Both the position numbers and the translations under genes were made by a program. From the NCBI RefSeq assembly GCF_002019705.1, contig NZ_KV917377.1:1796565-1860564 (forward strand): a stretch of 64,000 bases of DNA. The letters are read 5' to 3'. Shown here piece by piece: positions 1 through 64,000 of the stretch. Under the pieces are notes generated by a model. It had not been told where the DNA came from and did no database searches. It worked only from the letters and a program-made list of their open reading frames with translations. The DNA is from Shouchella patagoniensis (lineage in GTDB: Bacteria; Bacillota; Bacilli; Bacillales; Bacillaceae_D). Every line of letters starts with the position of its first letter. Position 1 is the first letter of the stretch.

Positions 1-868
1 AATAAATTGCAAGTGTATCGTGTTCGTGCTCACTCTCGATCCATTCAGCAGGCTGCAACACATGAGGATGATGCCCAATAACAGCTGTCGCACCACTATC
101 TGCAGCAAGTTGCACCCACTCTTTCTGTTGCTTGTTCGGGTAATAAACATATTCATCTCCAGCATGTAAAGCAACAAGAACAGCATCTGCCTGTAAACTT
201 GCCTCTTCAATTTGTTTTTGCATCAAACTTGAATCAGCTAAATTAACAAGGTATTCTCGATTGTCTGGTACCGGTATGCCATTTATTCCATACGTATAGC
301 TAAGTATAGCTATCGACAATCCGTTCTTTTTAACAACACGAAGGTCATCTGCATCATTTCTATCTTTAAATGAGCCTGTGTACATCATATCCAGCTCGTC
401 CCAATAGGATAATGCATTCATAATCGCTTTTGGTCCACGGTCGAGCGTATGATTATTGGCCAATGTCACCACATCTACACCGGCTTTTTTTAATGCATCT
501 CCCACTTCAAAAGGAGAATTAAAACTCGGATACCCAGATAATCCAATTTCTTCTCCACCAATCATTGTTTCTTGGTTAGCAATTGTAATATCTGGTTCTT
601 TTAGATAAGGTGCAATCTCTTTTAACATCGGCCAAAAATCAAACCCTCTTTCGACTTTGGCGTCATCATAAACACGATCATGAATCAATATGTCGCCGAC
701 TGTTCCAACTGTTACCGACTGTCTAAAGCGCTCTCCCTCTTTTTGAAAAGGAGTACTAAACCGTAATTCAATTGTATTTAAATCAGTTGTCCCAGGTCGC
801 ATTTCATTTTGACAGGCCGTTGTAAGAAAAATTAAAAAAACACCAATTGCTTGTTTAACGAATTTCAT
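1..868 (-). CDS. CapA-family lipoprotein, 3' end cut by window edge
   Basis: An open frame runs leftward from an ATG at 868 to the window edge, so the C-terminus is missing. A ribosome site (AGGGAG) sits about 8 bases upstream. The N-terminus is a short hydrophobic signal ending in LTTAC, a plausible lipobox with a Cys near residue 19. The body contains GDILIHDRVY, TIANQETMIGG, TLANNHTLDRG and VIGHHPHVLQP, which are the metallophosphatase-like signatures of the PGA_cap/CapA family (poly-gamma-glutamate capsule proteins). The protein is therefore probably a membrane-anchored surface hydrolase. Solitary CapA-like lipoproteins are common in Bacillus and do not prove that a capsule is made; no capB or capC is visible. 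It follows the dpp-ykf operon on the same strand, 43 bases after ykfD, and could be read through from it. Confidence 0.75.
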   Translation of the reverse strand, partial: MKFVKQAIGVFLIFLTTACQNEMRPGTTDLNTIELRFSTPFQKEGERFRQSVTVGTVGDILIHDRVYDDAKVERGFDFWPMLKEIAPYLKEPDITIANQETMIGGEEIGLSGYPSFNSPFEVGDALKKAGVDVVTLANNHTLDRGPKAIMNALSYWDELDMMYTGSFKDRNDADDLRVVKKNGLSIAILSYTYGINGIPVPDNREYLVNLADSSLMQKQIEEASLQADAVLVALHAGDEYVYYPNKQQKEWVQLAADSGATAVIGHHPHVLQPAEWIESEHEHDTLAIY

Positions 869-911
869 ACACTTCTCCCTATAAAAGGTTTACTATCATT
901 AACTACTGATA

Positions 912-1913
912 CTAAGTTACTTTGCTAGCTGCAGCCTCTTTTCTAGAGTCTCCAATCTCGTCATATAAATGGCAAGCGGCAAAATGACCTGGCTCATATT
1001 CACTGATCTCTGGCTCTATTAAAGTACAGCGTTCCATTACCCTTGGACATCTTGTGCGGAAAACACAACCACTCGGGGGAGAGATTGGGCTAGGAATCTC
1101 CCCACTAAGCAGAATAGGTTCACGTTTATCTTCAAGGTCGGGATCAGGAATTGGGATCGCAGATAATAATGCTTCCGTATAAGGATGAAGTGGTTTTTTG
1201 TATAATTTTTCACTTGTAGTTAGTTCCACAAGTTTCCCTAAATACATCACGCCAATTCGATCACTTATGTGCCTTACCATTGATAAATCATGTGCGATAA
1301 ACAAGAATGTCAAACCTTGTTCAAGTTGGAGTTTTCTTAATAAGTTTACTACTTGCGCTTGAATCGACACATCCAAAGCAGATATGGGTTCATCCGCAAC
1401 TATAAATTCGGGTTCTACTGCAAGTGCTCGCGCGATACCAATTCGCTGCCTTTGCCCCCCACTAAATTCATGGGGATAGCGATTTGCATGTTCTTTATTT
1501 AAACCCACTGTTTTCAATAATTGATATACTTTCTCTTTTCGCTTCACTCCGCTATAAAGACCATGAATATCTATACCCTCTGCCACGATATCCATAACCG
1601 TCGACCTTGGATTTAACGAAGCGTATGGATCTTGAAAAATCATCTGCATGCTTTGATCTAATTTTCTTTTTGTTTTTGAACTCGCTTTGTGAACATCTTG
1701 TCCTTTAAATTTTATAGAACCCTCTGTTTGTTCATATAAACGTAAAATAGTCCGTCCAAGTGTCGACTTTCCACAACCTGATTCACCAACTAAACCAAAC
1801 ATTTCTCCTTTATTAACAGTAAATGATACAACATCAACAGCTTTAAGTGTTTGATCTTTTCGAATTTTGAAGTGTTTTTTTAACCCTTGCACTTCAAGCA
1901 TTGGTTCATTCAT
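912..1913 (-). CDS. ykfD: Peptide ABC transporter ATPase, YkfD/OppF type
   Basis: ATP-binding subunit of an oligopeptide-type ABC importer, about 333 residues. Walker A (GESGCGKST), signature (SGGQRQRIGIARAL), Walker B (FIVADEPISALD) and the C-terminal oligopeptide-transporter extension with Cys-rich CVFRTRCPR are all present. The start is set at the ATG at 1913: GGAGGG lies 7 bases upstream and the ATG overlaps the stop of ykfC as ATGA, so translation is probably coupled. A longer GTG start at 1928 would run through the ribosome site. It is the last gene of the dpp-ykf operon. In B. subtilis YkfD is the partner ATPase of the same operon. Here it gives the Dpp permease a second ATPase besides DppD, making the usual D/F heteropair likely. 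Confidence 0.88.
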   Translation of the reverse strand: MNEPMLEVQGLKKHFKIRKDQTLKAVDVVSFTVNKGEMFGLVGESGCGKSTLGRTILRLYEQTEGSIKFKGQDVHKASSKTKRKLDQSMQMIFQDPYASLNPRSTVMDIVAEGIDIHGLYSGVKRKEKVYQLLKTVGLNKEHANRYPHEFSGGQRQRIGIARALAVEPEFIVADEPISALDVSIQAQVVNLLRKLQLEQGLTFLFIAHDLSMVRHISDRIGVMYLGKLVELTTSEKLYKKPLHPYTEALLSAIPIPDPDLEDKREPILLSGEIPSPISPPSGCVFRTRCPRVMERCTLIEPEISEYEPGHFAACHLYDEIGDSRKEAAASKVT

Positions 1914-2821
1914 AAGAAATCCCTCCACAGAGCCTTACTTGTAAACCTTCTTGTGGCGCAGTATTCTTGTTCATATTCCGTCCCATGAAAGGAAATTTGT
2001 TCCACAGCTTTACCTGTTTTTGGCGCGTGTATCATTTCACCGTCGCCAGCATACATAGCAACATGGTGAACCGCACCTTCCCCTTTGTCATGTGCAAAAT
2101 AGAGCAAATCACCAACCGCAACGTCCTCATCTTGTATTTCGATTCCTGTTTGTACTTGATTTGAAGCATCTCTTGGGATAATAATTGCGCTCGCTTTATG
2201 CATAGCATAAACAAAGCCAGAGCAGTCATAGCCAAACCCGCTCATCCCTCCCCATAAATACGGCAATCCAATAAACTGACGTGCACTGTCTACTAATTGA
2301 TTTCCATCCTTCTCTCTCGATTTCCACTCTATATCGGCCTGTTTTATAACAGCTTCTCCTAGTGGAGTATCTACATGAAGAAAATGCTCATACGCCTGCT
2401 TAACAACAAGCGTTGTGCCAAAGCTCAACTGAAACAACAATTCATGGTTTGCGTTAAATAAAGGGGCTGTATTCCTTTTCACACGTACTTTTTGAGTCCC
2501 CACCTCACTTTGTACCGATGACAACTGACAAGAAGGTATCCAACCGGGATACCCAGCCTCCGCTTTAACGGTAGGTTGATCAAGGAGAATGACTTTAGAC
2601 CAACCATTTGTCTCCTCTAAAATTAAAACAGGGTCATTAAATAAGGCTTGGCTTTGGACTAGGTTCTTTGAACACAGCTCCAATCGTTCATCATACGTGA
2701 GTTGAGAAAGCCAATTCTCATACATCGTTTCTTTTCCTAGAATAATAGAATCAATTTCTCGTGGAGAATCAAACGTGGTCCACAATGTTGCAACAGGAAC
2801 TGCAATTCGCTTTTCTTCCAT
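1910..2821 (-). CDS. ykfC: gamma-D-glutamyl-L-lysine dipeptidyl-peptidase, NlpC/P60
   Basis: About 303 residues. Two SH3-like segments come first, then an NlpC/P60 papain-like domain with the catalytic Cys in YDCSGFVYA, His in VHHVAMYAG and a third polar residue in MIHAPKTG. This matches YkfC (dipeptidyl-peptidase VI), which cleaves the gamma-D-Glu-L-diamino acid bond of murein peptides with a free N-terminal L-Ala. No signal peptide is visible, in keeping with action in the cytoplasm on imported peptides. The ATG at 2821 is preferred over an in-frame TTG at 2848 because GGAGTGGAGGG lies 6-8 bases before the ATG. It starts 4 bases after ykfA ends and overlaps ykfD by 4 bases. Confidence 0.87.
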   Translation of the reverse strand: MEEKRIAVPVATLWTTFDSPREIDSIILGKETMYENWLSQLTYDERLELCSKNLVQSQALFNDPVLILEETNGWSKVILLDQPTVKAEAGYPGWIPSCQLSSVQSEVGTQKVRVKRNTAPLFNANHELLFQLSFGTTLVVKQAYEHFLHVDTPLGEAVIKQADIEWKSREKDGNQLVDSARQFIGLPYLWGGMSGFGYDCSGFVYAMHKASAIIIPRDASNQVQTGIEIQDEDVAVGDLLYFAHDKGEGAVHHVAMYAGDGEMIHAPKTGKAVEQISFHGTEYEQEYCATRRFTSKALWRDFL

Positions 2822-2825
2822 TTTG

Positions 2826-3755
2826 TCATCCCTCCACTCCTGATTCAATGGTTATCGTATTTAGGTTAGCATCAAGTACTGCATTTGCACCATAAGGTAT
2901 CGATAAGGCTGGATTGCAGTGGCCAATTGAAACCCCTTTTAAACAAGGTTTTCCAGGTTTCTTGAGATAAAAGTTTAATACCTCATTCAGAGAAAATGAC
3001 TTCTCTCTTTTTTTTGGTTCACACTTATTAAAGTTTCCAATAACGTATCCAACTGCACCATCTAACTTCCCTGCAAGTCTGAGCTGATTTAGCATTCGAT
3101 CAATTCGATACGGCTCTTCTTCAATTTCTTCTATAAACAGAATTGCGCCTTCCGTGTTAATCTCATAGTTTGTACCCAATAAGCTACAAATTAGCGTTAA
3201 ATTCCCTCCTACTAAACGACCATTAACTACGCCCTCTTCGAGTGAAACAAGTGATTCTGTTGACTCGTCAATGGTCATTGGTTTTTCCTGTAATACTTGT
3301 TTAAGACCATTAAGGGTAAAAGAATCGACACTTCCATTTGCAAGATCGGAACTTAACATTGGGCCATGAAACGTAATTAGACCTGTTTCTTGGTGAATAG
3401 CCGTGTGGAGGCATGTAATATCACTATAACCCCAGAAGACCTTTGGATTATTTCTAATGAGGTCATAATCGATTTTATCAACAATTCTCGGAGTCCCGTA
3501 ACCACCACAAGCACAAAAAATCCCTTTTATATCTGGATTTCTAAACATGTCTTCTAAATCCGTAATACGTTCTTGATCTGTTCCTCCCAAGTAACCGTAT
3601 TCTGCGCTAACTGAAGGGGCAACTACTACTTGTAAGCCCATCTGTTCATATATCCTTTTTGCCTCATACACCCTTTTTAAAGAAGGGGCGCTTGCTGGCG
3701 CAATGACACCAATCGTATCACCAGGTTTCAGTATCTTTGCTTTCTTAGGCATCAT
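2826..3755 (-). CDS. ykfA: LD-carboxypeptidase, S66 family (YkfA/MccF-like)
   Basis: 309 residues of an S66 serine peptidase. The nucleophile elbow GYSD puts the catalytic Ser near residue 111, and GGNLTLICSLLGT, FIEEIEEEPYRIDRML and the His in SIGHCNPALSIP match the family. Members remove the terminal D-amino acid from tetrapeptides of murein or inactivate microcin C-like peptides; in the dpp-ykf context muropeptide recycling is the natural reading. It has a good AGGAGG site 11 bases before the first of two ATGs. A strong hairpin terminator separates it from dppE upstream, so the three ykf genes may be expressed at a lower level than dpp. Confidence 0.87.
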   Translation of the reverse strand: MMPKKAKILKPGDTIGVIAPASAPSLKRVYEAKRIYEQMGLQVVVAPSVSAEYGYLGGTDQERITDLEDMFRNPDIKGIFCACGGYGTPRIVDKIDYDLIRNNPKVFWGYSDITCLHTAIHQETGLITFHGPMLSSDLANGSVDSFTLNGLKQVLQEKPMTIDESTESLVSLEEGVVNGRLVGGNLTLICSLLGTNYEINTEGAILFIEEIEEEPYRIDRMLNQLRLAGKLDGAVGYVIGNFNKCEPKKREKSFSLNEVLNFYLKKPGKPCLKGVSIGHCNPALSIPYGANAVLDANLNTITIESGVEG

Positions 3756-3780
3756 GTTATATTTATCCTCCTAACAAGCA

Positions 3781-3812
3781 AAAAAGGAAGAGGTTGTTGC
3801 TCTTCCTTTTTT
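3781..3812 (-). terminator. Terminator between dppE and ykfA
   Basis: A perfect 12-bp stem (3781-3792 with 3800-3811) with a 7-base loop lies directly after the dppE stop. On the minus strand it is followed by a T run. It is positioned to reduce but not abolish read-through into ykfA. Confidence 0.75.
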
Positions 3813-3820
3813 TGCTTAAT

Positions 3821-5473
3821 CTATTGCTCTATATCAGCCCACTTCAGTTCAATATACCCTACCGGATGACGTACAACCCCAGAAACTGATTCATTCTCTA
3901 AGACTGGTTGATTATAAAAATAAAGAGGAAAGAACGGCATTTCATCTAGTAGAATTGCTTCTGCTTCATGTAACAATTTAAATCTACTTTCTTCATTCCC
4001 CTCCATTCTCGATTCTTCGATTAAACGATCATACTCTTCGTTTGACCAACCCGTGCGATTCATCGAGCTATCAGTAATAAAACTTTCAAGGAAATTAATT
4101 GGATCAGCATAATCAGCAATAAAGGAAGAGCGAGACATCTGCATTTCTAAACCACGTTGTCGATCCAAGAAAACACTTGATTCAACAACCTCTAATTCCA
4201 CATCCACATCTAAGTTTTCTTTATACATTTGCTGCAGCGTTTCAGCAATGCGTTGATGATCATTTGAGCCGGAACTGTAAGATAATGTTACTGGTGGAAG
4301 TTCCTCATAATTCTCTTCAGCCATTCCTTCTTCTAAAAGAGATCTTGCCTCTTCCACATCCATTTCAAAATAATCGCCGCCAACATCTCTGAAATCCTCA
4401 CCAGAGGGTTCTGTAAAACCGTTAGAAACAAAAGCTGATGCAGGTTCTTGGTTTTGCTTAATTACATGATCGACAATTGATTCACGATTAACTGCTTTCG
4501 CAAATGCTTGACGAATCTTCTTATTTTGGAAAGGTTCTTCTGTAACTAAGAAACGATAAAAATACGTTCCTGCTTGATCATATAAATCTACTTCTCCGTC
4601 TGCAATCAGTTGTTCAGCCATATCAGCAGGAGGAGCTGTAGAATGTAAACCTCCTTGATCAAACAATTGGTACGCTGTCATAGCATCGTCAATCATAAAC
4701 CATGTTGCTCCATCTAATGCTACATTGTCTGAATCCCAATATTCATTATTACGAGTCATTCGTAACTCAGAATTATGATCCCAACCACTAAGCGCAAACG
4801 GTCCATTGCTGATATACGTATCAGCCTCAGTATGCCAATCAGCATTTGCTTCGACCGTTTCTTTATGAACCGGGAAGAAAGAAGGGTTTGTAATTAAACT
4901 AAGAAAATACTGTTGTGGGCTTGTTAAAACAACCTCCAATGTTTTTTCATCGAGTGCCGTTACTTTAACCTCCTCAACTGATCCTTCTCCTTCACTAAAT
5001 TCTGTTGCCCCTTCAATAAGGTCAGCTAAAAACGCTGCTGAAGAACCAGTGTCTGGATCAACCAAGCGTTTCCATGCATATTCAAAATCTTCAGCGGTGA
5101 CTGGATCGCCATTTGACCAATTTGCATCATCTCGAATATGAAATGTAAACGTAAGCCCATCATCAGATATATCCCAGCTTTCAGCAGTTGCTGGTTCTGG
5201 CGTATGATCTGGGCCTAATCGTGCCAACCCTTCCATTATATTATTTAACGGTGCACTTGATACGGCTTCAAAAGCAATTTGCGGATCTAAAGATACCGGT
5301 TCATTTCCGTTATTTAACAGCAATATCTTATCACTTGCTTGTTCCTCATTTCCACCTTCTTCATTTTCATTTGCTTCTGAAGAGTCTTCGTCAGTAGAAC
5401 CTCCAGTCGTACAAGCTGCCATCGTTACAGCAAAACCAAGCGCCATTGAACTTAAAAGCCATTTTTTTCTCAT
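3821..5473 (-). CDS. dppE: Dipeptide/oligopeptide-binding lipoprotein
   Basis: 550 residues. The N-terminus has two Lys/Arg, a hydrophobic stretch and a lipobox ending in MAAC, with the lipid Cys near residue 21, then an acidic Ser/Glu-rich linker. The rest is a family 5 extracellular solute-binding protein: FTFHIRDDANWSNGDPVTAEDFEYAWKR-like N-lobe features, TYFYRFLVTEEPFQNKKIRQ and a late TGWSNEEYDRLIEES are typical of OppA/DppE. It should sit on the outer face of the membrane and deliver peptides to DppB/DppC. AAGGGGGA precedes the ATG. It follows dppD by 14 bases and is followed by a terminator. The very acidic composition suits an extracellular protein of an alkaliphile. Confidence 0.9.
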   Translation of the reverse strand: MRKKWLLSSMALGFAVTMAACTTGGSTDEDSSEANENEEGGNEEQASDKILLLNNGNEPVSLDPQIAFEAVSSAPLNNIMEGLARLGPDHTPEPATAESWDISDDGLTFTFHIRDDANWSNGDPVTAEDFEYAWKRLVDPDTGSSAAFLADLIEGATEFSEGEGSVEEVKVTALDEKTLEVVLTSPQQYFLSLITNPSFFPVHKETVEANADWHTEADTYISNGPFALSGWDHNSELRMTRNNEYWDSDNVALDGATWFMIDDAMTAYQLFDQGGLHSTAPPADMAEQLIADGEVDLYDQAGTYFYRFLVTEEPFQNKKIRQAFAKAVNRESIVDHVIKQNQEPASAFVSNGFTEPSGEDFRDVGGDYFEMDVEEARSLLEEGMAEENYEELPPVTLSYSSGSNDHQRIAETLQQMYKENLDVDVELEVVESSVFLDRQRGLEMQMSRSSFIADYADPINFLESFITDSSMNRTGWSNEEYDRLIEESRMEGNEESRFKLLHEAEAILLDEMPFFPLYFYNQPVLENESVSGVVRHPVGYIELKWADIEQ

Positions 5474-5487
5474 GTACGTTCCCCCTT

Positions 5488-6483
5488 TTATGCTAATTCT
5501 TTAAATACGTTTTTTGCTCTTGAATCTAAAAGCCAACAAGCAACCGTGTGATTGTTCGAAACAACTGTTTCTGATGGCATATGGTTACGGCAAACGTCCA
5601 TCGCAAACTCACAACGTGGTGCAAATGGGCAACCTGCCGGTGGATCAAATAAATCAGGTGGTGTACCTCCTATTGGTAGCAACTCACCTCGAATATCGTC
5701 TAAACGAGGAATTGATTGCAGAAGACCTTTCGTGTACGGATGAGATGCCTGATAAAATAGATCCCTTCTACTACTTGTTTCAACTATTTTCCCAGCATAC
5801 ATAACATGTACTCGGTCTGCTAACTGAGCAACTACACCTAAATCATGCGTAATTAATATAATTGCGACTCCCGTCCGGATTTGAATTTCTTTAAAGAGCG
5901 CCAAAATTTGCGCTTGAATCGTGACATCTAATGCTGTCGTTGGTTCATCAGCAATTAAAATATCTGGTTCACAAATAAGGGCCATAGCAATCATTAAGCG
6001 CTGCCGCATACCGCCGCTAAACTCATGTGGGTATTGTTTTAAACGTTCCTTTCCATTTGCTATTCCGACAATTTCAAGCATCTCTAATGCTTTTTGATTT
6101 GCAGCTAAAACTGATATTGAGGTATGTTTCCGAATCCCTTCTGTTAATTGCGTCCCAATACTTAAAGTTGGATTTAAGGATGTCATAGGGTCTTGGAAGA
6201 TCATTGATATACCGTTTCCTTGAATCTTGCGCATTTTTTTAGCAGATAGTTTTGTTAAATTAGTTCCTTTGAAACGAATCTCACCTTCTTTAATGACCGC
6301 CGACATTTTTGGCAATAACCTCATGATACTCTGAGCGGTAACGCTTTTTCCACAACCACTCTCTCCGACAATTGCCAATGTTTCTCCTTTATTTAATTCT
6401 AAATTCACTCCGCGTACTGCTTTAATTTCGCCTCCGTACGTTTTGAAATTAACATGTAAATTTTTTATTTCTAAAATTGCCAT
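5488..6483 (-). CDS. dppD: Peptide ABC transporter ATPase
   Basis: 331 residues. ABC ATPase with Walker A GESGCGKSV, signature SGGMRQRLMIAMAL, Walker B ILIADEPTTALD and the C-terminal CPFAPRCEFAMD motif of the DppD/OppD group. The ATG at 6483 (MAILEIKN) is preferred over an upstream frame to 6549: a GGGGGCG site lies 7-8 bases before it, and it begins one base after the dppC stop. The family powers import of di- and oligopeptides from the cytoplasmic side. It is the fourth gene of the dpp operon and probably pairs with YkfD. Confidence 0.9.
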   Translation of the reverse strand: MAILEIKNLHVNFKTYGGEIKAVRGVNLELNKGETLAIVGESGCGKSVTAQSIMRLLPKMSAVIKEGEIRFKGTNLTKLSAKKMRKIQGNGISMIFQDPMTSLNPTLSIGTQLTEGIRKHTSISVLAANQKALEMLEIVGIANGKERLKQYPHEFSGGMRQRLMIAMALICEPDILIADEPTTALDVTIQAQILALFKEIQIRTGVAIILITHDLGVVAQLADRVHVMYAGKIVETSSRRDLFYQASHPYTKGLLQSIPRLDDIRGELLPIGGTPPDLFDPPAGCPFAPRCEFAMDVCRNHMPSETVVSNNHTVACWLLDSRAKNVFKELA

Positions 6484-6484
6484 T

Positions 6485-7426
6485 TTAACGCCCCCTCGTT
6501 TTTGGATCAAGCGCATCTTGCAGTCCGTCACCAAACACATTAAATGCAAACATCGTTAGTGAAATAAAGAAAGCTGGAAAGAACAAACGCCACCAGTGAC
6601 CGGTCAAAATTGATGACAGCCCATTATTAGCAAGTGATCCCCAAGATGCAAAAGGTGCTGAAATGCCTAGGCCAAGAAAACTTAAAAATGCTTCCGCAAA
6701 AATAGCTGATGGAACAGTTAATGTCATCTGGATAATAATTGGTCCCATTGTATTTGGAAGCAAGCTTTTCCTAATAATATGCGATGTACTTCCTCCAAAT
6801 ACTCTTGAAGCTAGAACATATTCGTTCTGTTTTAAAGATAGCACTTGTCCCCTTACAATTCGCGCCATCTCTACCCAACCTGTTACAGTTAATGCAACTA
6901 TAATTGTCACTAAACCTGGTCCCATAATAACCATCAGCAAAATGACGATTAATAAGTATGGCAATCCATATAGCACTTCTACAATACGCATCATTACGGA
7001 GTCTGTGCGTCCACCCTTATAACCAGATACGCCCCCATATATAATTCCAATTAAACAATCAATCAAAGCTGCAGCAAAACCAACAAAAAGTGAGATTCTG
7101 GCTCCATACCACGTTCTTGAGAACATGTCTCGTCCAAGTTCATCGGTACCAAACCAATGGTCTGTAGAAGGAGGTAAATTAACTTTTTCTAAGTTTCCTA
7201 ATGTGACACTGTGTGGAGAAATCCAAGGTCCAATTATCGCCATAATAGTTAAAGAAATCATTGTAAATAACCCTAGCATCGCTAATTTATTTTGTCTAAG
7301 CCGCATCCATGCAGACTGCCAATAAGAAAGCGAAGGTCTGGAAACTTTCTCTGCTTCACCTCGGATAGATGCTTTTTTAAACAATTCATCTTCTACAGGC
7401 TTTCCATTTGAATTGAGTAATGCCAC
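6485..7426 (-). CDS. dppC: Dipeptide ABC transporter permease
   Basis: 313 residues. A cytoplasmic N-terminal segment of about 45 residues is followed by a first membrane span (LAMLGLFTMISLTIMAIIG), a periplasmic-type loop with WFGTDELGRDMFSR (the DppC/OppC signature) and five further spans with the EAA loop ARVFGGSTSHIIRKSLLPN. The start is GTG, immediately after the dppB stop codon, with a strong GGAGGGGGA site 4-5 bases upstream inside dppB. This tight packing implies coupled translation. It forms the inner-membrane channel with DppB. Confidence 0.9.
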   Translation of the reverse strand: MALLNSNGKPVEDELFKKASIRGEAEKVSRPSLSYWQSAWMRLRQNKLAMLGLFTMISLTIMAIIGPWISPHSVTLGNLEKVNLPPSTDHWFGTDELGRDMFSRTWYGARISLFVGFAAALIDCLIGIIYGGVSGYKGGRTDSVMMRIVEVLYGLPYLLIVILLMVIMGPGLVTIIVALTVTGWVEMARIVRGQVLSLKQNEYVLASRVFGGSTSHIIRKSLLPNTMGPIIIQMTLTVPSAIFAEAFLSFLGLGISAPFASWGSLANNGLSSILTGHWWRLFFPAFFISLTMFAFNVFGDGLQDALDPKTRGR

Positions 7427-8350
7427 CTACTCCCCCTCCTTCTTATGCAATCTGATTCGCGGATCGAGGAACCCATAGATAACATCAACAATAAACAGCA
7501 TAATAAGGAGAATCGCACTATAGAATATTGTAGTTCCCATAATCACTGGATAATCTCTATTGTTTATACCTTCAACAAAATAACGCCCTATCCCCGGAAT
7601 AGCAAAAATCTTTTCGATTACAAAACTACCCGTGAGCACCCCAGCTACTAACGTACCCATAATTGTGACAACGGGCATTAAACCATTACGAAGTGCATGC
7701 TTTACAACAACGGTAAACGGAGATAACCCTTTCGCTTGGGCTGTCCGAATATAATCTTGAGTCAGTACATCTACCATAGTCGAGCGTGTAAGTCTCGCTA
7801 TGATTGCCATTGGGGAAGTTGCCAATGCAAACACGGGTAAAATCATATGCTCCCAACTCTGCCATAATGCCACGGGCAAATAATCTTTAAACGTATTAAT
7901 GAGAAGCGCAGCCAAAATAAAATTTGGGACTGATAACCCGAGTACTGCAAGGGTCATTAATGTATAGTCTATGAATCCATTTCGTCTTAGAGCGGAGAGT
8001 ACACCAAGTGTTATTCCAGTAACGAGAGCAATACCAAGAGCATAAAGCCCAAGTTCAAGAGATACTGGAAACCCCCGAGAAATTAAGTCATTTACAGAAA
8101 CACCCTGCTGTGCAATAGATGGACCAAAATCAGCTTGTAGCAGAGATTTCAAGTATTCAAAATACTGAATTAACAGTGGCTGATCTAACCCGAAATACGC
8201 CTCTAAATTTGCTCGAATGGTCTCGTTTGTTGTTCGTTCACTATTAAGGGGAGAACCAGGTACCGCATGCATTAGTGTAAAAGTTGCAGTAATGATTATC
8301 CATAATGTGACAAGCATCGCTAAAAATCGTTTGCTTACATATTTCAGCAT
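7427..8350 (-). CDS. dppB: Dipeptide ABC transporter permease
   Basis: 307 residues with six predicted spans. The N-terminal span, the TFTLMHAVPGSPL stretch after it, and the EAA loop (IRTAQAKGLSPFTVVVKHALRNG) are hallmarks of the DppB/OppB family. AGAGGCGAGAG precedes the ATG. It stands 16 bases after dppA and abuts dppC. It is the partner permease of DppC. Confidence 0.9.
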   Translation of the reverse strand: MLKYVSKRFLAMLVTLWIIITATFTLMHAVPGSPLNSERTTNETIRANLEAYFGLDQPLLIQYFEYLKSLLQADFGPSIAQQGVSVNDLISRGFPVSLELGLYALGIALVTGITLGVLSALRRNGFIDYTLMTLAVLGLSVPNFILAALLINTFKDYLPVALWQSWEHMILPVFALATSPMAIIARLTRSTMVDVLTQDYIRTAQAKGLSPFTVVVKHALRNGLMPVVTIMGTLVAGVLTGSFVIEKIFAIPGIGRYFVEGINNRDYPVIMGTTIFYSAILLIMLFIVDVIYGFLDPRIRLHKKEGE

Positions 8351-8366
8351 TTTCTCTCGCCTCTTT

Positions 8367-9188
8367 CTAGCAGAACGTTGTTTGCATCGCGAGTTCTGTC
8401 ATAACAAGCATCGCTTGATAAGCCTCCTTCACATCTCGGGCAGTAAATTTCACTATTGTCCCTTTTTCAATCTCTGCCCCAGGCATTAATGCAGCCCATT
8501 CGGCTTGTCCATAATTGGCGAACTCAATATGTAATATTGGTTTTTCACTTGTCCGAAGCGGTTTCACTTTTGCTATTTTACTTAGGGCATCTTGTGTTTT
8601 CTCTTGCAAGAGAACCTTGCTATTAGTAGGAGTCAGACATATCGCGGATGAGCGAGATTGGGCCACTTTGACACATGCAGTCGTGACTCCTGGTACAAGT
8701 GCTTCTGCTTCTCTACAAGTCGAATCATCTCCGGCTACTAATAAGAGTGGCACATCATAGTAACCTGCTAAATAAGCATTAAAACCCATTTCTCCGATCT
8801 CATGTTCATCAAGCCACATCGACCTTACACCAAAAATCATCGTATGACTCATCACTCCTGGCGTTGATGCTCTTGCATGGTAGCCGAGAAAAAATGCCCC
8901 ATCAAACGAATGGTCAATTCCTTGCATCATTGAATACGGCTTTACTTCCCCGGAGACTAGTTTAATATCACCATGTACTTTTTCAATAAGTAAGTTATTC
9001 ATCTTCCCATGAGCATCATTAACGATAAACTCCTTACAACCAAATTCGATAGCAGATTCTGCTACATAATTAACTTCATCAGTCATTAATTGCTGTCCTC
9101 TAGCATAAAAACGTTCACCTGGAGTAACAAATTGATGATCGACTAACCCTGATATCCCTTCCATATCAATAGATGTATATAGTTTCAT
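8367..9188 (-). CDS. dppA: D-aminopeptidase, M55 family
   Basis: 273 residues. All five zinc ligands known for B. subtilis DppA fall at the same numbers here: Asp8 and Glu10 in SIDMEG, His60 in NDAHG, His104 in YHARAS and Glu133 in HEIGEM. The enzyme forms a decameric ring and removes N-terminal D-amino acids from peptides such as D-Ala-D-Ala. It is the first gene of the dpp-ykf operon, so peptides with D-residues are to be broken down after uptake. AAGAAGGTG stands 6 bases before the ATG. The 280-base upstream gap should hold the operon promoter, but no convincing -35/-10 pair or CodY box was found in it. Confidence 0.92.
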   Translation of the reverse strand: MKLYTSIDMEGISGLVDHQFVTPGERFYARGQQLMTDEVNYVAESAIEFGCKEFIVNDAHGKMNNLLIEKVHGDIKLVSGEVKPYSMMQGIDHSFDGAFFLGYHARASTPGVMSHTMIFGVRSMWLDEHEIGEMGFNAYLAGYYDVPLLLVAGDDSTCREAEALVPGVTTACVKVAQSRSSAICLTPTNSKVLLQEKTQDALSKIAKVKPLRTSEKPILHIEFANYGQAEWAALMPGAEIEKGTIVKFTARDVKEAYQAMLVMTELAMQTTFC

Positions 9189-9403
9189 AGCACACCTTCT
9201 TTTTTCTTTTTTACTTTTTTGTAAATTCGTTTAATGAGTTCGTATTCGCAATATAGACTTAAATATCCTGCAATATATATAATCTTTTTGCGGAATACTG
9301 TCATTTTCACTTACATACTTGCCTTAAAACTCCTTGTACACTATATGCTTATACCTGCTAAATGTATTACGATATTCCATGAACTACGTGACTAGGACTC
9401 TAA

Positions 9404-9418
9404 TTTCGTACTACGAAA
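9404..9418. promoter_or_regulatory. 15-bp palindrome upstream of rarD
   Basis: Two 7-base arms TTTCGTA and TACGAAA are separated by a single C. It ends 50 bases before the rarD start and would overlap the -35 region if the TACACT at 9435-9440 is the -10 box. This is the size and shape of a dimeric repressor site; the factor is unknown. Confidence 0.4.
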
Positions 9419-9468
9419 TAATAAGTAATTAAGGTACACTAGAAGAAAAAAGGAATGGTGAGACCACT

Positions 9469-10377
9469 ATGCAACTAGAGCAGTCTAACACAAGCGGAAT
9501 CGCTGCCGCTTTTAGCTCATACTTAATTTGGGGGCTCCTACCACTTTATTGGGCGTTGCTTTCAAGTATATCTACGTTTGATATATTGATGTACAGAATC
9601 GCCTTTGCGTTCGTATTTATTCTTTTAATTATCGCCCTATCACGAGAAAAAACGCATTATCGCCATGAGATGAAGTGGGTCTTTACGAATGCGCAAGTTT
9701 TCTTTAAAGTTGCCTTGGCGGCAATCTTAATAAGTTTAAATTGGTTCATTTTCATCTTTGCGGTAAGTGGTGACAAAGTACTTGATGCTAGCCTAGGTTA
9801 TTATATTAATCCTCTATTAAATGTCGTATTGGCGACATTTTTCTTAAAAGAGAAACTTACCAAATCAGAACAAATAGCCGTGACATCAGCAGTAATCGGC
9901 GTAAGTATCTTAATCTTTTTAAGTGGGTATATTCCCTGGGCCTCATTCGGTATGGCGTTATCCTTCTGTCTATATGGATTTATAAAACGATCTGTTCCAT
10001 TATCAGCAACCGGAGGTCTACTTATTGAAACACTTCTAGTTATGCCATTCGCTTTAATTTATTTAAGTTTCATATCAACTTACTCCTTTTTTCACTTTGA
10101 CTTAATTACAATGATGTTGTTATTTGGGGCGGGGATAGTAACAGCCATTCCTCTCATTCTTTTCTCATTTGGTGCTAGAAGAATCTCCTTTTCATTAATT
10201 GGTTTCTTACAATACATTGCACCGACATGCATGCTCATTCTTGGAATTTTTGTTTTTCATGAACCATTTACTAAAGCACAATTTTTTGCGTTCTTCTTTA
10301 TTTGGATTGGTCTAATTATCTTCACTTCTTCACGATTAATTGGACATCGCAAACAGCGAAGAAAGATAAGTGCATGA
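9469..10377 (+). CDS. rarD: RarD-like EamA/DMT transporter
   Basis: 302 residues, ten predicted membrane spans in two EamA repeats. The opening GIAAAFSSYLIWGLLPLYWALL and the segment SLNWFIFIFAVSGDKVLDASLGYYINPL are characteristic of the RarD subgroup. The substrate of RarD proteins is not established; chloramphenicol sensitivity has been linked to some members. AAAAAAGGAATGGTG precedes the ATG at good distance. It is transcribed alone, divergently from the dpp operon, and a perfect palindrome lies in its promoter region. Confidence 0.82.
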   Translation: MQLEQSNTSGIAAAFSSYLIWGLLPLYWALLSSISTFDILMYRIAFAFVFILLIIALSREKTHYRHEMKWVFTNAQVFFKVALAAILISLNWFIFIFAVSGDKVLDASLGYYINPLLNVVLATFFLKEKLTKSEQIAVTSAVIGVSILIFLSGYIPWASFGMALSFCLYGFIKRSVPLSATGGLLIETLLVMPFALIYLSFISTYSFFHFDLITMMLLFGAGIVTAIPLILFSFGARRISFSLIGFLQYIAPTCMLILGIFVFHEPFTKAQFFAFFFIWIGLIIFTSSRLIGHRKQRRKISA

Positions 10378-10429
10378 TTTTATTTTTCAGGTATACTAGA
10401 CATACATAGTAAGAAAGGGAGTGTATTTT

Positions 10430-11485
10430 TTGGCTAAATTTCGAGGATTTATTGGCACTTATACAAAAGGAGACAGCAAGGGTATTTATTCCTTTGTACT
10501 GGATTCAGAGTCACATGAAGTAAGTGATATCAAATTAGCTGCTGAATTAAGAGATCCTACATATCTGACTATTAGTAAGGATGGTCAATTTCTTTATTCA
10601 GTCATGAAAGAAGCAGATGCAGGGGGAATTAGCGCATTCTCTATTGACGCCAAAAGTGGTGGACTCACTTTTAAAAGCAAAGAAACTACAGTTGATGGTG
10701 GACCTTGCCACATCAATGTTGATACCGCTCAAAAGCAAGCATTATCTGCCAACTATCATAGCGGTGTCATTACTGCCTTTTCATTACATGAAGACGGTTC
10801 TATTTCAGGCGTCACCTCAACAGCTGAACACCATGGCAGCGGCCCGAATAAAGATCGACAAGAAAAAGCCCACGCGCACTTTGCTGGCTTTACTCCAAAT
10901 GAGAAGTTCGCCGTTGCCGTTGACTTAGGGACAGATGAGGTCATCTTATATCGCTTAGAACAAGGGAAATTAATACATCATTTCACATTCAAAGCCACCC
11001 CTGGGTCAGGTCCAAGACACATTGCCTTTCACCCAACGGAACCATATGCCTACATTATGACAGAGTTGTCAAATGAAGTGATTGTGTGTCAATTCAACGA
11101 AGAATTAGGTGAATTAACAGAGCTACAAATCATTTCTACTCTTCCAGATGGATATGAAGACTTAAGTCAAGGTAGCGCGATTCATATAACGAAGGACGGC
11201 AAACACATTTACGTTGGGAACCGTGGTCATGACTCGATTGCCTCTTTTCAAATCAACCAAATTTCTGGTGAGTTAGCTCTTGTCGAAATAATTAATACAG
11301 AAGGGTCATGGCCCAGAGACTTCCACCTCGATCCATCTGAACGTGTAATGCTAGCTTCTAATCAAGAAACAAGCAATCTAACTGTCTATTCCCGAGACTC
11401 TGACTCTGGAAAGTTAACGCTTCAAAAATCATCGATTGATGTTCCTTATCCTGTATGTGTTGCATTTATTCAAGAACCCATTTAA
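10430..11485 (+). CDS. Lactonase-family beta-propeller protein
   Basis: About 351 residues of the lactonase family (7-bladed beta-propeller, 6-phosphogluconolactonase type, Pgl/YkgB). FIGTYTKGDSKGIYSF, GPCHINVDT, HAHFAGFTPNE and GPRHIAFHPTEPYAYIMTEL mark successive blades. The likely reaction is hydrolysis of 6-phosphogluconolactone in the pentose phosphate pathway, though other sugar lactones are possible. A TTG at 10430 is the best start: AAAGGGAG lies 9-10 bases upstream. The GTG at 10421 is too close to that site. A TATACT box lies at 10392-10397. A strong terminator follows. Confidence 0.8.
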   Translation: MAKFRGFIGTYTKGDSKGIYSFVLDSESHEVSDIKLAAELRDPTYLTISKDGQFLYSVMKEADAGGISAFSIDAKSGGLTFKSKETTVDGGPCHINVDTAQKQALSANYHSGVITAFSLHEDGSISGVTSTAEHHGSGPNKDRQEKAHAHFAGFTPNEKFAVAVDLGTDEVILYRLEQGKLIHHFTFKATPGSGPRHIAFHPTEPYAYIMTELSNEVIVCQFNEELGELTELQIISTLPDGYEDLSQGSAIHITKDGKHIYVGNRGHDSIASFQINQISGELALVEIINTEGSWPRDFHLDPSERVMLASNQETSNLTVYSRDSDSGKLTLQKSSIDVPYPVCVAFIQEPI

Positions 11486-11487
11486 AC

Positions 11488-11525
11488 ACAAAAGACCTTG
11501 CCATTGTGATGGCAAGGTCTTTTGT
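11488..11525. terminator. Bidirectional terminator, lactonase/ald
   Basis: A perfect 17-bp stem (11488-11504 with 11509-11525) with a 4-base loop sits between two convergent genes and has T-rich tails on both strands. Confidence 0.9.
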
Positions 11526-11528
11526 TTG

Positions 11529-12650
11529 TTACAGCGCTGATAGGGCATCCTCCAAATGCCGATATGAGAGTTTTAAATCACGAGCAATCGCTTCATATGT
11601 GACGTATCCACCTGCTGTGTTTAGACCTTTTGCAAGAGCTATGTTTTCAGTTAAAGCCGTTTTTACACCTTTATTAGCTATCTGCAATCCATAAGGAATT
11701 GTAACATTTGTTAGCGCTATCGTTGATGTTCTCGGAACAGCTCCAGGCATATTGGCTACAGCGTAATGAATCACTCCATATTTTGTATACGTGGGCTCAT
11801 CATGCGTGGTCACTCGGTCGGCGGTTTCAATAATTCCTCCTTGATCGACTGCTACATCTACTACCACACTGCCTTGTCCCATGCTCTTAACCATGTCTTC
11901 AGTCACAAGTCTCGGTGCTCTCGATCCGGGAATTAACACAGCCCCTATTACGAGATCAGCTTCCGCAACGGCAACTGCAATGTTTAATGGGTTCGACATC
12001 ATTGTTTGAATATCATTCCCGAATTGATCATCAAGTTGACGTAACCGCTGCGCACTCACATCTAGTAAAGTCACGTCTGCGCCTAATCCAATTGCCATTT
12101 TAGTCGCATTTGTTCCGACTACACCGCCACCAACAATTGCTACTTTTGCTCGGTTAACACCAGGCACGCCAGAAAGAAGTATTCCTTTACCTCCATGTGT
12201 TTTTTCTAAAAATTGTGCTCCTATTTGCGTTGCCATCCTGCCCGCCACCTCACTCATCGGCGTAAGAAGTGGCAAAGTTTTGTTCTGTTCAACAGTTTCA
12301 TAAGCAATCGCAGTTACACCTTTCTCAAGAAGCGCAGCTGTTAATTCTGATTCTGCTGCTAAGTGTAGATAAGTAAATAATATTAATCCTTCTCTGAAAA
12401 ACACGTACTCTGATGCAAGCGGTTCTTTTACTTTCATTACCATATCTGACTTTGCCCAAACGTCCTCTACGTTTTCAATGATTAAAGCTCCTGCTAATTT
12501 ATACTCTTCGTTCGTAAAGCCGCTTCCGCTCCCAGCTTCTTTTTCAACCAAAACCTGGTGCCCGCTTTCTGTAAGCACTACAACTCCCGCAGGCGTAATA
12601 GCGACTCGATTTTCGTACCTTTTTATCTCTTTTGGAATCCCAACTATCAT
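11529..12650 (-). CDS. ald: Alanine dehydrogenase
   Basis: 373 residues, the usual length for Ald. [10 protein letters not shown] is the family N-terminus. Substrate residues are in MKVKEP (Lys about 75) and FTYLHLA (His about 96), and the NAD fold is [13 protein letters not shown]. The enzyme interconverts L-alanine and pyruvate plus ammonia using NAD. In Bacillus it feeds alanine, including that from wall peptides, into central metabolism. AGGAGG stands 8 bases before the ATG. It appears to be a single-gene unit, convergent with the lactonase gene. Confidence 0.95.
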
Positions 12651-12838
12651 TAGTATCGCCTCCTATTTTTCTTCTTCCTAGTATATCTAGAATAATCAGA
12701 TACCTATTGTAGTAAGTATCTCTCAAAGACTATATTCCTTAGTTATTGGGCTATTAAAAGAGATTGAGCCAGTTTTTCCGATAAATGATTGTTATTCGTG
12801 TGGGCCACCGACTCTACGTGTTCCATATAAGCAAGCGC

Positions 12839-12901
12839 CTGATAAAGGGAACGCCCTTATCAGAAGTCCAAAAGAATAGCGTTTTGTAAGGAACAAAACG
12901 C
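12839..12901. terminator. Two hairpins after the sulfurtransferase gene
   Basis: Two adjacent inverted repeats: 12839-12849 with 12854-12863 (10 bp with one bulged A), and a perfect 9-bp stem 12879-12887 with 12893-12901. The second ends 8 bases from the stop at 12909, but the T tracts on either strand are weak. They probably end the leftward transcript. The rest of 12651-12908 shows nothing recognisable. Confidence 0.45.
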
Positions 12902-12908
12902 CTATTTC

Positions 12909-13727
12909 TTATTTTCCTTTTGCAACAGGATAATGATCATGTGTAATCCAATCGCTCCAACTACCAGGGTATAGCTTTACATTCGTATACCCAGCTTTTA
13001 GAAGTGCCATTACATTGGGACAAGCAGAGATTCCAGAACCACAATATACAATCAGTTCTTTCTCTTTAGATACATCTTTAAAGTGATGCTGAAGTTCAGC
13101 TTCAGTTTTCCATTTTCCTGTTTCGGTTAATACACCTTTCCAAAAATAGTTAAGTGCACCTGGAATATGGCCAGCTTGTGCATCAAGCAGTTCATTTTCC
13201 CCCAAAAAACGGTCAGCCGAACGAGCATCAATTAGAATAGCTTCCTCTATTCGCTCATAGACATCCTCTGCTTTTACGATGAAAGAATGATTGACACTTG
13301 GTTGAAAATGCACGGTTGTTTGTTCTGGTATTTCATTAGTAGTCGGATAACCTTTATTTTTCCAATCTTCAAATCCTCCGTCAAGAATGGCAGCATGGTT
13401 GTTCCCGATGTAAGATAGCATCCACCAAGCTCGAGCAGCTGCCATACCACCGCTATTGCCGTCATAAATGACAACCTCCGTATTCTCGTTTATTCCTTTG
13501 CTACTAAATATGTTCGCAATACGTGTAATCGAAGGCATTGGATAGCGCCCTCCATGGTTCAACGAACGATCAGACATTTCACTTGCCATATCAATAAAGA
13601 GGGCACCTGGTATATGTTCCTTCTCATAACTCCTTCTGCCTTTATCCTCATCCATTAAATCATGTCGGGCATCTAATATCACCACTTCTTTATTACAACT
13701 GTACAGCCACTCCGCAGAAACGATCAT
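12909..13727 (-). CDS. Sulfurtransferase with two rhodanese domains (SseA-like)
   Basis: 272 residues in two rhodanese domains. The first (about 10-125) is inactive and carries ILDARHDLMDE. The second (about 150-270) holds the active-site loop YCGSGISAC, whose first Cys would carry the persulfide. CGSG-type loops are typical of 3-mercaptopyruvate or thiosulfate sulfurtransferases; which donor is used cannot be told. The ATG at 13727 is chosen over 13751 because AAGGAGATAAACGA precedes it. Confidence 0.85.
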   Translation of the reverse strand: MIVSAEWLYSCNKEVVILDARHDLMDEDKGRRSYEKEHIPGALFIDMASEMSDRSLNHGGRYPMPSITRIANIFSSKGINENTEVVIYDGNSGGMAAARAWWMLSYIGNNHAAILDGGFEDWKNKGYPTTNEIPEQTTVHFQPSVNHSFIVKAEDVYERIEEAILIDARSADRFLGENELLDAQAGHIPGALNYFWKGVLTETGKWKTEAELQHHFKDVSKEKELIVYCGSGISACPNVMALLKAGYTNVKLYPGSWSDWITHDHYPVAKGK

Positions 13728-13809
13728 TCGTTTATCTCCTTCCAAAAACATCTTTTATATAAACATTAGAGAAAAAGCTAGCGATCCCTGCTCGCTAGCC
13801 TCAATTCAT

Positions 13810-14754
13810 TCATTTATTTTCTAATAAAAATGACGTTATTTCTTCTAAATGTTGCTCCAAAGAGATTGGATCATTAAAATAGTAGCCGATTGGGTCCATT
13901 TCAAATACCCTACCATTTTCTACTGCATCAAGACCTTCCCAGATTGAACTTCCATACAAAAATTCGCCATCCAAATTTGGTGTCCAAGGAGCCGTAAGAA
14001 TATAGTCGCCAGCAAATTGAGGGACTGTTTCTAATTGTAATTGATTGTAGCCATCACTTCCTACTTTTTCCTCAACTTCTGAAGGCATTGCTAGCTCTAA
14101 TTCCTCGTACATGATCTCTCCACCACGCCCCCATCCATTTCCGTATAAATAAACATCGCTTTCTGTTGGTTGCAAAATAGAGATTGTACGATCACCAACT
14201 GCAGTTTGCACATCTGGCTTTAAATCATTTATTTGATTTTCCCAATTTCCGATCCATTCCGCCGCTTGATCTTGTCGCCCAAACATTTCTCCAAATTCTG
14301 TTAGCTGATCTTTATAGCCAAGTGTTGCATAATCCACAGCTACTGTCGTAGCGATATCTTCTAGTTGTTCAAGAATCTCTGAACTATGGTATGCAATAAT
14401 TAAATCAGGATCTAATGCTAACACTTCTTCTACTGAAACAGCAGATCCATCTCCTAAATTTTCAACACCGTCCGTATACTCATTTAAAAATGGACTTTGA
14501 AATACATAATCAGTTGTTGCAATAACGTTAACATCCAGTTCTTGCAAGTAGCCGAAATAAACATCTGACAAAAGTACAACACGTTCCGGGTTAGCTGGAA
14601 TTTGTTTAACTCCATTTAATGCTTCATATTCAATTATTTCTTCATGTTCCTTACCGGTTGGACTTTCTTTAGCATCTTCATTTCCACCGCAAGCAGTCAG
14701 ACTCAAAACACTTATGCCGAATATGACTAGTGACCATTTATTCATTTGATTCAC
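13810..14754 (-). CDS. Iron-siderophore-binding lipoprotein
   Basis: 314 residues. A short signal with lipobox LTAC (Cys near residue 22) precedes a class III periplasmic-binding fold with the GVKQIPANPERVVLLSD opening, two lobes joined by a helix, and a late YYFNDPISLEQHLEEI segment. These proteins present ferric siderophores to a membrane permease. The start is GTG with AAGGGG 8 bases upstream; the ATG four codons in is too far away. A good promoter and a Fur box precede it. No permease or ATPase gene is adjacent, so it must work with a transporter encoded elsewhere. The acceptor siderophore is unknown. Confidence 0.85.
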   Translation of the reverse strand: MNQMNKWSLVIFGISVLSLTACGGNEDAKESPTGKEHEEIIEYEALNGVKQIPANPERVVLLSDVYFGYLQELDVNVIATTDYVFQSPFLNEYTDGVENLGDGSAVSVEEVLALDPDLIIAYHSSEILEQLEDIATTVAVDYATLGYKDQLTEFGEMFGRQDQAAEWIGNWENQINDLKPDVQTAVGDRTISILQPTESDVYLYGNGWGRGGEIMYEELELAMPSEVEEKVGSDGYNQLQLETVPQFAGDYILTAPWTPNLDGEFLYGSSIWEGLDAVENGRVFEMDPIGYYFNDPISLEQHLEEITSFLLENK

Positions 14755-14770
14755 GTTCTTATCCCCTTAA

Positions 14771-14785
14771 TGATAAAGATTTTCA
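14771..14785. promoter_or_regulatory. Fur box
   Basis: TGATAAAGATTTTCA matches the 7-1-7 Fur consensus at 12 of 14 positions. It lies just downstream of the -10 box of the siderophore-binding gene, so iron-loaded Fur would block transcription. Confidence 0.75.
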
Positions 14786-14797
14786 TTTGCAAATATG

Positions 14798-14826
14798 AGT
14801 ATAACCCGGCTTATCTAACTTCGCAA
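14798..14826 (-). promoter_or_regulatory. Promoter of the siderophore-binding gene
   Basis: Reading on the minus strand: -35 TTGCGA at 14826-14821, a 17-base spacer and -10 TATACT at 14803-14798. The predicted start is about 14791, inside reach of the Fur box. Confidence 0.65.
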
Positions 14827-14948
14827 ATCTTTATCGCTTCTTTAAAATTTTCCATTTGAAATGATCATGAACAACAATTAATATTGAAATGAAGAGCATT
14901 TTTTCCTATCGTTACAAGTAACAATGTTTTATACCTGAGGAGGTTACG

Positions 14949-15545
14949 GTGCGGCACTTACTAAAATTATCCTTGTTTCTTCTTCTCTGTTTGCTCATTT
15001 TCTTGGGAGTTCATTATTTTTCCGAAAGAAATGGATTGTCCTTTGAAGATGTATTTACTAATTCAAGCACTGATGCAAAATTTAATTATCATGTTGAAAT
15101 AGATGAGATTATAAACAACGAAGGTTTACACCCTATTGTGGAAGAAAAAACCGAGCAATTAATTAAATATTCTTCCGAAGAAGGCATTGAAATTATAATT
15201 ACTGATGGATATAGATCGATAGAAGAGCAAGATAAGCTATACAAACAAGGTCGACAAAATAGTGAGCAAGTTGTTACTAATGCAGAAGGCGGTCAATCCT
15301 ACCACAATTACGGACTTGCAGTAGACTACGCTTTGCTTAATGAAAATGGTGAACCTATTTGGGATATTCATTATGACGGGAATAAAAACGGTGAACCTGA
15401 TTGGTTTGAAGTAGCTGATATCGCAAAAGAACTCGGATTTACATGGGGCGGTGATTGGAGCCGCTTTGTCGATTATCCTCATTTGCAAATGACTTTTGGT
15501 TATTCAATTAGAGAATTAAAACAAGCAGCTCGAAATAGTGATTAG
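14949..15545 (+). CDS. cwlK: L-alanyl-D-glutamate peptidase, CwlK type (M15)
   Basis: 198 residues. An N-terminal membrane anchor (LFLLLCLLIFLGVHYF) is followed by an M15 metallopeptidase domain with the metal-binding motifs SYHNYGLAVDYAL and WGGDW...DYPHLQM. The whole pattern, including DGYRSIEEQDKLYKQGR, is that of B. subtilis CwlK, a membrane-attached enzyme that cuts the L-Ala-D-Glu bond in peptidoglycan. The start is GTG, with an excellent GAGGAGG 5 bases upstream. It is transcribed divergently from the siderophore-binding gene. Confidence 0.85.
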   Translation: MRHLLKLSLFLLLCLLIFLGVHYFSERNGLSFEDVFTNSSTDAKFNYHVEIDEIINNEGLHPIVEEKTEQLIKYSSEEGIEIIITDGYRSIEEQDKLYKQGRQNSEQVVTNAEGGQSYHNYGLAVDYALLNENGEPIWDIHYDGNKNGEPDWFEVADIAKELGFTWGGDWSRFVDYPHLQMTFGYSIRELKQAARNSD

Positions 15546-15712
15546 AAGTGGGTCGTTTTCGCTCACTCTGATTACTACTTGTTTTATTTTTCTTAATATT
15601 CATTTTTGTTTTCTTTCTTTTAATTGAAGGAATTTAAATCTTTTTGACGAATAATATAATATAGTGGATTGAAAGAGTATTCACGATACTATACAAAGTG
15701 GGTTGATGAAAA

Positions 15713-16972
15713 GTGGAGTTAGGTAGAACAATTAAATATTACCGAATTAAGCATAATATGACGCAGGCGGAACTCGCTGACGGTATTTGTTCCATTCCAC
15801 ATTTGAGCAAGATCGAAAATACGATTTACAATGCCAACCATGCGACAGCTTCACTGCTCTTAGAAAGACTTGGTATTAATATAGAAGATGAATATGCCCA
15901 GCATTCAGAAATTAAGCAAGCCTTAGAATCTTTTATTGAAGCAATACAATTCGTTGACGTAAAAGAAGCAAAAAGAATACAAAAACGCTTGCTTGAGAAA
16001 GAGCATATTATTCCTAGGACCGATTTTATCAATACGTATCATTTGTATATGATGCGTTACCATTTGATGAATGGATCGATAAACCTTGCTTTTGAAGAAC
16101 ACCTTATTCTGGCCAAAAACAGTAGCAACTTAAGTGCAGTTGAAGCTTTGTCTTTCCGTTTGTTTCAAGGTATATTGCTTGTCAACAAAGGCGAGCTAAA
16201 AGAAGCAAAGGAAATCTTATTGGACTTGCAAAATGAAGACTACTCTTCAAAATACTTATTTGTCCGCGAAGTGGCATTTGTTTTAGCACAATGCTATACA
16301 CAAATGAATGAACCAGAAAAAGCAATTATTTACGCCAAAGAAGCACTGCATATTTTTAAACAAGAGGATAATTACATCCGAGCGTTCCATACGCATATGT
16401 TACTTGGAATTAATTATACTCAAATGAATATGGTCGAAGAATCTCTACGTCTTTACAAGATGCTTTTGCGTAATACGAGGCTTTTTGGCCATGACGTACT
16501 GTATTATCAAGCAAAGTACAACCACGGTATTCTATTAAAAAAAATGGGCGAATATGAACAAAGCCACCAATGCTTTACAGAGTGTATATCGTACTATGAA
16601 GTTGGTAGTAAAAATTATGTATTTAGTTTGCTTGCGGATGTTGAAGTGTTATTCCATTTAGAAACTAAAAAAGAGCACATCGGTATCAGATTAAAAGAAA
16701 TTATTGATATTAGTTCGGTTAGAGGGTTTGAGCGAATGAAGTTACAGGCGAAATACTATGCATTTCGCCTTGAATCAAATGATGCTATGTATGACTTCCT
16801 TGAACACGAGCTGCTTCCTCACCTTGATAAACAAGACAATAAAGAAGAACTGATTCCATACGCTTTAGAACTAGCGCAATGGTATCAAAAGAATGGTAAA
16901 TACGAAAAAGCTACCGAGTATTTAAGCAAGTATGTGACGGGTGGTCATCGCAGAGAATTCTCCATTGTGTAA
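15713..16972 (+). CDS. HTH/TPR transcription regulator, RNPP-like
   Basis: 419 residues. An XRE-type helix-turn-helix covers about residues 5-58 (TIKYYRIKHNMTQAELADGI, then HLSKIEN), followed by roughly 350 residues of TPR-like helical repeats. This architecture is that of the NprR/PlcR/Rap-type regulators, some of which are controlled by secreted peptides and activate exoprotease genes. It converges on the alkaline protease gene 150 bases away, so it is a candidate regulator of it; that is inference. No short signal-peptide ORF follows it. The GTG start at 15713 fits the family N-terminus, but its ribosome site is poor. Confidence 0.75.
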   Translation: MELGRTIKYYRIKHNMTQAELADGICSIPHLSKIENTIYNANHATASLLLERLGINIEDEYAQHSEIKQALESFIEAIQFVDVKEAKRIQKRLLEKEHIIPRTDFINTYHLYMMRYHLMNGSINLAFEEHLILAKNSSNLSAVEALSFRLFQGILLVNKGELKEAKEILLDLQNEDYSSKYLFVREVAFVLAQCYTQMNEPEKAIIYAKEALHIFKQEDNYIRAFHTHMLLGINYTQMNMVEESLRLYKMLLRNTRLFGHDVLYYQAKYNHGILLKKMGEYEQSHQCFTECISYYEVGSKNYVFSLLADVEVLFHLETKKEHIGIRLKEIIDISSVRGFERMKLQAKYYAFRLESNDAMYDFLEHELLPHLDKQDNKEELIPYALELAQWYQKNGKYEKATEYLSKYVTGGHRREFSIV

Positions 16973-17017
16973 TTTTACAAATAGGAATTGTACTACTCTC
17001 CCTCATAGACACTAACA

Positions 17018-17051
17018 AAAACACCTCAAAAAATTATCTCTGAGGTATTTT
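17018..17051. terminator. Hairpin between regulator and aprE
   Basis: 11-base arms 17018-17028 and 17041-17051 pair with one mismatch on the plus strand or one G-U on the minus strand, with short T tracts. It is likely a terminator for the plus-strand regulator gene and a back-up for the minus strand. Confidence 0.5.
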
Positions 17052-17080
17052 GAACGAAATGCTACAAGTTTATAATCAAA

Positions 17081-17112
17081 AATCCCAGTCATGGTAAACT
17101 CTGACCGGGATT
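17081..17112 (-). terminator. aprE terminator
   Basis: Arms 17081-17091 and 17102-17112 pair fully on the minus strand (one G-U) but carry an A-C mismatch on the plus strand. A run of five T follows on the minus strand. The asymmetry shows it serves the protease gene. Confidence 0.75.
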
Positions 17113-17121
17113 ATTTTCGTA

Positions 17122-18258
17122 TTAACGTGTTGCTGCTTCTGCGTTTACTAGTCCGCTACCATAAAGATTCGTATTGCCAAGATTAGTTGCAGTATTTTTC
17201 AAGTGATTTCTAACTTGTACATTAGACCATGAAGGGTTTTTCTGTTTAACAAGTGCTGCAACACCAGCTACGTGAGGAGTTGCCATTGAAGTACCATTCA
17301 AACTCGCATAACGGTTCCCTGGATATGTGCTTTGAACACCTACGCCAGGAGCGACAATATCAAGACCTGCACCATATTGAGAGAAGCTTGCACGGTTGTT
17401 ATTTTGATCAGTTGCACCTACTGCCATCGCATTCGCGTAACGTGCAGGATAACCAACTGAGCCAGCACCAGAATTACCAGAGGCTGCGATAACAAGTACA
17501 CCACGAGATGTCGCCGCGTTAACAGCTTGTTCAAGAGTTGCGCTCGGTGCAGAAGTACCAAGGCTCATATTAGCTATATGCATTCCATTATTGCCAGCCC
17601 ATTGCAACCCTTGTGCAATTCCACTAATTGATCCAGAACCACTAGCTCCAAGTACTTTAACTGCATATAATTCTGCATTCGGTGCAACACCAAGTACGCC
17701 TATTGAATTATTTAGAGCGGCTATCGTTCCTGCTACATGTGTCCCGTGTCCATTCCCATCTTGATAACCAGGTTCACCTGCTACGAAGCTTGCCCCTCCC
17801 CGTACATTTAAATCTTCATGTGTTGAAATACCTGTATCAAGAACCGCCACCTTCACTCCTGATCCTGTTATACCTCGATTATGAGCAGATTGAGCTTGAA
17901 CACGGCTTATCCCCCAAGGAACTGATTGAGCCATTGTAGTCACTTCAGCATCTTCTTCAATATAAGAAATTGCTGGGTCTGATTCCAAAGAAGCCACATC
18001 TTCAGGATTTAATTCTACTGATAAAACTGGAATCGTTTCAAATTCATATAAAAGATCAATTTCAACGTCATCGACTTCTGAAATACTAACCTCTTCTTCT
18101 TCAATTTGTTCTACAAAAGTAGATACCGCTTCCTGCTCTGTGAAACCAATTAAATATTTCTCTTTCGCTTCCTCTGCTGCCTGTGCAATTGATGAACTAA
18201 AAGCTAGTGAGATTAGTAATGCGGTACTAGCGACAACCTTCCCCATTTTCTTATTCAA
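17122..18258 (-). CDS. aprE: High-alkaline subtilisin (M-protease/Savinase family) precursor
   Basis: 378 residues: signal peptide to about residue 27, an I9-type propeptide ending ...DAEVTTM, and a 269-residue mature enzyme beginning [12 protein letters not shown]. In mature numbering Asp32 (AVLDTG) and His62 (GHGTHVAG) are visible, and Ser215 is in [11 protein letters not shown]. The mature part differs from Savinase at scattered positions only (for example Glu40 where Savinase has Pro). It lacks the four-residue segment present in subtilisin BPN', as high-alkaline subtilisins do. The start is taken as TTG at 18258 (LNKKMGKVV): GAGGAGGGGAAACGAA precedes it directly and it aligns with the known precursor start MKKPLGKIV. 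A longer ATG/GTG frame to 18276 would cross the ribosome site. Confidence 0.95.
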
Positions 18259-18333
18259 TTCGTTTCCCCTCCTCAAAATGTTCCAACCTGCGCAGCTGGT
18301 AATTTCAAATTAACAAATAATTCATTCTTTTGG

Positions 18334-18363
18334 TATTGGGAAACTTAATTCTATATTGGGAAA
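18334..18363. repeat. Direct repeat TATTGGGAAA upstream of aprE
   Basis: Two exact copies of TATTGGGAAA, at 18334-18343 and 18354-18363, are spaced exactly 20 bases apart (two helical turns), 76-105 bases upstream of the aprE start. A third exact copy of the 10-mer lies upstream of sigO at 52776-52785. This looks like a regulator-binding array; the protein is unknown. Confidence 0.45.
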
Positions 18364-18422
18364 ATGTTGTAAATTAATAGTTAACTTTTCCAACAAAACA
18401 TCAATTTTCCTTAATCTATGTG

Positions 18423-19322
18423 CTAGTTTGCTTTTATAATATTTCTAGTTATTAGAAAATGATATAAGGCGCCTACCATTCCTGCTTGATTTTGGAAGTG
18501 ACATCGTTTAATTTCCGACAAATCTGCAAGCAACGGGTCAAGGTTCCTAACTCTTTTTTGCACTTCCGCTAAAAAGATTTCTTCCTCCGAAACTCCACCA
18601 CCTACCAATATTCGTTGAGGCGCATAACAAGCAATAATATTCGCGCAACTAACAGCAACCGAATCAAGAAAAGTGCTTACCGTATTTTTTATCTTCGTGT
18701 CTCCAGCTTTATACAGTTTGAAAAGAGTCTGACCATCGATAGGTTCTGTTCGATCCGAATTAACTCTACGCATTAATGGTCCCATGGCCGAAAATTCTCC
18801 GAAATTAACATTCTTATCGGTTTGGTCAGTCGTGAAATAACGTTTCATTAAACCATATTCACCAGCCATGCCTTTTACACCTCGGTAAAGTTGACCATTT
18901 ATAAAAACCGCCCCTCCGATCCCAGTTCCGATAATAAAGCAACTAAAGTTATCAATGCCTTGAGCGTTCCCTTTCCATCTCTCTGCAAGAGCAACGCAAT
19001 TCGCGTCATTCTCCATTTCAATTGGTATGTTTAAATACGCAAACGCTTCTTTTAGATGGACTTCTTGAAAATCTTTAACGGCACCACTTGTATACATCCA
19101 ACCAGATGCTGGCTCCAGCGCTCCAGGTACACTAAGCGCAAGACCTTCAATAGAAAAATCATCCATGTATGTTTTGCAAACGAAATCAATTGTTTTATAT
19201 ATTTCTCTCGTCCCGCTTTTAGGTGTGAGTTCTGATCCACTTATAATGATCTTGCTATCGGAATCCATGACTGCGTGTTTAATAGCCGTACCACCAATGT
19301 CAATTGCTATATACAACCCCAT
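18423..19322 (-). CDS. ROK-family sugar kinase, BglK-like
   Basis: 299 residues. The N-terminus YIAIDIGGTAIKHAVMD is the ATP-binding motif of ROK kinases, and ENDANCVALAERW and IGTGIGGAVFINGQLYRG hold the sugar-binding and catalytic Asp/Gly residues. The CxCGxxGC zinc motif of typical ROK glucokinases and NagC repressors is absent; GMAGEYGLM followed by a variable stretch is instead seen in beta-glucoside kinases such as BglK. No DNA-binding domain is present. The ATG at 19322 is chosen because AAGAGGG precedes it. It is not next to a matching transporter, so the substrate (a glucoside, glucose or another hexose) is open. Confidence 0.75.
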   Translation of the reverse strand: MGLYIAIDIGGTAIKHAVMDSDSKIIISGSELTPKSGTREIYKTIDFVCKTYMDDFSIEGLALSVPGALEPASGWMYTSGAVKDFQEVHLKEAFAYLNIPIEMENDANCVALAERWKGNAQGIDNFSCFIIGTGIGGAVFINGQLYRGVKGMAGEYGLMKRYFTTDQTDKNVNFGEFSAMGPLMRRVNSDRTEPIDGQTLFKLYKAGDTKIKNTVSTFLDSVAVSCANIIACYAPQRILVGGGVSEEEIFLAEVQKRVRNLDPLLADLSEIKRCHFQNQAGMVGALYHFLITRNIIKAN

Positions 19323-19482
19323 AATCAACCCTCTTTCCGTATTCAACTAAAATAACTCACAAACAACTATTCCTTTTATAGTTTGTATGCGTTCACTTCA
19401 CTTTATTTCTTATTATACACGGCGTTTCTGATTAAAACGATTACATCCTGTATAAACTGATACAAAAAAGGAGGGATAGAAC

Positions 19483-19632
19483 ATGCAAACTCCCCAACGA
19501 ACTATAATGAAGAGAACCAGTCAAAATAGATCAATAAACCCTCGGCTTTCTAGACATATACTCACTTATAGTCAATGGTATGACTCCGTTACAATTGAAC
19601 GAGCTCGAGAAGATTTAAAACAGATACATTAA
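19483..19632 (+). CDS. Small basic protein, 49 residues, unknown function
   Basis: ATG at 19483 with an excellent AAGGAGGG 8 bases upstream opens a frame of 49 codons ending in TAA. The product is basic and polar (MQTPQRTIMKRTSQNRS... at its start), with one Trp-Tyr pair near residue 33 and a helical acidic/basic tail, and has no membrane span. A terminator hairpin follows 10 bases later, so the gene has a complete unit of its own between the ROK kinase and hflX. The family is not recognised. Confidence 0.65.
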   Translation: MQTPQRTIMKRTSQNRSINPRLSRHILTYSQWYDSVTIERAREDLKQIH

Positions 19633-19641
19633 TAGATAAAC

Positions 19642-19697
19642 AAAAAAACTGCAATCCGATCGTTTATTCACTCCTAACGATCAGATGCAGTTTTTTA
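19642..19697. terminator. Bidirectional terminator, small gene/hflX
   Basis: Long imperfect inverted repeat: an outer AAAAAACTGCA/TGCAGTTTTTT stem and an inner GATCGTT/AACGATC stem, with T runs on both strands, between convergent genes. Confidence 0.75.
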
Positions 19698-19718
19698 TGC
19701 ACTAAATTCTGTCATATC

Positions 19719-20987
19719 TTATATTTGATATGCTTTAAGATCACTCATCTCTCTCTTGCGTACAATTGCTTGTATGTGCCAACCATCATCTTTTTCCACC
19801 TGCGACGTCACATGGGCATTTTCATTTAAATAAGCAACTGTTTTCCCTTCGTTATAAGGGATAAGGAAATCATATGTGCTCCAATCAGAAAACACAATTT
19901 CCCCTATCATATTTACTAACTCATCTAAACCTTGCTTGTTTTTTGCAGAAACAAATACTTCATTTCCTTGAATTCCAGTACTGGGATCAAGTGTTAGGTC
20001 GATCTTGTTATACACATAAATGAGTGGACGTTCAATATCCATTGACTTCAATGTTTCATTTGTCGTTTGGATCATTTCTTCATAATGTTCGTTTGAATAA
20101 TCAACAACATGAAGCAATACATCTGCTTCACGTGCTTCTTCCAACGTTGAACGAAATGCCTTTATTAAATGTGTTGGTAACTTGGAAACAAAGCCAACTG
20201 TATCAGCCATTAGAAAAGGTAGATTTTTCTTCCATTCTACACGTCGGACTGAAGTATCAAGTGTTGCAAATAGCATATCCAGCTCGAACACTCGTTTATG
20301 CTCTAAATCCTCATTATTTAACATGGCATTTAATAATGAAGACTTGCCTGCATTTGTATAGCCTACTAAAGCTACAACCGGCATACCTTTCTTTTTACGT
20401 TGCTGCCGTTGGACATCTCTGCGAGCAACCACTTCTTCTAATTCTTTTTCTAACCCATTTATACGGCTTTCTATTTTTCGACGATCTAGCTCTAATTTTG
20501 TTTCACCAGCTCCACGGTTTGCAAGACCAGCGCCACTTCCGCCTTGTCTGCTTAATGATGCTCTCATACCTACTAACCTTGGTAATAGATAATTTAACCG
20601 TGCAATTTCAACTTGAAGTTGAGCTTCTTTTGTTTTGGCACGTTCCCCAAATATATCGAGAATAAGCATTGTGCGATCATATACCGTGACCTCAAGCTTT
20701 TTTTCAAGATTCCTGATTTGTGAAGGCGAAAGCTCATCATTAAATATAACAAGTGTTACATCTAACTCTTCACACATTGCACGTAGCTCTTCTACTTTTC
20801 CAGTACCAATGTACGTAGCATGATTTGGTGTCTGCAATTTTTGTGATACCTGAGCAACTGTTCTTAAATCAAGAGCTTCAGTTAATTGAACAAGTTCCTC
20901 CATTGAGTAAACAAAATCTCTATCTTGTTGTAATTCAACACCAACAATAATTGTTTCTTGGATATCTCTTTTTTCTTGATTGTACAT
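19719..20987 (-). CDS. hflX: Ribosome-associated GTPase HflX
   Basis: 422 residues. The N-terminal nucleotide-binding domain has THATYIGTGKVEEL, a helical linker carries the GxGETKLELDRR motif, and the G domain has GYTNAGKSSLLNA (P-loop), DTVGFVSKLP and NKID. HflX binds the 50S subunit and splits or rescues stalled ribosomes; in Listeria a related HflXr gives resistance to macrolides and lincosamides. GGAGG stands 6 bases before the ATG. The 5' region holds a possible 11-codon leader ORF and a hairpin next to the ribosome site (see separate entries). Confidence 0.93.
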   Translation of the reverse strand: MYNQEKRDIQETIIVGVELQQDRDFVYSMEELVQLTEALDLRTVAQVSQKLQTPNHATYIGTGKVEELRAMCEELDVTLVIFNDELSPSQIRNLEKKLEVTVYDRTMLILDIFGERAKTKEAQLQVEIARLNYLLPRLVGMRASLSRQGGSGAGLANRGAGETKLELDRRKIESRINGLEKELEEVVARRDVQRQQRKKKGMPVVALVGYTNAGKSSLLNAMLNNEDLEHKRVFELDMLFATLDTSVRRVEWKKNLPFLMADTVGFVSKLPTHLIKAFRSTLEEAREADVLLHVVDYSNEHYEEMIQTTNETLKSMDIERPLIYVYNKIDLTLDPSTGIQGNEVFVSAKNKQGLDELVNMIGEIVFSDWSTYDFLIPYNEGKTVAYLNENAHVTSQVEKDDGWHIQAIVRKREMSDLKAYQI

Positions 20988-20999
20988 TTAAGTCCTCCA

Positions 21000-21033
21000 T
21001 TTGTTATGACTTATCCTTTTTCTACATAACAAA
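21000..21033 (-). promoter_or_regulatory. Hairpin adjoining the hflX ribosome site
   Basis: On the minus strand TTTGTTATG (21033-21025) pairs perfectly with CATAACAAA (21008-21000). The 3' arm ends one base before the GGAGG of hflX, so folding should restrict ribosome access. Confidence 0.5.
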
Positions 21034-21148
21034 ATACACACGCCTTCGCCTGTGCGCAAACGAGGATCATATGAGTTAGAAGTTCGCCTTTCATTGTTTC
21101 TAGACAGACTTCTCCCATTTACACGGTTCGAAGTTTCGTGATATTTAA

Positions 21149-21184
21149 TTAGTAACCTACGACTGCCCAGAAATCAATCATCAT
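21149..21184 (-). CDS. Possible 11-codon leader peptide of hflX
   Basis: TAGGAGG, 6 bases, then ATG ATG and an 11-codon frame reading MMIDFWAVVGY with a TAA stop. It lies 160 bases before hflX on the same strand. A promoter-like pair precedes it with about 20 bases of 5' leader. Leader ORFs ahead of antibiotic-inducible ribosome-protection and rescue genes are a known theme. Whether it is translated is unproven. Confidence 0.4.
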   Translation of the reverse strand: MMIDFWAVVGY

Positions 21185-21212
21185 CCGAAGCCTCCTAAAT
21201 TTGATTAATCGT

Positions 21213-21241
21213 ATCGTACCACTCTATTCTAGCTAACGCAA
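21213..21241 (-). promoter_or_regulatory. Possible promoter of hflX and its leader
   Basis: On the minus strand TTGCGT (21241-21236), a 17-base spacer and TACGAT (21218-21213). Each box matches consensus at 4 of 6 bases. Confidence 0.4.
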
Positions 21242-21263
21242 TGGTTGAGAGATCAGACACACT

Positions 21264-22151
21264 TTACTTATTCTGAATCTTCCGCTCACGTTTTTTTAAT
21301 GATTGTAACAATAAATAATTTAGGATTTCAGGTTCTTCATGATGCACCCAATGTGTAGCCCCGTCAATAAAGGATACGTCCACTTCGTTACAACGTTTTG
21401 CACTCTCTTTTGCTAAGCGTTTAGATAAAAAAGGGTCATTTATCCCCCAAATAATATGCGTTGGTACGTTTATTGGTAAATCAATTTGCTTAAAGCCCGC
21501 TTGAACTTGGAATCTTAAAGCACGATACCAATTCAACATCCCTGTTAATGCACCAGGTTTCTTCCAAGCTTCTTGATACTTCGCTAAGTCATACTCCATA
21601 AAAGCATGATTCTTCCCGGTCATTGCCAACCCTTTTGCCATATAGTGAAACCGTCCACTTGCCATTAATTTTTCAGGAATAACTGGTAATTGAAAAAGAA
21701 GCATATAAGCACTTCTGATTAACTGGCTAGGCTTCCGTATCATTACACGAGGCATATCTGCAGGGTGAGGAATATTTATCGCAATTAATTTTTCTATTCT
21801 CTCCGGTCTTGTTGCCGCTAAATGCCAGGCTACAGCTCCACCCCAATCATGACCAATCAATATAGCCTTCTCTCTACCTAAAGCGTCTATAAACGCTTCA
21901 CAATCATCCCTGAGTGTCCAAAGTGTATATGACTCTATATCTTGAGGCTTATCGGACTGATTATAGCCGCGTTGGTCAGGTACCACTACATAATAACCAG
22001 CATCCGCAAGCTCATTAATTTGATGCCGAAAGCCAAACCAAAACTCCGGAAAACCGTGTAACATCAATACAAGCTTACCATTTTTTGGTCCTGCACAAAC
22101 CATATGAAAGCTATGTCCATTCGCTTCTATTATTTTGTGTTCATATTTCAT
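21264..22151 (-). CDS. Alpha/beta hydrolase, epoxide-hydrolase-like
   Basis: 295 residues. HGFPEFWFGFRHQ (oxyanion region), GHDWGGAVAW (nucleophile Asp instead of Ser), GINDPFLSK (acid) and THWVHHEEP (His) are the motifs of epoxide hydrolases and haloalkane dehalogenases. The Asp nucleophile and HGFPE favour an epoxide hydrolase opening epoxides to diols. No neighbour suggests a pathway. It is cytoplasmic, with no signal peptide. The ATG at 22151 follows an AAGGGTGTGG site. Confidence 0.82.
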   Translation of the reverse strand: MKYEHKIIEANGHSFHMVCAGPKNGKLVLMLHGFPEFWFGFRHQINELADAGYYVVVPDQRGYNQSDKPQDIESYTLWTLRDDCEAFIDALGREKAILIGHDWGGAVAWHLAATRPERIEKLIAINIPHPADMPRVMIRKPSQLIRSAYMLLFQLPVIPEKLMASGRFHYMAKGLAMTGKNHAFMEYDLAKYQEAWKKPGALTGMLNWYRALRFQVQAGFKQIDLPINVPTHIIWGINDPFLSKRLAKESAKRCNEVDVSFIDGATHWVHHEEPEILNYLLLQSLKKRERKIQNK

Positions 22152-22237
22152 TTTTTACCACACCCTTTGTTTAATATTAAATATGTACCCAAAGGTTGTC
22201 TGCTTCATGCTTCATATTCTTTCTTTTCAAGAAATAC

Positions 22238-22266
22238 TTGACGATTTCCTTTCCACTGCGTATACT
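22238..22266 (+). promoter_or_regulatory. Promoter of the Mn riboswitch/terC unit
   Basis: TTGACG at 22238-22243, a 17-base spacer and TATACT at 22261-22266. It places the transcript start near 22273, about 15 bases before the aptamer. Confidence 0.8.
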
Positions 22267-22287
22267 AAAAATAATTTAATAGCATTC

Positions 22288-22406
22288 CTTCAAAGGGGAG
22301 TAGCTGCAAGTTTTATATACTTGAACCAAAGTCGTCATTACGTGGATTCTGTCCACCGGCTTTGTTTGGCATGATACATATTAATGTCTAGCAAGACCTT
22401 TGCCTC
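22288..22406 (+). ncRNA. yybP-ykoY manganese riboswitch
   Basis: The sequence has the family hallmarks: AAAGGGGAGTAGCT at the 5' side (22292-22305), a central GTCGTCATTACGTGG...CCACCGGCTTTG region and the 3' partner AGCAAGACCTTTG that closes the long P1 stem. The aptamer's 3' strand is shared with the terminator that follows, so Mn2+ binding should free the downstream arm and allow read-through. The gene under it, a TerC-family exporter, is the usual target. Confidence 0.92.
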
Positions 22407-22433
22407 GTTTCAACCAAGGCAGAGGTCTTTTTT
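22393..22433 (+). terminator. Riboswitch-controlled terminator before terC
   Basis: AAGACCTTTGCCT (22393-22405) pairs with AGGCAGAGGTCTT (22417-22429), followed by Ts. Its 5' arm is also the aptamer's closing strand. Confidence 0.85.
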
Positions 22434-22497
22434 ATGTGTTTTTTTCCTCTCTTTGGTTAAACGTTAGGAGTGAAATATAAGAGAGGCGAGTGAAGAT

Positions 22498-23307
22498 ATG
22501 GATGCATCTTTATTAATGGAGTACAGTTGGGTATTGCTTGTCTTAATCGCTTTAGAAGGAATTCTCGCCGCTGATAATGCTCTAGTTTTAGCAATCATGG
22601 TTAAACATCTACCAGAAAAAGAACGTAAAAAAGCATTATTTTATGGGTTAGCTGGAGCATTTGTTTTTAGACTCCTATCCCTTTTTGTCATATCTTTTTT
22701 AGTCGACATTTGGCAAGTTCAAGCACTTGGAGCTTTATATCTCTTATTTATTGCCTTAAATCACTTGTATCGAAAACATGTTGTTTCAAAACAAGAAGCT
22801 TCTGCTGGCATAACCAAAGTAAAGAAGGGGAGTGGCTTTTGGACAACTGTTTTAAAAGTAGAAATTGCGGATATTGCTTTTGCCGTAGATTCAATCTTAG
22901 CTGCGGTTGCGCTAGCAACCGCACTAACACCTACAGGGATCGGAACAGTAGGCAGTATGGACGTTGGGCAGTTTGTCGTGGTTTTCTTAGGTGGGTTCAT
23001 TGGTCTATTGATCATGAGGTTTGCAGCTTCGAAATTTGTTATTCTACTTCAGAAAAGACCTGGGCTTGAAACTGCTGCTTTCATTATTGTTGGCTGGGTT
23101 GGGATTAAACTTTCGGTTCAAGTACTTGCTCATGAATCAATCGGAATCATTCCACATGACTTCCCTCACTCTACAATGTGGAAATTATTCTTCTATAGTG
23201 TCCTTGTATTAATCGTTCTTGGCGGTTGGTTCTTATCTAAAAAGCCAGCACCTTCCGAAGAAGAGAAACCCGAAATCGAAAAACGCGCAGAAAATAAAGT
23301 ACAATAA
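22498..23307 (+). CDS. TerC-family manganese exporter (YkoY/MeeY-like)
   Basis: 269 residues with about seven to nine membrane spans. LEGILAADNALVLAIMVKHL and KVEIADIAFAVDSILAA carry the acidic residues (Glu/Asp-Asn and Asp) typical of TerC proteins. Bacillus YkoY (MeeY) and YceF (MeeF) export Mn2+ and help metallate secreted proteins. Control by a Mn2+ riboswitch supports this function. The C-terminal tail is charged and cytoplasmic. The ATG lies about 7-8 bases after GAGGCGAG. Confidence 0.88.
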   Translation: MDASLLMEYSWVLLVLIALEGILAADNALVLAIMVKHLPEKERKKALFYGLAGAFVFRLLSLFVISFLVDIWQVQALGALYLLFIALNHLYRKHVVSKQEASAGITKVKKGSGFWTTVLKVEIADIAFAVDSILAAVALATALTPTGIGTVGSMDVGQFVVVFLGGFIGLLIMRFAASKFVILLQKRPGLETAAFIIVGWVGIKLSVQVLAHESIGIIPHDFPHSTMWKLFFYSVLVLIVLGGWFLSKKPAPSEEEKPEIEKRAENKVQ

Positions 23308-23342
23308 AAAAGCAGCCATATGGCTGCTTTTTTATTGTACTT
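23297..23342. terminator. 46-bp perfect palindromic terminator shared by terC and PTS IIC genes
   Basis: Positions 23297-23342 form an uninterrupted 46-bp palindrome centred at 23319/23320. The two stop codons of the convergent genes (23305-23307 on plus, 23334-23332 on minus) lie within the stem, as do the A and T runs, so it can terminate both transcripts. Confidence 0.9.
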
Positions 23343-24345
23343 CTATATGCAAATCCCCTGTTTTCGTCCAGCTTGCTCTCTTTAAAAGCTGGAATAAAAG
23401 AAGTGAAATGATACCGGGTAGAATAACTCCAACACCAATAAAGATAAGTAACCCCGTTGCTCCTTGTGTTGAAAAGATCGTTATAGGTGCAATTAATGAA
23501 TTGAGTCCAAGACCCGCTAATTCGTATGATACTTGAAAATTAAACCATAATGTTCCTAAAGGTGCGCATACAAGAGCAGCGATAAAAGGTGGAATACATA
23601 GCCTTGGGTTCTTAATTAAATTTGGAAATTGTACTTTGGGTGTAACAAGACCCTGAGCGATTAAAGCTCCTGCATCATTCTGTTTCCAAGACATCAATGT
23701 AAAACCAACAAATTGAGCCGTACATCCAATTAAAGCCGCTGCACTAGAAATTGGGTCCATTTGCAATGCAATTGCGAGAGCTGCAGATGAAGCTGGTGTC
23801 ATTAAAAGGACACTCCAGACTAAAGCGATCACCATCGGCGCTATTATAGGAGACCCTTGGACAGAAAGAGCTAGTTGCCCACTCATCCATTCAAGCATTG
23901 GAGTTGTAATAGCAGCCATTAAAACGCCTACTAGCCCCCCTACAAAAACTGCTGAAAAAGGAATCGCCATCATATCTAATTTTGTTTTACCAGCTACCCG
24001 CTTACCAACGTAAGTTGCAGCAACTGCTGCAATGACTGCACTAACAGGTTGTCCTGGAGCAATCGTATACAACCCATCTACAACCTGTATCGCTGCCCCT
24101 CCTACTGTGCTTGCTGCCATGGCAGAATAAATGACTAGTGTATTCCCCCCTAATTGGTATGCAATGCCTGCACCTATAGCGGGAGCTAAAAGAACTTTTG
24201 TAACTTCGCCAATTGTTACCAGTGCTCCAAACCCTAATATATTACCAAAAGATTCAAATAACAAACCGATTCCTAACGTAACCAAAACCGCATTTGCAAT
24301 ACCTGCCGATGCTTTATACATTCGACTAATCATGTAATCCTTCAT
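23332..24345 (-). CDS. PTS IIC-like membrane protein (EIIC_2 family), orphan
   Basis: 337 residues with about ten hydrophobic spans rich in Gly and Ala, for example LVTLGIGLLFESFGNILG and LLMTPASSAALAIALQMDPIS. I recognise it as the PTS_EIIC_2 type of sugar-PTS-like integral protein. No IIA or IIB domain or gene is near, so it may not work as a phosphotransferase; some of these proteins are of unknown substrate. The ATG at 24345 has GGAGAG 5 bases upstream; a GTG at 24357 would overlap that site. Confidence 0.7.
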   Translation of the reverse strand: MKDYMISRMYKASAGIANAVLVTLGIGLLFESFGNILGFGALVTIGEVTKVLLAPAIGAGIAYQLGGNTLVIYSAMAASTVGGAAIQVVDGLYTIAPGQPVSAVIAAVAATYVGKRVAGKTKLDMMAIPFSAVFVGGLVGVLMAAITTPMLEWMSGQLALSVQGSPIIAPMVIALVWSVLLMTPASSAALAIALQMDPISSAAALIGCTAQFVGFTLMSWKQNDAGALIAQGLVTPKVQFPNLIKNPRLCIPPFIAALVCAPLGTLWFNFQVSYELAGLGLNSLIAPITIFSTQGATGLLIFIGVGVILPGIISLLLFQLLKRASWTKTGDLHIEVQ

Positions 24346-24454
24346 GTTGCTCTCCACTCCAATGATGTCTTATTTATCTGTCTTTTTATATAAAGAGCAT
24401 CATATCACCGTTGAAAACATCTTGTAAATCCTTTTTTATTATTCCATTAATAAA

Positions 24455-24486
24455 TCCAAGCTGAGCGACTAGTCACTCAGCTTGGA
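24455..24486. repeat. 32-bp inverted repeat between PTS IIC gene and tenA
   Basis: An 11-bp outer stem (24455-24465 with 24476-24486) continues inward through one C-A (plus) or U-G (minus) pair into GACTAGTC. On the minus strand the stem is continuous. There is no T run next to it. It could be an operator, an RNA element or a dispersed palindrome. The rest of 24358-24600 is AT-rich and shows nothing else. Confidence 0.5.
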
Positions 24487-24625
24487 CCATTACTCTCCGT
24501 AATGATTTACGATTTAATAATGATTTTCTTTTTTAGTGGTTACAAATGAATATATTCCCATTTAGTATTGTTTAAACGCCATATAGTTGCAAGAATTATA
24601 TGAATATGTTTCACTTGTATCATAA

Positions 24626-24708
24626 CCACTAGGGGAGTCTTTTGACTGAGAAAAGCCCAGCTTTGACCCTTTGAACCTGATCTGGCTTATACCAGCGTAG
24701 GAAAGTGG
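24626..24708 (+). ncRNA. TPP riboswitch (THI element)
   Basis: CCAC...AGGGGAGTC, GACTGAGA, CCCTTTGAACCTGATCTGG and ACCAGCGTAGGAAAGTGG are the conserved thi-box segments in the right order, closed by CCAC/GTGG. It lies 83 bases before tenA. The downstream platform has no clear terminator. CTAGTGG at 24767-24773, beside the tenA ribosome site, is complementary to the 5' strand CCACTAG (24626-24632). This suggests that translation is controlled. Confidence 0.95.
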
Positions 24709-24790
24709 AGTAGCTGATTTTTTATGTTATACCTCAGCCACCTCTTCTTGCCCTAGGTTCATTACACTAGTGGAATAAAGGAGGATAACG

Positions 24791-25471
24791 ATGAGTTTTA
24801 GTAAAGAATTACGTCAAGCAGCAAACCCCATTTTCGAGGCCATTTTATCACACCCTTTTGTTGAAGGAATTGGCAAAGGGCACCTTCCCGCAGAATCACT
24901 TATCCATTATGTAAAACAAGACTTTGAGTATTTGAATACGTTCATGCAAATTTACGGCATTGCTATTAGCCGTAGTACAAACCGCGAAGATATTGCGATG
25001 TTTTCTGAGCAAATTTCGTTTGTTCTACATAGCGAAGTTCATCCTCACAATAATTTCTGTCAAGTCGCAAACGTCCGTTATGAAGAGCTCCAATATGAAC
25101 CTCTAGCCCCTACTGCCCACCATTACACACGTCATATGATTGATGTCGCAAATAAAGGTACACTCGCTGAAATCCTTGCAGTATTATTGCCATGCCCGTG
25201 GACCTATCAAGTTATTGGTGATTACCTCTATGACAAAATTAAACCGGACAAAGCACATCGGTTTTATGATTGGATTACTTTTTACCGATCTGGTGGCGAA
25301 ATGCGTGTAACCGACCAATTTTGTGCTCGTCTGGACGAACTAGCTCTTCTCGCTTCAGAACAAGAGAAAGAACGAATGAAAGACCACTTTATTAAAAGTT
25401 GTCAACTCGAATATGCATTTTGGGAAATGGCTTACACTGTAGAAAAATGGCCAGTACAGTTAATTCGATAA
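24791..25471 (+). CDS. tenA: Aminopyrimidine aminohydrolase/thiaminase II
   Basis: 226 residues, all-helical TenA fold. Asp44 (KQDFEYL) and Cys135 (LLPCPWTYQ) sit at the numbers of the catalytic residues of B. subtilis TenA, and Glu207 (QLEYAFWEMA) is the likely third residue. The enzyme hydrolyses 4-amino-5-aminomethyl-2-methylpyrimidine, salvaging the pyrimidine half of broken-down thiamine. This salvage is typical of organisms in alkaline soil, where thiamine degrades. AAAGGAGGATAACG precedes the ATG. Expression is under the TPP riboswitch. Confidence 0.93.
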   Translation: MSFSKELRQAANPIFEAILSHPFVEGIGKGHLPAESLIHYVKQDFEYLNTFMQIYGIAISRSTNREDIAMFSEQISFVLHSEVHPHNNFCQVANVRYEELQYEPLAPTAHHYTRHMIDVANKGTLAEILAVLLPCPWTYQVIGDYLYDKIKPDKAHRFYDWITFYRSGGEMRVTDQFCARLDELALLASEQEKERMKDHFIKSCQLEYAFWEMAYTVEKWPVQLIR

Positions 25472-25472
25472 G

Positions 25473-26048
25473 ATGAGCCATATATGGTACGCCAGTTACG
25501 GTTCTAATTTAATGGAAGAACGTTTTTTATGCTATATAAAAGGAGGCAAACCCCTTGGTTCACAATTGTTCGAAAAAGGTGCAAGAAATACAAGTGATCC
25601 TTTAAAATCCAAGATGTTTACACTTTCTCATCGCCTCTATTTTGCTAAAGATAAAAGCAAATGGGGCAGGGGAGGTGTTGCTTTTATTGAAAATGAGTCT
25701 AATGTTCATGTAACAACTTACTCAAAAGCTTACTTAATTACAACCGAACAGTTTACCGATATCGTCGCCCAAGAAAATGGACTTTCCACTCTACACATTG
25801 ATTATCATTCTTTTTATAAAAAAGGCTTCTTAGATATAGTTGATGGGTGGTATGGACGCCTCTTGTCTATTGGCGAAATAGATAACATCCCAGTTGCCAC
25901 ATTCACTTCACCAGAAGATTTAGATCTGTCGCAACGTTTCCCACCAGCACAACCGTATGTGGCAGTCATTTTGAATGGATTGCAAGAACTTGGCCTCACC
26001 CTTGAAGAAAGCATCTCATATTTAAAAAACCACTACCCTGGCCATTAA
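25473..26048 (+). CDS. Gamma-glutamylcyclotransferase-like protein
   Basis: 191 residues. The N-terminal YASYGSNL is the signature of the GGCT-like fold, followed by LYFAKDKSKWGRGGVAFIE and a mid-protein region with acidic residues (QENGLS, DIVDGWYGRL). Members cleave gamma-glutamyl amines or peptides to 5-oxoproline; the substrate here is unknown. The start follows the tenA stop by one base with little ribosome site of its own, so it depends on tenA translation. It therefore sits inside the TPP riboswitch operon. Confidence 0.72.
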   Translation: MSHIWYASYGSNLMEERFLCYIKGGKPLGSQLFEKGARNTSDPLKSKMFTLSHRLYFAKDKSKWGRGGVAFIENESNVHVTTYSKAYLITTEQFTDIVAQENGLSTLHIDYHSFYKKGFLDIVDGWYGRLLSIGEIDNIPVATFTSPEDLDLSQRFPPAQPYVAVILNGLQELGLTLEESISYLKNHYPGH

Positions 26049-26066
26049 AAATCCAGGGTAGTGGTT
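26028..26066. terminator. Bidirectional terminator, GGCT/tasA
   Basis: A perfect 14-bp stem (26028-26041 with 26053-26066), loop of 11, with T tracts on both sides, between convergent genes. Confidence 0.9.
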
Positions 26067-26068
26067 CT

Positions 26069-26779
26069 TTATTCGTATTCAGCACCGTTATCAGTTTGTT
26101 TTGCCAACACGTCGAGTGTGGCTTCATATATTGCTCCTTGGTACTCATTGCCAGCGTTCTCGTCTAATTTAACACCGAAATTCAAGTCAATGTATTGGCC
26201 TTCATCTAATTGCCAAAATTCATTATCTTTACCTGGAAGTGCGCCGTCACCAAGAACAAATTCATTTGCATTTTCAGCGTATGTTTTTTCATCTATTAAT
26301 GCTGTCATCACTTCTACACCGTTTTGTTCTATTGACGGAGAAGCAGAAAAAGCTTGAATTTCATTTGTCACGCCATTAAATAACTGGTCTAATTTATATT
26401 GTGCGTCTTCATAAATATCTCTACCAGGTTCAATCGTATATTTAATTGCAATGTAACCAACTTTATAAGAATCAATTGGTACTTCTAAATTAACAGAGTG
26501 GGCATAAGTTGCTTGTAGGTGAGCATCTAATGAGCCTGTATTCTCGACCGTTAGCCAGTCACCAAAAATTAATTGGGATGGGGCAAAGGAGGATGCTTCA
26601 ACAATTTTCCCGTCAATATCATTCCCGTTGTTAACTTCCAATGTACCACTAGTAATCTCTCCATTTGCCGATGTTAAATCAGAGAACCAAGCGAACGACC
26701 CGCTTGACCCAATTGTGAGTGCAAGTGCACCCGCAAATGCTGTACCTACCATTGCAACTTTCATTGATTTCATTTTCAT
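26069..26779 (-). CDS. tasA: TasA/camelysin-family secreted protein
   Basis: 236 residues. A SipW-type signal peptide ends near SFAWFSD, after which GEITSGTLEVNNG and DWLTVENTGSLDAHLQATY follow the TasA/CalY (Peptidase_M73) pattern. TasA proteins form the amyloid-like fibres of Bacillus biofilms, and camelysin is a surface protein of the B. cereus group. The ATG at 26779 lies one base after the sipW stop, with GGGAGGCG inside sipW 9 bases upstream; a longer frame to 26875 is a shadow of sipW. It is last in a protease-sipW-tasA unit. Only one TasA paralogue is present and no tapA. Confidence 0.85.
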   Translation of the reverse strand: MKMKSMKVAMVGTAFAGALALTIGSSGSFAWFSDLTSANGEITSGTLEVNNGNDIDGKIVEASSFAPSQLIFGDWLTVENTGSLDAHLQATYAHSVNLEVPIDSYKVGYIAIKYTIEPGRDIYEDAQYKLDQLFNGVTNEIQAFSASPSIEQNGVEVMTALIDEKTYAENANEFVLGDGALPGKDNEFWQLDEGQYIDLNFGVKLDENAGNEYQGAIYEATLDVLAKQTDNGAEYE

Positions 26780-26780
26780 A

Positions 26781-27311
26781 CTAAGACGCCTCCCTGCGTT
26801 TTTTAAGAATAAGTTCATAACCAGATAACAAAAGATACATCGTAATTGGTGCAATAATAAGCAGTCCATAACCAACTGGTTGCCTTACATAGTCAGAAAT
26901 AAAACCTAATTTAGGTATAGTTAATACATGGGTGCCAACAATTTGTTCAGAGACAATTGCGTCTTCGTCAACAATATTGTTATTGTCGCCCTTAGTCGTA
27001 TAAAACAGTGTGTCGTTTTCCTTATAAGAATCTACAATTCTATGGGTGTATAATTTACGTGACGGTGTCATGAATGTCACAATGTCTTCTTCCTGAATCA
27101 CTTTCTTCGGTTGCATAATGACAACGTCCCCCGCACTAAAAGTTGGTTCCATGCTATTTGATAAAATGGTAAAGGAAGTCCAACCAAAAATTTCGGGTCC
27201 TCTTCCCTCTTGCCAATCACCTTGAATAACAAAAAGCAAGAAAAAAAAGAAGATGAAAGAGAAAATACCAGTAAGAATTAACTTTCCTAATGCCAATAGT
27301 TGCTTTAACAT
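26781..27311 (-). CDS. sipW: Signal peptidase I of the SipW (ER-like) type
   Basis: 176 residues. Two membrane spans near the N- and C-terminus enclose the catalytic domain. SNSMEPTF carries the Ser nucleophile, and where most bacterial enzymes have Lys there is His in YTHRIVDSY, the archaeal/ER type found in SipW. SipW processes TasA and TapA in B. subtilis. Here its substrate should be the TasA-family protein encoded directly downstream. ATG at 27311 is chosen (AAAGG upstream); an in-frame TTG one codon earlier is possible. Confidence 0.9.
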   Translation of the reverse strand: MLKQLLALGKLILTGIFSFIFFFFLLFVIQGDWQEGRGPEIFGWTSFTILSNSMEPTFSAGDVVIMQPKKVIQEEDIVTFMTPSRKLYTHRIVDSYKENDTLFYTTKGDNNNIVDEDAIVSEQIVGTHVLTIPKLGFISDYVRQPVGYGLLIIAPITMYLLLSGYELILKKRREAS

Positions 27312-27330
27312 CAATCATTCAACCTTTATA

Positions 27331-27354
27331 TGAAGAGGGGACATCCCCTCTTCA
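27331..27354. repeat. Hairpin between the S8 protease and sipW
   Basis: A perfect 10-bp stem (27331-27340 with 27345-27354) with loop ACAT begins right after the protease stop. It lacks a T run and the sipW ribosome site follows at once, so it may be an mRNA-stability or processing hairpin rather than a terminator. Confidence 0.55.
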
Positions 27355-27355
27355 A

Positions 27356-29749
27356 TTAAGATGCTTTATTTGAAGCAATCATTGGATTGCCGATTGGTAG
27401 TTCAGCAATCGCTTCTGAAGAAACATACGTTCCAAATGGAACTCGATATACTTCTGATGAGTCAGCTTGATTTGTATAAATGATATAACCGCCATACAAA
27501 CCTTCCTGTGTCGTTTTTGGCGAAATCAAAAATGCATTATTTGAAACCGTTTCTCCTGCTGGTACAGTGACAGATGAATTTGTTTGTAACACCATACCAC
27601 TTGCTCCTGCAGGCAATGTACCGTTAACGGATTGGAATGAAACATGAACATTAAATGTTTTAGATTCAGTTCCATTATTCGTTAAACGTAGACTATGTCT
27701 CTCTCGAATGTTACCTGGTTTCGTACTAACCAAACCATAGCTTAAGGATCCAGTCTTATCTGGAATAAGAGACAATAAACTATCCTCCACGTGCAAACCA
27801 TCCATTGTTGATTGAATCATCATTGTAGATTCAATTGCAGCTACTGGATCAATTCTCCCAGCCCCAACTTCAAACACATTATACTCTTCTGTCAGAGGAA
27901 CCGCTGTATTCATAAGCCTTGTTTTTATATCAGCTGGTGTTAATGATGAATTAGCTTGTAACATAAGCGCTGCAACTCCAGCTACATGAGGAGATGACAT
28001 CGAAGTTCCAGAAGAACGACGGTATGAATACTCGTAATCTCCGGTAAATTCTGATCCAGCAATATAACTAGGTACAGTTGAATGTACATCAACCCCTGGT
28101 GCAACTACTTCTGGTTTAATAGCTGCCGTATAGTTCACTGGTCCTCTTGAACTGAAATCAGCCAAAAGATCGCCAGTGGAGACCAGCGAATCCATATCGC
28201 CAAATGTAACCGTTGCACCTTCTTCTATTAGGTCTGCAATAGGCTGTCCTTGTTCATAGGTTAAGGAAAAAGCTGGTACATAAGCGCGTGAGGCACCAGC
28301 ATAAAGAGGGTTATGCCCTGTACCTGGTTGATTGTTAAAGATAATAATTCCAGCTGCGCCACTCTCTTTTGCATTTTCTATTTTATCGACGAATGCAATT
28401 TCTCCCCGTGATACAAAAGCTATTTTTCCTTCAACATCAATTTCTGCAAATTCACCTCTCGTACCTAGTCCAGCATAGACGAGTTCCATCGTTTCACCGC
28501 TAAACTCTTCTAAACTCGTTTCATAGGATTCAGCAATTACACGTAAATCACCATCGAGATGTTGTCCTGAAAGTTCATAACTGCTTTCAAACTCTGGAAT
28601 TTCGAGAGGTACGTTGCTTGCCCCTACGGAGATAGGTAAGGCAGCGGACCCTGGAGAACCAATTGTCGCTAATCCACTTCTTCCATTATTTCCTGCTGAG
28701 GTAACAACTGTTACACCCGCCAAAACAGCATTGTTTGTTGCAATACCTGTTGGCGCAATTGGATCATTAGTGTTGCTTCCAAGTGATAAATTGATAACAT
28801 CCATTCCATCAATAACGGATTGCTCAATTCCAGCAATAACATCTGCTGTTGATCCGGACCCGTATGGTCCTAAAACCCGATATGCGTATAAATCAGAATC
28901 AGGAGCGACCCCTGTCACTGCATATTCCGATTGATTCTCGCCTGTTCCGGAAGTCGTGCCAGATACATGTGTTCCGTGACTCGTGTAATACGTAGACCCA
29001 TTTGCACTAAATTCTGGCATACCTGAAGCCAGCCAATCCTCGTAAGTCGTTTCCATTGGGTCATCATCATCATCAACAAAGTCGTACCCGCCTTTATACA
29101 CATTTATTAAATCTGGATGATTGTAGTCAACACCTGTGTCAAGCACACCAATCTTAATTCCTTCTCCTGTGTAACCGTCAATATGTAAATCTGATATCCC
29201 GAGGTAGGGTATACTATCCGCCATCATCGCTTCAATTGGTTCATCCAATCCCTTTTCATCTACTGGTTTAATCAACTCAACAATTTCGTTATTATAAATC
29301 GCCTTTACCTGCTTTTGTTCGAATAATTCCTCAAGTTTATTAGCTGGCAGTGTAATCGCAGCGCCATTAAAAATAGTTGTATATGTTCGTTCTATCGTAT
29401 ATATTTCTTCCTGCACTTGTTGCTGATTAAACATGCCATTAAGAGTACTCATAAATTTTTCTTGAGATTGTTCTACACTCGCTTCTGCATCTGATTTCGC
29501 TAGTGGTTTGCCCTCTTCTTCAGCTGCAAAAAGTGCAACTTCTAAAGGTAATTCTTCTAGTTCGACGATAACTGACACATCTTCATTGCTTGATAAGTCA
29601 AAACCATCTGGTAAAAACTGCTTAACCCCTGCTTCGGTTTCAGCTTTAGCAACTAGCTTTGGAGCTGATAAAGAACTTGAAACCATACAAAGTGTTAACG
29701 CAGTTATACACACCGCCTTGGAACAGTTTAGGCTACGCGCTTTTTTCAA
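27356..29749 (-). CDS. Secreted S8 serine protease, Vpr-like, with PA domain
   Basis: About 797 residues. Signal peptide, then an I9-like propeptide (about 55-160), a subtilase domain with Asp in GVLDTGVDYNHPD, His in SHGTHVSGT and Ser in GTSMSSPHVAG. A protease-associated (PA) domain is inserted between His and Ser (about 390-520). The C-terminus carries an Fn3-like domain and closely matches B. subtilis Vpr (806 residues) in length. The start is taken as TTG at 29749 because GGAAGG is 9 bases upstream; a GTG three codons earlier is too close. It leads the unit with sipW and tasA, replacing the tapA position of B. subtilis. A TATAAT lies about 50 bases upstream, without a clear -35. Confidence 0.85.
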   Translation of the reverse strand: MKKARSLNCSKAVCITALTLCMVSSSLSAPKLVAKAETEAGVKQFLPDGFDLSSNEDVSVIVELEELPLEVALFAAEEEGKPLAKSDAEASVEQSQEKFMSTLNGMFNQQQVQEEIYTIERTYTTIFNGAAITLPANKLEELFEQKQVKAIYNNEIVELIKPVDEKGLDEPIEAMMADSIPYLGISDLHIDGYTGEGIKIGVLDTGVDYNHPDLINVYKGGYDFVDDDDDPMETTYEDWLASGMPEFSANGSTYYTSHGTHVSGTTSGTGENQSEYAVTGVAPDSDLYAYRVLGPYGSGSTADVIAGIEQSVIDGMDVINLSLGSNTNDPIAPTGIATNNAVLAGVTVVTSAGNNGRSGLATIGSPGSAALPISVGASNVPLEIPEFESSYELSGQHLDGDLRVIAESYETSLEEFSGETMELVYAGLGTRGEFAEIDVEGKIAFVSRGEIAFVDKIENAKESGAAGIIIFNNQPGTGHNPLYAGASRAYVPAFSLTYEQGQPIADLIEEGATVTFGDMDSLVSTGDLLADFSSRGPVNYTAAIKPEVVAPGVDVHSTVPSYIAGSEFTGDYEYSYRRSSGTSMSSPHVAGVAALMLQANSSLTPADIKTRLMNTAVPLTEEYNVFEVGAGRIDPVAAIESTMMIQSTMDGLHVEDSLLSLIPDKTGSLSYGLVSTKPGNIRERHSLRLTNNGTESKTFNVHVSFQSVNGTLPAGASGMVLQTNSSVTVPAGETVSNNAFLISPKTTQEGLYGGYIIYTNQADSSEVYRVPFGTYVSSEAIAELPIGNPMIASNKAS

Positions 29750-29758
29750 ATAAAACAC

Positions 29759-30132
29759 CCTTCCCTGCTTATATTGTCATGCTTAATCGAATTATAGCGA
29801 AAATGCAGAAAATAACACATATTTCTTTTAATTGTTACAACTTCTTTGACAATAAGTGAAGAGTGAGCCAAACGAATCATTTTTTAAAAATAAATGAACA
29901 AAAAGCAAACTTTATAAACAACTTAAACATTTCCCAACCTCTTCATTTTATTTTTAGTAACGTTAAAAATAATTCTATAAACCCACATTTTAGTAGAGTA
30001 TATAAACTCAATAAAATGGTATTAAATGTAATTAACTTAGTCTTTTTTCCTTTTAAAAAACGATATTTTTCGTATTCTTCAACTATAAGCTTGTGTGTCT
30101 TAAATTTATGGTTCATTCCCTTAGTTCAAATA
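29759..30132. other. AT-rich gap upstream of the Vpr-like gene
   Basis: No gene is supported in this stretch of about 370 bases; the longest frame is a low-complexity Asn/Phe-rich reading of AT-rich DNA with no ribosome site. It must carry the promoter of the protease-sipW-tasA unit. A partial copy of the aprE-upstream motif (TTTCCCAA) occurs near 29930. No clear SinR box was found. Confidence 0.5.
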
Positions 30133-30162
30133 AAAAAGAAGAGCTCTAGAGCTCTTCTTTTT
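30133..30162 (-). terminator. Terminator of the PHP phosphatase gene
   Basis: A perfect 30-bp palindrome (30133-30162) with flanking A and T runs reaches into the stop codon of the gene at 30161-30163. Confidence 0.85.
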
Positions 30163-30976
30163 ATTCCAACATGATGGCATGGCGTTGTTTCCCAACATAG
30201 AACACCATTTCTTTAAATCCAATCTGTTTTAATATACATTGAACTTCTTTGTAATCATCTGCCACCCGTTCAGGGTGGTGAGCATCTGATCCAAACGAAA
30301 TGTCAACACCGTAAAATTGTGCAACTTCCAATAGTTGAATTGAAGGGTACCACCCTCCACAATCCTTTGTTTTCCCTGAAGTATTGACTTCAATTGCCAC
30401 ATTCTGTTCAGCAATAACTTTTAATGTTTTTTCTACAATTGGAGTTTGAATAGTTGAGAATTCAGGGTAATAGCCTTTCATCGCATCAATATGGCCAAGT
30501 ATTTGGAACAACCCGCTTTTCGCAGATGCTTGTATCAATTGGTAATACCTTTCTTTTAACTGAATCTGTTCAGAAGGAGAGTATCCATACCATAGATCTT
30601 TTTTAAAAATATTCACATCGTCCACATAATGAACAGAGCCAATAATATAATCAAACGGATATTTAGACAGCTCATCCTTATAACATTTTTGATGTGCTTC
30701 AAAGAAGTCACTCTCAATACCTAAGAGTACATTAATTTGATTGGCATATTTATTCTTTAATGCAATGACTTCAGTAACATAATGTTCAAGCTCACTTTTA
30801 GGCATTGCGATATGCGGGTGCAATTGGTCTTCATCAGCATAAAAAAACGGTGTATGATCAGAGATGCCAATATAAGCTAATTCTTTTTCAATCGCTGATT
30901 GAATATATTGCTCTATTGAACCTAATGCATGACCACATCGATCGTGATGGGTATGCAAATCAACAATCATCGTCAT
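30161..30976 (-). CDS. PHP-domain phosphatase, histidinol-phosphatase-like
   Basis: 271 residues. DLHTHHDRCGHA, GISDHTPFF, GIESDF, IGSVHYVD, ILGHIDAMK, IEVNTSG and FGSDAHHPERVA supply the metal ligands of the PHP (polymerase and histidinol phosphatase) fold. The family name is histidinol-phosphatase, the penultimate step of histidine synthesis. No his gene is near and related proteins act on other phosphate esters, so the substrate is not certain. GGGGGAG lies 6 bases before the ATG. Confidence 0.8.
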   Translation of the reverse strand: MTMIVDLHTHHDRCGHALGSIEQYIQSAIEKELAYIGISDHTPFFYADEDQLHPHIAMPKSELEHYVTEVIALKNKYANQINVLLGIESDFFEAHQKCYKDELSKYPFDYIIGSVHYVDDVNIFKKDLWYGYSPSEQIQLKERYYQLIQASAKSGLFQILGHIDAMKGYYPEFSTIQTPIVEKTLKVIAEQNVAIEVNTSGKTKDCGGWYPSIQLLEVAQFYGVDISFGSDAHHPERVADDYKEVQCILKQIGFKEMVFYVGKQRHAIMLE

Positions 30977-31125
30977 TCGTTACTCCCCCTATTCACTACC
31001 TATCAGTATATCACGGCAGAAAAAAGGAGCGTTAGACGGTATTCTTATCCTCTTTTTAAAATAATCGCTTTCCGTCCTTCTTCTATGAAAATGGTTAAAA
31101 AACCGGGGCAAACCAACCCTTTTTT

Positions 31126-32145
31126 TTAATCAACACGACTCCATTCAATTACAAACTTACCAATCATACGACCACCTTCTAACTCTCTATGGGCCTCTCT
31201 CAAATTTTTGGAATTAATTGGAGAGAGCGTTTTTGTCATTGTATGTTTAAGCTCCCCTTGATCAAACTTTTCCGCCATTTGAGTAAGAAGTCGATGCTGT
31301 TCAATTTGATCATCTGTCTTATACATTGCTCTTGTAAACATAAATTCCCAACAAAAAGTGACACTCTTGTTGCGAATCTTTTTCATATCAATCTCCTCTT
31401 GGTTCTCAACGATTGCACAAATTGTTCCTTGAGGTTTAATACATTCAGCCATTCCATCCCAATGTTCATTTGTGTTAGCTAAACAAAGGATGTAATCAAC
31501 TTCCTCATAGCCAACTTCTTGGAGCTGTGGAAGCAACTGTTGACGATGGTTTATCGTATAATGTGCACCCATATTCTTACACCAATCAATTGTTTCTTGT
31601 CGTGAAGCGGTAGCCAATACCTCAAGTCCAGACCTTGCCGCTAATTGAATAGCAATTGAGCCAACTCCTCCAGCACCACCTATTATCAGAATACTTTTTC
31701 CTGCATCTCTTTCTTCAGTTATCCTCATACGATCATATAAAGACTCCCATGCTGTGATAGAAGTTAGTGGCATCGCAGCTGCTTTTGCATAAGAAAGCGA
31801 AGAAGGCTTTCGACCTACAAGTTGCTCATCAACTAATTGAAACTCTGCATTAGACCCTTGTCTAGTCACATCGCCTGCATAATAAACTTCATCTCCAACA
31901 TTAAACAACACACAATCTTCTCCAACATCTACAACGACACCACTTGCATCATAACCTAAAATTCGCAAATCTTTCTCGACTTTATCTTTAGGTGCTCTTT
32001 GTTTTGTATCTACAGGATTAACGGATACAGCTTTCACTTCAATGAGTAAATCACGTCCTTGTGGCATTGGTGTTGGTACAACTTGATCAATCAAACTATT
32101 CTCTTTATCAATGGTCAAATACTCATATAAACCTACTGCTTTCAT
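31126..32145 (-). CDS. MDR-family NADPH oxidoreductase, zinc-free
   Basis: 339 residues of the medium-chain dehydrogenase/reductase family. VNPVDTKQR marks the GroES-like domain and GGAGGVGSIAIQLAA the NADP-binding fold. The zinc-ligand cysteines of alcohol dehydrogenases are absent, which points to the quinone-oxidoreductase/enoyl-reductase branch. ATG at 32145 has AAGGAG 9 bases upstream. The enzyme reduces a quinone or activated double bond with NAD(P)H; the substrate is not evident. Confidence 0.8.
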   Translation of the reverse strand: MKAVGLYEYLTIDKENSLIDQVVPTPMPQGRDLLIEVKAVSVNPVDTKQRAPKDKVEKDLRILGYDASGVVVDVGEDCVLFNVGDEVYYAGDVTRQGSNAEFQLVDEQLVGRKPSSLSYAKAAAMPLTSITAWESLYDRMRITEERDAGKSILIIGGAGGVGSIAIQLAARSGLEVLATASRQETIDWCKNMGAHYTINHRQQLLPQLQEVGYEEVDYILCLANTNEHWDGMAECIKPQGTICAIVENQEEIDMKKIRNKSVTFCWEFMFTRAMYKTDDQIEQHRLLTQMAEKFDQGELKHTMTKTLSPINSKNLREAHRELEGGRMIGKFVIEWSRVD

Positions 32146-32306
32146 GCTTATCAACTCCTTAAAAGTCCTTTTTGAAAACCTACATCGTCTTAATATTGAA
32201 ATAACATAAAAGCTTATTTCATAAAGATTCTAAATTAGTATAGCATTGCTTTTTATTGAAAAGTCCTTTACCTTATTATTATCTTAACAAAAAAAGCAGG
32301 GATTTT

Positions 32307-33950
32307 ATGGATGATACAATTATTATAGAAAAAAACCAAGTGTGTATAGCGCGTGATGGTACTAAACTTTACTGCGATATTTACCGCCCTCACGATGATG
32401 GGAAGTACCCCATTTTAATAAAACGTCTTCTTGATGGAAAAGATAGCTGTCACTATCATTATTTAGATTTACAAACTTTGGTATTAGCGGGGTACATCGT
32501 TCTCATCCAAGATGTCCGTGGGAGATATAAATCGGAAGGGAGTTTTTATCCGTTACATAACGAACAAGATGACGGGTATGACACGATTGAATGGGCAGCT
32601 TCTCTTCCCTTTTCCAATGGAAAAATAGGTATGTATGGAGAAGGGTATAGTGGATTTACTCAATTAGCTGCTGCTAGTGCAAATCCTCCGCATTTACAAG
32701 CAGTTTTCCCTATTCAAACCTTCACCAAACTAAACGAGATTACCCATGACAATGGCATCTTTAAACTCGAACAGTCCGTTAACTGGGCTTTATTACTATC
32801 TAAAAACGAGATTACTCGTATTAATAGTAATCATGACACTAAAAGAGATTTGCTGTTTCACTGGCAAGCTTATACAGATAACATCACCCAGTTTTACTCC
32901 TATCGTCCAATGATGAAGTTGCCAGTATTTAAGATGCTTCATGCAGGAAACTATTTTTATTCATTCATTCAGGAGGGTCGTTCTTCCCTTGATGTGAATA
33001 AAACGATTCCGAGTTTTTTTGTGAGTGGTTGGTATGACGTATTTTTACAAAGCACCTTAAAAGCCTTTCAGGATGCATCAGCTGAAACGAATACTCCACA
33101 CACGTTGTTGATAGGCCCCTGGGCTCATAATCAATTCACTAATATAGTTGGGGAACGCTCTTTTGGCCATGCAGCGTCTATTGATTCATTGAATCAGGAA
33201 ATCAGTTTCACTAATTTACATTTACGTTGGTTTGATCGCTGGCTCAAAGAACATGAAAATGGAATTGAAGAAGAAGCTCCTATTTATTTATTTGTAATGG
33301 GCATTAACAAATGGCGCAAAGAAAAACAGTGGCCACCTGATCAGACAGAGTCTCTCACATTATTTTTTCATCACTCTGATAATGGCAGGCACTTATCCTT
33401 AGAAGAGGCGAGGTCCTTTCAAGATGAATTATCATATGATCCGAATAAACCCGTTCCTACACATGGAGGATCACTTATCTTTGAACCAATCATTGGTCCT
33501 AGAGATCAACGAATTATTCAAACGAGAAATGATGTTTTAGTTTATAAATCGCATGAGCTGGAGCATCCAATTGAAGTCATTGGCGCAGCCACCTTAAATG
33601 TAGAGATCGAGATAGACGTTTCTACATCAGATTTAACTGCGAAATTATTAGATATTTGTCCTGATGGTACTTCTTATAATTTGTGTGACGGCATCATAGA
33701 ACTACATCACCACGGTGGAGCAAAAATGATTCAATTGAAATTGCCACCTACAGCTAATCAGTTTAAAAAAGGACATCGGATAGGTATTGAACTATCGGCA
33801 AGTAATTTCCCACAGTATACTCCAAATTCAAACACCGGTGAGGATCGACTTGTAACTAAAGATGTAGTGAAGGCAAAGCTCATGTTTACAAGCTCTAATG
33901 AGCATAAGGCAACTCTATCTCTTCCAATTGCAAAGAACCCTCTCATGTAA
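32307..33950 (+). CDS. CocE/NonD-family hydrolase
   Basis: 547 residues: an alpha/beta-hydrolase domain with a helical cap, then a C-terminal jelly-roll domain. DVRGRYKSEGSF, the nucleophile elbow GEGYSGFTQ, the acid in SGWYDVF and the His in GPWAHNQF are the landmarks of CocE and X-Pro dipeptidyl-peptidase-like acyl hydrolases. The substrate (ester, amide or peptide) cannot be read from the sequence. ATG at 32307 (MDDTIII) with AGGGATTTT upstream is preferred over an in-frame start at 32256. No signal peptide. Confidence 0.85.
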   Translation: MDDTIIIEKNQVCIARDGTKLYCDIYRPHDDGKYPILIKRLLDGKDSCHYHYLDLQTLVLAGYIVLIQDVRGRYKSEGSFYPLHNEQDDGYDTIEWAASLPFSNGKIGMYGEGYSGFTQLAAASANPPHLQAVFPIQTFTKLNEITHDNGIFKLEQSVNWALLLSKNEITRINSNHDTKRDLLFHWQAYTDNITQFYSYRPMMKLPVFKMLHAGNYFYSFIQEGRSSLDVNKTIPSFFVSGWYDVFLQSTLKAFQDASAETNTPHTLLIGPWAHNQFTNIVGERSFGHAASIDSLNQEISFTNLHLRWFDRWLKEHENGIEEEAPIYLFVMGINKWRKEKQWPPDQTESLTLFFHHSDNGRHLSLEEARSFQDELSYDPNKPVPTHGGSLIFEPIIGPRDQRIIQTRNDVLVYKSHELEHPIEVIGAATLNVEIEIDVSTSDLTAKLLDICPDGTSYNLCDGIIELHHHGGAKMIQLKLPPTANQFKKGHRIGIELSASNFPQYTPNSNTGEDRLVTKDVVKAKLMFTSSNEHKATLSLPIAKNPLM

Positions 33951-34021
33951 CATGTATATATTCGACTAATTTGGTCAAAAACGACTTTTCAATTAGACAA
34001 TTTCCCGGGAAATGTAATAAA

Positions 34022-34057
34022 AAAAACCACGGTGTTGTGTATGACACCGTGGTTTTT
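34022..34057. terminator. Bidirectional terminator, hydrolase/cyclophilin
   Basis: A 14-bp perfect stem (34022-34035 with 34044-34057), with A and T runs at its ends, between convergent genes. Confidence 0.9.
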
Positions 34058-34066
34058 GTCTTATTC

Positions 34067-34726
34067 TTATTCCCGTTCTACTGTCATAAACTTAATAACA
34101 GGAACTTCTCCTTCAATTGGCTTTCCAGCATCCGGGTGGTTTTGACTTGGCACTTCAACAGTCTCTGTTTCTGCAATTTGATCAATGACTTCCATACCTT
34201 CAATCACTTTACCAAAGGCAGCATAATCGCCGTCCAAACTTGGTCCATCTTCATGCATAATAAAGAATTGTGATCCTGCAGAATCAGCATCTTGTGATCG
34301 GGCCATTGATAAGATACCTCGTTCATGAGACAAATTATTTTCTATTCCATTGGACGAGAATTCACCTTTTATAGCGTACCCAGGACCGCCCTGGCCGGTT
34401 CCTTCTGGGTCGCCACCTTGTACCATAAACCCAGGAATAATTCGATGAAACGTTAGACCATCATAAAAACCATTTTCAATTAATGCGACAAAGTTATTTA
34501 CTGAATGAAGAGCCACATCAGGGTATAGTTCCATTTTTACGATTCCCCCATTTTCCATTTCCATTGTTACAACGGGAACTTCGTCTTCTTGTACTGGTAC
34601 TTCTGGCACCCCTGGCTCACTAGTTGCTTCTTCACCTTGTTGATTGTCATTGTTTTGTTGTTCCTCATTCCCACATGCTGCAAAAATAAATAGCACGCAA
34701 AAAGACAAAATCACTTTCCATCTCAA
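34067..34726 (-). CDS. Cyclophilin-type peptidyl-prolyl isomerase, lipoprotein
   Basis: 219 residues. A signal with lipobox FAAC (Cys near residue 18) and an acidic Gln/Glu-rich linker precede a cyclophilin domain with FHRIIPGFMVQGGDPEG, SAGSQFFIMHED and FGKVIEGMEVID, all typical. It should isomerise proline bonds in proteins outside the membrane, aiding folding of secreted proteins. The start is taken as TTG at 34726 because AAGGAG is 8 bases upstream; a GTG at 34735 overlaps that site. It is the second gene of a pair with another lipoprotein gene. Confidence 0.88.
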   Translation of the reverse strand: MRWKVILSFCVLFIFAACGNEEQQNNDNQQGEEATSEPGVPEVPVQEDEVPVVTMEMENGGIVKMELYPDVALHSVNNFVALIENGFYDGLTFHRIIPGFMVQGGDPEGTGQGGPGYAIKGEFSSNGIENNLSHERGILSMARSQDADSAGSQFFIMHEDGPSLDGDYAAFGKVIEGMEVIDQIAETETVEVPSQNHPDAGKPIEGEVPVIKFMTVERE

Positions 34727-34738
34727 CTCTGTCACTCC

Positions 34739-35500
34739 TTATTCGCTTTTAGCAGATTCCTTATCCTCTTCTATTATCTCTGCTAAATCTTCCGCTGTTT
34801 CCTCATCTTCTAGGAAAGCCTCTGCCTCTTCTTCTTCTTGAATAATTACTCTTGCAGCATCGGCACTTGATGGAACACCTTCTTCAACTGCTCCACGTGG
34901 GAAAACTTCAACAATAAGTCCAGATTGAAGATCTTCCTCATATATTTCTAAATCGTCATTTTCACTTATTGATAGTAATTCTGTGGCTGGATCATATGAG
35001 AACCTTGTACCGGATTCATAATGCCCATCCTCGCCTAAAAGAAAGAACGTGCTACGCTCTTCATTTGTGTTTGAAATAACGCCTTTAATCGACCTGTCCT
35101 TTGCTTGAATCACAATTTTAGTAGCGACCGTCTCTTCCGCGCCATTCGTATCTGCTAATTCACCATAAACAACTACATCAAGTTCGGGTTTTAAATAAGA
35201 TTGGTTGACACGCAAATAATCCTTTAAATGCTTCACATAAACTTCTGTGCGGCGATTTAAAAGAACATTTACTTCAGGGTCACTGTCCACGCCTAATGAT
35301 GTAATTTCAAGCTTTTCATCTGTGGCCGTTGAAAATACGTTTGAGCCTACATTTGCTTCGTAGTCTCCCTCAAATTCAACATCGGTAATGGTGCCATTCG
35401 TAGCGACCATATCGTCTTCACTAAATGAAATTCTTTCATCTTGTCCACATCCAGCAAGGCAAAATGCCAGTGCACCTACCGCAAACAGGACTTGCTTCAA
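34739..35500 (-). CDS. Acidic lipoprotein of unknown function
   Basis: 253 residues. Signal with lipobox LAGC (Cys near residue 18), then two apparent repeats of beta-rich sequence and a long acidic Glu/Ala tail. No family is recognised. The start is TTG at 35500 with GAGAGGTG about 10 bases upstream. It is directly upstream of the cyclophilin lipoprotein, whose ribosome site overlaps this stop codon, so the two are co-translated and may act together at the outer membrane face. Confidence 0.7.
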   Translation of the reverse strand: MKQVLFAVGALAFCLAGCGQDERISFSEDDMVATNGTITDVEFEGDYEANVGSNVFSTATDEKLEITSLGVDSDPEVNVLLNRRTEVYVKHLKDYLRVNQSYLKPELDVVVYGELADTNGAEETVATKIVIQAKDRSIKGVISNTNEERSTFFLLGEDGHYESGTRFSYDPATELLSISENDDLEIYEEDLQSGLIVEVFPRGAVEEGVPSSADAARVIIQEEEEAEAFLEDEETAEDLAEIIEEDKESAKSE

Positions 35501-35632
35501 TGAATTTCACACCTCTCTTACTCCTTTTTACCTAGTATACCTTATATAATTGCGTTACGCTTTGATTACCAAGACATTTCATTAATATCACACAACCAGT
35601 TTGACAAAAGCACACAGTTCATATTTTCACTC

Positions 35633-35661
35633 TTGGTGCGTTTATCTGAGCATGCTATACT
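35633..35661 (+). promoter_or_regulatory. Promoter of the DUF3900-like gene
   Basis: TTGGTG (35633-35638), a 17-base spacer and TATACT (35656-35661), 64 bases before the start codon. Confidence 0.6.
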
Positions 35662-35725
35662 TTGCTTTATAAGCGATTACCCTTTGTGAAAAAAGTAACC
35701 CAGGTAAAGAAACGAGGAAGTCACG

Positions 35726-36778
35726 ATGGAGTTTGACATTAATTTTTTATCCTTTTATGTAATTAACATCGATAATGAAAAAGATACAAAACAATACACT
35801 CATTATCAAACAATGGACACAGACCAGTTCGAACAAAGTCCGCTCGCGTCTTTTCTGGAAGGAGAACTTCAAAAAATAGTTAAACGAAAAGCTCAGCATC
35901 ATCCTAACTCTGATCAGGTCCCTACCAAAATAGGACGATTTGTGACTGAATTGGGTCATCCTCTTGAATCAAATCCAAATTACGCGCTTTTTCAACGAGC
36001 TTTATCAGTCACTACTACAAACGGCTTTCAAAATGAAAGCGAAACGTTTGTAAAAACATATATACAAACAAGCGCGGTCCGCGGCGGTGTTTTCTTAGTT
36101 TGTCAAGCACAACCTAAAAAATATTATAGCGATAAGTTTTGTTTTGTTTTAAAGTGTGATTTCCAAGATCATATTGCGACTTTAGCTGATTCGAAGTCAT
36201 TAATAAAAAAAGTAGAGCGAGCATTTACAACAAAAAATATGAAGTCCATTCAATATCCACAGATGATTGAAGAGGGAATGGTAGAAAAAGCGGAGTTAAA
36301 AATTCATCAATCTTCTCATGCGCGATACTTTGAAGATTTTCTCCCTAATGTGGAATATGGTGATTCAATGCCTTCAATCTTACGCACTCAAGTTCAAACA
36401 TTGCTTGAAGAACATGCGAATGAAACATTTACAGCCAGTGATGAGCGGGCTGCCTTTGATGAAAGATTAGAACTCTGGGCTGCCAGCGAGACAAGAGAGC
36501 TACAGGAACAACTAAGCACACATCAAGTAATGGAAGCTTCCGCACAAATATCGGAACATTCTCCAGAAGCAACAACAAGAATGAAACTAGGTGAGACAGA
36601 AATAAAAGCTCCAGTCTCCGATTTTGGAGAAAACGTACATTTGGCCAAGCTCGGCGAACGATACGTTGTCTTAATTGAAGCGGAACAAATTCAATTTGAC
36701 AAACATGTTTCACCAATCGAATTTCTCAAACCAGAGGGTTTTGATACGATAGCAGAGCGAATCAAAAAGAAGAACTAA
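35726..36778 (+). CDS. Uncharacterised protein, DUF3900-like
   Basis: 350 residues, soluble, no signal peptide or membrane span. The opening (FDINFLSFYVINID) and length fit the DUF3900 family of Bacillaceae; this is from memory, not a search. The middle is basic with many aromatic residues, and about residues 215-285 are helical and Glu/Gln-rich. GAGGAAG lies 6 bases before the ATG. It is followed after 24 bases by the glycerate kinase gene and probably co-transcribed with it. Confidence 0.6.
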   Translation: MEFDINFLSFYVINIDNEKDTKQYTHYQTMDTDQFEQSPLASFLEGELQKIVKRKAQHHPNSDQVPTKIGRFVTELGHPLESNPNYALFQRALSVTTTNGFQNESETFVKTYIQTSAVRGGVFLVCQAQPKKYYSDKFCFVLKCDFQDHIATLADSKSLIKKVERAFTTKNMKSIQYPQMIEEGMVEKAELKIHQSSHARYFEDFLPNVEYGDSMPSILRTQVQTLLEEHANETFTASDERAAFDERLELWAASETRELQEQLSTHQVMEASAQISEHSPEATTRMKLGETEIKAPVSDFGENVHLAKLGERYVVLIEAEQIQFDKHVSPIEFLKPEGFDTIAERIKKKN

Positions 36779-36802
36779 CAAATTAAACCAAAGGAGTTCG
36801 TT

Positions 36803-37948
36803 ATGAGAAAAATCATTATCGCACCTGACTCTTTTAAAGAAAGTATGACAGCACTGGAAGTCGCTCAATCCATTCAAAAAGGGTTTAAAAAAGTTTTCTC
36901 TAACGTTGAATATACATGCATCCCAATGGCTGATGGTGGAGAGGGAACCGTTCAATCTCTAGCAGATGCACTTAATGCAAACATTCGTACTTTAACTGTT
37001 ACAGGCCCTCTCCAATCGAAAGTGGAAGCGATATATGCTTTTGCTGATGATGAGAAGTTAGCTATTATTGAAATGGCTTCAGCTTCTGGATTACACCTTG
37101 CGGAGCCCAACAATCGAGATCCTAAAATAACGACAACTTTTGGGACTGGAGAGCTAATTAAAGATGCACTTGAGCAAGGTGCTAAAAGGATTATTTTAGG
37201 AATTGGCGGCAGTGCAACAAACGATGGTGGTGCTGGTGCTGCTCAAGCACTTGGCATAAAATTATTAGATGAAGAAAACAAAGAAATTAACGTTGGAGGG
37301 GCTGCACTTTCATCTCTTGCCAAAATTGATATGTCAGAAGTGCATCCATTACTCAAAGATTGTGCAATTGATGTAGCTTGTGACGTTGATAACCCTCTTT
37401 TAGGAGATCAGGGTGCTTCCGTTATTTACGGACCTCAAAAGGGAGCAGACCCACAATGTGTTGCTGAACTTGATCAATCATTAACTCATTTTGCAAACAT
37501 CTTAACAGCAACGTTTCAAAAAGACGTTCGCAACATACCTGGAGCCGGTGCCGCTGGTGGCTTAGGAGCTGGTATGCTTGCCTTTTTTAATGCCCGACTC
37601 GAACCTGGTATTAAGCTTGTGCTAGAAGCAACAAAATTCAAATCTCACTTACACCATGCCGACCTTGTTATAACTGGCGAAGGAAGACTTGATCACCAAA
37701 CACCTTATGGGAAGACACCAATTGGGGTAGCTAAAACTGCTAAAGAACTAGGCATTCCCGTGATTGCTTTTGCTGGACAACTAGGTGAGGGGTATGAAGC
37801 TATTTTCAATAATGGTATCGATGCTGCTTTTTCGATTGTTCCTGGAGTTCTTCCCTTAAACGTTGCAATGGAGAACGGCGACCGCTTTTTATCTGAAGCT
37901 GCTGAACAGGTTGCCCGTGTTATAGCCCTAAAAAGCATCGAGATTTAA
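36803..37948 (+). CDS. glxK: Glycerate kinase (GarK/GlxK family)
   Basis: 381 residues. IIAPDSFKESMTALEVAQ is the family N-terminus, GIGGSATNDGGAGAAQALG the glycine-rich nucleotide loop, and TGEGRLDHQTPYGKTPIGVA the C-terminal signature. The enzyme phosphorylates D-glycerate, feeding it into glycolysis at 2- or 3-phosphoglycerate. AAAGGAG lies 7 bases before the ATG. No other glycerate or glyoxylate gene is adjacent. Confidence 0.9.
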   Translation: MRKIIIAPDSFKESMTALEVAQSIQKGFKKVFSNVEYTCIPMADGGEGTVQSLADALNANIRTLTVTGPLQSKVEAIYAFADDEKLAIIEMASASGLHLAEPNNRDPKITTTFGTGELIKDALEQGAKRIILGIGGSATNDGGAGAAQALGIKLLDEENKEINVGGAALSSLAKIDMSEVHPLLKDCAIDVACDVDNPLLGDQGASVIYGPQKGADPQCVAELDQSLTHFANILTATFQKDVRNIPGAGAAGGLGAGMLAFFNARLEPGIKLVLEATKFKSHLHHADLVITGEGRLDHQTPYGKTPIGVAKTAKELGIPVIAFAGQLGEGYEAIFNNGIDAAFSIVPGVLPLNVAMENGDRFLSEAAEQVARVIALKSIEI

Positions 37949-37969
37949 ATCGCCTCTAATTAGTCATTT

Positions 37970-38009
37970 GCCCCCCTTTTGTTGCATATCTATGTAGCAA
38001 AAGGGGGGC
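37970..38009 (+). terminator. GC-rich hairpin after glycerate kinase gene
   Basis: GCCCCCCTTTTG (37970-37981) pairs with CAAAAGGGGGGC (37998-38009). The T tract after it is weak, and its G run could act as a ribosome site for the small ORF that follows. Confidence 0.55.
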
Positions 38010-38060
38010 TGTTCTATTTGGCTTACTATTACCAGGCATTTTTATAATGGATTAGCTGGA

Positions 38061-38264
38061 ATGATCGTATTAATTGCATCCTTATACTTAAGTTCCCATT
38101 GGATTGATGCCGGTGGCAATCGTTCGTTCTTTCCAGCGTTTCTACTATTGTTTTTCCTCTCGGTAATTGGATTTATTTTTCAACTTTATCCAAAAACGAA
38201 ACTAACCGGGTTATCCATTTCTCTCGTTCCTCTTTTGTATTTACTTTTTATCGTATATGTTTAA
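38061..38264 (+). CDS. Small membrane protein, unknown, start uncertain
   Basis: At least 67 residues, with three hydrophobic stretches and almost no soluble domain. The frame stays open upstream of the ATG at 38061, back through the hairpin at 37970-38009, and a weak AGCTGGA is all that precedes the ATG. A non-ATG start near 38016 would have the hairpin's AAGGGGGG at the right distance. A good terminator follows, so this is likely a real gene, but its N-terminus is unsettled. Confidence 0.45.
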   Translation: MIVLIASLYLSSHWIDAGGNRSFFPAFLLLFFLSVIGFIFQLYPKTKLTGLSISLVPLLYLLFIVYV

Positions 38265-38277
38265 ATTACAATTAAAA

Positions 38278-38320
38278 AATCAAACGAAGCGAACGGACAA
38301 GCCGCTCGCTTCGTTTGATT
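38278..38320. terminator. Bidirectional terminator before flavin reductase gene
   Basis: A perfect 15-bp outer stem (38278-38292 with 38306-38320), flanked by A/T tracts, between convergent genes. Confidence 0.88.
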
Positions 38321-38771
38321 AAATTTGTTCATACTTTCCTTGATAGTAGACGAGCGGATCACGGTCAGTTACCGCAACGTCTCTAACTTTTCCAATAAAA
38401 AGGGTATGGTCACCTTGTTCACTCGTATCATGAAGATCACAAGCAATTGTTGCAATTGCTCCTTCGACCGTTGGTACGCCTGCAAACTCAATCAATCTAA
38501 CATTCTCTTTTTCTTTTTGGCGAGCAAAATGCATTGACACATCTGCTTGATCTTCTGCCAAAACACTAACCGCAAATGTTTTCGTTTTTTCTAGAATTGG
38601 TTTCATGCGGGCGTTATTCGCTACCGAAATAACGATAAGTTTAGGATCTAATGACACTGACATAAAAGCATTCGCCGTCATTCCATGATTTTCATTTTCC
38701 CACTCTGCTGTAATAACTGTTACACCAGTGGAAAACTTGCTCATTGCTGTTTTAAATAATCGATCATCCAT
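38319..38771 (-). CDS. Flavin reductase-family protein (HpaC-like)
   Basis: 150 residues. FKTAMSKFSTGVTVITAE, HGMTANAFMSVSLDP and the late GDHTLFIGKV are the FMN-binding motifs of the flavin reductase/HpaC split-barrel family. Such enzymes supply reduced flavin to a monooxygenase partner. No monooxygenase gene is adjacent, so the partner is unknown. AAAGGAGGGG precedes the ATG. Confidence 0.85.
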   Translation of the reverse strand: MDDRLFKTAMSKFSTGVTVITAEWENENHGMTANAFMSVSLDPKLIVISVANNARMKPILEKTKTFAVSVLAEDQADVSMHFARQKEKENVRLIEFAGVPTVEGAIATIACDLHDTSEQGDHTLFIGKVRDVAVTDRDPLVYYQGKYEQI

Positions 38772-39057
38772 CTCTTCCCCTCCTTTAAACTTCCGTATAC
38801 TCTAAGTATAATAGTAAACAGTAACAACCTTTGTTGCAACAACAATGCACCTTCTAGATTGTTTCACAAAGAATGTCTAAAGGTTTTATCTCATTCGTTT
38901 AACGGCTCTTTTTAATTAACTGTTCTCCAAATTTTTGTTACCTATGCTTTTTCTGAGATTATGTTCAATACAAAAAATAAGTTACACTATTAATTACAAT
39001 GTTAAGAACGGCTAATTTCCGTTCTGCATATGCTACGTAAAGAAGGTAGGCGGTCAT

Positions 39058-39828
39058 ATGATCACATTAAAATCCAAACGAGAGATTGCGTTAATGCATG
39101 AAGCAGGTAAATTACTTGCAGAGTGCCATAACGAAATAGCGCAATTAATCAAACCAGGAATCACAACAATGGAAATTGACGAGTACGTAGAGTCATTCCT
39201 AAAAAAACATGGAGCTACACCAGAACAAAAAGGATACAATGGTTATAAATATGCCACATGCGCATCAATAAATGACGAAATTTGTCATGGCTTCCCCCGG
39301 AAAAATCCATTAAATGAAGGGGATATTGTGACAATAGATTCCGTCTTTAATTTAAATGGTGCTCTAGCAGATTCAGCATGGACGTATAGTGTCGGTACGG
39401 TCTCAAAACAAGCTCAAACATTAATGGACATTACCTATCAAGCTCTTTACAAAGGGATTGAACAAGCTCAAGTCGGAAATCGCTTAGGGGACATTGGTCA
39501 TGCAATCCAATCTTTTGTAGAATCCACAGGTTTTTCTGTGGTAAGAGATTTTACAGGACATGGGATAGGACCAACATTACATGAACCCCCTCAAATCCTT
39601 CATTTTGGTCTTCCACATAAAGGACTCCGTTTAAAAGAAGGAATGGTTATTACAATTGAGCCTATGGTTAATACAGGAAAGTATAACAGCAAACTCGATA
39701 AAAACGGTTGGACAGCCCGAACAGTTGATGGCTCTTTATCTGCTCAATATGAGCACACCATTGCTATTACAAAAGAAGGCCCGTTACTTTTGACTGATCA
39801 AGGTGAATCGAACTCTTTCTCTTTGTAA
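39058..39828 (+). CDS. map: Methionine aminopeptidase, type I
   Basis: 256 residues. The two-metal site is complete: Asp in TIDSVF, Asp in ADSAWT, His in GHGIGPTLHE, Glu in TIEPMVN and Glu in YEHTIAIT. It removes the N-terminal Met from new proteins. Its position outside a ribosomal-protein cluster suggests it is the second, stand-alone copy (the YflG/MapB position in B. subtilis). Poor but acceptable ribosome site GAAGGTAGGCGG. Confidence 0.9.
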   Translation: MITLKSKREIALMHEAGKLLAECHNEIAQLIKPGITTMEIDEYVESFLKKHGATPEQKGYNGYKYATCASINDEICHGFPRKNPLNEGDIVTIDSVFNLNGALADSAWTYSVGTVSKQAQTLMDITYQALYKGIEQAQVGNRLGDIGHAIQSFVESTGFSVVRDFTGHGIGPTLHEPPQILHFGLPHKGLRLKEGMVITIEPMVNTGKYNSKLDKNGWTARTVDGSLSAQYEHTIAITKEGPLLLTDQGESNSFSL

Positions 39829-40090
39829 GGGTTCAATTTTTTAGTCAAGTCATTCACCCAGAGAAAGCCGGTTATTAAATTGAAAAACCTTCTCCAAGTA
39901 ATAGTGAACGATTTATATCCATCATTCACTACAGGTAAATATCGCATTTGGTTTCTCGCTATTATTTACTGCGACTAAGTTAGAAAAAGAACTTGGGATT
40001 GCGTTCCTTGGTTTCAATGGTTTTTCAATAGTTATACCATTCACTTGACTTTGACTGAAGTAGTTAATGGCTGAATGCTGGAGAGGGCAA
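39829..40090. other. Gap with no recognisable gene
   Basis: About 260 bases between map and the aminotransferase terminator. Short open frames exist on both strands but have no ribosome site and read as composition only. No RNA motif was recognised. Confidence 0.5.
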
Positions 40091-40096
40091 TAAAAA

Positions 40097-40124
40097 AAGA
40101 CCGGTCCATAAATGAACTGGTCTT
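40097..40124. terminator. Terminator of the aminotransferase gene
   Basis: A 9-bp stem (40097-40105 with 40116-40124) lies 8 bases from the aminotransferase stop. A run of seven T follows on the minus strand. Confidence 0.75.
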
Positions 40125-40131
40125 GATTTTA

Positions 40132-41421
40132 TTAACGTTTCAACTGCTCAATTGCTGCAATTTCTACACATACACATAAGACTTCCATCGCCTTTTCTAG
40201 CTCACCTAAAGACGGAAATGTTGGCGCTATACGAATATTTCGGTCTCTTGGGTCGTGTCCATAAGGAAATGTAGCCCCTGCTCCGGTTAGAGTCACCCCT
40301 GCCTCTTTTGCTAGTAAGACAACTCGTTTCGCACAACCATCAATCGTATCTAAACTAATAAAGTATCCGCCATTTGGTTTAGACCAAGATGCAATTCCTT
40401 TACCGCTAAGTGCTAGATCAAGTGAATGTGTAACTTGATCAAATTTAGGTTTAATAATTGCTGCATGTTGCTCCATTAATTTTTCGATCCCACCAACTTG
40501 ATCGAAAAAACGAACATGGCGCAACTGGTTTAGTTTATCTGCGCCAATCGTCTGTACTGACAATTGCTTTTTGGCGAAAGCTATATTTTCTTCAGAAGAC
40601 ACAAATGCAGATATACCTGCTCCAGGGAAAGTCACTTTAGATGTCGATGCATACATATATACACGATTTGGATGATACGCTCGCTCACTTGCTGCAAAAA
40701 TATCAGCCAATACATCAGGAGTATCAGTTAAATGATGAATCGCATAAGCATTGTCCCAAAAAATCCGGAAATCCGTTGCCTTTGTTTCCATCTTTGCTAA
40801 ACGTTCAACAACATCCTTTGAATATGTATGCCCTTCTGGATTACTATATTTAGGTACACACCAGATCCCTTTTATGGCTTCATCATTTTTTACATACTGT
40901 TCAACTTGTTCCATATTTGGTCCTGTAGGAGTCATCTCAATGGGAATCATTTCAATCTGAAAAAGCTCACAAATAGCGAAATGACGATCATAACCTGGAG
41001 ATGGACAGAGAAACTTCACCTTAGGTAATTTCATCCAAGGTATTTCCTCTTCAGCCACCCCGTGTAACATCGCTCTTGCTATCGTATCATGCATGAGCGA
41101 TAGACTTGAATTACCCCCAATAAATATTTTATCTTCTGTTACGCTTAATAAATCACCAAATAACGCTTTCGCTTCAGGAATGCCATCAAGTTGTCCATAA
41201 TTTCTTACATCCGTTCCATTTCTGTCTTCAAAAGGCCCAGCCTCCGGTAGAACTGACAACAGACCACGTGATAAATCAAGCTGTTCTGGAGCTGGTTTTC
41301 CTCGAGACATGTCGAGATTGATGTTTTCACTCTGAAACTTAGCATACTTCTTTCGCAAAATATTCTCGCGTTCACTTAATTCAGTTAATGTTAATGATTG
41401 TAACTCGCTCAAATCATCCAA
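40132..41421 (-). CDS. PLP-dependent aspartate aminotransferase-type enzyme
   Basis: 429 residues of the fold-type I aminotransferases, in the group often named Asp_aminotransf (alanine-glyoxylate type). LDMSRGKPAPEQLDLS at the N-terminus is diagnostic, YASTSKVTFPGAGISAF holds the Schiff-base Lys, and RNYGQLDGIPEAKALF the substrate region. The likely reaction is exchange of the amino group between aspartate and 2-oxoglutarate. AGAGGAGAG is 7 bases before the ATG. It is a single-gene unit. Confidence 0.82.
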   Translation of the reverse strand: MDDLSELQSLTLTELSERENILRKKYAKFQSENINLDMSRGKPAPEQLDLSRGLLSVLPEAGPFEDRNGTDVRNYGQLDGIPEAKALFGDLLSVTEDKIFIGGNSSLSLMHDTIARAMLHGVAEEEIPWMKLPKVKFLCPSPGYDRHFAICELFQIEMIPIEMTPTGPNMEQVEQYVKNDEAIKGIWCVPKYSNPEGHTYSKDVVERLAKMETKATDFRIFWDNAYAIHHLTDTPDVLADIFAASERAYHPNRVYMYASTSKVTFPGAGISAFVSSEENIAFAKKQLSVQTIGADKLNQLRHVRFFDQVGGIEKLMEQHAAIIKPKFDQVTHSLDLALSGKGIASWSKPNGGYFISLDTIDGCAKRVVLLAKEAGVTLTGAGATFPYGHDPRDRNIRIAPTFPSLGELEKAMEVLCVCVEIAAIEQLKR

Positions 41422-41782
41422 CTCTCCTCTTTAACTATAGTAGACGTCTTATTCGTCCATTTTTATATCGTAATCTATGTTTTTGCTTAGAAACTTAGGA
41501 CAAAAACAGCCTATCCTCCTTTATTGTAGACTAGATTAGCCCACTAGTTCAACAACCAGGAGTAACGTGAGCATTGTCACATCAGCATCTAATTTTACTT
41601 TGTCAGTCACTTTAACTCTTTCTCCATCACTTTTTCACATCATTGAATTTTTCGTCTAAAAAACAAGGCTTGCATCCCCCACCTATTATATGCTAAAAAA
41701 TGAAGGGGTTATTAGCATGGCTACTTGAGCTTTATTACCGATTTAAAATATAAAAAGCAACCTAAAAATAGGAGGGGTTAAG
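41422..41782. other. Gap between aminotransferase and acetyltransferase genes
   Basis: 360 bases that should carry two divergent promoters. The only notable item is GAAGGGG followed 8 bases later by a three-codon ATG GCT ACT TGA at 41717-41728, too short to judge. Nothing else was recognised. Confidence 0.4.
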
Positions 41783-42286
41783 ATGATTCGTGAAGCAACG
41801 TTTGACGACTTAGCTCAAATTGAGGAAATTGCCATTCGAGCTACTAAAATTATGAATTCAGAAGGAAGTGACCAGTGGGATAAATCATATCCGACCATTA
41901 CTCATTTCCATTCAGATATTAAAGCAGGTTCTCTTTTTGTATATGAAAATGAAGGTCACATTATAGGTGCAATTGCCATAGATCGTTCTTTTGCGCCTGA
42001 ATATAAAAGCAGTACATTGAGATGGGAAACCAAACAAGAAAGTTCAGGGACGTTTCATCGGTTAGTTGTCGATCCACTTGCACAAAAAGGTGGTATTGCA
42101 AAAGCCTTAATTCTTTTCGCAGAACAATTATTTAAAAGTGCGGGCTTATTGTCTTTACAAGTCGATACGTATTCGTTAAATAAAAAGGCCCAACGTTTAT
42201 TTGAAAAACTTGGTTACGTAAATGTAGGTACATTGCAATTCGAGAATAAAAAGATGTCCTTTTATGGTTTTGAGAAAAAGCTTTAA
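41783..42286 (+). CDS. GNAT-family N-acetyltransferase
   Basis: 167 residues. The acetyl-CoA site is in HRLVVDPLAQKGGIAKALILF, and VDTYSLNKKAQRLFEKLGYVNVG is the typical C-terminal strand-helix. It transfers acetyl from acetyl-CoA to an amine; the acceptor cannot be inferred. TAGGAGGGG lies 7 bases before the ATG. Confidence 0.85.
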   Translation: MIREATFDDLAQIEEIAIRATKIMNSEGSDQWDKSYPTITHFHSDIKAGSLFVYENEGHIIGAIAIDRSFAPEYKSSTLRWETKQESSGTFHRLVVDPLAQKGGIAKALILFAEQLFKSAGLLSLQVDTYSLNKKAQRLFEKLGYVNVGTLQFENKKMSFYGFEKKL

Positions 42287-42412
42287 TTGAAGAAGATCAC
42301 TACCATTCTCCGGGCATAATGTAATAAGGTTGGCATGATATCGGAGTTGAATTTGGTTTTGATTAGATGAAATAAGGGTATTGACCGTCAAACAATAGAG
42401 AAGAGGAATAAC

Positions 42413-43222
42413 ATGGGTAATTTTTTCAAACCATCAAAATCGTTTATGGTTTTTTTTACTCGTCTTGGATTTATTAGTCAAAGCATTGTTTTTCTTCTTA
42501 TTAGTGCACTTGCACTTATGGTTGCCTTTGGGGTAAATGACGACACGGAAGATATGACAGGTGCTTTAAAAGTTCTTGCGACTGTTCCCTTTGGTGAATT
42601 TCTACTTTGGCTCATAGGCATTGGATTAATTGCCTTTATTTTATTAATGTTACTGAAATCGATTAAAGACACTGGCAGAGACGGTAGCGATAAAAAAGGG
42701 TATATAAAACGCATTGGTTTTTTGGGGATTGCTTGCGTTTATTCTCTCATTGCAATAAATGCCTTTCGATTCGCAACACATAGTGGAGAATTAGGAACTT
42801 CCTCAAACGAAACATGGTCTGCTATCCTATTAAATCAACCGTTTGGTCAATGGCTAGTAGGTATTGCTGGCGTCATTATCATGGGGGCTGGAATTGGTCA
42901 ACTTACGATTGGTTTAGGCGGTGGTTTTATGGAGAATTTTGATCTGCATAAAATGAATCAGAGAGAACAAAAGACTGCCAGGTGGGTTGGCGCTTTTGGA
43001 TATTCTGCTCGCAGTGTTGTCTTTATGCTTATCGGCTACTTTGTTGCAATGACAGCCATTCAGCAAGATCCTAACGAAGCGATGGGCTTTGATGAAGCAC
43101 TTGCTATCATCCAAGAACAACCTTATGGAAGTATATGGCTAAGCATTGTTGCTTTTGGTCTTGCTTGTTACGGTATTTTCGCTATTGTTCGTAGCAAATA
43201 TGAAACGGTACAACCAAAATAA
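42413..43222 (+). CDS. DUF1206 membrane protein
   Basis: 269 residues with six spans arranged as three repeats of a two-span unit, each opening with a RxGYxARxxVF-like motif (FTRLGFISQSIVFLLI, IKRIGFLGIACVYSLI, FGYSARSVVFMLIG). This is the DUF1206 pattern. Function unknown; it is sometimes placed near stress genes. AGAGGAATAAC precedes the ATG. Confidence 0.8.
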   Translation: MGNFFKPSKSFMVFFTRLGFISQSIVFLLISALALMVAFGVNDDTEDMTGALKVLATVPFGEFLLWLIGIGLIAFILLMLLKSIKDTGRDGSDKKGYIKRIGFLGIACVYSLIAINAFRFATHSGELGTSSNETWSAILLNQPFGQWLVGIAGVIIMGAGIGQLTIGLGGGFMENFDLHKMNQREQKTARWVGAFGYSARSVVFMLIGYFVAMTAIQQDPNEAMGFDEALAIIQEQPYGSIWLSIVAFGLACYGIFAIVRSKYETVQPK

Positions 43223-43246
43223 AAAGAGGGGCTCCCCCCTCTTTTT
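43221..43246. terminator. Bidirectional terminator after DUF1206 gene
   Basis: Stem AAAAAGAGGGG (43221-43231) with CCCCTCTTTTT (43236-43246). The minus-strand neighbour's stop codon begins at the stem end. Confidence 0.88.
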
Positions 43247-43593
43247 TAATGCTTGTCCACACGAGTCATATCTAATTCATAATCTCCATTTTCAGATTTA
43301 GCTGGATTAGAGCTAAAAATACTCTCACGGTTGATATTTAACTTTTCCGCAGCACGGTCTGCATAAGGATCAACTAGTTGAGTATCTTCATTCAAAACAA
43401 ACTCGAGCGCATTTATTTGTGTACGTAAACGCTGCATTGTTCGATCAAGATAAATATATACTTGCTGTTCTTGCTGTTCCATTTGTTTAAAACTTTGCTC
43501 ATCAACTTTCATTTCTTTAACCTTATTAATACACTTACCTAATTCTTCGCGTAAAATATTCCGTTGTTCTTTAACTGTTGCTACGTTTCTCAT
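43246..43593 (-). CDS. Small coiled-coil protein, unknown
   Basis: 115 residues, charged and largely helical in the first 80 residues (EQRNILREELGKCINKVKEM and a Gln/Glu-rich stretch), without signal or membrane span. One Cys. No family recognised. The second ATG, at 43593, is favoured because AAAGG is 9 bases upstream; the first ATG at 43602 touches that site. A 12-bp GGGTACGTACCC palindrome lies 50-61 bases upstream. Confidence 0.65.
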   Translation of the reverse strand: MRNVATVKEQRNILREELGKCINKVKEMKVDEQSFKQMEQQEQQVYIYLDRTMQRLRTQINALEFVLNEDTQLVDPYADRAAEKLNINRESIFSSNPAKSENGDYELDMTRVDKH

Positions 43594-43729
43594 ATCTGTC
43601 ATCCTTTCAAAATCCGTTAAGTATCAGGACACAAGATCCCACGGGTACGTACCCTCAGTATAAAGGTTTTTAAAACAAATATCAGCTTATTCAAGAGAAT
43701 TCTTTAAATAATTGGGCAAAACAATATAG

Positions 43730-43758
43730 TTGACATCAAAATATATTCACGGTATTAT
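43730..43758 (+). promoter_or_regulatory. Promoter of the marR-dioxygenase operon
   Basis: Consensus -35 TTGACA (43730-43735), a 17-base spacer, and -10 TATTAT (43753-43758). Confidence 0.85.
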
Positions 43759-43776
43759 TATCTCAAATTCGAGATA
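43759..43776. promoter_or_regulatory. MhqR-type operator
   Basis: TATCTCAAATTCGAGATA is an 18-bp near-palindrome (two central mismatches) just after the -10 box. It matches the pattern recognised by B. subtilis MhqR, so the encoded repressor probably controls its own operon here. Confidence 0.75.
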
Positions 43777-43796
43777 AATGATTTCGAGGTGATTAG

Positions 43797-44252
43797 ATGA
43801 ATCAAAGTCAAGCAAACTCTTTAAAATTATTTACAGTATTAACCCGTGCTCTTCAATCAGTGAAAGCTCTTGCAGAAGCAGATATAAAAAAACATGGGTT
43901 TAACCCCACTGAATTTGCAGTATTAGAATTATTGTATTCAAAAGGCGATCAGGCCGTACAAAAAATCGGGACGAAAGTACTCATTGCCAGCAGTAGCATC
44001 ACTTATGTTGTTGATAAACTTGAAAAAAAAGAAATGATTGCAAGAAGGCCATGCCCTACTGATCGACGTGTTACATTTGTATCCATTACAAATAAAGGTC
44101 GCGAATGGATGGATTCAATTTTTCCAAAGCATACGGAAGCATTAGATTCGATTTTTTCTTCCTTGACTCAAGACGAAAAACAAACTTTAATCGAACAACT
44201 AAAAAGAATCGGTTATTATGCAAACAGTTTAGAATTCAAAGGGGATGAGTAA
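43797..44252 (+). CDS. MarR-family repressor, MhqR-like
   Basis: 151 residues with the MarR winged helix: FNPTEFAVLELLYSKGDQAVQKIG, SSSITYVVDKLEKKEMIARR and DRRVTFVSITNKG. A single Cys (RRPCPTDRR) lies in the wing. Similarity to MhqR, the quinone- and diamide-responsive repressor, fits the operator upstream and the ring-cleaving dioxygenase downstream. Its stop codon overlaps the start of the dioxygenase gene (TAATG). GAGGTGATTAG lies before the ATG. Confidence 0.82.
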   Translation: MNQSQANSLKLFTVLTRALQSVKALAEADIKKHGFNPTEFAVLELLYSKGDQAVQKIGTKVLIASSSITYVVDKLEKKEMIARRPCPTDRRVTFVSITNKGREWMDSIFPKHTEALDSIFSSLTQDEKQTLIEQLKRIGYYANSLEFKGDE

Positions 44253-45187
44253 TGAACATGAAAACAGCTGGAATTCACCACATTACAGCAATTGTTGGTA
44301 ATATCCAAGAAAATGTGGATTTCTATGCAAGTATATTAGGGCTCCGTCTTGTTAAGAAGACAATTAATTTTGATGACCCAGGTACTTATCACCTTTATTT
44401 TGGAGATAATAATGGCAGTCCTGGTACAATTATGACATTCTTTCCTTGGCAGAACGCAAAAAAAGGTGAGATTGGCGCTGGACAAGTTGGAACAATCACT
44501 TTTGCAATACCTAAAGGATCAAAAGCTTTCTGGCAAGATCGTTTAGTGAAATACAATGTTTCATACAGAACAACATCCCGCTTTGATCAAACATACCTTT
44601 CCTTTGAAGATCCACATGGACTGCAATTAGAACTTACTGAAATGGAAAGTTCGATTAAATCGACGTGGACCTTTAATGGAGTCCAGGCAGACAAAGCTAT
44701 AATTGGTTTCGCAGGCGCAACTCTTTTATCTGCAGCTTACTCGGAAACAAATAAACTATTGGAAGACGGGCTTGGTTTTACTTACGTAGGAAAAGATGGT
44801 GAGTTTCTCCGTTTTGTATCCGAAGCTGAACTTGGCAATACAATTGATGTTTGGCAAGTAGATGCCGCACCCGGCTCAATAGGCGTTGGCATGGTTCACC
44901 ATATTGCTTTTCGAGCCAAAGATGATGCAGAGCAGCTTGTTTGGAAGAAAGAAATGGAGCACCTCGGGATGCGAGTGACCCCAGTTCAATCAAGAAACTA
45001 CTTTAATGCTATTTATTTTCGGGAACCTGGCGGACTCCTATTCGAAATTGCAACAGATCCACCAGGGTTTACCCATGATGAATCCCAACTTACAATGGGG
45101 ACTAAATTAATGTTGGCAGACTGGTTTGAACCTAAAAGAGAGCAGATTGAAAAGCAACTGCCTTCATTTCATATAAGGGAAATATAG
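44252..45187 (+). CDS. Ring-cleaving extradiol dioxygenase, VOC family (MhqA/MhqO-like)
   Basis: 311 residues in two VOC repeats. GIHHITAIVGNIQENVDFYASILGLRLVKKT opens the first and GMVHHIAFRAKDDAEQL the second. Metal ligands are the His of GIHHIT or GMVHHIAF and Glu in LLFEIATDPPGF. Such enzymes cleave hydroquinone- or catechol-like rings, detoxifying quinone electrophiles. It is translationally coupled to the MhqR-like repressor, which gives a complete quinone-response unit. Confidence 0.87.
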   Translation: MNMKTAGIHHITAIVGNIQENVDFYASILGLRLVKKTINFDDPGTYHLYFGDNNGSPGTIMTFFPWQNAKKGEIGAGQVGTITFAIPKGSKAFWQDRLVKYNVSYRTTSRFDQTYLSFEDPHGLQLELTEMESSIKSTWTFNGVQADKAIIGFAGATLLSAAYSETNKLLEDGLGFTYVGKDGEFLRFVSEAELGNTIDVWQVDAAPGSIGVGMVHHIAFRAKDDAEQLVWKKEMEHLGMRVTPVQSRNYFNAIYFREPGGLLFEIATDPPGFTHDESQLTMGTKLMLADWFEPKREQIEKQLPSFHIREI

Positions 45188-45224
45188 ACATAGGTATAAT
45201 CGTAAGACACTCACACTGCAAATG

Positions 45225-45255
45225 ATGGCTCGTGCATTTATAAAGCGCGGGCCAT
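45225..45255 (+). terminator. Terminator of the dioxygenase operon
   Basis: An 11-bp stem (45225-45235 with 45245-45255), with two G-U pairs on the plus strand only, then a T-rich tail. Confidence 0.65.
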
Positions 45256-45343
45256 TATTCGCTCTTCATTGGTTTTCTTTTATTAGCACTTAAACGATTA
45301 CCAATTATAGATAGATAATTATTACATGATAGTAAAGAAACGT

Positions 45344-45372
45344 TTGACATTAGAGTCTATGGGCTGTAAAGT
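45344..45372 (+). promoter_or_regulatory. Promoter of the mgtE leader
   Basis: TTGACA (45344-45349), a 17-base spacer and TAAAGT (45367-45372) preceded by TG. Transcription would begin near 45379, about 17 bases before the riboswitch. Confidence 0.65.
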
Positions 45373-45395
45373 GAAGTTTGCAAGAAATTCATAAG

Positions 45396-45550
45396 TCCTC
45401 GTTAGGTGAGGCTCCTGTGCTGGAGATACGCTGCTACCCAAAAATGTCCAAAGACGCCAATGGGTCAACAGAAACCATCGACATAAGGTGGTTTTTAATG
45501 TAGCTGGACTAGTCCTATGCCGCACAGTGCTAAAGCTCTACGAATGGAGG
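45396..45550 (+). ncRNA. M-box (ykoK) magnesium riboswitch
   Basis: The conserved core is unmistakable: GTTAGGTGAGGCTCCTGTGC, GGAGATACGCTGCTACCCAA, GACGCCAATGGGTCAACAG, ATCGACATAAGGTGG and GTGCTAAAGCTCTACGA. The 5' strand TCCTC (45396-45400) can pair with GAGGA (45547-45551). The overlapping GGAGG (45546-45550) can instead pair with CCTCC (45596-45600) of the terminator arm. That gives an anti-terminator at low Mg2+ and termination at high Mg2+. Confidence 0.96.
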
Positions 45551-45590
45551 AAAACACGCCTATATTAAGGTATTTCTTAAACATGCGTTC

Positions 45591-45618
45591 AAACACCTCC
45601 GATGGATAAGGTGTTTTT
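45591..45618 (+). terminator. M-box-controlled terminator
   Basis: AAACACCT (45591-45598) pairs with AGGTGTTT (45609-45616), followed by a T-rich tail. The left arm overlaps the CCTCC used by the anti-terminator. Confidence 0.82.
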
Positions 45619-45647
45619 ATTTTGGCTAAAAAAGGTGGTGGTGTGGG

Positions 45648-45743
45648 ATGGATAGTTTACCCAATCCAAGGATAGGCTTAAAAATAATGAGGTATCAACA
45701 GGAAGGGGCTCGTCCCGCACCAGCGGAATGGTACCCTCTCTAA
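45648..45743 (+). CDS. Candidate 31-residue proline-rich leader peptide of mgtE
   Basis: Downstream of the riboswitch terminator, AAGGTGGTGGTGTGGG is followed by an ATG at 45648 and an uninterrupted 31-codon frame. It begins MDSLPNPRIGLK and ends RPAPAEWYPL, with five Pro codons and acidic residues. Its last codons and TAA stop lie in the left arm and loop of the hairpin that covers the mgtE ribosome site. A ribosome reaching the end would open that hairpin. No homologue is known to me; the arrangement resembles in principle the Pro-rich MgtL leader of Salmonella mgtA. Confidence 0.5.
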   Translation: MDSLPNPRIGLKIMRYQQEGARPAPAEWYPL

Positions 45744-45756
45744 AAGAAAAGAGGGT
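45733..45756 (+). promoter_or_regulatory. Hairpin sequestering the mgtE ribosome site
   Basis: ACCCTCT (45733-45739) pairs with AGAGGGT (45750-45756). The right arm contains the AAGAGGG ribosome site of mgtE, 6 bases before its ATG. The leader ORF stop (45741-45743) is in the loop. Confidence 0.65.
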
Positions 45757-45762
45757 TAGAAT

Positions 45763-47130
45763 ATGGATAAATTAAAAACAGACCGTAAACGAAATGAATA
45801 TAAAAACGAAATCATTAAACACCTTGTTTCACGAAACCTCCGGGCTTTTCGTGAAACATTTCTGGAACTGCACCCAACAGACCAGGTCGAATTATTTCAT
45901 GAGATTGAAATTGCTCTACAAAAACAAGTTCTATTATTTCTAAGTCCACAAGAGTTTGCTGACCTTTTTGAAGGACTTGAACTTGATGACCAATTAATTG
46001 TCTTTCAAGGACTAAGCTATCAATATGCAGTGTCCATGTTTAACAATATGTCTGCCGATGATGTTGCTGATTTTCTTGCAGAAATTGACCCAGAGCGTTC
46101 CAAAGATATTCTTAGCTCTATGGATATGGAAGAAGCAAAACGCGTAGAAGAATTAATGGCATATGCACCAAAAACTGCAGGTGCCATTATGACAAAAGAG
46201 TTTGTTCGACTTTCTGTTGAATCAACTGCAAAAGAAGTCATTGCGGAACTACGCGAGACAGCTCCTGATGCAGAGACTATTTACTATTTATATGTTATCG
46301 ATAAAGATCAGAAACTTGCAGGCGTTGTTTCTTTACGTGATCTCATTATTGCAAATCCCGAAATGACTGTAAATGATATCATGAGCACCCAAGTCGTTTC
46401 AGTTAATGAAGAAGAAGATCAGGAAGATGTCGCTCGTTTAATTAAAGAGTACGATTTTCTTGCCGTACCAGTCGTTACACCAGACAAACGCCTAATGGGT
46501 ATTATTACCGTCGATGATGTGATCGACGTTTTGGAAGAAGAAGCAACAGAAGACTTTGGTGAGTTCACCGCTTCTCGTGGGGCAACCGATCTTTCTTTGA
46601 CCGCTTATACAGCTGCAAAAAAACGTGCCCCTTGGTTAATTTTACTCATGTTTTTTGGACTTATTACAGCAAACATTATTGGACAATTTGAGAATACGTT
46701 AGAACAAGTTGTTTTACTTGCTGCTTTTATGCCCCTTATTATGGGAACAGCTGGAAATACCGGTACTCAATCATTAGCAGTCGCTGTACGAGGTATTGCA
46801 ACTGGTTCATTTGAGCGCGGTGGTGTGTGGAAAACCGTAAAGCGTGAATTTGGAACTGGAGTTATGCTCGGAATCGTCTGTATGATCGTATTAATGGGGA
46901 TTATTAGCTTATTTTATAATGGAGATTTCATCCTTGCATTTATCGTTGGTTTCTCCCTCTTTTGTGCACTTAGTGTTGCTGCTGTAATTGGTGCAACCAT
47001 TCCTGTTGCGATAAACAAACTTAAAATTGACCCAGCAGTCGCCTCTGGTCCATTCATTACCACATTAAATGATATCATTAGTTTAATGATTTATTTCTCG
47101 ATCGCGACAACTTTAATTGACCGTCTTTAA
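45763..47130 (+). CDS. mgtE: Magnesium channel/transporter MgtE
   Basis: 455 residues. An N-terminal helical domain (about 1-130, with DDVADFLAEIDPERSKDIL), two CBS domains (about 135-260, VSLRDLI and VDDVIDVLEEE) and a C-terminal five-span membrane domain with LITANIIGQFE and GNTGTQSLAVAVRGIA, the pore signature. The cytoplasmic domains sense Mg2+ and gate the channel. Expression is controlled by the M-box and perhaps also by a leader ORF. A perfect 18-bp terminator follows. Confidence 0.96.
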   Translation: MDKLKTDRKRNEYKNEIIKHLVSRNLRAFRETFLELHPTDQVELFHEIEIALQKQVLLFLSPQEFADLFEGLELDDQLIVFQGLSYQYAVSMFNNMSADDVADFLAEIDPERSKDILSSMDMEEAKRVEELMAYAPKTAGAIMTKEFVRLSVESTAKEVIAELRETAPDAETIYYLYVIDKDQKLAGVVSLRDLIIANPEMTVNDIMSTQVVSVNEEEDQEDVARLIKEYDFLAVPVVTPDKRLMGIITVDDVIDVLEEEATEDFGEFTASRGATDLSLTAYTAAKKRAPWLILLMFFGLITANIIGQFENTLEQVVLLAAFMPLIMGTAGNTGTQSLAVAVRGIATGSFERGGVWKTVKREFGTGVMLGIVCMIVLMGIISLFYNGDFILAFIVGFSLFCALSVAAVIGATIPVAINKLKIDPAVASGPFITTLNDIISLMIYFSIATTLIDRL

Positions 47131-47168
47131 AAGCCAAAATTCCTCTAAAGAGAGGAATTTTGGCTTTT
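47129..47168 (+). terminator. mgtE terminator
   Basis: A perfect 18-bp stem (47129-47146 with 47151-47168), loop AAAG, with a T-rich end. The 220 bases beyond it (47169-47390) show nothing recognisable. Confidence 0.92.
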
Positions 47169-47391
47169 GTATTTAGAAATAAAATACTAACTCTTTTTCC
47201 GAGCCAATTATTGTGCGGTTCTTCCCAGTCATTCGCACATAAACTACTTCAAAAATGAAGAGCATTCCTTTTCTTTGATTATCTCACCACTTGCATATTT
47301 TCCACGTGACAATTGAACCAGGTGAACGGTTTAGAGAAATCATGTACTGCTATAAATGACTTAATTCTGATCGCTTATAATATACACTAAA

Positions 47392-47425
47392 AAAAAAGCT
47401 AGATGAAGTCTCATCTAGCTTTTTT
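47392..47425 (-). terminator. desR terminator
   Basis: A perfect 15-bp stem (47392-47406 with 47411-47425) overlapping the desR stop codon, with a long T run on the minus strand. Confidence 0.92.
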
Positions 47426-48020
47426 AAAACCACCCATTCTCCTTATAACGAGAAATGGCTTCAATACGATTACTTACTTCTAGCTTATCAAGGATGACAG
47501 ATACATAATTACGAACGGTCCCATTTGTAATTTTCATGTCACTAGCAATCTGTTTTGTCGTTTTTCCTTCTGAAATATGTTTAAGTACTTGCTCTTCACG
47601 CTCAGTCAAAGGTGTTTCGTTGCTATAGACCATATCCACTAATTCTGGAGCGTATACTTTTCTGCCCTCTTTAATCGTACGAATCGCAGCGGCTAAATCT
47701 TCACTAGGGCTATCTTTTAACAAATACCCCCCTACTCCAGCCTTACGCGCTCGTTCAAAAAATCCTGGTTGAGCAAACGTTGTTAAGACAATCACATGGC
47801 AAGGGTGATCCTTAAGCTCATATGCGGCATCTAATCCGTTTTTAACTGGCATTTCGATATCCATGATACAAATATCTGGTTGTTCTTCTTGAACGAGTTT
47901 GACTGCTTCTTCTCCATTTCGAGCCTTGCCGATAACTGTCATATCCGATTCAAAGTCAAGCAAAGCCCCTAGTGCGCCTAACATCATCTGTTGATCTTCT
48001 GCAATTGCAATACGTATCAT
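47424..48020 (-). CDS. desR: Response regulator DesR
   Basis: 198 residues. A receiver domain with phospho-acceptor Asp54 (CIMDIEMP) and a NarL/LuxR-type HTH (LTEREEQVLKHISEGKTTKQIASDMKI). The sequence is very close to B. subtilis DesR, including the opening IAEDQQMMLGALG. Phosphorylated DesR activates the des promoter. The ATG overlaps the desK stop as ATGA. It forms the cold and membrane-rigidity response with desK and des. Confidence 0.95.
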   Translation of the reverse strand: MIRIAIAEDQQMMLGALGALLDFESDMTVIGKARNGEEAVKLVQEEQPDICIMDIEMPVKNGLDAAYELKDHPCHVIVLTTFAQPGFFERARKAGVGGYLLKDSPSEDLAAAIRTIKEGRKVYAPELVDMVYSNETPLTEREEQVLKHISEGKTTKQIASDMKITNGTVRNYVSVILDKLEVSNRIEAISRYKENGWF

Positions 48021-49153
48021 TCTTGCACCACCTTCGTCTTACTAATTGTACGAGGGACTTTCATTAACAAGGAAACCCCATTTTTTGATTCTATGTGGAG
48101 GTTGCCATTTACAAACTCAAGACGTTCTTTCATTCCTTCCAGACCACTTTGATGATGATTTGTTTGACGTTTAGCCATCCCAATACCATTATCACTAACT
48201 GTAATTAAAAACTCTGATTGGGTTTGGTTAATTTTAATCCAACATTTATTCGCCTGACTGTGTTTTACAACATTCGTCACTGCCTCTTTTACGCACATAC
48301 ATAAAACATTTTCAATTATCGGTTGTTTTTTTGAATGTGCAAGATCTTCACCATCTATATTCAAATGAATACCTGCAACTGACAGGATCTCTCTTATATG
48401 GACAATTTCATCTTTTAAACGAACCATTTTCATATCCGAAACGATCTCTCTTACCTCTTTTAAAGCTGTTCTAGCGATACGTTGTATATCTTCCAATTCA
48501 ACATTTGTTTTTGCTTGATCCAAGGATAACCATTTTCGTGCTAAATCACTCTTAATTCCGATCAAAGACAATTTCTGACCAAGCGTATCATGTAAGTCAC
48601 GTGCAATGCGTTGCCTTTCTTCCATTATCATTAATTCAGATATTTTTTCATTTGCACTTTTCAACTCGTTTTCTAACTGTTCCCGTTTATTACGGCTACG
48701 AATGGTAAAAGGAAGCAACGCAACACCGATTAAAGCAATGGCGATAAATGGAAGTTGCATCATGAATGTTTCATTTTGAATAAAGAACCCTGCCGTAGTT
48801 GCTGCAGCTGTTGTTGCAACGTGGACTGAATATAATACAATAAAACCAGCTCGATTATGTACATGCCCAATAAAGAAAGAAATAAATAATGCAAAATAAA
48901 TATATCCAAAATAAAGAGTCATACCTATATTAATAGCAATTTCTATTGATACTGAAACATAAACAGTCCACCCTTTTTTAATAAAAGACAAACGATACGC
49001 AGTAAAAAATAAGACAATCATTAAGCTTCCAACTGTGATCTCTAATGCCGTAGCCGACATGATCACAAAATAAAAGGGCAGCACACAGAAGATAATCCAA
49101 ATATACAAGCTAAGTCCTGTATTTTTCGGGAAAATATGAAACCAATTTTGCAT
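48017..49153 (-). CDS. desK: Membrane-thickness sensor kinase DesK
   Basis: 378 residues. Four to five N-terminal spans (about 10-155) are followed by a HisKA_3 dimerisation helix with the phosphorylated His188 in ARDLHDTLGQKLSLIG, the same number as in B. subtilis, and a HATPase domain (NGIGM, HHQSGLEGMKERLEF). DesK senses bilayer order, acting as a kinase when lipids are ordered. AAAGGAGGAACG precedes the ATG. A terminator hairpin separates it from des upstream. Confidence 0.95.
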   Translation of the reverse strand: MQNWFHIFPKNTGLSLYIWIIFCVLPFYFVIMSATALEITVGSLMIVLFFTAYRLSFIKKGWTVYVSVSIEIAINIGMTLYFGYIYFALFISFFIGHVHNRAGFIVLYSVHVATTAAATTAGFFIQNETFMMQLPFIAIALIGVALLPFTIRSRNKREQLENELKSANEKISELMIMEERQRIARDLHDTLGQKLSLIGIKSDLARKWLSLDQAKTNVELEDIQRIARTALKEVREIVSDMKMVRLKDEIVHIREILSVAGIHLNIDGEDLAHSKKQPIIENVLCMCVKEAVTNVVKHSQANKCWIKINQTQSEFLITVSDNGIGMAKRQTNHHQSGLEGMKERLEFVNGNLHIESKNGVSLLMKVPRTISKTKVVQE

Positions 49154-49177
49154 AACGTTCCTCCTTTACTTCATTAT

Positions 49178-49215
49178 AACAAAACCTTCCAACAGGATTG
49201 CTGGAAGGTTTTGTT
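49178..49215 (-). terminator. Terminator between des and desK
   Basis: A 14-bp perfect stem (49178-49191 with 49202-49215) five bases after des. Its tail on the minus strand contains TTTTGTTATAAT; desKR may have some expression of its own. Confidence 0.82.
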
Positions 49216-49219
49216 TTCA

Positions 49220-50236
49220 TTAATCCGAAATCGGCTTTAGTTTTTTCATTGCTTTGAACTGCTTAAAACTTATAAACGATTTATTCGCTTCATCAAATAG
49301 CCGATATTTCATTGAGGCTAAGCTGATACGTAACGTTATCGTCGTTGCTTTTTGTAATGGCACCACTTGTTCATGGGTTTTTTCTAAATGATAGTTTGGC
49401 ACTTTAGGACTTAAATGATGCACGTGATGAAATCCAATATTGCCAGTTAACCATTGCATAAACTTCGGTAGCTTATAGTATGAACTTCCATCTACTGCAG
49501 CTTTAACAAAATCCCATTCCGTTTCATTTTCAAAGTACGAATCCTCAAAAGTATGCTGAACATAAAACAACCATACACCAAGCATACCAGCTGTGAATAA
49601 GATTGGAAGTTGTATGAGTAATAAAGCTTGCCAACCAATGATATAAACCAAAATACTATAGATGAGCACAAGAGACACATTAATGAAATATGTGTTCATA
49701 CGCTCTTTGCGTTTTGCCCCTTTTCGGTTGATGCGATTATCAACCATAAATAGATAAAACGGCCCTAACACGAACATCACGAACGGATTTCGGTACAAAC
49801 GATATGACAACTTTGTCCATAAAGATGCTTGTTCGTACTCTTCAACTGTTAGTAACCAAATGTCACCAACGCCTCGTTTGTCTAAATTCCCACTTGTTGC
49901 ATGGTGAAGTGAATGGCTTCTTTTCCATTTTTCAAATGCAAAATGGGTAATGATACCGGTCACGGTGCCCAATATGCGATTTGCTTTAGCATTGTTAAAA
50001 AATGAACCATGTGTACAATCATGAAAGATAATAAACATCCGTACAACGAAAAATGCTGCCATAATTGAAATCGGTAACGATAACCAAAATGAAACAGCCA
50101 AACTTTGATAAGCTAAAAACCATAGTAATAAAAAAGGAATTGTTGTATTTAATAATTGAATGACACCTGATTTTGTATTTGCATGGGCGAATGAGGCAGC
50201 TTCACGCTTCAGTTCAGCCTGTTTTTGTTTACTCAT
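49220..50236 (-). CDS. des: Membrane fatty acid desaturase
   Basis: 338 residues. The three His clusters that bind the di-iron centre are present: HDCTHGS (about 72-78), HSLHHATSG and HHVHHLSP. Four or more membrane spans lie between them. The enzyme introduces a double bond into acyl chains of existing membrane lipids (delta-5 in B. subtilis), restoring fluidity. GAGGAGGAAG precedes the ATG. Two DesR-like sites lie upstream. It is linked to desK-desR on the same strand. Confidence 0.93.
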   Translation of the reverse strand: MSKQKQAELKREAASFAHANTKSGVIQLLNTTIPFLLLWFLAYQSLAVSFWLSLPISIMAAFFVVRMFIIFHDCTHGSFFNNAKANRILGTVTGIITHFAFEKWKRSHSLHHATSGNLDKRGVGDIWLLTVEEYEQASLWTKLSYRLYRNPFVMFVLGPFYLFMVDNRINRKGAKRKERMNTYFINVSLVLIYSILVYIIGWQALLLIQLPILFTAGMLGVWLFYVQHTFEDSYFENETEWDFVKAAVDGSSYYKLPKFMQWLTGNIGFHHVHHLSPKVPNYHLEKTHEQVVPLQKATTITLRISLASMKYRLFDEANKSFISFKQFKAMKKLKPISD

Positions 50237-50265
50237 AACTTCCTCCTCATAACCTTTATATGTTT

Positions 50266-50294
50266 ATCATAGTTTGATTTGGCGTAAAAGGTAA
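50266..50294 (-). promoter_or_regulatory. des promoter (weak -35)
   Basis: On the minus strand the -10 TATGAT (50271-50266) has a 17-base spacer from a poor -35 TTACCT (50294-50289). A weak -35 next to operator sites is as expected for an activator-dependent promoter. Confidence 0.55.
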
Positions 50295-50295
50295 G

Positions 50296-50330
50296 TCACA
50301 TTTGTCAGGCACACAGTATGACAAATGTCA
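50296..50330. promoter_or_regulatory. Two DesR-type operators
   Basis: TCACATTTGTCA (50296-50307) and TGACAAATGTCA (50319-50330) are two 12-bp near-palindromes of the same sequence, 23 bases start to start. The first abuts the -35 of des, the class II activator position. Confidence 0.75.
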
Positions 50331-50373
50331 TATATGATTTTTATGGCATTAACTCCTACTCTGATCATCCCTC

Positions 50374-51246
50374 TTACCATTCTGTCACAATAAAATCGAT
50401 TAAATGACTATCTTCATTTTTTCTGAATTTACTAGCAGAGACACCAACGGTTTTTTTAAATACTTTTGTAAAGTAATTAGGATCGTCAATCCCTACTTGA
50501 TGCGCAACTTCTGCAATTGTATTATCTGTTTTTGCAAGCAATGAAGCTGCCTTTTTCATCCTAGCTATCATGACATAGTGCATTGGTGTTGTATGAAGCT
50601 CCGCCTTAAATTGCTTTATAAAATAGTATTTGGATAAACCAGCTTGTTTCGCTAATTCATCTAAACTTAATGGGTCTGCAAGATGTTCTTCTATGTATTG
50701 AATCGCCTTTATTAACGATTCTTTTAATCGTTGTTTAGGTGGAGCTTCAAGATAACGAAATAAAGATAACATGAAATCATACGCCTTTTGTGATCCAATA
50801 TAGGAATTGTAAACATCGCTTGCTACCGTTTCTGAATAGAGCTTAAACAACTTTCGAATTGGTTCAGTGTCGCGACTTAATTTTAAAATTGGGCCATGTT
50901 TCGCTAGAATGTACCGATGCATGTTTACTGCTTCTGGCCCTTCAATCGTTACATAGATAAATTCCCACGGTTTAACCGCATCCTTAGGATAAAAATAATG
51001 GTGGGCACTTGGAATTGCTACAAAAAATGCTTCTTGTTCACCTACTTGGAAATCCCGCCCTTCAAACGTCAACGCCCCGGCCCCTGACAATGTATATTGA
51101 AAAACAATTTTTTCTTTTTCTACTCTCTTTTCTCCATGCCAGTCATAATCAGAACCAACTTGAGTTTCCCAACCAACATTCCACAAATTCATAACAAACG
51201 GATATGGATTCTCTTGAAAGCGAAAGCCATACGATCCCTTCCCCAT
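50374..51246 (-). CDS. AraC-family transcription regulator
   Basis: 290 residues. An N-terminal cupin-like sensor domain (WHGEKRVEKEKIVFQYTLSGAGALTFEG region) is followed by two AraC helix-turn-helix motifs (LADPLSLDELAKQAGLSKYY and IAEVAHQVGIDDPNYFTKVF). Such regulators usually activate adjacent sugar genes on binding the sugar. The start is set at 51246, with GAGGAGGCAT upstream; an open frame further upstream is not coding. It is divergent from the GH4 glycosidase and likely its activator. Confidence 0.85.
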   Translation of the reverse strand: MGKGSYGFRFQENPYPFVMNLWNVGWETQVGSDYDWHGEKRVEKEKIVFQYTLSGAGALTFEGRDFQVGEQEAFFVAIPSAHHYFYPKDAVKPWEFIYVTIEGPEAVNMHRYILAKHGPILKLSRDTEPIRKLFKLYSETVASDVYNSYIGSQKAYDFMLSLFRYLEAPPKQRLKESLIKAIQYIEEHLADPLSLDELAKQAGLSKYYFIKQFKAELHTTPMHYVMIARMKKAASLLAKTDNTIAEVAHQVGIDDPNYFTKVFKKTVGVSASKFRKNEDSHLIDFIVTEW

Positions 51247-51312
51247 ATAGGATGCCTCCTCTTCAGTAAATATAGTCATTATACAACAATGTAACTGCTT
51301 AATAATCAAGAA

Positions 51313-51330
51313 TTTGAAAACGCAATTATT
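51313..51330. promoter_or_regulatory. Candidate cre site (CcpA)
   Basis: TTTGAAAACGCAATTATT fits the extended WWTGNAARCGNWWWCAWW consensus at all positions but one. It lies between the AraC gene and the GH4 gene, a sensible place for catabolite repression. Confidence 0.4.
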
Positions 51331-51415
51331 TCCATAAACCAAACAGCAATTTTCTACCTGTTCAGATTCACTATTACTTATACTAGAACTAACTTCACCA
51401 CCAGGAGGTACAATT

Positions 51416-52717
51416 ATGAAAAAAATTACGTTTATTGGCGCAGGAAGTACAATTTTTGCTAAGAATGTTCTTGGCGACTGTATGCATGTACCGGCTTTAC
51501 AAGAGTTTGAATTTGCTTTATACGATATTGACCCAATACGACTGCAAGAATCCCACACACTGTTATCTCAGTTAAAAGAAAATGTACAGTCAACAATAAA
51601 TATTCAATCCTATCACAACCGCAAGGAAGCTTTACGAGGCGCCTCCTATATTATTAACGCAATCCAAGTAGGCGGTTACAAACCTAGTACAGTTATTGAT
51701 TTTGAAATTCCAAAAAAATACGGACTGCGACAAACGATTGGAGATACGATTGGCATTGGTGGCTTATTCCGTTCGCTTAGAACCATACCCGTCATGCTTG
51801 AAATCGCTAAAGACATTGAAGAAGTCGCGCCAGAAGCATGGTTTTTAAATTATACAAATCCAATGGCGGCATTAACAGGCGCATTATCTCGATTTACAAA
51901 TGTTAAAAATGTCGGTCTTTGCCATAGTGTTCAAGTATGTACAAAAGATTTATTTAAACACTTAGAAATAGATCACAACGGGATACAAGAAAAGATAGCA
52001 GGCATCAATCATGTGGCTTGGTTGCTTGAAGTAACAAAAGATGGCAAAGACCTTTATCCGGAAATTAAAAGGCGAGCTAAAGAAAAGTGCAAAGAAAAAC
52101 ACCACGACATGGTACGTTTTGAGCTTATGGACAAGTTCGGATACTATGTAACAGAATCATCAGAACATAACGCTGAATACCATCCTTATTTCATCAAATC
52201 AGCATATCCAGAGTTAATTGAACAACTCAATATTCCGCTTGATGAATATCCACGTCGATGCGTGAGCCAAATTGAACGGTGGGAACAACAAAAGCAAGAT
52301 TTGGTTAATAATACAAACATTACACATGAGCGTTCGATTGAGTATGGATCTCACATTATTGAGGCTATGGAAACAGGAAACCCTTTCTTATTTGGTGGAA
52401 ACGTACTGAATACTGGTGGTCTCATTTCAAATCTTCCACAAAAAGCTTGTGTAGAAGTTCAATGCATTGCTGATCGCTCTGGAATTACACCCACTTATGT
52501 TGGAGATCTCCCCGAGCAACTAGCAGCATTAAATCGAACAAGTATTAATACTCAATTGTTAACGATTGAAGCTGCAATTACGAAGAAACGTGAACACATC
52601 TATCATGCAGCATTACTAGATCCACATACTTCAGCCGAATTATCAATGGATAAAATTGTCTCTTTGTGCGATGAGTTAATAGAAGCACACGGTGATTTTT
52701 TACCAGATTACAAGTAA
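51416..52717 (+). CDS. melA: GH4 alpha-galactosidase/alpha-glucosidase
   Basis: 433 residues. An NAD-binding Rossmann motif (ITFIGAGSTIFAKNVLGD) opens the protein, followed by NYTNPMAALTGAL, and the metal ligands Cys in GLCHSV and His in GINHVAW. GH4 enzymes need NAD and Mn2+ and cleave by an oxidation-elimination route. The CHSV form points to the MelA branch (alpha-galactosidase). A strong CAGGAGG precedes the ATG, and TATACT lies at 51379-51384. It is probably controlled by the divergent AraC regulator and supplied by the transporter further along. Confidence 0.87.
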   Translation: MKKITFIGAGSTIFAKNVLGDCMHVPALQEFEFALYDIDPIRLQESHTLLSQLKENVQSTINIQSYHNRKEALRGASYIINAIQVGGYKPSTVIDFEIPKKYGLRQTIGDTIGIGGLFRSLRTIPVMLEIAKDIEEVAPEAWFLNYTNPMAALTGALSRFTNVKNVGLCHSVQVCTKDLFKHLEIDHNGIQEKIAGINHVAWLLEVTKDGKDLYPEIKRRAKEKCKEKHHDMVRFELMDKFGYYVTESSEHNAEYHPYFIKSAYPELIEQLNIPLDEYPRRCVSQIERWEQQKQDLVNNTNITHERSIEYGSHIIEAMETGNPFLFGGNVLNTGGLISNLPQKACVEVQCIADRSGITPTYVGDLPEQLAALNRTSINTQLLTIEAAITKKREHIYHAALLDPHTSAELSMDKIVSLCDELIEAHGDFLPDYK

Positions 52718-52728
52718 CAAGAAAGCCA

Positions 52729-52757
52729 AAGCCAGCTCATTAGAGTTGGCTTTTTTA
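52729..52757 (+). terminator. melA terminator
   Basis: Arms 52729-52739 and 52744-52754 (one G-U), loop ATTA, with a six-T run. Confidence 0.85.
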
Positions 52758-52923
52758 TTGATACAACTAACTCATTTCCCAATAGGAAACAGATTGAAAA
52801 AAGAACACTAGTTCGCTATACTGTAAATACGAAAGTATGTTCGTATTTTATTTTTTGTTCTTTTGATTTTTTATCTTCCCTTTCTCTATTAACTGTTAAT
52901 TAGGCAAAAAAGGGGGATCTGTT

Positions 52924-53514
52924 ATGAGAAACGGCGAGGTAAACGCGAGTCAATCATCTACCCATATCATTGTAAAAATGTTTTTAAAAGACGAGTACCA
53001 CAAGGAATTGTATCGACTTGCCCATGAAAACCCTACAGCTGCTAACAAAGAAGCACTTGATGAGACATTTAAGCAATTTTTTACAAGAGTAAAAGTCATT
53101 CAATATATAAGTAGGCTCATATCAGGATATTCCGTGGACTATGACAAACGTTTTCGGAAACATGGGCATCTAACATCTATTGATTCCTTATTCGAAAAAG
53201 AAGGACACGCTTCCCTTCTTGATATTATTCAATCAGGTGATGTACTAGCTGACATTGAACAAGCAAATGATGAAAAAGCAAATATTGATGAATTATTTGA
53301 AAACAAAGTGCTGGCAACATCTTTCAAACATTTAAAACCTAACCAGCAATCCGTGCTTATTTACTCGTTTTTCTATGGGTACAAAAACAAAGAAATCGCA
53401 AAATTACTTACCATTTCAGAACAAAGAGTCTCTTATTATAAAAAAAGAGCTCTTCATATTTTAAAACAACAATTAATAACAGAAGAAAAGGCTGGTGGAA
53501 CAGATGTATATTGA
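52924..53514 (+). CDS. sigO: Sigma factor subunit SigO
   Basis: 196 residues. The C-terminal third is a sigma region 4 helix-turn-helix (LKPNQQSVLIYSFFYGYKNKEIAKLLTISEQRVSYYKKRAL). The N-terminal part is helical and does not carry a normal region 2. This matches SigO (YvrI) of B. subtilis, which works only with the small RsoA protein as a two-part sigma factor. AAAGGGGGATCTGTT precedes the ATG. RsoA follows with an 11-base overlap. In B. subtilis the pair directs oxalate-decarboxylase genes; none is seen here. Confidence 0.8.
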   Translation: MRNGEVNASQSSTHIIVKMFLKDEYHKELYRLAHENPTAANKEALDETFKQFFTRVKVIQYISRLISGYSVDYDKRFRKHGHLTSIDSLFEKEGHASLLDIIQSGDVLADIEQANDEKANIDELFENKVLATSFKHLKPNQQSVLIYSFFYGYKNKEIAKLLTISEQRVSYYKKRALHILKQQLITEEKAGGTDVY

Positions 53515-53746
53515 TTACGAAACGATCTTACATGAGTTTGAACCCAAAATAAAAAAAAGCCTTTATCAAACAGCCCCTTATAACAGAGAAGATCTTGAAC
53601 AAGAAATTAAATTAAAGATCTACGAAAAATTACCGGTAATACAAAATATCGATGCTCCAGGCTACTATGAGTTTGTCCATGGTGAAGCGCTTGTCGCTGA
53701 ACCTAAAGCGCGTTATTCAGATCGACCTTCATTACTAAACAAATAA
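53504..53746 (+). CDS. rsoA: Co-sigma factor RsoA
   Basis: 80 residues, near the 79 of B. subtilis RsoA. ATILHEFEPKIKKSL-like N-terminus and NREDLEQEIKLKIYEKL resemble the first helices of sigma-70 region 2. RsoA binds both SigO and the beta-prime subunit, supplying the -10 recognition that SigO lacks. The ATG at 53504 lies 5 bases after GGTGG; an upstream GTG at 53495 is less likely. The overlap with sigO implies equal production of the two partners. Confidence 0.78.
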   Translation: MYIDYETILHEFEPKIKKSLYQTAPYNREDLEQEIKLKIYEKLPVIQNIDAPGYYEFVHGEALVAEPKARYSDRPSLLNK

Positions 53747-53778
53747 TGAGGCTTGCCTTATTAGGCAGCCTCATTATT
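53742..53778. terminator. Bidirectional terminator, rsoA/permease
   Basis: A 16-bp stem with one bulged T (53742-53758 with 53763-53778). The stop codons of both convergent genes lie in the stem. Confidence 0.85.
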
Positions 53779-54655
53779 CTTTCACAGAACCTAAGACAAT
53801 TCCTTTTACGAAATACTTTTGTAGAAATGGATAGACTAGTATAATTGGCAATGCCCCAATAAAAATTTGGGCTGAACGTACTGTACGTTCCGATAAAGCT
53901 CGAACTTCATCTGGGTTCACATTTAATTGCGAAAAATCATTCTGTACAATGATCGTTTGTAAAAATGTCGATAACGGAAATTTTGATGCGTCTGTTAAAT
54001 AAATTAGTCCATCAAACCAAGAGTTCCATTGGCCAACCATTGTAAATAAGCCTACAGTTACGAGAGCTGGCAACGAAATTGGCAAATAAATTTTAAACAA
54101 GATTCGAAAATGCCCCGCTCCATCAATTAAAGCCGCTTCTTCTAATGACTTAGGTACCCCGGTGCGAAAAAAGTTTAATAATAAAATTAAATTAAATACG
54201 TTTACTGCGCCAGGTAAAACAAGTGCCCAAATTGTATTTAGCAAACCTAAATTCTGCACAAGAATATAGGTTGGAATGAGCCCACCATTAAATAACATAA
54301 TAAAAACAAGTGCATACACATATAACTTTCTTCCTTTAAATTCATGATCTTCCTTTGAGAGTGCGTATGCAGCTAGAGTTATTGTCGTTAAACTAATGAT
54401 GGTTCCCAGTACAGTCCGATATACTCCATTCCAAAGTGCTCGTACAAAATTATCATTACCAAGCGTTTGTTCCCAAGCAGCAAAGGTAAAATCAATTGGC
54501 AAAAAACGTACAAGGTTTGCATTCGCTGGTGCAGATGCACTAAAAGAAACAGCCAAAATATGAATGAGAGGCAAAATACAGAGAACCCCCAACATAAGTA
54601 GAAAAAACGTATTAAATATCGAAAAAATCCGATATGTTCGGCTTCGGTGATGCAT
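53774..54655 (-). CDS. Carbohydrate ABC transporter permease (LplC/YtcP type)
   Basis: 293 residues, six membrane spans, with the EAA loop EEAALIDGAGHFRILFKIYLPIS and the C-terminal PFLQKYFVKGIVLGSVKE of the LplC/YtcP group. It forms the second half of the sugar channel. It is last in the unit SBP-YesM-YesN-LplB-LplC and starts 10 bases after the first permease gene. No ATPase gene is present in the unit; in Bacillus the shared MsmX ATPase serves such importers. Confidence 0.88.
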   Translation of the reverse strand: MHHRSRTYRIFSIFNTFFLLMLGVLCILPLIHILAVSFSASAPANANLVRFLPIDFTFAAWEQTLGNDNFVRALWNGVYRTVLGTIISLTTITLAAYALSKEDHEFKGRKLYVYALVFIMLFNGGLIPTYILVQNLGLLNTIWALVLPGAVNVFNLILLLNFFRTGVPKSLEEAALIDGAGHFRILFKIYLPISLPALVTVGLFTMVGQWNSWFDGLIYLTDASKFPLSTFLQTIIVQNDFSQLNVNPDEVRALSERTVRSAQIFIGALPIILVYPFLQKYFVKGIVLGSVKE

Positions 54656-54665
54656 GCCACCCCTC

Positions 54666-55616
54666 CTAAAAAATTCGATAATTTGCGTATTTATACGCTA
54701 AACGGTAGCCAGTTACAATTAAGATAAAAGCAATAATTGATTTAAATACCCCTACAGCAGTCGCGTAGCTGAAGTTTCCGCCTAATAAGCCTTGTCGATA
54801 AACATACGTATCGATAATGTCACCTTTATCGTAAACAAGAGGGTTATACAAGTTGAATATTTGATCAAAACCAGCATTTAGAATATTTCCTAGAGCTAGT
54901 GTAGCTACAACAATTGTAATCGGTAAGAGCCCTGGTAATGTAATATATAAAACTTGTTGCAAACGATTTGCCCCGTCTACAATTGCGGCTTCATACAGAC
55001 TTGGATTTATACCTGCAAGAGCAGCCAGAAAAATAATCGCAGAAAATCCGAAATCCTTCCATACATCTGAAGTAATGACAGTCACTCTAAACCAATCTCC
55101 ATCACCTAAGAAAAAAATAGGTTGAAAGCCCAAACTAGTGATCATTTGATTAACTAACCCACCGTCAACTGAAAGTAAGTCAAGCAAGATACCTCCTAAG
55201 ATTACCCAAGACAAAAAATGAGGCAAGTAAACGAGCGTTTGGATGGACCGTTTAAACGCCATGACACGTACTTCGTTTAACAATAATGCAAACATAATAG
55301 GAATAATTAATTGAAAGACAATTTTAAAGCTAGAAATAATTAACGTATTCCAAATAACCTGCCTACCTTCACTGAATTCAAATATTCTTCGAAAATGGTC
55401 AAAACCTACCCATTCTGATCCACTAAAGCCAAACCAAGGCTTGTAATCTTGAAAAGCCATTATTATTCCGCCTAGAGGAATATAGTTAAAGATGATTGCG
55501 AGCAGAACCGCAGGCATAACTAGCACATGAAGCGGCCAATTTCGCTTCATGTTCCATGCTTGCTTGCGTTTCTTTTTTGGTATTTGCCGAATGACTCCTT
55601 GCCTTGGTTGAACCAT
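54666..55616 (-). CDS. Carbohydrate ABC transporter permease (LplB type)
   Basis: 316 residues. Basic N-terminus (KKKRKQAW), six spans and the EAA loop YEAAIVDGANRLQQVLYITLP. It pairs with the following LplC-type permease. AAAGGAGTG lies 10 bases before the ATG. It starts 16 bases after the yesN-like gene, in one transcription unit. Confidence 0.88.
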   Translation of the reverse strand: MVQPRQGVIRQIPKKKRKQAWNMKRNWPLHVLVMPAVLLAIIFNYIPLGGIIMAFQDYKPWFGFSGSEWVGFDHFRRIFEFSEGRQVIWNTLIISSFKIVFQLIIPIMFALLLNEVRVMAFKRSIQTLVYLPHFLSWVILGGILLDLLSVDGGLVNQMITSLGFQPIFFLGDGDWFRVTVITSDVWKDFGFSAIIFLAALAGINPSLYEAAIVDGANRLQQVLYITLPGLLPITIVVATLALGNILNAGFDQIFNLYNPLVYDKGDIIDTYVYRQGLLGGNFSYATAVGVFKSIIAFILIVTGYRLAYKYANYRIF

Positions 55617-55632
55617 GTGTACATCACTCCTT

Positions 55633-56826
55633 TTATCGGCACCTAAATTCTTGTGGCGTCAGGTTGAATTCCCGTTTAAATACTTTAATAAAATACGATG
55701 AATCTTTGAAACCAAGTTCTTCTGATATTGATGAGATTTTCTTGTTTGTATCTGTCAGTAATGCAATCGCCTTCTTCATTCTTAAGCGGTTCATGTATTC
55801 AGTGAAATTTTCTCCAGTCTCTTCTTTAAACCGTTTAGACACATAAGCCGGGTTTAAGTACAAGTAGGCCGCTACATCCTGTAGATTGGGATTTTTAGCA
55901 GAATGCGCTTCCACAAAATTTTTTACTCGCGTCGCAACCGGAGCACCTTCTCTTTCCATATCAAATGGGATCGCCTTATTTTGCTTGATAGTAGTGAACT
56001 GATCTCTCGCTTGATCCCAAAAAGGAAAGAGACTTCCTATTTTTATAGATATCGGGATATGTAGCTTTTTCTTCACATGCTTTTTTAGGAAAGCAACCTG
56101 TTCCTGAAGGGTTTCAAAAAACACGTTGTCTTCTTGCTCTAAAAGTGGATACAGCATTACTGTAAGGAGATACTCATCCATTTGGTGTTTAACGACAATT
56201 GAATATTTAGAGAGATAATTAGAAACGATGAGCTCAATGTCATTTAGGGCAACTTGTTCATTCGCGCGAATAAAAATAAAAGCGGCTTTTGTTTTCAAAG
56301 AATATGGCATACCATAAGCCTTTAACTCCGCTTTTAAATCTTCTGTTGTTTTCCTCCCCCATAACCATGGTTCAATAATCATTTCACCAAAAGAGTCAAT
56401 ATGACTTTTGATGGCTTCAATTGACCTTTCATGTACATACTTTTCACTTTGCTCTTCTCCTCTTTTGATTAATGCGTTCTCAACGGCTCTTAATAAATCT
56501 TCATCACGTACAGGCTTTAGTAGATAATCAACTGCTTGTGCTTTAATTGCTGCTTGTGCATAAGCAAAGTCAGAGTGGCCAGAAAGCAATAGACACTTAG
56601 GATTGTACTCGCTTTCTTTAATATCAGTAAGTAATTCCACACCTGATTTTCCTGGCATTCGTATATCTGTTACAACAATATCAATCGCATGAGAACAAAG
56701 GAGGGACATTGCTTCATTTGCCGTGTAAGCACAATGAACGTTGGAAATGCCAATCTCTTTCCAAGGTAAGCTCGCAAGCCCTTGTAAAGTTGCATCTTCA
56801 TCATCAACTAGCAATAATTGAAACAT
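55633..56826 (-). CDS. Response regulator, YesN-like (REC + AraC HTH)
   Basis: 397 residues. A receiver domain with phospho-acceptor Asp54 (VVTDIRMPGKSG), a central region of about 150 residues and a C-terminal AraC-type double HTH (LQDVAAYLYLNPAYVSKRFKEET, ISSISEELGFKDSSYFIKVF). Such YesN-type regulators activate the neighbouring sugar ABC genes. It starts 3 bases after the kinase gene. Confidence 0.9.
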   Translation of the reverse strand: MFQLLLVDDEDATLQGLASLPWKEIGISNVHCAYTANEAMSLLCSHAIDIVVTDIRMPGKSGVELLTDIKESEYNPKCLLLSGHSDFAYAQAAIKAQAVDYLLKPVRDEDLLRAVENALIKRGEEQSEKYVHERSIEAIKSHIDSFGEMIIEPWLWGRKTTEDLKAELKAYGMPYSLKTKAAFIFIRANEQVALNDIELIVSNYLSKYSIVVKHQMDEYLLTVMLYPLLEQEDNVFFETLQEQVAFLKKHVKKKLHIPISIKIGSLFPFWDQARDQFTTIKQNKAIPFDMEREGAPVATRVKNFVEAHSAKNPNLQDVAAYLYLNPAYVSKRFKEETGENFTEYMNRLRMKKAIALLTDTNKKISSISEELGFKDSSYFIKVFKREFNLTPQEFRCR

Positions 56827-56829
56827 GGT

Positions 56830-58560
56830 CTAACCTCTCCTTTCGTCGCTATTCGTTTCTTCCCATAAAATGTCGACTTGTAAGCCTCCTAGTGATGAGA
56901 ATGATAGGCGTAAGCCAGATCGACCACCATAGCGTTTTCTAAGCCTTTGATGGACATTTCTCATTCCATAGTTTTCTGTTAATACTTCTTCTTGTTCCAA
57001 AGCCTGTACCATCTGTTCAATTTCTGTGTGCCCCAACTTTCCACCATTGTCTTCAACAGAAATTCGGCAATACCCACCTTTGTTTTCACCAGTTATGCGA
57101 ATTGTACCTATACCATCAATTTCTTCAATCGCATGAACGATCGCATTCTCGACAATTGGCTGAACTAATAATCGTGGTATTGACCAACCTTTGAGCTCTT
57201 CTGCTACAGTAATGGAGTATTTCAGATGTCGTTTACGTAAAGCGTGTATCGCCAGAAAGTTGTCAACAAGTTCTAATTCTTCCGTAATTGTTGTTTCTGC
57301 TTGTTCTACTTTTGTTCGATAACGGAAATAATCACCTAAATGAAGTGCCATTGCTTCAACTGCATCTGTATTACGCACTTTCGCCATATTTTTTATGTAA
57401 AAGAGACAGTTGTATAAAAAATGAGGATCTATTTGTGCTTGCAGTAACTTTAATGTTGCATCTTGTGACCTGATTTTTTCTTCAAATACTTGTTCAATTA
57501 ACGTTTGAATTTGTTCTGCCATATCGTTAAAACCATTCATCGCTATTGCAAACTCCTTTTGGTCGAGAACTTCCATTCGCACCCCATAATTCCCCTTTTT
57601 GAAGGCTAGAATTGAATCCTTGATCCGATCAACCGGGCGATGAATTTGAGTGTACAGTAACCAGGCTGCAGCTACTCCTAAACAAAGAAGCAAACTGACA
57701 GATAGATAAAACCACGTTCTTGTGGTAGCAATTGGCTTAAGCACTTTTTCCACTGGAACAAAGTCTACAAGTGCCCACTCTAAACTAGGCGATTCAATAT
57801 AAGTTATTGCATAGTTTGTATCACCATCTCGAAACCGCTCTGTACCGATGCTTTCCATCTCTTTTGGAAGATCAAATCCATTATGAAATAGGTCGTTTAC
57901 GTCGTTATGTTGTGCTCCTCGCGGCTTAATTGAATCAAACGAATGATGATATAAAATCGCATAACCACCGTCCGATGAATTTAGTTCACTAAGATGTTTA
58001 CGCATGCTCTCTACATAAATCCTTGCTTCAATAATAACTCCACTTGTTTGCCTTTCGTTTTGAATAGGAAATTGTACATGTTGTACAAAATATGGACGAT
58101 CATTATCCTTACTATGTTTTTCATCCACGTACTTCCAAGATAAAGCTAGTTCATCTGGACGTTGAGGAGATGCCGACATTGTCGTTATAGACTTTTCACC
58201 ATCAGGTAAAAACATTGAAACGTCAACTAAAAGATTACTTAATTGTTGATAAAGTAAGATCTTTTTTTGAATGCCCATTTGCAATTCGACAGATTCGTAT
58301 GGACGCAATAAATCAACGTTGCGTAGTCTATTCGTTTCAGGATCAATACTTAACGCAACTAAAAATTGAGAAACTTGCCCTAAATCGGCTTCCAATCGAT
58401 TCATCGATACTTCTAACCTGTTTAAATTTCTTGATTCGATTTCTTCTCGAACAACTTGCTCACTTACATAATTAGAATACGCATATAAAGATATAACTGG
58501 AATTAAAAGCAATACAATGCTAACAACCATTTTCTGAAATAAGCTCAATTGCCCAAGCAT
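56830..58560 (-). CDS. Sensor histidine kinase, YesM-like
   Basis: 576 residues. Two membrane spans (about 10-27 and 277-300) enclose an extracellular Cache-like sensor domain. A HAMP domain (about 300-355), a His_kinase domain with the phospho-His in LLQAQIDPHFLYNCLFYI and a HATPase domain (VQPIVENAIVHAIE, YGMRNVHQRL) follow. It likely senses an extracellular sugar, directly or through the binding protein encoded upstream. Confidence 0.9.
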   Translation of the reverse strand: MLGQLSLFQKMVVSIVLLLIPVISLYAYSNYVSEQVVREEIESRNLNRLEVSMNRLEADLGQVSQFLVALSIDPETNRLRNVDLLRPYESVELQMGIQKKILLYQQLSNLLVDVSMFLPDGEKSITTMSASPQRPDELALSWKYVDEKHSKDNDRPYFVQHVQFPIQNERQTSGVIIEARIYVESMRKHLSELNSSDGGYAILYHHSFDSIKPRGAQHNDVNDLFHNGFDLPKEMESIGTERFRDGDTNYAITYIESPSLEWALVDFVPVEKVLKPIATTRTWFYLSVSLLLCLGVAAAWLLYTQIHRPVDRIKDSILAFKKGNYGVRMEVLDQKEFAIAMNGFNDMAEQIQTLIEQVFEEKIRSQDATLKLLQAQIDPHFLYNCLFYIKNMAKVRNTDAVEAMALHLGDYFRYRTKVEQAETTITEELELVDNFLAIHALRKRHLKYSITVAEELKGWSIPRLLVQPIVENAIVHAIEEIDGIGTIRITGENKGGYCRISVEDNGGKLGHTEIEQMVQALEQEEVLTENYGMRNVHQRLRKRYGGRSGLRLSFSSLGGLQVDILWEETNSDERRG

Positions 58561-58670
58561 CGGCCATCACTCTCCTCTGCACTAGTGTACATATAACATC
58601 ACAAGTGCGAAAAGCTTATTTTTTTGACCGGTTATGATTATGAAATACGGTTGCAAAGAGACTAGTAAGA

Positions 58671-58702
58671 AGCAGCGCTTAACTCAAAAACCATGCGCTG
58701 CT
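58671..58702 (-). terminator. Hairpin after the binding-protein gene
   Basis: AGCAGCGC (58671-58678) pairs with GCGCTGCT (58695-58702); beyond one mismatch the stem extends outward. No T run follows, so it may attenuate or stabilise the binding-protein mRNA relative to the rest. Confidence 0.5.
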
Positions 58703-58722
58703 ACTTCGACTTATTATCGTTT

Positions 58723-60390
58723 TTAGTTGCTGCTTACTGTGTTAAACCACTCATTTACTTCAGCTGTGACATTATCGCCACCTGAAGTTTTCCACTGTTC
58801 GACCAAAGCGTCAAATTGATCAATAGATGTTTCACCGTAAATCATTTTGCTAAACCCTTCACTTAACATCGTATCAAGCGTGTCCCCTCTATCAACTATC
58901 GTTTTAGTAGGAGCTCCAGTAAACATACTAGGTATCTGTGCCTCTGCTCCGTCCACAACAATTCTCGCGCCTTCCCACGCCTCTTCAGGATATTGAAGAT
59001 ACATTTTCTTTTCAAAAGGCGTTTCAGGTTCTATTCCACGTGCGAAGTCAGCTAGAGTATTGATATACAATGATGGAATTCTTGCCCCATCGAAAGTTAA
59101 TGTATATTTAACAGGATCAACTCGCCCTCCAGGTATATCGTCCTCGCTATACTTCACTTCGTCACCTTCAATGACGTAATCATATCCTTCAGCAAATCCA
59201 TACTCAAACTCTCCACCATCTTTAGGATTGGCATAATGATCAAATAAATAGTTTTGATAAACAAAGAAAGCTTGAATTTCATCTTCAGTAGCGTTTTCGT
59301 TAATCATAACGGAACCATTTTGAGCAGTGACTCCCGTCGATCTACCTTTCTTACCCTCAGGTCCAGTTGGGATTTCATATGCCTTATACTCTGCAGCTTC
59401 AACATTTTGCTTTAATTCTGCCAAAGGCCAATCTGGCATCCAATGAGGTCCAGCAATAATGCCTGCTCTTCCAGCCGTAAACAATTCTGCAGCTTTTCCT
59501 TCGTCCCAAAGCCCAGATTCAGGATGAATATAACCTTCATCCATCCAATGCTTCATTGTCTCTAAACCTTCTTTAATTTCTGGCTGAATACTGCCATTAA
59601 CTAATGAACCATCTTCTGCAAGATTCCACTGATCAGGCATTCCGCCATATGCCCCAAATACCCAATCAACTGTAGACATCCAAGTATTGAGATTATTCGT
59701 AAAACCAGTAGCTAATCCATATACTTTTTCACCTGTTCCTGTCGGATCATCATTTACAAAAGCGTCCATCATTGCTTCAATATCATCCATTGTCTCTGGA
59801 GCATCAAGCCCTAAATTATCCATCCAATCTTGACGAATAAACAAAACGGTATCCCCGTTCATTTCATAATCTAAAATAGGAATAGCCATACGGCCTTCTT
59901 CTCTTATATAGGGATCCCATGCATGAGGATCTGCGTCCATCGCTTCCTTCCATGCATCTGAGGCATACTTGTCAAATAGTTCACCGACCTCTTGTACGCG
60001 CCCAGAATCAATGATATCCTGCGTTAAGGAACTTCTAAGAGCCAAAATAGATGGGAGCTCCTCATTCGCAGACATACTTAATTGTAATTTAGTGTCGAAT
60101 GTATCCCCTGGTCCACTCGTTGTCCAAATATAGTTTAAATCAATATTAAATGTATCTTTTACCCACTGTGTGTGTACGTTATCTTGTATGGTTTCATCAT
60201 CTCTGAAGAAAATATCACCTGAAACATGTTTAATTAAATCAAGAGTGACCGGTTCTTCAAAACGTTCTGGTAAATCATTAGCTGAGGCAACTGGTTCAAT
60301 CGTACTTTCTTTTTGTGATGAAGAATCACTGCAACCAACCATAACTAGAGCAACTACACTTGCAAAGATAACCGTATTATATCTTCTCAA
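58723..60390 (-). CDS. Carbohydrate-binding lipoprotein (LipO/YtcQ type)
   Basis: 555 residues. Signal with a lipobox-like VMVGC (Cys near residue 20), then a family 1 extracellular binding protein of the large LipO/YtcQ type, with SILALRSSLTQDIIDSGRVQ, MDDIEAMMDAFVNDDPTGTG and FTAGRAGIIAGPHWMPDWPL. It delivers an oligosaccharide to the two permeases. The start is taken as TTG at 60390 because AGGGGGA is 6-7 bases upstream. The ATG at 60423 has no ribosome site. It is the first gene of the transport unit. Confidence 0.88.
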   Translation of the reverse strand: MRRYNTVIFASVVALVMVGCSDSSSQKESTIEPVASANDLPERFEEPVTLDLIKHVSGDIFFRDDETIQDNVHTQWVKDTFNIDLNYIWTTSGPGDTFDTKLQLSMSANEELPSILALRSSLTQDIIDSGRVQEVGELFDKYASDAWKEAMDADPHAWDPYIREEGRMAIPILDYEMNGDTVLFIRQDWMDNLGLDAPETMDDIEAMMDAFVNDDPTGTGEKVYGLATGFTNNLNTWMSTVDWVFGAYGGMPDQWNLAEDGSLVNGSIQPEIKEGLETMKHWMDEGYIHPESGLWDEGKAAELFTAGRAGIIAGPHWMPDWPLAELKQNVEAAEYKAYEIPTGPEGKKGRSTGVTAQNGSVMINENATEDEIQAFFVYQNYLFDHYANPKDGGEFEYGFAEGYDYVIEGDEVKYSEDDIPGGRVDPVKYTLTFDGARIPSLYINTLADFARGIEPETPFEKKMYLQYPEEAWEGARIVVDGAEAQIPSMFTGAPTKTIVDRGDTLDTMLSEGFSKMIYGETSIDQFDALVEQWKTSGGDNVTAEVNEWFNTVSSN

Positions 60391-60436
60391 AACCATTCCC
60401 CCTGAAACCCTCTTATTTTTCATGTAAAAATAAAAT

Positions 60437-60450
60437 TGTAAGCCCTTTCA
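60437..60450. promoter_or_regulatory. Weak cre-like site before the binding-protein gene
   Basis: On the minus strand TGAAAGGGCTTACA fits the TGWAANCGNTNWCA consensus at all but one position, but the mismatch is in the central CG, which is usually important. Confidence 0.22.
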
Positions 60451-60545
60451 TTTATAATATAACGCTTTTTTCATTTCACTGAAATATGACTATTTTTAGG
60501 TTCACGGTACTATTTCTATCTTTTTCTGCGAGTGTTGCCATGCGA

Positions 60546-60577
60546 AAAAAACCTTGATTTAAAGATCAAGGTTTTTT
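60546..60577 (-). terminator. Terminator of the broken acetyltransferase gene
   Basis: A 13-bp stem AAAAAACCTTGAT/ATCAAGGTTTTTT (60546-60558 with 60565-60577) follows the original stop codon at 60579-60581. Confidence 0.82.
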
Positions 60578-60578
60578 G

Positions 60579-60964
60579 TTAAATTATTTTCAATGAAATT
60601 GAATCAGCTACAGGTTTAAAGCCAATTTTTTGATAGATATGATTCGAAGTCGGATTCGATAAGTCTGTGTATATAAGAACTGAGTCGTACCCTTGCGAGA
60701 CAATACATCAGCAAATAATTCTGCTTCTAACCGATCTATAAAAAAAGCAAATGAGAAAACAGCTTGTTTGGGAATTGTCTGTAAACAAACAATGAAAGGC
60801 GAACTCCAGCGGTAACCAATGGCCATAAACAAAGGTTTGACACCACTTTTTATTGATTGCATCAAAAGGCCAATTAAGAGGTTATTTTCCCACTCATTCT
60901 TATGTAGGACAGGTGCGGCTTCTTCATAAAACGCTTCTGCATTGCTGAAAATCTTGATTTCCAT
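60579..60964 (-). pseudogene. Broken GNAT acetyltransferase
   Basis: The N-terminal part (ATG at 60964, reading EIKIFSNAEAFYEEAAPVL) and the C-terminal GNAT signature are in different frames. Near 60675 the reading frame slips by one; in the other frame the sequence continues YTDLSNPTSNHIYQKIGF and ends in the TAA at 60579-60581. The intact families with this signature are about 270 residues; here only about 125 codons remain, so the middle (including most of the acetyl-CoA site) is also missing. The current frame stops early after 118 codons. Confidence 0.78.
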
Positions 60965-60995
60965 TAGTATCCTCCGTTTCCTTTAGAAGAAAGAT

Positions 60996-61024
60996 AAAAG
61001 GCATCTCTTAAGAAGATGCCTTTT
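60996..61024 (-). terminator. pepT terminator
   Basis: An 11-bp stem (60996-61006 with 61014-61024) 4 bases after the pepT stop, with a T tract on the minus strand. Confidence 0.78.
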
Positions 61025-61027
61025 GCT

Positions 61028-62257
61028 TTAAGCCCGCTCTTCAACCAATGCAACAATGGTTGTAATTACGTGCACCGCTTTCTCCATGTTGTCGACGGAG
61101 ACATATTCATAACGTCCGTGGTAGTTTTCGCCGCCTGTAAATAGATTAGGCGTGGGCAGCCCTTTGTAAGAAAGCTGTGAACCATCCGTTCCCCCTCGAA
61201 TAGGACCAACCTTAGGTTCAATATTTAACTTTTTCATTGCATCTATTGCTACATCAACAATTTCTTGCATCGGTTCAATTTTTTCACGCATATTGTAGTA
61301 TTGATCTCGAAGTTCTAGATAAACATTCTCTTTCCCATGTTTATCTTGCATCTGCCTAACGACTGCTTCCATCTTTGCTTTTCTTGATGCAAAATTTGAC
61401 CGGTCAAAGTCACGAATAATATAATGCAGTTCCGCAAAATCAGTTGTTCCTTCCATCGAAAGCAAATGAAAAAATCCTTCGTATCCTTCCGTAAATTCTG
61501 GTGCCTCATCAGCAGGCAGATGTGCATGAAACTCCATCGCCCGTTTCATCGCATTTACCATTTTATTTTTAGCTGTACCTGGATGGGTGCTCACACCTTG
61601 AAAGGTTACTTTAGCAGCTGCCGCGTTGAAACTTTCAAATTGAAATTCACCTAACGGTCCACCATCTAGCGTATAAGCAAAATCAGCACCAAATCTCTTA
61701 ACATCAAAATGGGCCGGACCTCTACCAATCTCCTCGTCTGGCGTAAATGCAACACGGATTTTCCCATGCTTAACCTCTGGGTGCTTAATGAGATAATCCA
61801 TTGCCGTCATAATTTCCGCAATTCCTGCTTTATCATCAGCTCCGAGTAACGTCGTCCCATCCGTTGTAATAAGCGTATGACCCTTATAATTTGCTAACTC
61901 TGGAAATTGTCTGCTTGATAAAATTGTACTTTTATTAAGAACAATTTCTTCTCCATCCACATTTTCATGAACTTGAGGAGATACGCTTTTGCCCGTAAAT
62001 TCAGTCGCTGTATCTAGATGCGCTAAAAAACCAATAACAGGAACCTCTTTATCTGTATTCCCTTCGAGCGTTGCCATCACATAACCATTTTCATCAATCG
62101 TTACTTCACTTAATCCTAGAGCTTTCAGTTCTTCAACAAGAATGTTCCCAAGCTCAAGTTGTCCCTTTGTTGTCGGAATAGCATTGCTTGATTCACTTGA
62201 TTGTGTATCTATTTTAGCGTAGCGCACAAAACGTTCAATTATTTGTTGTTTCATCAT
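61028..62257 (-). CDS. pepT: Peptidase T (tripeptidase)
   Basis: 409 residues of the M20B family. Zinc ligands are in [29 protein letters not shown] and [10 protein letters not shown], with the last His in [32 protein letters not shown] is diagnostic for PepT. It removes the N-terminal residue from tripeptides in the cytoplasm. AAGAGGAGC is 5 bases before two consecutive ATGs. It is a single-gene unit. Confidence 0.95.
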
Positions 62258-62464
62258 TCTAGCTCCTCTTTAATTATGTAGTTAGTAGAATCATTATAGC
62301 AAATTTATTCGTTGCATCGCTTAGAGAATCTCATACTATTTATTTTTTAAAACAATTTGTCGAAAAAAATAAACCGATATGCTATATTCTAAAAGGTGCA
62401 TAATCATAAGTTTCTATTCCAATTTCCGCACACAACTTAGACGAACAAAATTTATATGTAAGAG

Positions 62465-63985
62465 GTGATTAATATCGAACATATGGGGTTTATCTCGCTC
62501 ATCCCTCCGTTACTTGCTATCGGACTGGCAATATTGACGAAAAACGTTTTAGTATCTTTATTTACTGGTCTGTTTGCTGGTGTACTACTCCTAACAAAAG
62601 GAAATCCTATTACAGCAACAACGGAGACAATTGGTGAATATTTGTTCCCACAACTGACGGATAGTTATAATGCAGCTGTCTTAGTCCTGCTTCTATTTAT
62701 TGGCGGATTCGTAGGGCTAATCGAAAAATCAGGAGGATCATTCGCGTTAGCGAACCGTGCTGTAAAGTACTTAAATACAAAAGCGAAAACCCAAATAGCA
62801 GCTTGGTTTGGAGGCCTCATCATCTTTTTTTCTGACCTTGGTTCTCCACTAATCGTTGGTCCAATTTTTGAGAAGATCTTTGACCAAGTAAAATTGTCGC
62901 GTGAAAAACTCGCTTGGATCATAGATTCTACTGCTTCCCCTCTCGCGGTTATGATTCCCTTTATCGGCTGGGGCGTTTACATCATGGGGTTAATCCGCCA
63001 AGAATTTGACAATATCGAAGCAGAATTATCGGAGTTCTCCGTTTTTTTACAAGCCATTCCTTTTCAGCTTTACCCGATTTTAGCTGTGTCTATTGTCCCT
63101 GTCATTGCGTTAACAAAGCTCGACTTTGGTCCAATGGCAAAAGCTGAACGCCGTGTAGAAAAAACAGGTGAACTTTACTGGAAAACGTCCCGCCCACTAC
63201 GCTATAGCGAGGATGCAGACCAAGGTCAACCAAAAAGCTATTCCATCTTAATCTGGCTACCTTTACTCACTTTGTTCACGACATTATTTGGTCTTCTTTA
63301 TACATACGGATTTCCGTTTGAACCTGTACCAGGCGGTGATTTTCGTGTTGCTTTAAGTACGGCTTACCTTTTTGCCAGTATCGTTTTAATCGGACTAATG
63401 GTTACGCTAAAAGTCAGAAGCTTCACTCAGGCATTTGAGCTTTACTCCAAGGGCATGCAAAAAATGGTATTTGTACTTGCTACACTTGTGCTGGCTTGGG
63501 CATTAGGAACGGTCATGAGTGAAATGGGGACAGCCAATTACGTCATTGAGCTATTGCAAGACAGCTTGCCTAGTTCTTTCGTTCCCGCGGTCTTATTTCT
63601 AGTGGCAGTCTGTATATCACTTGCTACCGCTACTTCATGGGGAACCTTTGCTATTATGATACCATTTGCAATTCCAATGGCCTTTGGTCTTGATGCCCAT
63701 TTGGCTGTGTGCATTGGCGCGGTTTTATCTGGAGGCATTTTCGGTGATCACTGCTCGCCTATTTCGGAGACAACCATTCTTTCATCTACTGGTGCCGGGT
63801 GCGACAATATCGATCATACAAAAACACAATTTCCTTATGCAGCTATGAATGGCCTCATTGCTTTAGGAGGCTTTGTTGTTGCAGGAATAACCGGAAGCGC
63901 ATATGTTTTTCTTATTGCCCTTGCACTCATGATAGGATTACTTGTTTTGTTTGCCCAGCTAAAGCCAAAGCTCTCTAGCTCTTAA
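62465..63985 (+). CDS. NhaC-family Na+/H+ antiporter
   Basis: About 500 residues with ten to twelve membrane spans. LIPPLLAIGLAILTKNVLVSLFTG opens the membrane part, and FFSDLGSPLIVG, STASPLAVMIPFIGWG and GDHCSPISETTILSSTGAGC are the NhaC conserved segments with the ion-binding Asp/Ser residues. It exports Na+ for H+, important at high pH. The start is unusual. GTG at 62465 overlaps the ribosome site (AAGAGGTGAT); an ATC at 62474 is at the right distance and lines up with the Met of related proteins (here IEHMGFISL); an ATG at 62483 is 17 bases away. Confidence 0.85.
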   Translation: MINIEHMGFISLIPPLLAIGLAILTKNVLVSLFTGLFAGVLLLTKGNPITATTETIGEYLFPQLTDSYNAAVLVLLLFIGGFVGLIEKSGGSFALANRAVKYLNTKAKTQIAAWFGGLIIFFSDLGSPLIVGPIFEKIFDQVKLSREKLAWIIDSTASPLAVMIPFIGWGVYIMGLIRQEFDNIEAELSEFSVFLQAIPFQLYPILAVSIVPVIALTKLDFGPMAKAERRVEKTGELYWKTSRPLRYSEDADQGQPKSYSILIWLPLLTLFTTLFGLLYTYGFPFEPVPGGDFRVALSTAYLFASIVLIGLMVTLKVRSFTQAFELYSKGMQKMVFVLATLVLAWALGTVMSEMGTANYVIELLQDSLPSSFVPAVLFLVAVCISLATATSWGTFAIMIPFAIPMAFGLDAHLAVCIGAVLSGGIFGDHCSPISETTILSSTGAGCDNIDHTKTQFPYAAMNGLIALGGFVVAGITGSAYVFLIALALMIGLLVLFAQLKPKLSSS

Positions 63986-64000
63986 TAAACTTCTTAAATA

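Follow-up and report, generated by a model that had tools for sequence, protein, structure and literature searches.

A leader open reading frame with an acidic and proline-containing start between the M-box and mgtE in Bacilli, and a proposed second, ribosome-based attenuator of magnesium transport

The control of mgtE transcription by Mg2+ through the M-box riboswitch is known for Bacillus subtilis. In a window of 64,000 nucleotides of Shouchella patagoniensis DNA, and in M-box leaders from many other Bacilli, the stretch between the M-box and mgtE contains a short open reading frame (ORF) that begins with acidic, proline and serine codons and is accompanied by four RNA regions (R1 to R4) able to pair in alternative ways. 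The ORF, the constraint on its codons 2 to 9, the pairings and the preference of the arms for their own partners are computed here. With a little better than an even chance of being correct, we propose that ORF and regions form a four-region attenuator behind the M-box, in which early failure of the ribosome on the leader ORF opens mgtE at low Mg2+.

The local architecture is given in Table 1. The order M-box, terminator and 31-codon ORF had been read from the letters in the initial annotation and is confirmed, with the limits of the M-box refined by the Rfam match, whose covariance-model score of 137.1 bits against a gathering score of 44 places the element in RF00380. The terminator stem is known from folding, and was not among the sites from a simple terminator scan. 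By eye, CACCT in its left arm (45594-45598) is complementary over 5 bp to AGGTG (45633-45637) in the ribosome-binding site of the ORF, so the terminator and ORF layers might compete for AGGTG. The leader ORF encodes the 31-residue peptide MDSLPNPRIGLKIMRYQQEGARPAPAEWYPL, with Asp2, Pro5 and Pro7 and a single acidic residue within its first nine. The product of mgtE has Pfam matches above cut-off to PF03448, PF00571 and PF01769, and the nearest named relative among the matches is Bacillus sp. JCM 19041 (98% in MgtE).

Table 1. Features of the mgtE leader, in coordinates of the window
Feature	Position	Strand	Evidence
Promoter-like site 5' of the M-box, 10/12 matches	45344-45372	+	consensus scan only; 2 sites in the region vs 1.8 expected by chance
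M-box (ykoK leader) Mg2+ aptamer	45391-45556	+	Rfam RF00380, 137.1 bits, E 4.9e-32, full length 1-169
M-box terminator hairpin, then T-rich DNA	45591-45616	+	fold of 45585-45625, -8.3 kcal/mol
Leader-ORF ribosome-binding site AAGGTGGTGG	45632-45641	+	sequence; near-invariant within the genus
R1 core TGGTGTGGGATG (part of ORF ribosome site and start codon)	45639-45650	+	pairs with R2, duplex fold
Leader ORF, ATG start, 31 codons, MDSLPNPRIGL...	45648-45743	+	ORF list; conserved acid/Pro/Ser part is codons 2-9
R2 core CGTCCCGCACCA (distal leader ORF)	45711-45722	+	partner is R1 or R3
R3 ACCCTCT (left arm of the hairpin on the mgtE ribosome site; final ORF codons)	45733-45739	+	fold of 45725-45762, -9.1 kcal/mol
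R4 AGAGGGT (right arm, carries the mgtE ribosome-binding site)	45750-45756	+	fold
mgtE, Mg2+ transporter	45763-47130	+	ORF list; Pfam MgtE_N, two CBS, MgtE

Folding also bears out the 7-bp hairpin that had been suggested to mask the mgtE ribosome-binding site: its right arm is that site and its loop contains the stop codon TAA of the leader ORF (45741-45743). The duplex of R1 and R2 (-26.9 kcal/mol with flanks), overlooked in the initial annotation, is stronger than this hairpin and is present in the minimum-energy fold of 45560-45790 as well, a region that folds better than its shuffles (z -2.1; equalled by 6 of 200).

Within the genus, the start motif of the ORF occurs exactly once, with at most two mismatches, in each of 13 genomes, in one of which (G004) an M-box match is absent. 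The reading frame, whose loss in relatives had been named in the initial annotation as the observation that would speak against the ORF, is kept. In 10 of 11 distinct genus leaders (the M-box–mgtE leaders of the window gene's own type) the ORF stop lies, by eye, inside the arm and loop region of the mgtE hairpin, and in the remaining one (L013) it lies 3 nt 5' of it. The genome with L013 (G007) has two M-box–mgtE loci, L013 with an MDSLPNQR ORF and L007 with an MDSSPEPDS ORF. In Shouchella lonarensis (L018, 1720-2000) the ORF, a terminator-like hairpin and mgtE are kept, and L101 of G004 has the same MgtE identity; a search of 700 nt gave no M-box for L018 and L101 at E ≤ 10, and blastn gave matches to it of chance length only.

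Beyond the genus, 12 of 122 listed M-box places were left out of the first set (4 of the genus that were already included, 4 near-duplicates by score and 4 others), and 107 of 139 distinct gaps had mgtE at a usable distance. At a score of at least 6, an ORF with an acidic, proline and serine start is present in 86 of these 107 distinct leaders, against 3.9 in dinucleotide shuffles; at a score of at least 8 the figures are 54 and 0.2. By label (a tally that omits 13 leaders from named contigs) the ORF at a score of at least 6 is present in 24 of 32 genera and 12 of 15 families, and in 8 of the 32 sampled genera with an M-box–mgtE leader no such ORF was found at that score. The more distant peptides include MDSSPEPDS, MDSYPEPEP, MDPSPSPDS, MDSSPSPRTK, MDSDSDSR and MDSPHSSQSEE, among others.

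The score was devised after inspection of the list of distinct M-box–mgtE gaps and was therefore tried on leaders from further orders of the class. In the first of two held-out runs, 5 of 15 leaders with a recognised mgtE reach a score of at least 6 (0.4 expected) and 3 a score of at least 7 (0.2 expected). A second run took M-box leaders of any gene, with the same score, a fixed start range, no stop limit and a threshold of 7 instead of 6; its sample joined 29 new loci to 60 hand-chosen places, one or a few per genus, among the class matches listed. Five of these 89 leaders were lost because the M-box core pattern was unmatched, and 65 of the remaining 84 are nonredundant; 22 of the 65 carry the ORF at a score of at least 7 (0.98 expected). 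By gene, it is found before MgtE in 2 of 14, Nramp-type transporters in 8 of 14, P-type ATPases in 3 of 9, CorA in 2 of 8, PRC-MgtE_N in 2 of 6, ABC permeases in 2 of 4 and unclassified genes in 3 of 8 leaders, and in neither of two further leaders (MgtC, 0/1; no gene call, 0/1). In real flanking DNA, 8 of 708 windows score at least 7 and none scores 8 or above. Shuffles, flanking DNA and held-out genomes all speak against a chance ORF, which is rejected: the leader ORF is not due to chance, and the feature is not peculiar to Shouchella.

As to the peptide, 89 leaders had a score of at least 5 and 88 of them entered the R1-pairing test; removal of 5 with no refined start and of 4 with 200 nt or more between the two starts left 80 for the switch test described below, of which 49 are nonredundant. 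In these 49 mgtE leaders, residue 2 is Asp or Glu in 47, residue 3 is Ser or Pro in 37, and a proline occurs somewhere in residues 3 to 8 in 42. Acidic residues, proline and serine make up 25, 18 and 22% of codons 2 to 9 against 9, 2 and 7% of codons 10 to 17, and together 65% of codons 2 to 9 when these are read in the ORF frame; the two alternative frames give 15 and 27%. The codons themselves vary (GAT 31 and GAC 14 for Asp2; CCC 16, CCT 6, CCA 4 and CCG 3 for Pro5), third positions of the conserved codons being slightly more variable than the others (0.65 vs 0.56 and 0.54). Given the enrichment in codons 2 to 9 and the varied codons, it is the start of the peptide that is constrained and not the remainder; the constraint is restricted to codons 2 to 9. 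The initial annotation had placed ribosome stalling at the C-terminal proline run RPAPAEWYP. This run is not conserved, even among genus leaders, and is therefore unlikely as the stalling part; as a stalling site it was rejected.

The same figures bear on three other explanations of the ORF. It is improbable that the device consists of RNA only, with the ORF a by-product, R1 a ribosome landing site or decoy and the peptide irrelevant: this would suit the strength of R1:R2 and R2:R3 (see below) and the start-region nucleotides, nearly unchanged across the genus, but would not account for an in-frame enrichment written in varied codons, nor for start codons that vary (ATG 39, GTG 5, TTG 5); codons 4 to 9, moreover, are outside the R1 window used in the pairing tests. 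Slightly less improbable, and still unlikely, is a sensor of proline, charged tRNA-Pro or EF-P instead of Mg2+, to which the frequent early proline would point, as would Salmonella mgtP, described in the parts of PMC8092293 that deal with it as responding to charged tRNA-Pro; against it, several leaders have no proline at these positions (MDSDSDSR, MDSDSSSS), Asp2 is nearly universal and a Pro-Pro motif is not conserved. Finally, a small protein acting in trans could be the product of ORFs that have ribosome sites and 21 to 51 residues in the mgtE leaders, but past codon 9 neither sequence nor composition is conserved and the distal part of the ORF serves RNA pairing, which makes this reading very improbable indeed.

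The pairings are found well beyond the window. Over 88 leaders, the pairing of R1 with the rest of the ORF beats shuffles with a mean z of -2.95, and 84% pass p ≤ 0.05. Among the 49 nonredundant leaders, with 2.5 expected in each case, R1:R2 passes this level in 39, R2:R3 in 32 and R3:R4 in 13, the support for the last being modest. When arms are swapped between leaders with different R3, the own arms pair better than the mean of the swaps in 47 of 49 for R1:R2, in 42 for R2:R3 and in 34 for R3:R4. The arms vary by clade with the pairing retained, for instance GGTGTGG:CCACACC, GGTGCGG:CCGCACC and GGTGGTAACGAAAATG with a U-rich partner, and R1:R2 is seen again in the held-out leaders (mean z -3.26; 17 of 22). 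The Mid:R4 duplex, used as a gauge of the mgtE hairpin, is uninformative (mean z -0.74), probably because the mgtE ribosome site pairs with R2 as well. In two leaders (L176 and L178) with the ORF MRPRMKSVDDEDRY, the acidic run comes later in the peptide and R1:R2 is strong (z -3.35 and -3.06).

The consequences of these pairings for mgtE were modelled with an assumed footprint size and thermodynamic folding that ignores kinetics. Placing a ribosome footprint over the start of the ORF makes the mgtE ribosome site more open in the model, from 0.336 to 0.502 over 80 leaders, 42 of which rise by more than 0.1 and 4 of which fall; with a shuffled middle as control, openness falls, and 6.3 up and 20.7 down are expected. 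Among the nonredundant 49, the site goes up in 23 and down in 4, and a control footprint between R1 and R2 moves one leader each way; openness is above the shuffled value in 39 of 49 (p 5e-7). By ribosome position, openness is 0.49 (codon 3), 0.45 (codon 5), 0.37 (codon 7) and 0.33 (codon 9), so that at codons 7 to 9 it is back near the level with no ribosome. The codons at which the ribosome holds R1 therefore overlap the conserved acidic ones.

It had been suggested in the initial annotation that a ribosome finishing the ORF melts the hairpin and lets mgtE be translated, and that early stalling keeps it shut. As a group, the mgtE relatives behave in the opposite way in the early-stalling case; the part that stands is that the window's own fold opens the mgtE site with the ribosome at codons 28 to 31, and the parts overlooked are R2:R3 and the opening by a footprint at the start. 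Such plain translational coupling, in which the finishing ribosome melts R3:R4 and mgtE is re-initiated, is rather unlikely as the explanation. It draws on the place of the ORF stop, which is in the hairpin loop in the window and, for 35 of 49 leaders, falls between -12 and +2 nt from the mgtE ribosome site, and on the window, where openness of that site is highest, 0.61-0.84, at codons 28 to 31 (with the footprint trimmed to leave the site uncovered) against 0.17-0.22 at codons 1 to 25. It leaves unexplained, however, both the preference of R2 and R3 for their cognate partners and the opening by a start-bound ribosome; a terminating ribosome would itself cover the mgtE site, and the conserved residues are at the start of the peptide, not at its end.

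In the window, a footprint on R1 leaves the openness of the mgtE site at 0.20 (0.20 without it). The R2:R3 pairing is weak there (-13.0 kcal/mol, z -1.0) and competes only with the mRNA 5' of 45682-45700 (codons 12 to 18) removed, being the best local fold once everything 5' of about 45682 is absent; under that condition the mgtE site opens only from 0.03 to 0.17-0.31. When the last 63 nt are folded in isolation, the best structure is R2:R3 for the window and for 6 others of the 11 genus leaders; in two genus leaders (L003 and L004) the R1 footprint gives no opening of the mgtE site. On the modelled folds, the weak R2:R3 step may be replaced by plain coupling in the window's own sequence, and MDSLPNPR, with one acidic residue, is presumably a weaker destabiliser of the ribosome than MDSSPEPDS.

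For the mgtE leaders as a group, the four-region attenuator would work as follows. The M-box terminator would let transcription pass into mgtE only at low Mg2+, and the read-through mRNA would then meet a second, translational attenuator based on the leader ORF. With no ribosome on the ORF, R1 would pair with R2 and R3 with R4, so that the mgtE ribosome site is masked. A ribosome that initiates and then fails on the acidic, proline and serine codons 2 to 9 would keep R1 occupied, R2 would be freed for R3, and R4 would be exposed and mgtE translated. Translation of the full ORF would instead disrupt R2:R3 and bring the ribosome to a stop at the R3/R4 loop, beside or over the mgtE site, and on its departure R1:R2 and R3:R4 would re-form. 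By analogy with the enterobacterial MgtL, early failure would be expected more often at low Mg2+; riboswitch and ribosome would thus act in series, each opening mgtE at low Mg2+. We infer the translation of the ORF, the early drop-off in these bacteria, its control by Mg2+ and the direction of that control.

For other genes the outcome differs. Applied to 17 held-out leaders, most of which precede other genes (the other 5 of the 22 with an ORF had no usable downstream start or one too distant), the switch test yields 3 up and 8 down (p 0.15 vs shuffles); support for the RNA logic is therefore limited to the first-set mgtE leaders, and an attenuator logic general to all genes is not supported. 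Six Nramp-type leaders (L227, L228, L232, L235, L237 and L238) have MDSPSSSR or MDSPASSR ORFs of 56 to 59 codons. In the three measured (L227, L232 and L237) the ORF extends past the apparent transporter start, and, among the held-out leaders, the predicted ORF overruns the automatically assigned start of the following gene in 7 of 8 Nramp-type and both unclassified cases; another output, occlusion, is therefore possible, in which a full read of the ORF might block the gene. In four CorA leaders behind M-boxes (L223, L226, L260 and L253) another kind of ORF recurs, MGIILTDDPAIG or MENILTDDP, whose acidic DDP motif comes a few residues after the start. Among upstream regions of mgtE that have no M-box, mostly from other phyla, 13 of 59 reach a score of at least 7 (1.77 expected), and regions with such acidic, proline and serine starts include L051, L073, L076, L092, L093, L057 and L039; the 13 contain L018 and three groups of near-duplicates, and the result is therefore a lead only.

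Several known systems share parts of this layout. In erm-type attenuators, a ribosome on the leader ORF frees region 2 for region 3 and a ribosome site is exposed; those systems differ in their drug-induced stalling, in serving resistance genes and in having no riboswitch. For the MgtL leader peptide of enterobacterial mgtA, Chadani 2017 and Gall 2016 are cited in PMC11282234 and PMC11552253. According to the passages on MgtL in PMC11282234, ribosomes are lost very early, on EPDP, at low Mg2+, and a toeprint with Pro3 in the P site is obtained with EttA present. The likeness to MgtL pointed out in the initial annotation is apt, an acidic and proline-containing start (EPDP against MDSxPxPDS here) ahead of a Mg2+ transporter gene being common to both (PMC11282234 and PMC11552253, in their sections on the leader). 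MgtL, as described in those sections, acts on Rho-dependent transcription termination, whereas here the predicted output is translation initiation, 3' of a separate riboswitch. The peptides are very short, and the likeness is best taken as convergence.

The layout is closest to that of mgtQ-mgtB in Salmonella, for which, in the portions of PMC8092293 on mgtQ, mutations show that early acidic codons favour mgtB translation, by way of the 2:3 pairing in the authors' model. Both have a short ORF with early acidic codons and four regions that pair as 1:2 and 3:4, for which 2:3 would be the alternative in the leaders studied here, with region 1 within the ORF and region 4 as the ribosome site of the Mg2+ transporter gene, and in both early ribosome failure would open translation (PMC8092293). 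An early acidic and proline-containing ORF 5' of a Mg2+ transporter gene is found in the window and its relatives, as is the arrangement of 1:2 with 3:4 in which region 4 serves the following gene as its ribosome site. The differences are that mgtQ has 8 codons against 21 to 51 here and sits between mgtC and mgtB in a PhoP-controlled operon, for which the same portions of PMC8092293 mention no M-box, and that the ORF of Bacillota usually ends at the R3/R4 loop, has its own start codon in region 1 and lies 3' of an M-box. The likeness would be one of layout alone, and a sequence relation is not claimed.

Among M-box systems, B. subtilis mgtE (ykoK) has the same aptamer class, terminator and gene, and its leader is described as transcriptional, with no leader ORF mentioned in the relevant sections of PMC12288461, PMC8844918 and PMC11567004. 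In mycobacteria, as set out in the parts of PMC12810186 and PMC4974804 on this locus, the M-box is followed by a conserved uORF in which one proline is near-invariant, and a ribosome-protected uORF is found at the mgtE M-box of Mycobacterium abscessus. In these reports the M-box acts, together with Rho, on the translation of the uORF itself, the peptide is described as peculiar to mycobacteria, and those parts describe no acidic and proline-containing four-region attenuator (PMC12810186, PMC4974804). Mycobacterial M-box uORFs (PMC12810186, PMC4974804) and enterobacterial acidic and proline-containing Mg2+ leader peptides are thus already known, judging by the portions of the literature cited. 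In the open-access papers searched, among the matches listed, no report was found of a leader ORF that lies 3' of the M-box and 5' of mgtE in Bacillus, which does not prove that none exists. What is apparently new, and proposed here, is a leader-peptide attenuator that is placed on top of a riboswitch, is widespread in Bacilli and would have arisen by convergence.

As regards B. subtilis itself, genomes of the groups f43 and g49 have an M-box up to 98.7% identical to an approximate query sequence which we take to be that of B. subtilis, and the ORF is present in every one of their 10 mgtE leaders in the set, for example MDSPHSSQSEEVPIYYDS... in L120 and MDHPDSRHIENMSK... in L132. By sequence comparison, therefore, the leader ORF is very probably present in B. 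subtilis, the species on which the definition of the M-box is based. The ribosomal protein L22 lines the exit tunnel. In the sections of PMC11567004 on mgtE, a B. subtilis ribosome with an L22 duplication raised expression from the full-length mgtE 5'UTR-yfp fusion and the amount of MgtE protein, and the M3 control was made in the wild-type background. Because that control concerns the wild-type background only, as far as those sections go, the leader peptide may, as a speculation, bear directly on the L22 result (PMC11567004).

Taken more broadly, and tentatively, since we hold this wider reading to be slightly less than evenly probable, Bacilli would have a portable ribosome-based Mg2+ sensor, an MDSxPxPDS-like ORF with its start codon locked by pairing, behind the M-boxes of unrelated transporters (MgtE, CorA, Nramp-type and P-type ATPase), which would form an AND gate of aptamer and ribosome stability, would be independent of the enterobacterial MgtL and MgtQ and would probably be present in the mgtE leader of B. 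subtilis. The mgtE M-box of Bacillus is a textbook metal riboswitch and is read as transcriptional. If a conserved second layer is indeed present, reporters of the Bacillus mgtE leader would need another interpretation, and one mRNA may sense Mg2+ twice, first by the RNA itself and then by the ribosome that translates it; this would suggest that ribosome-based sensing of Mg2+ evolved independently in Gram-positive bacteria and in enterobacteria.
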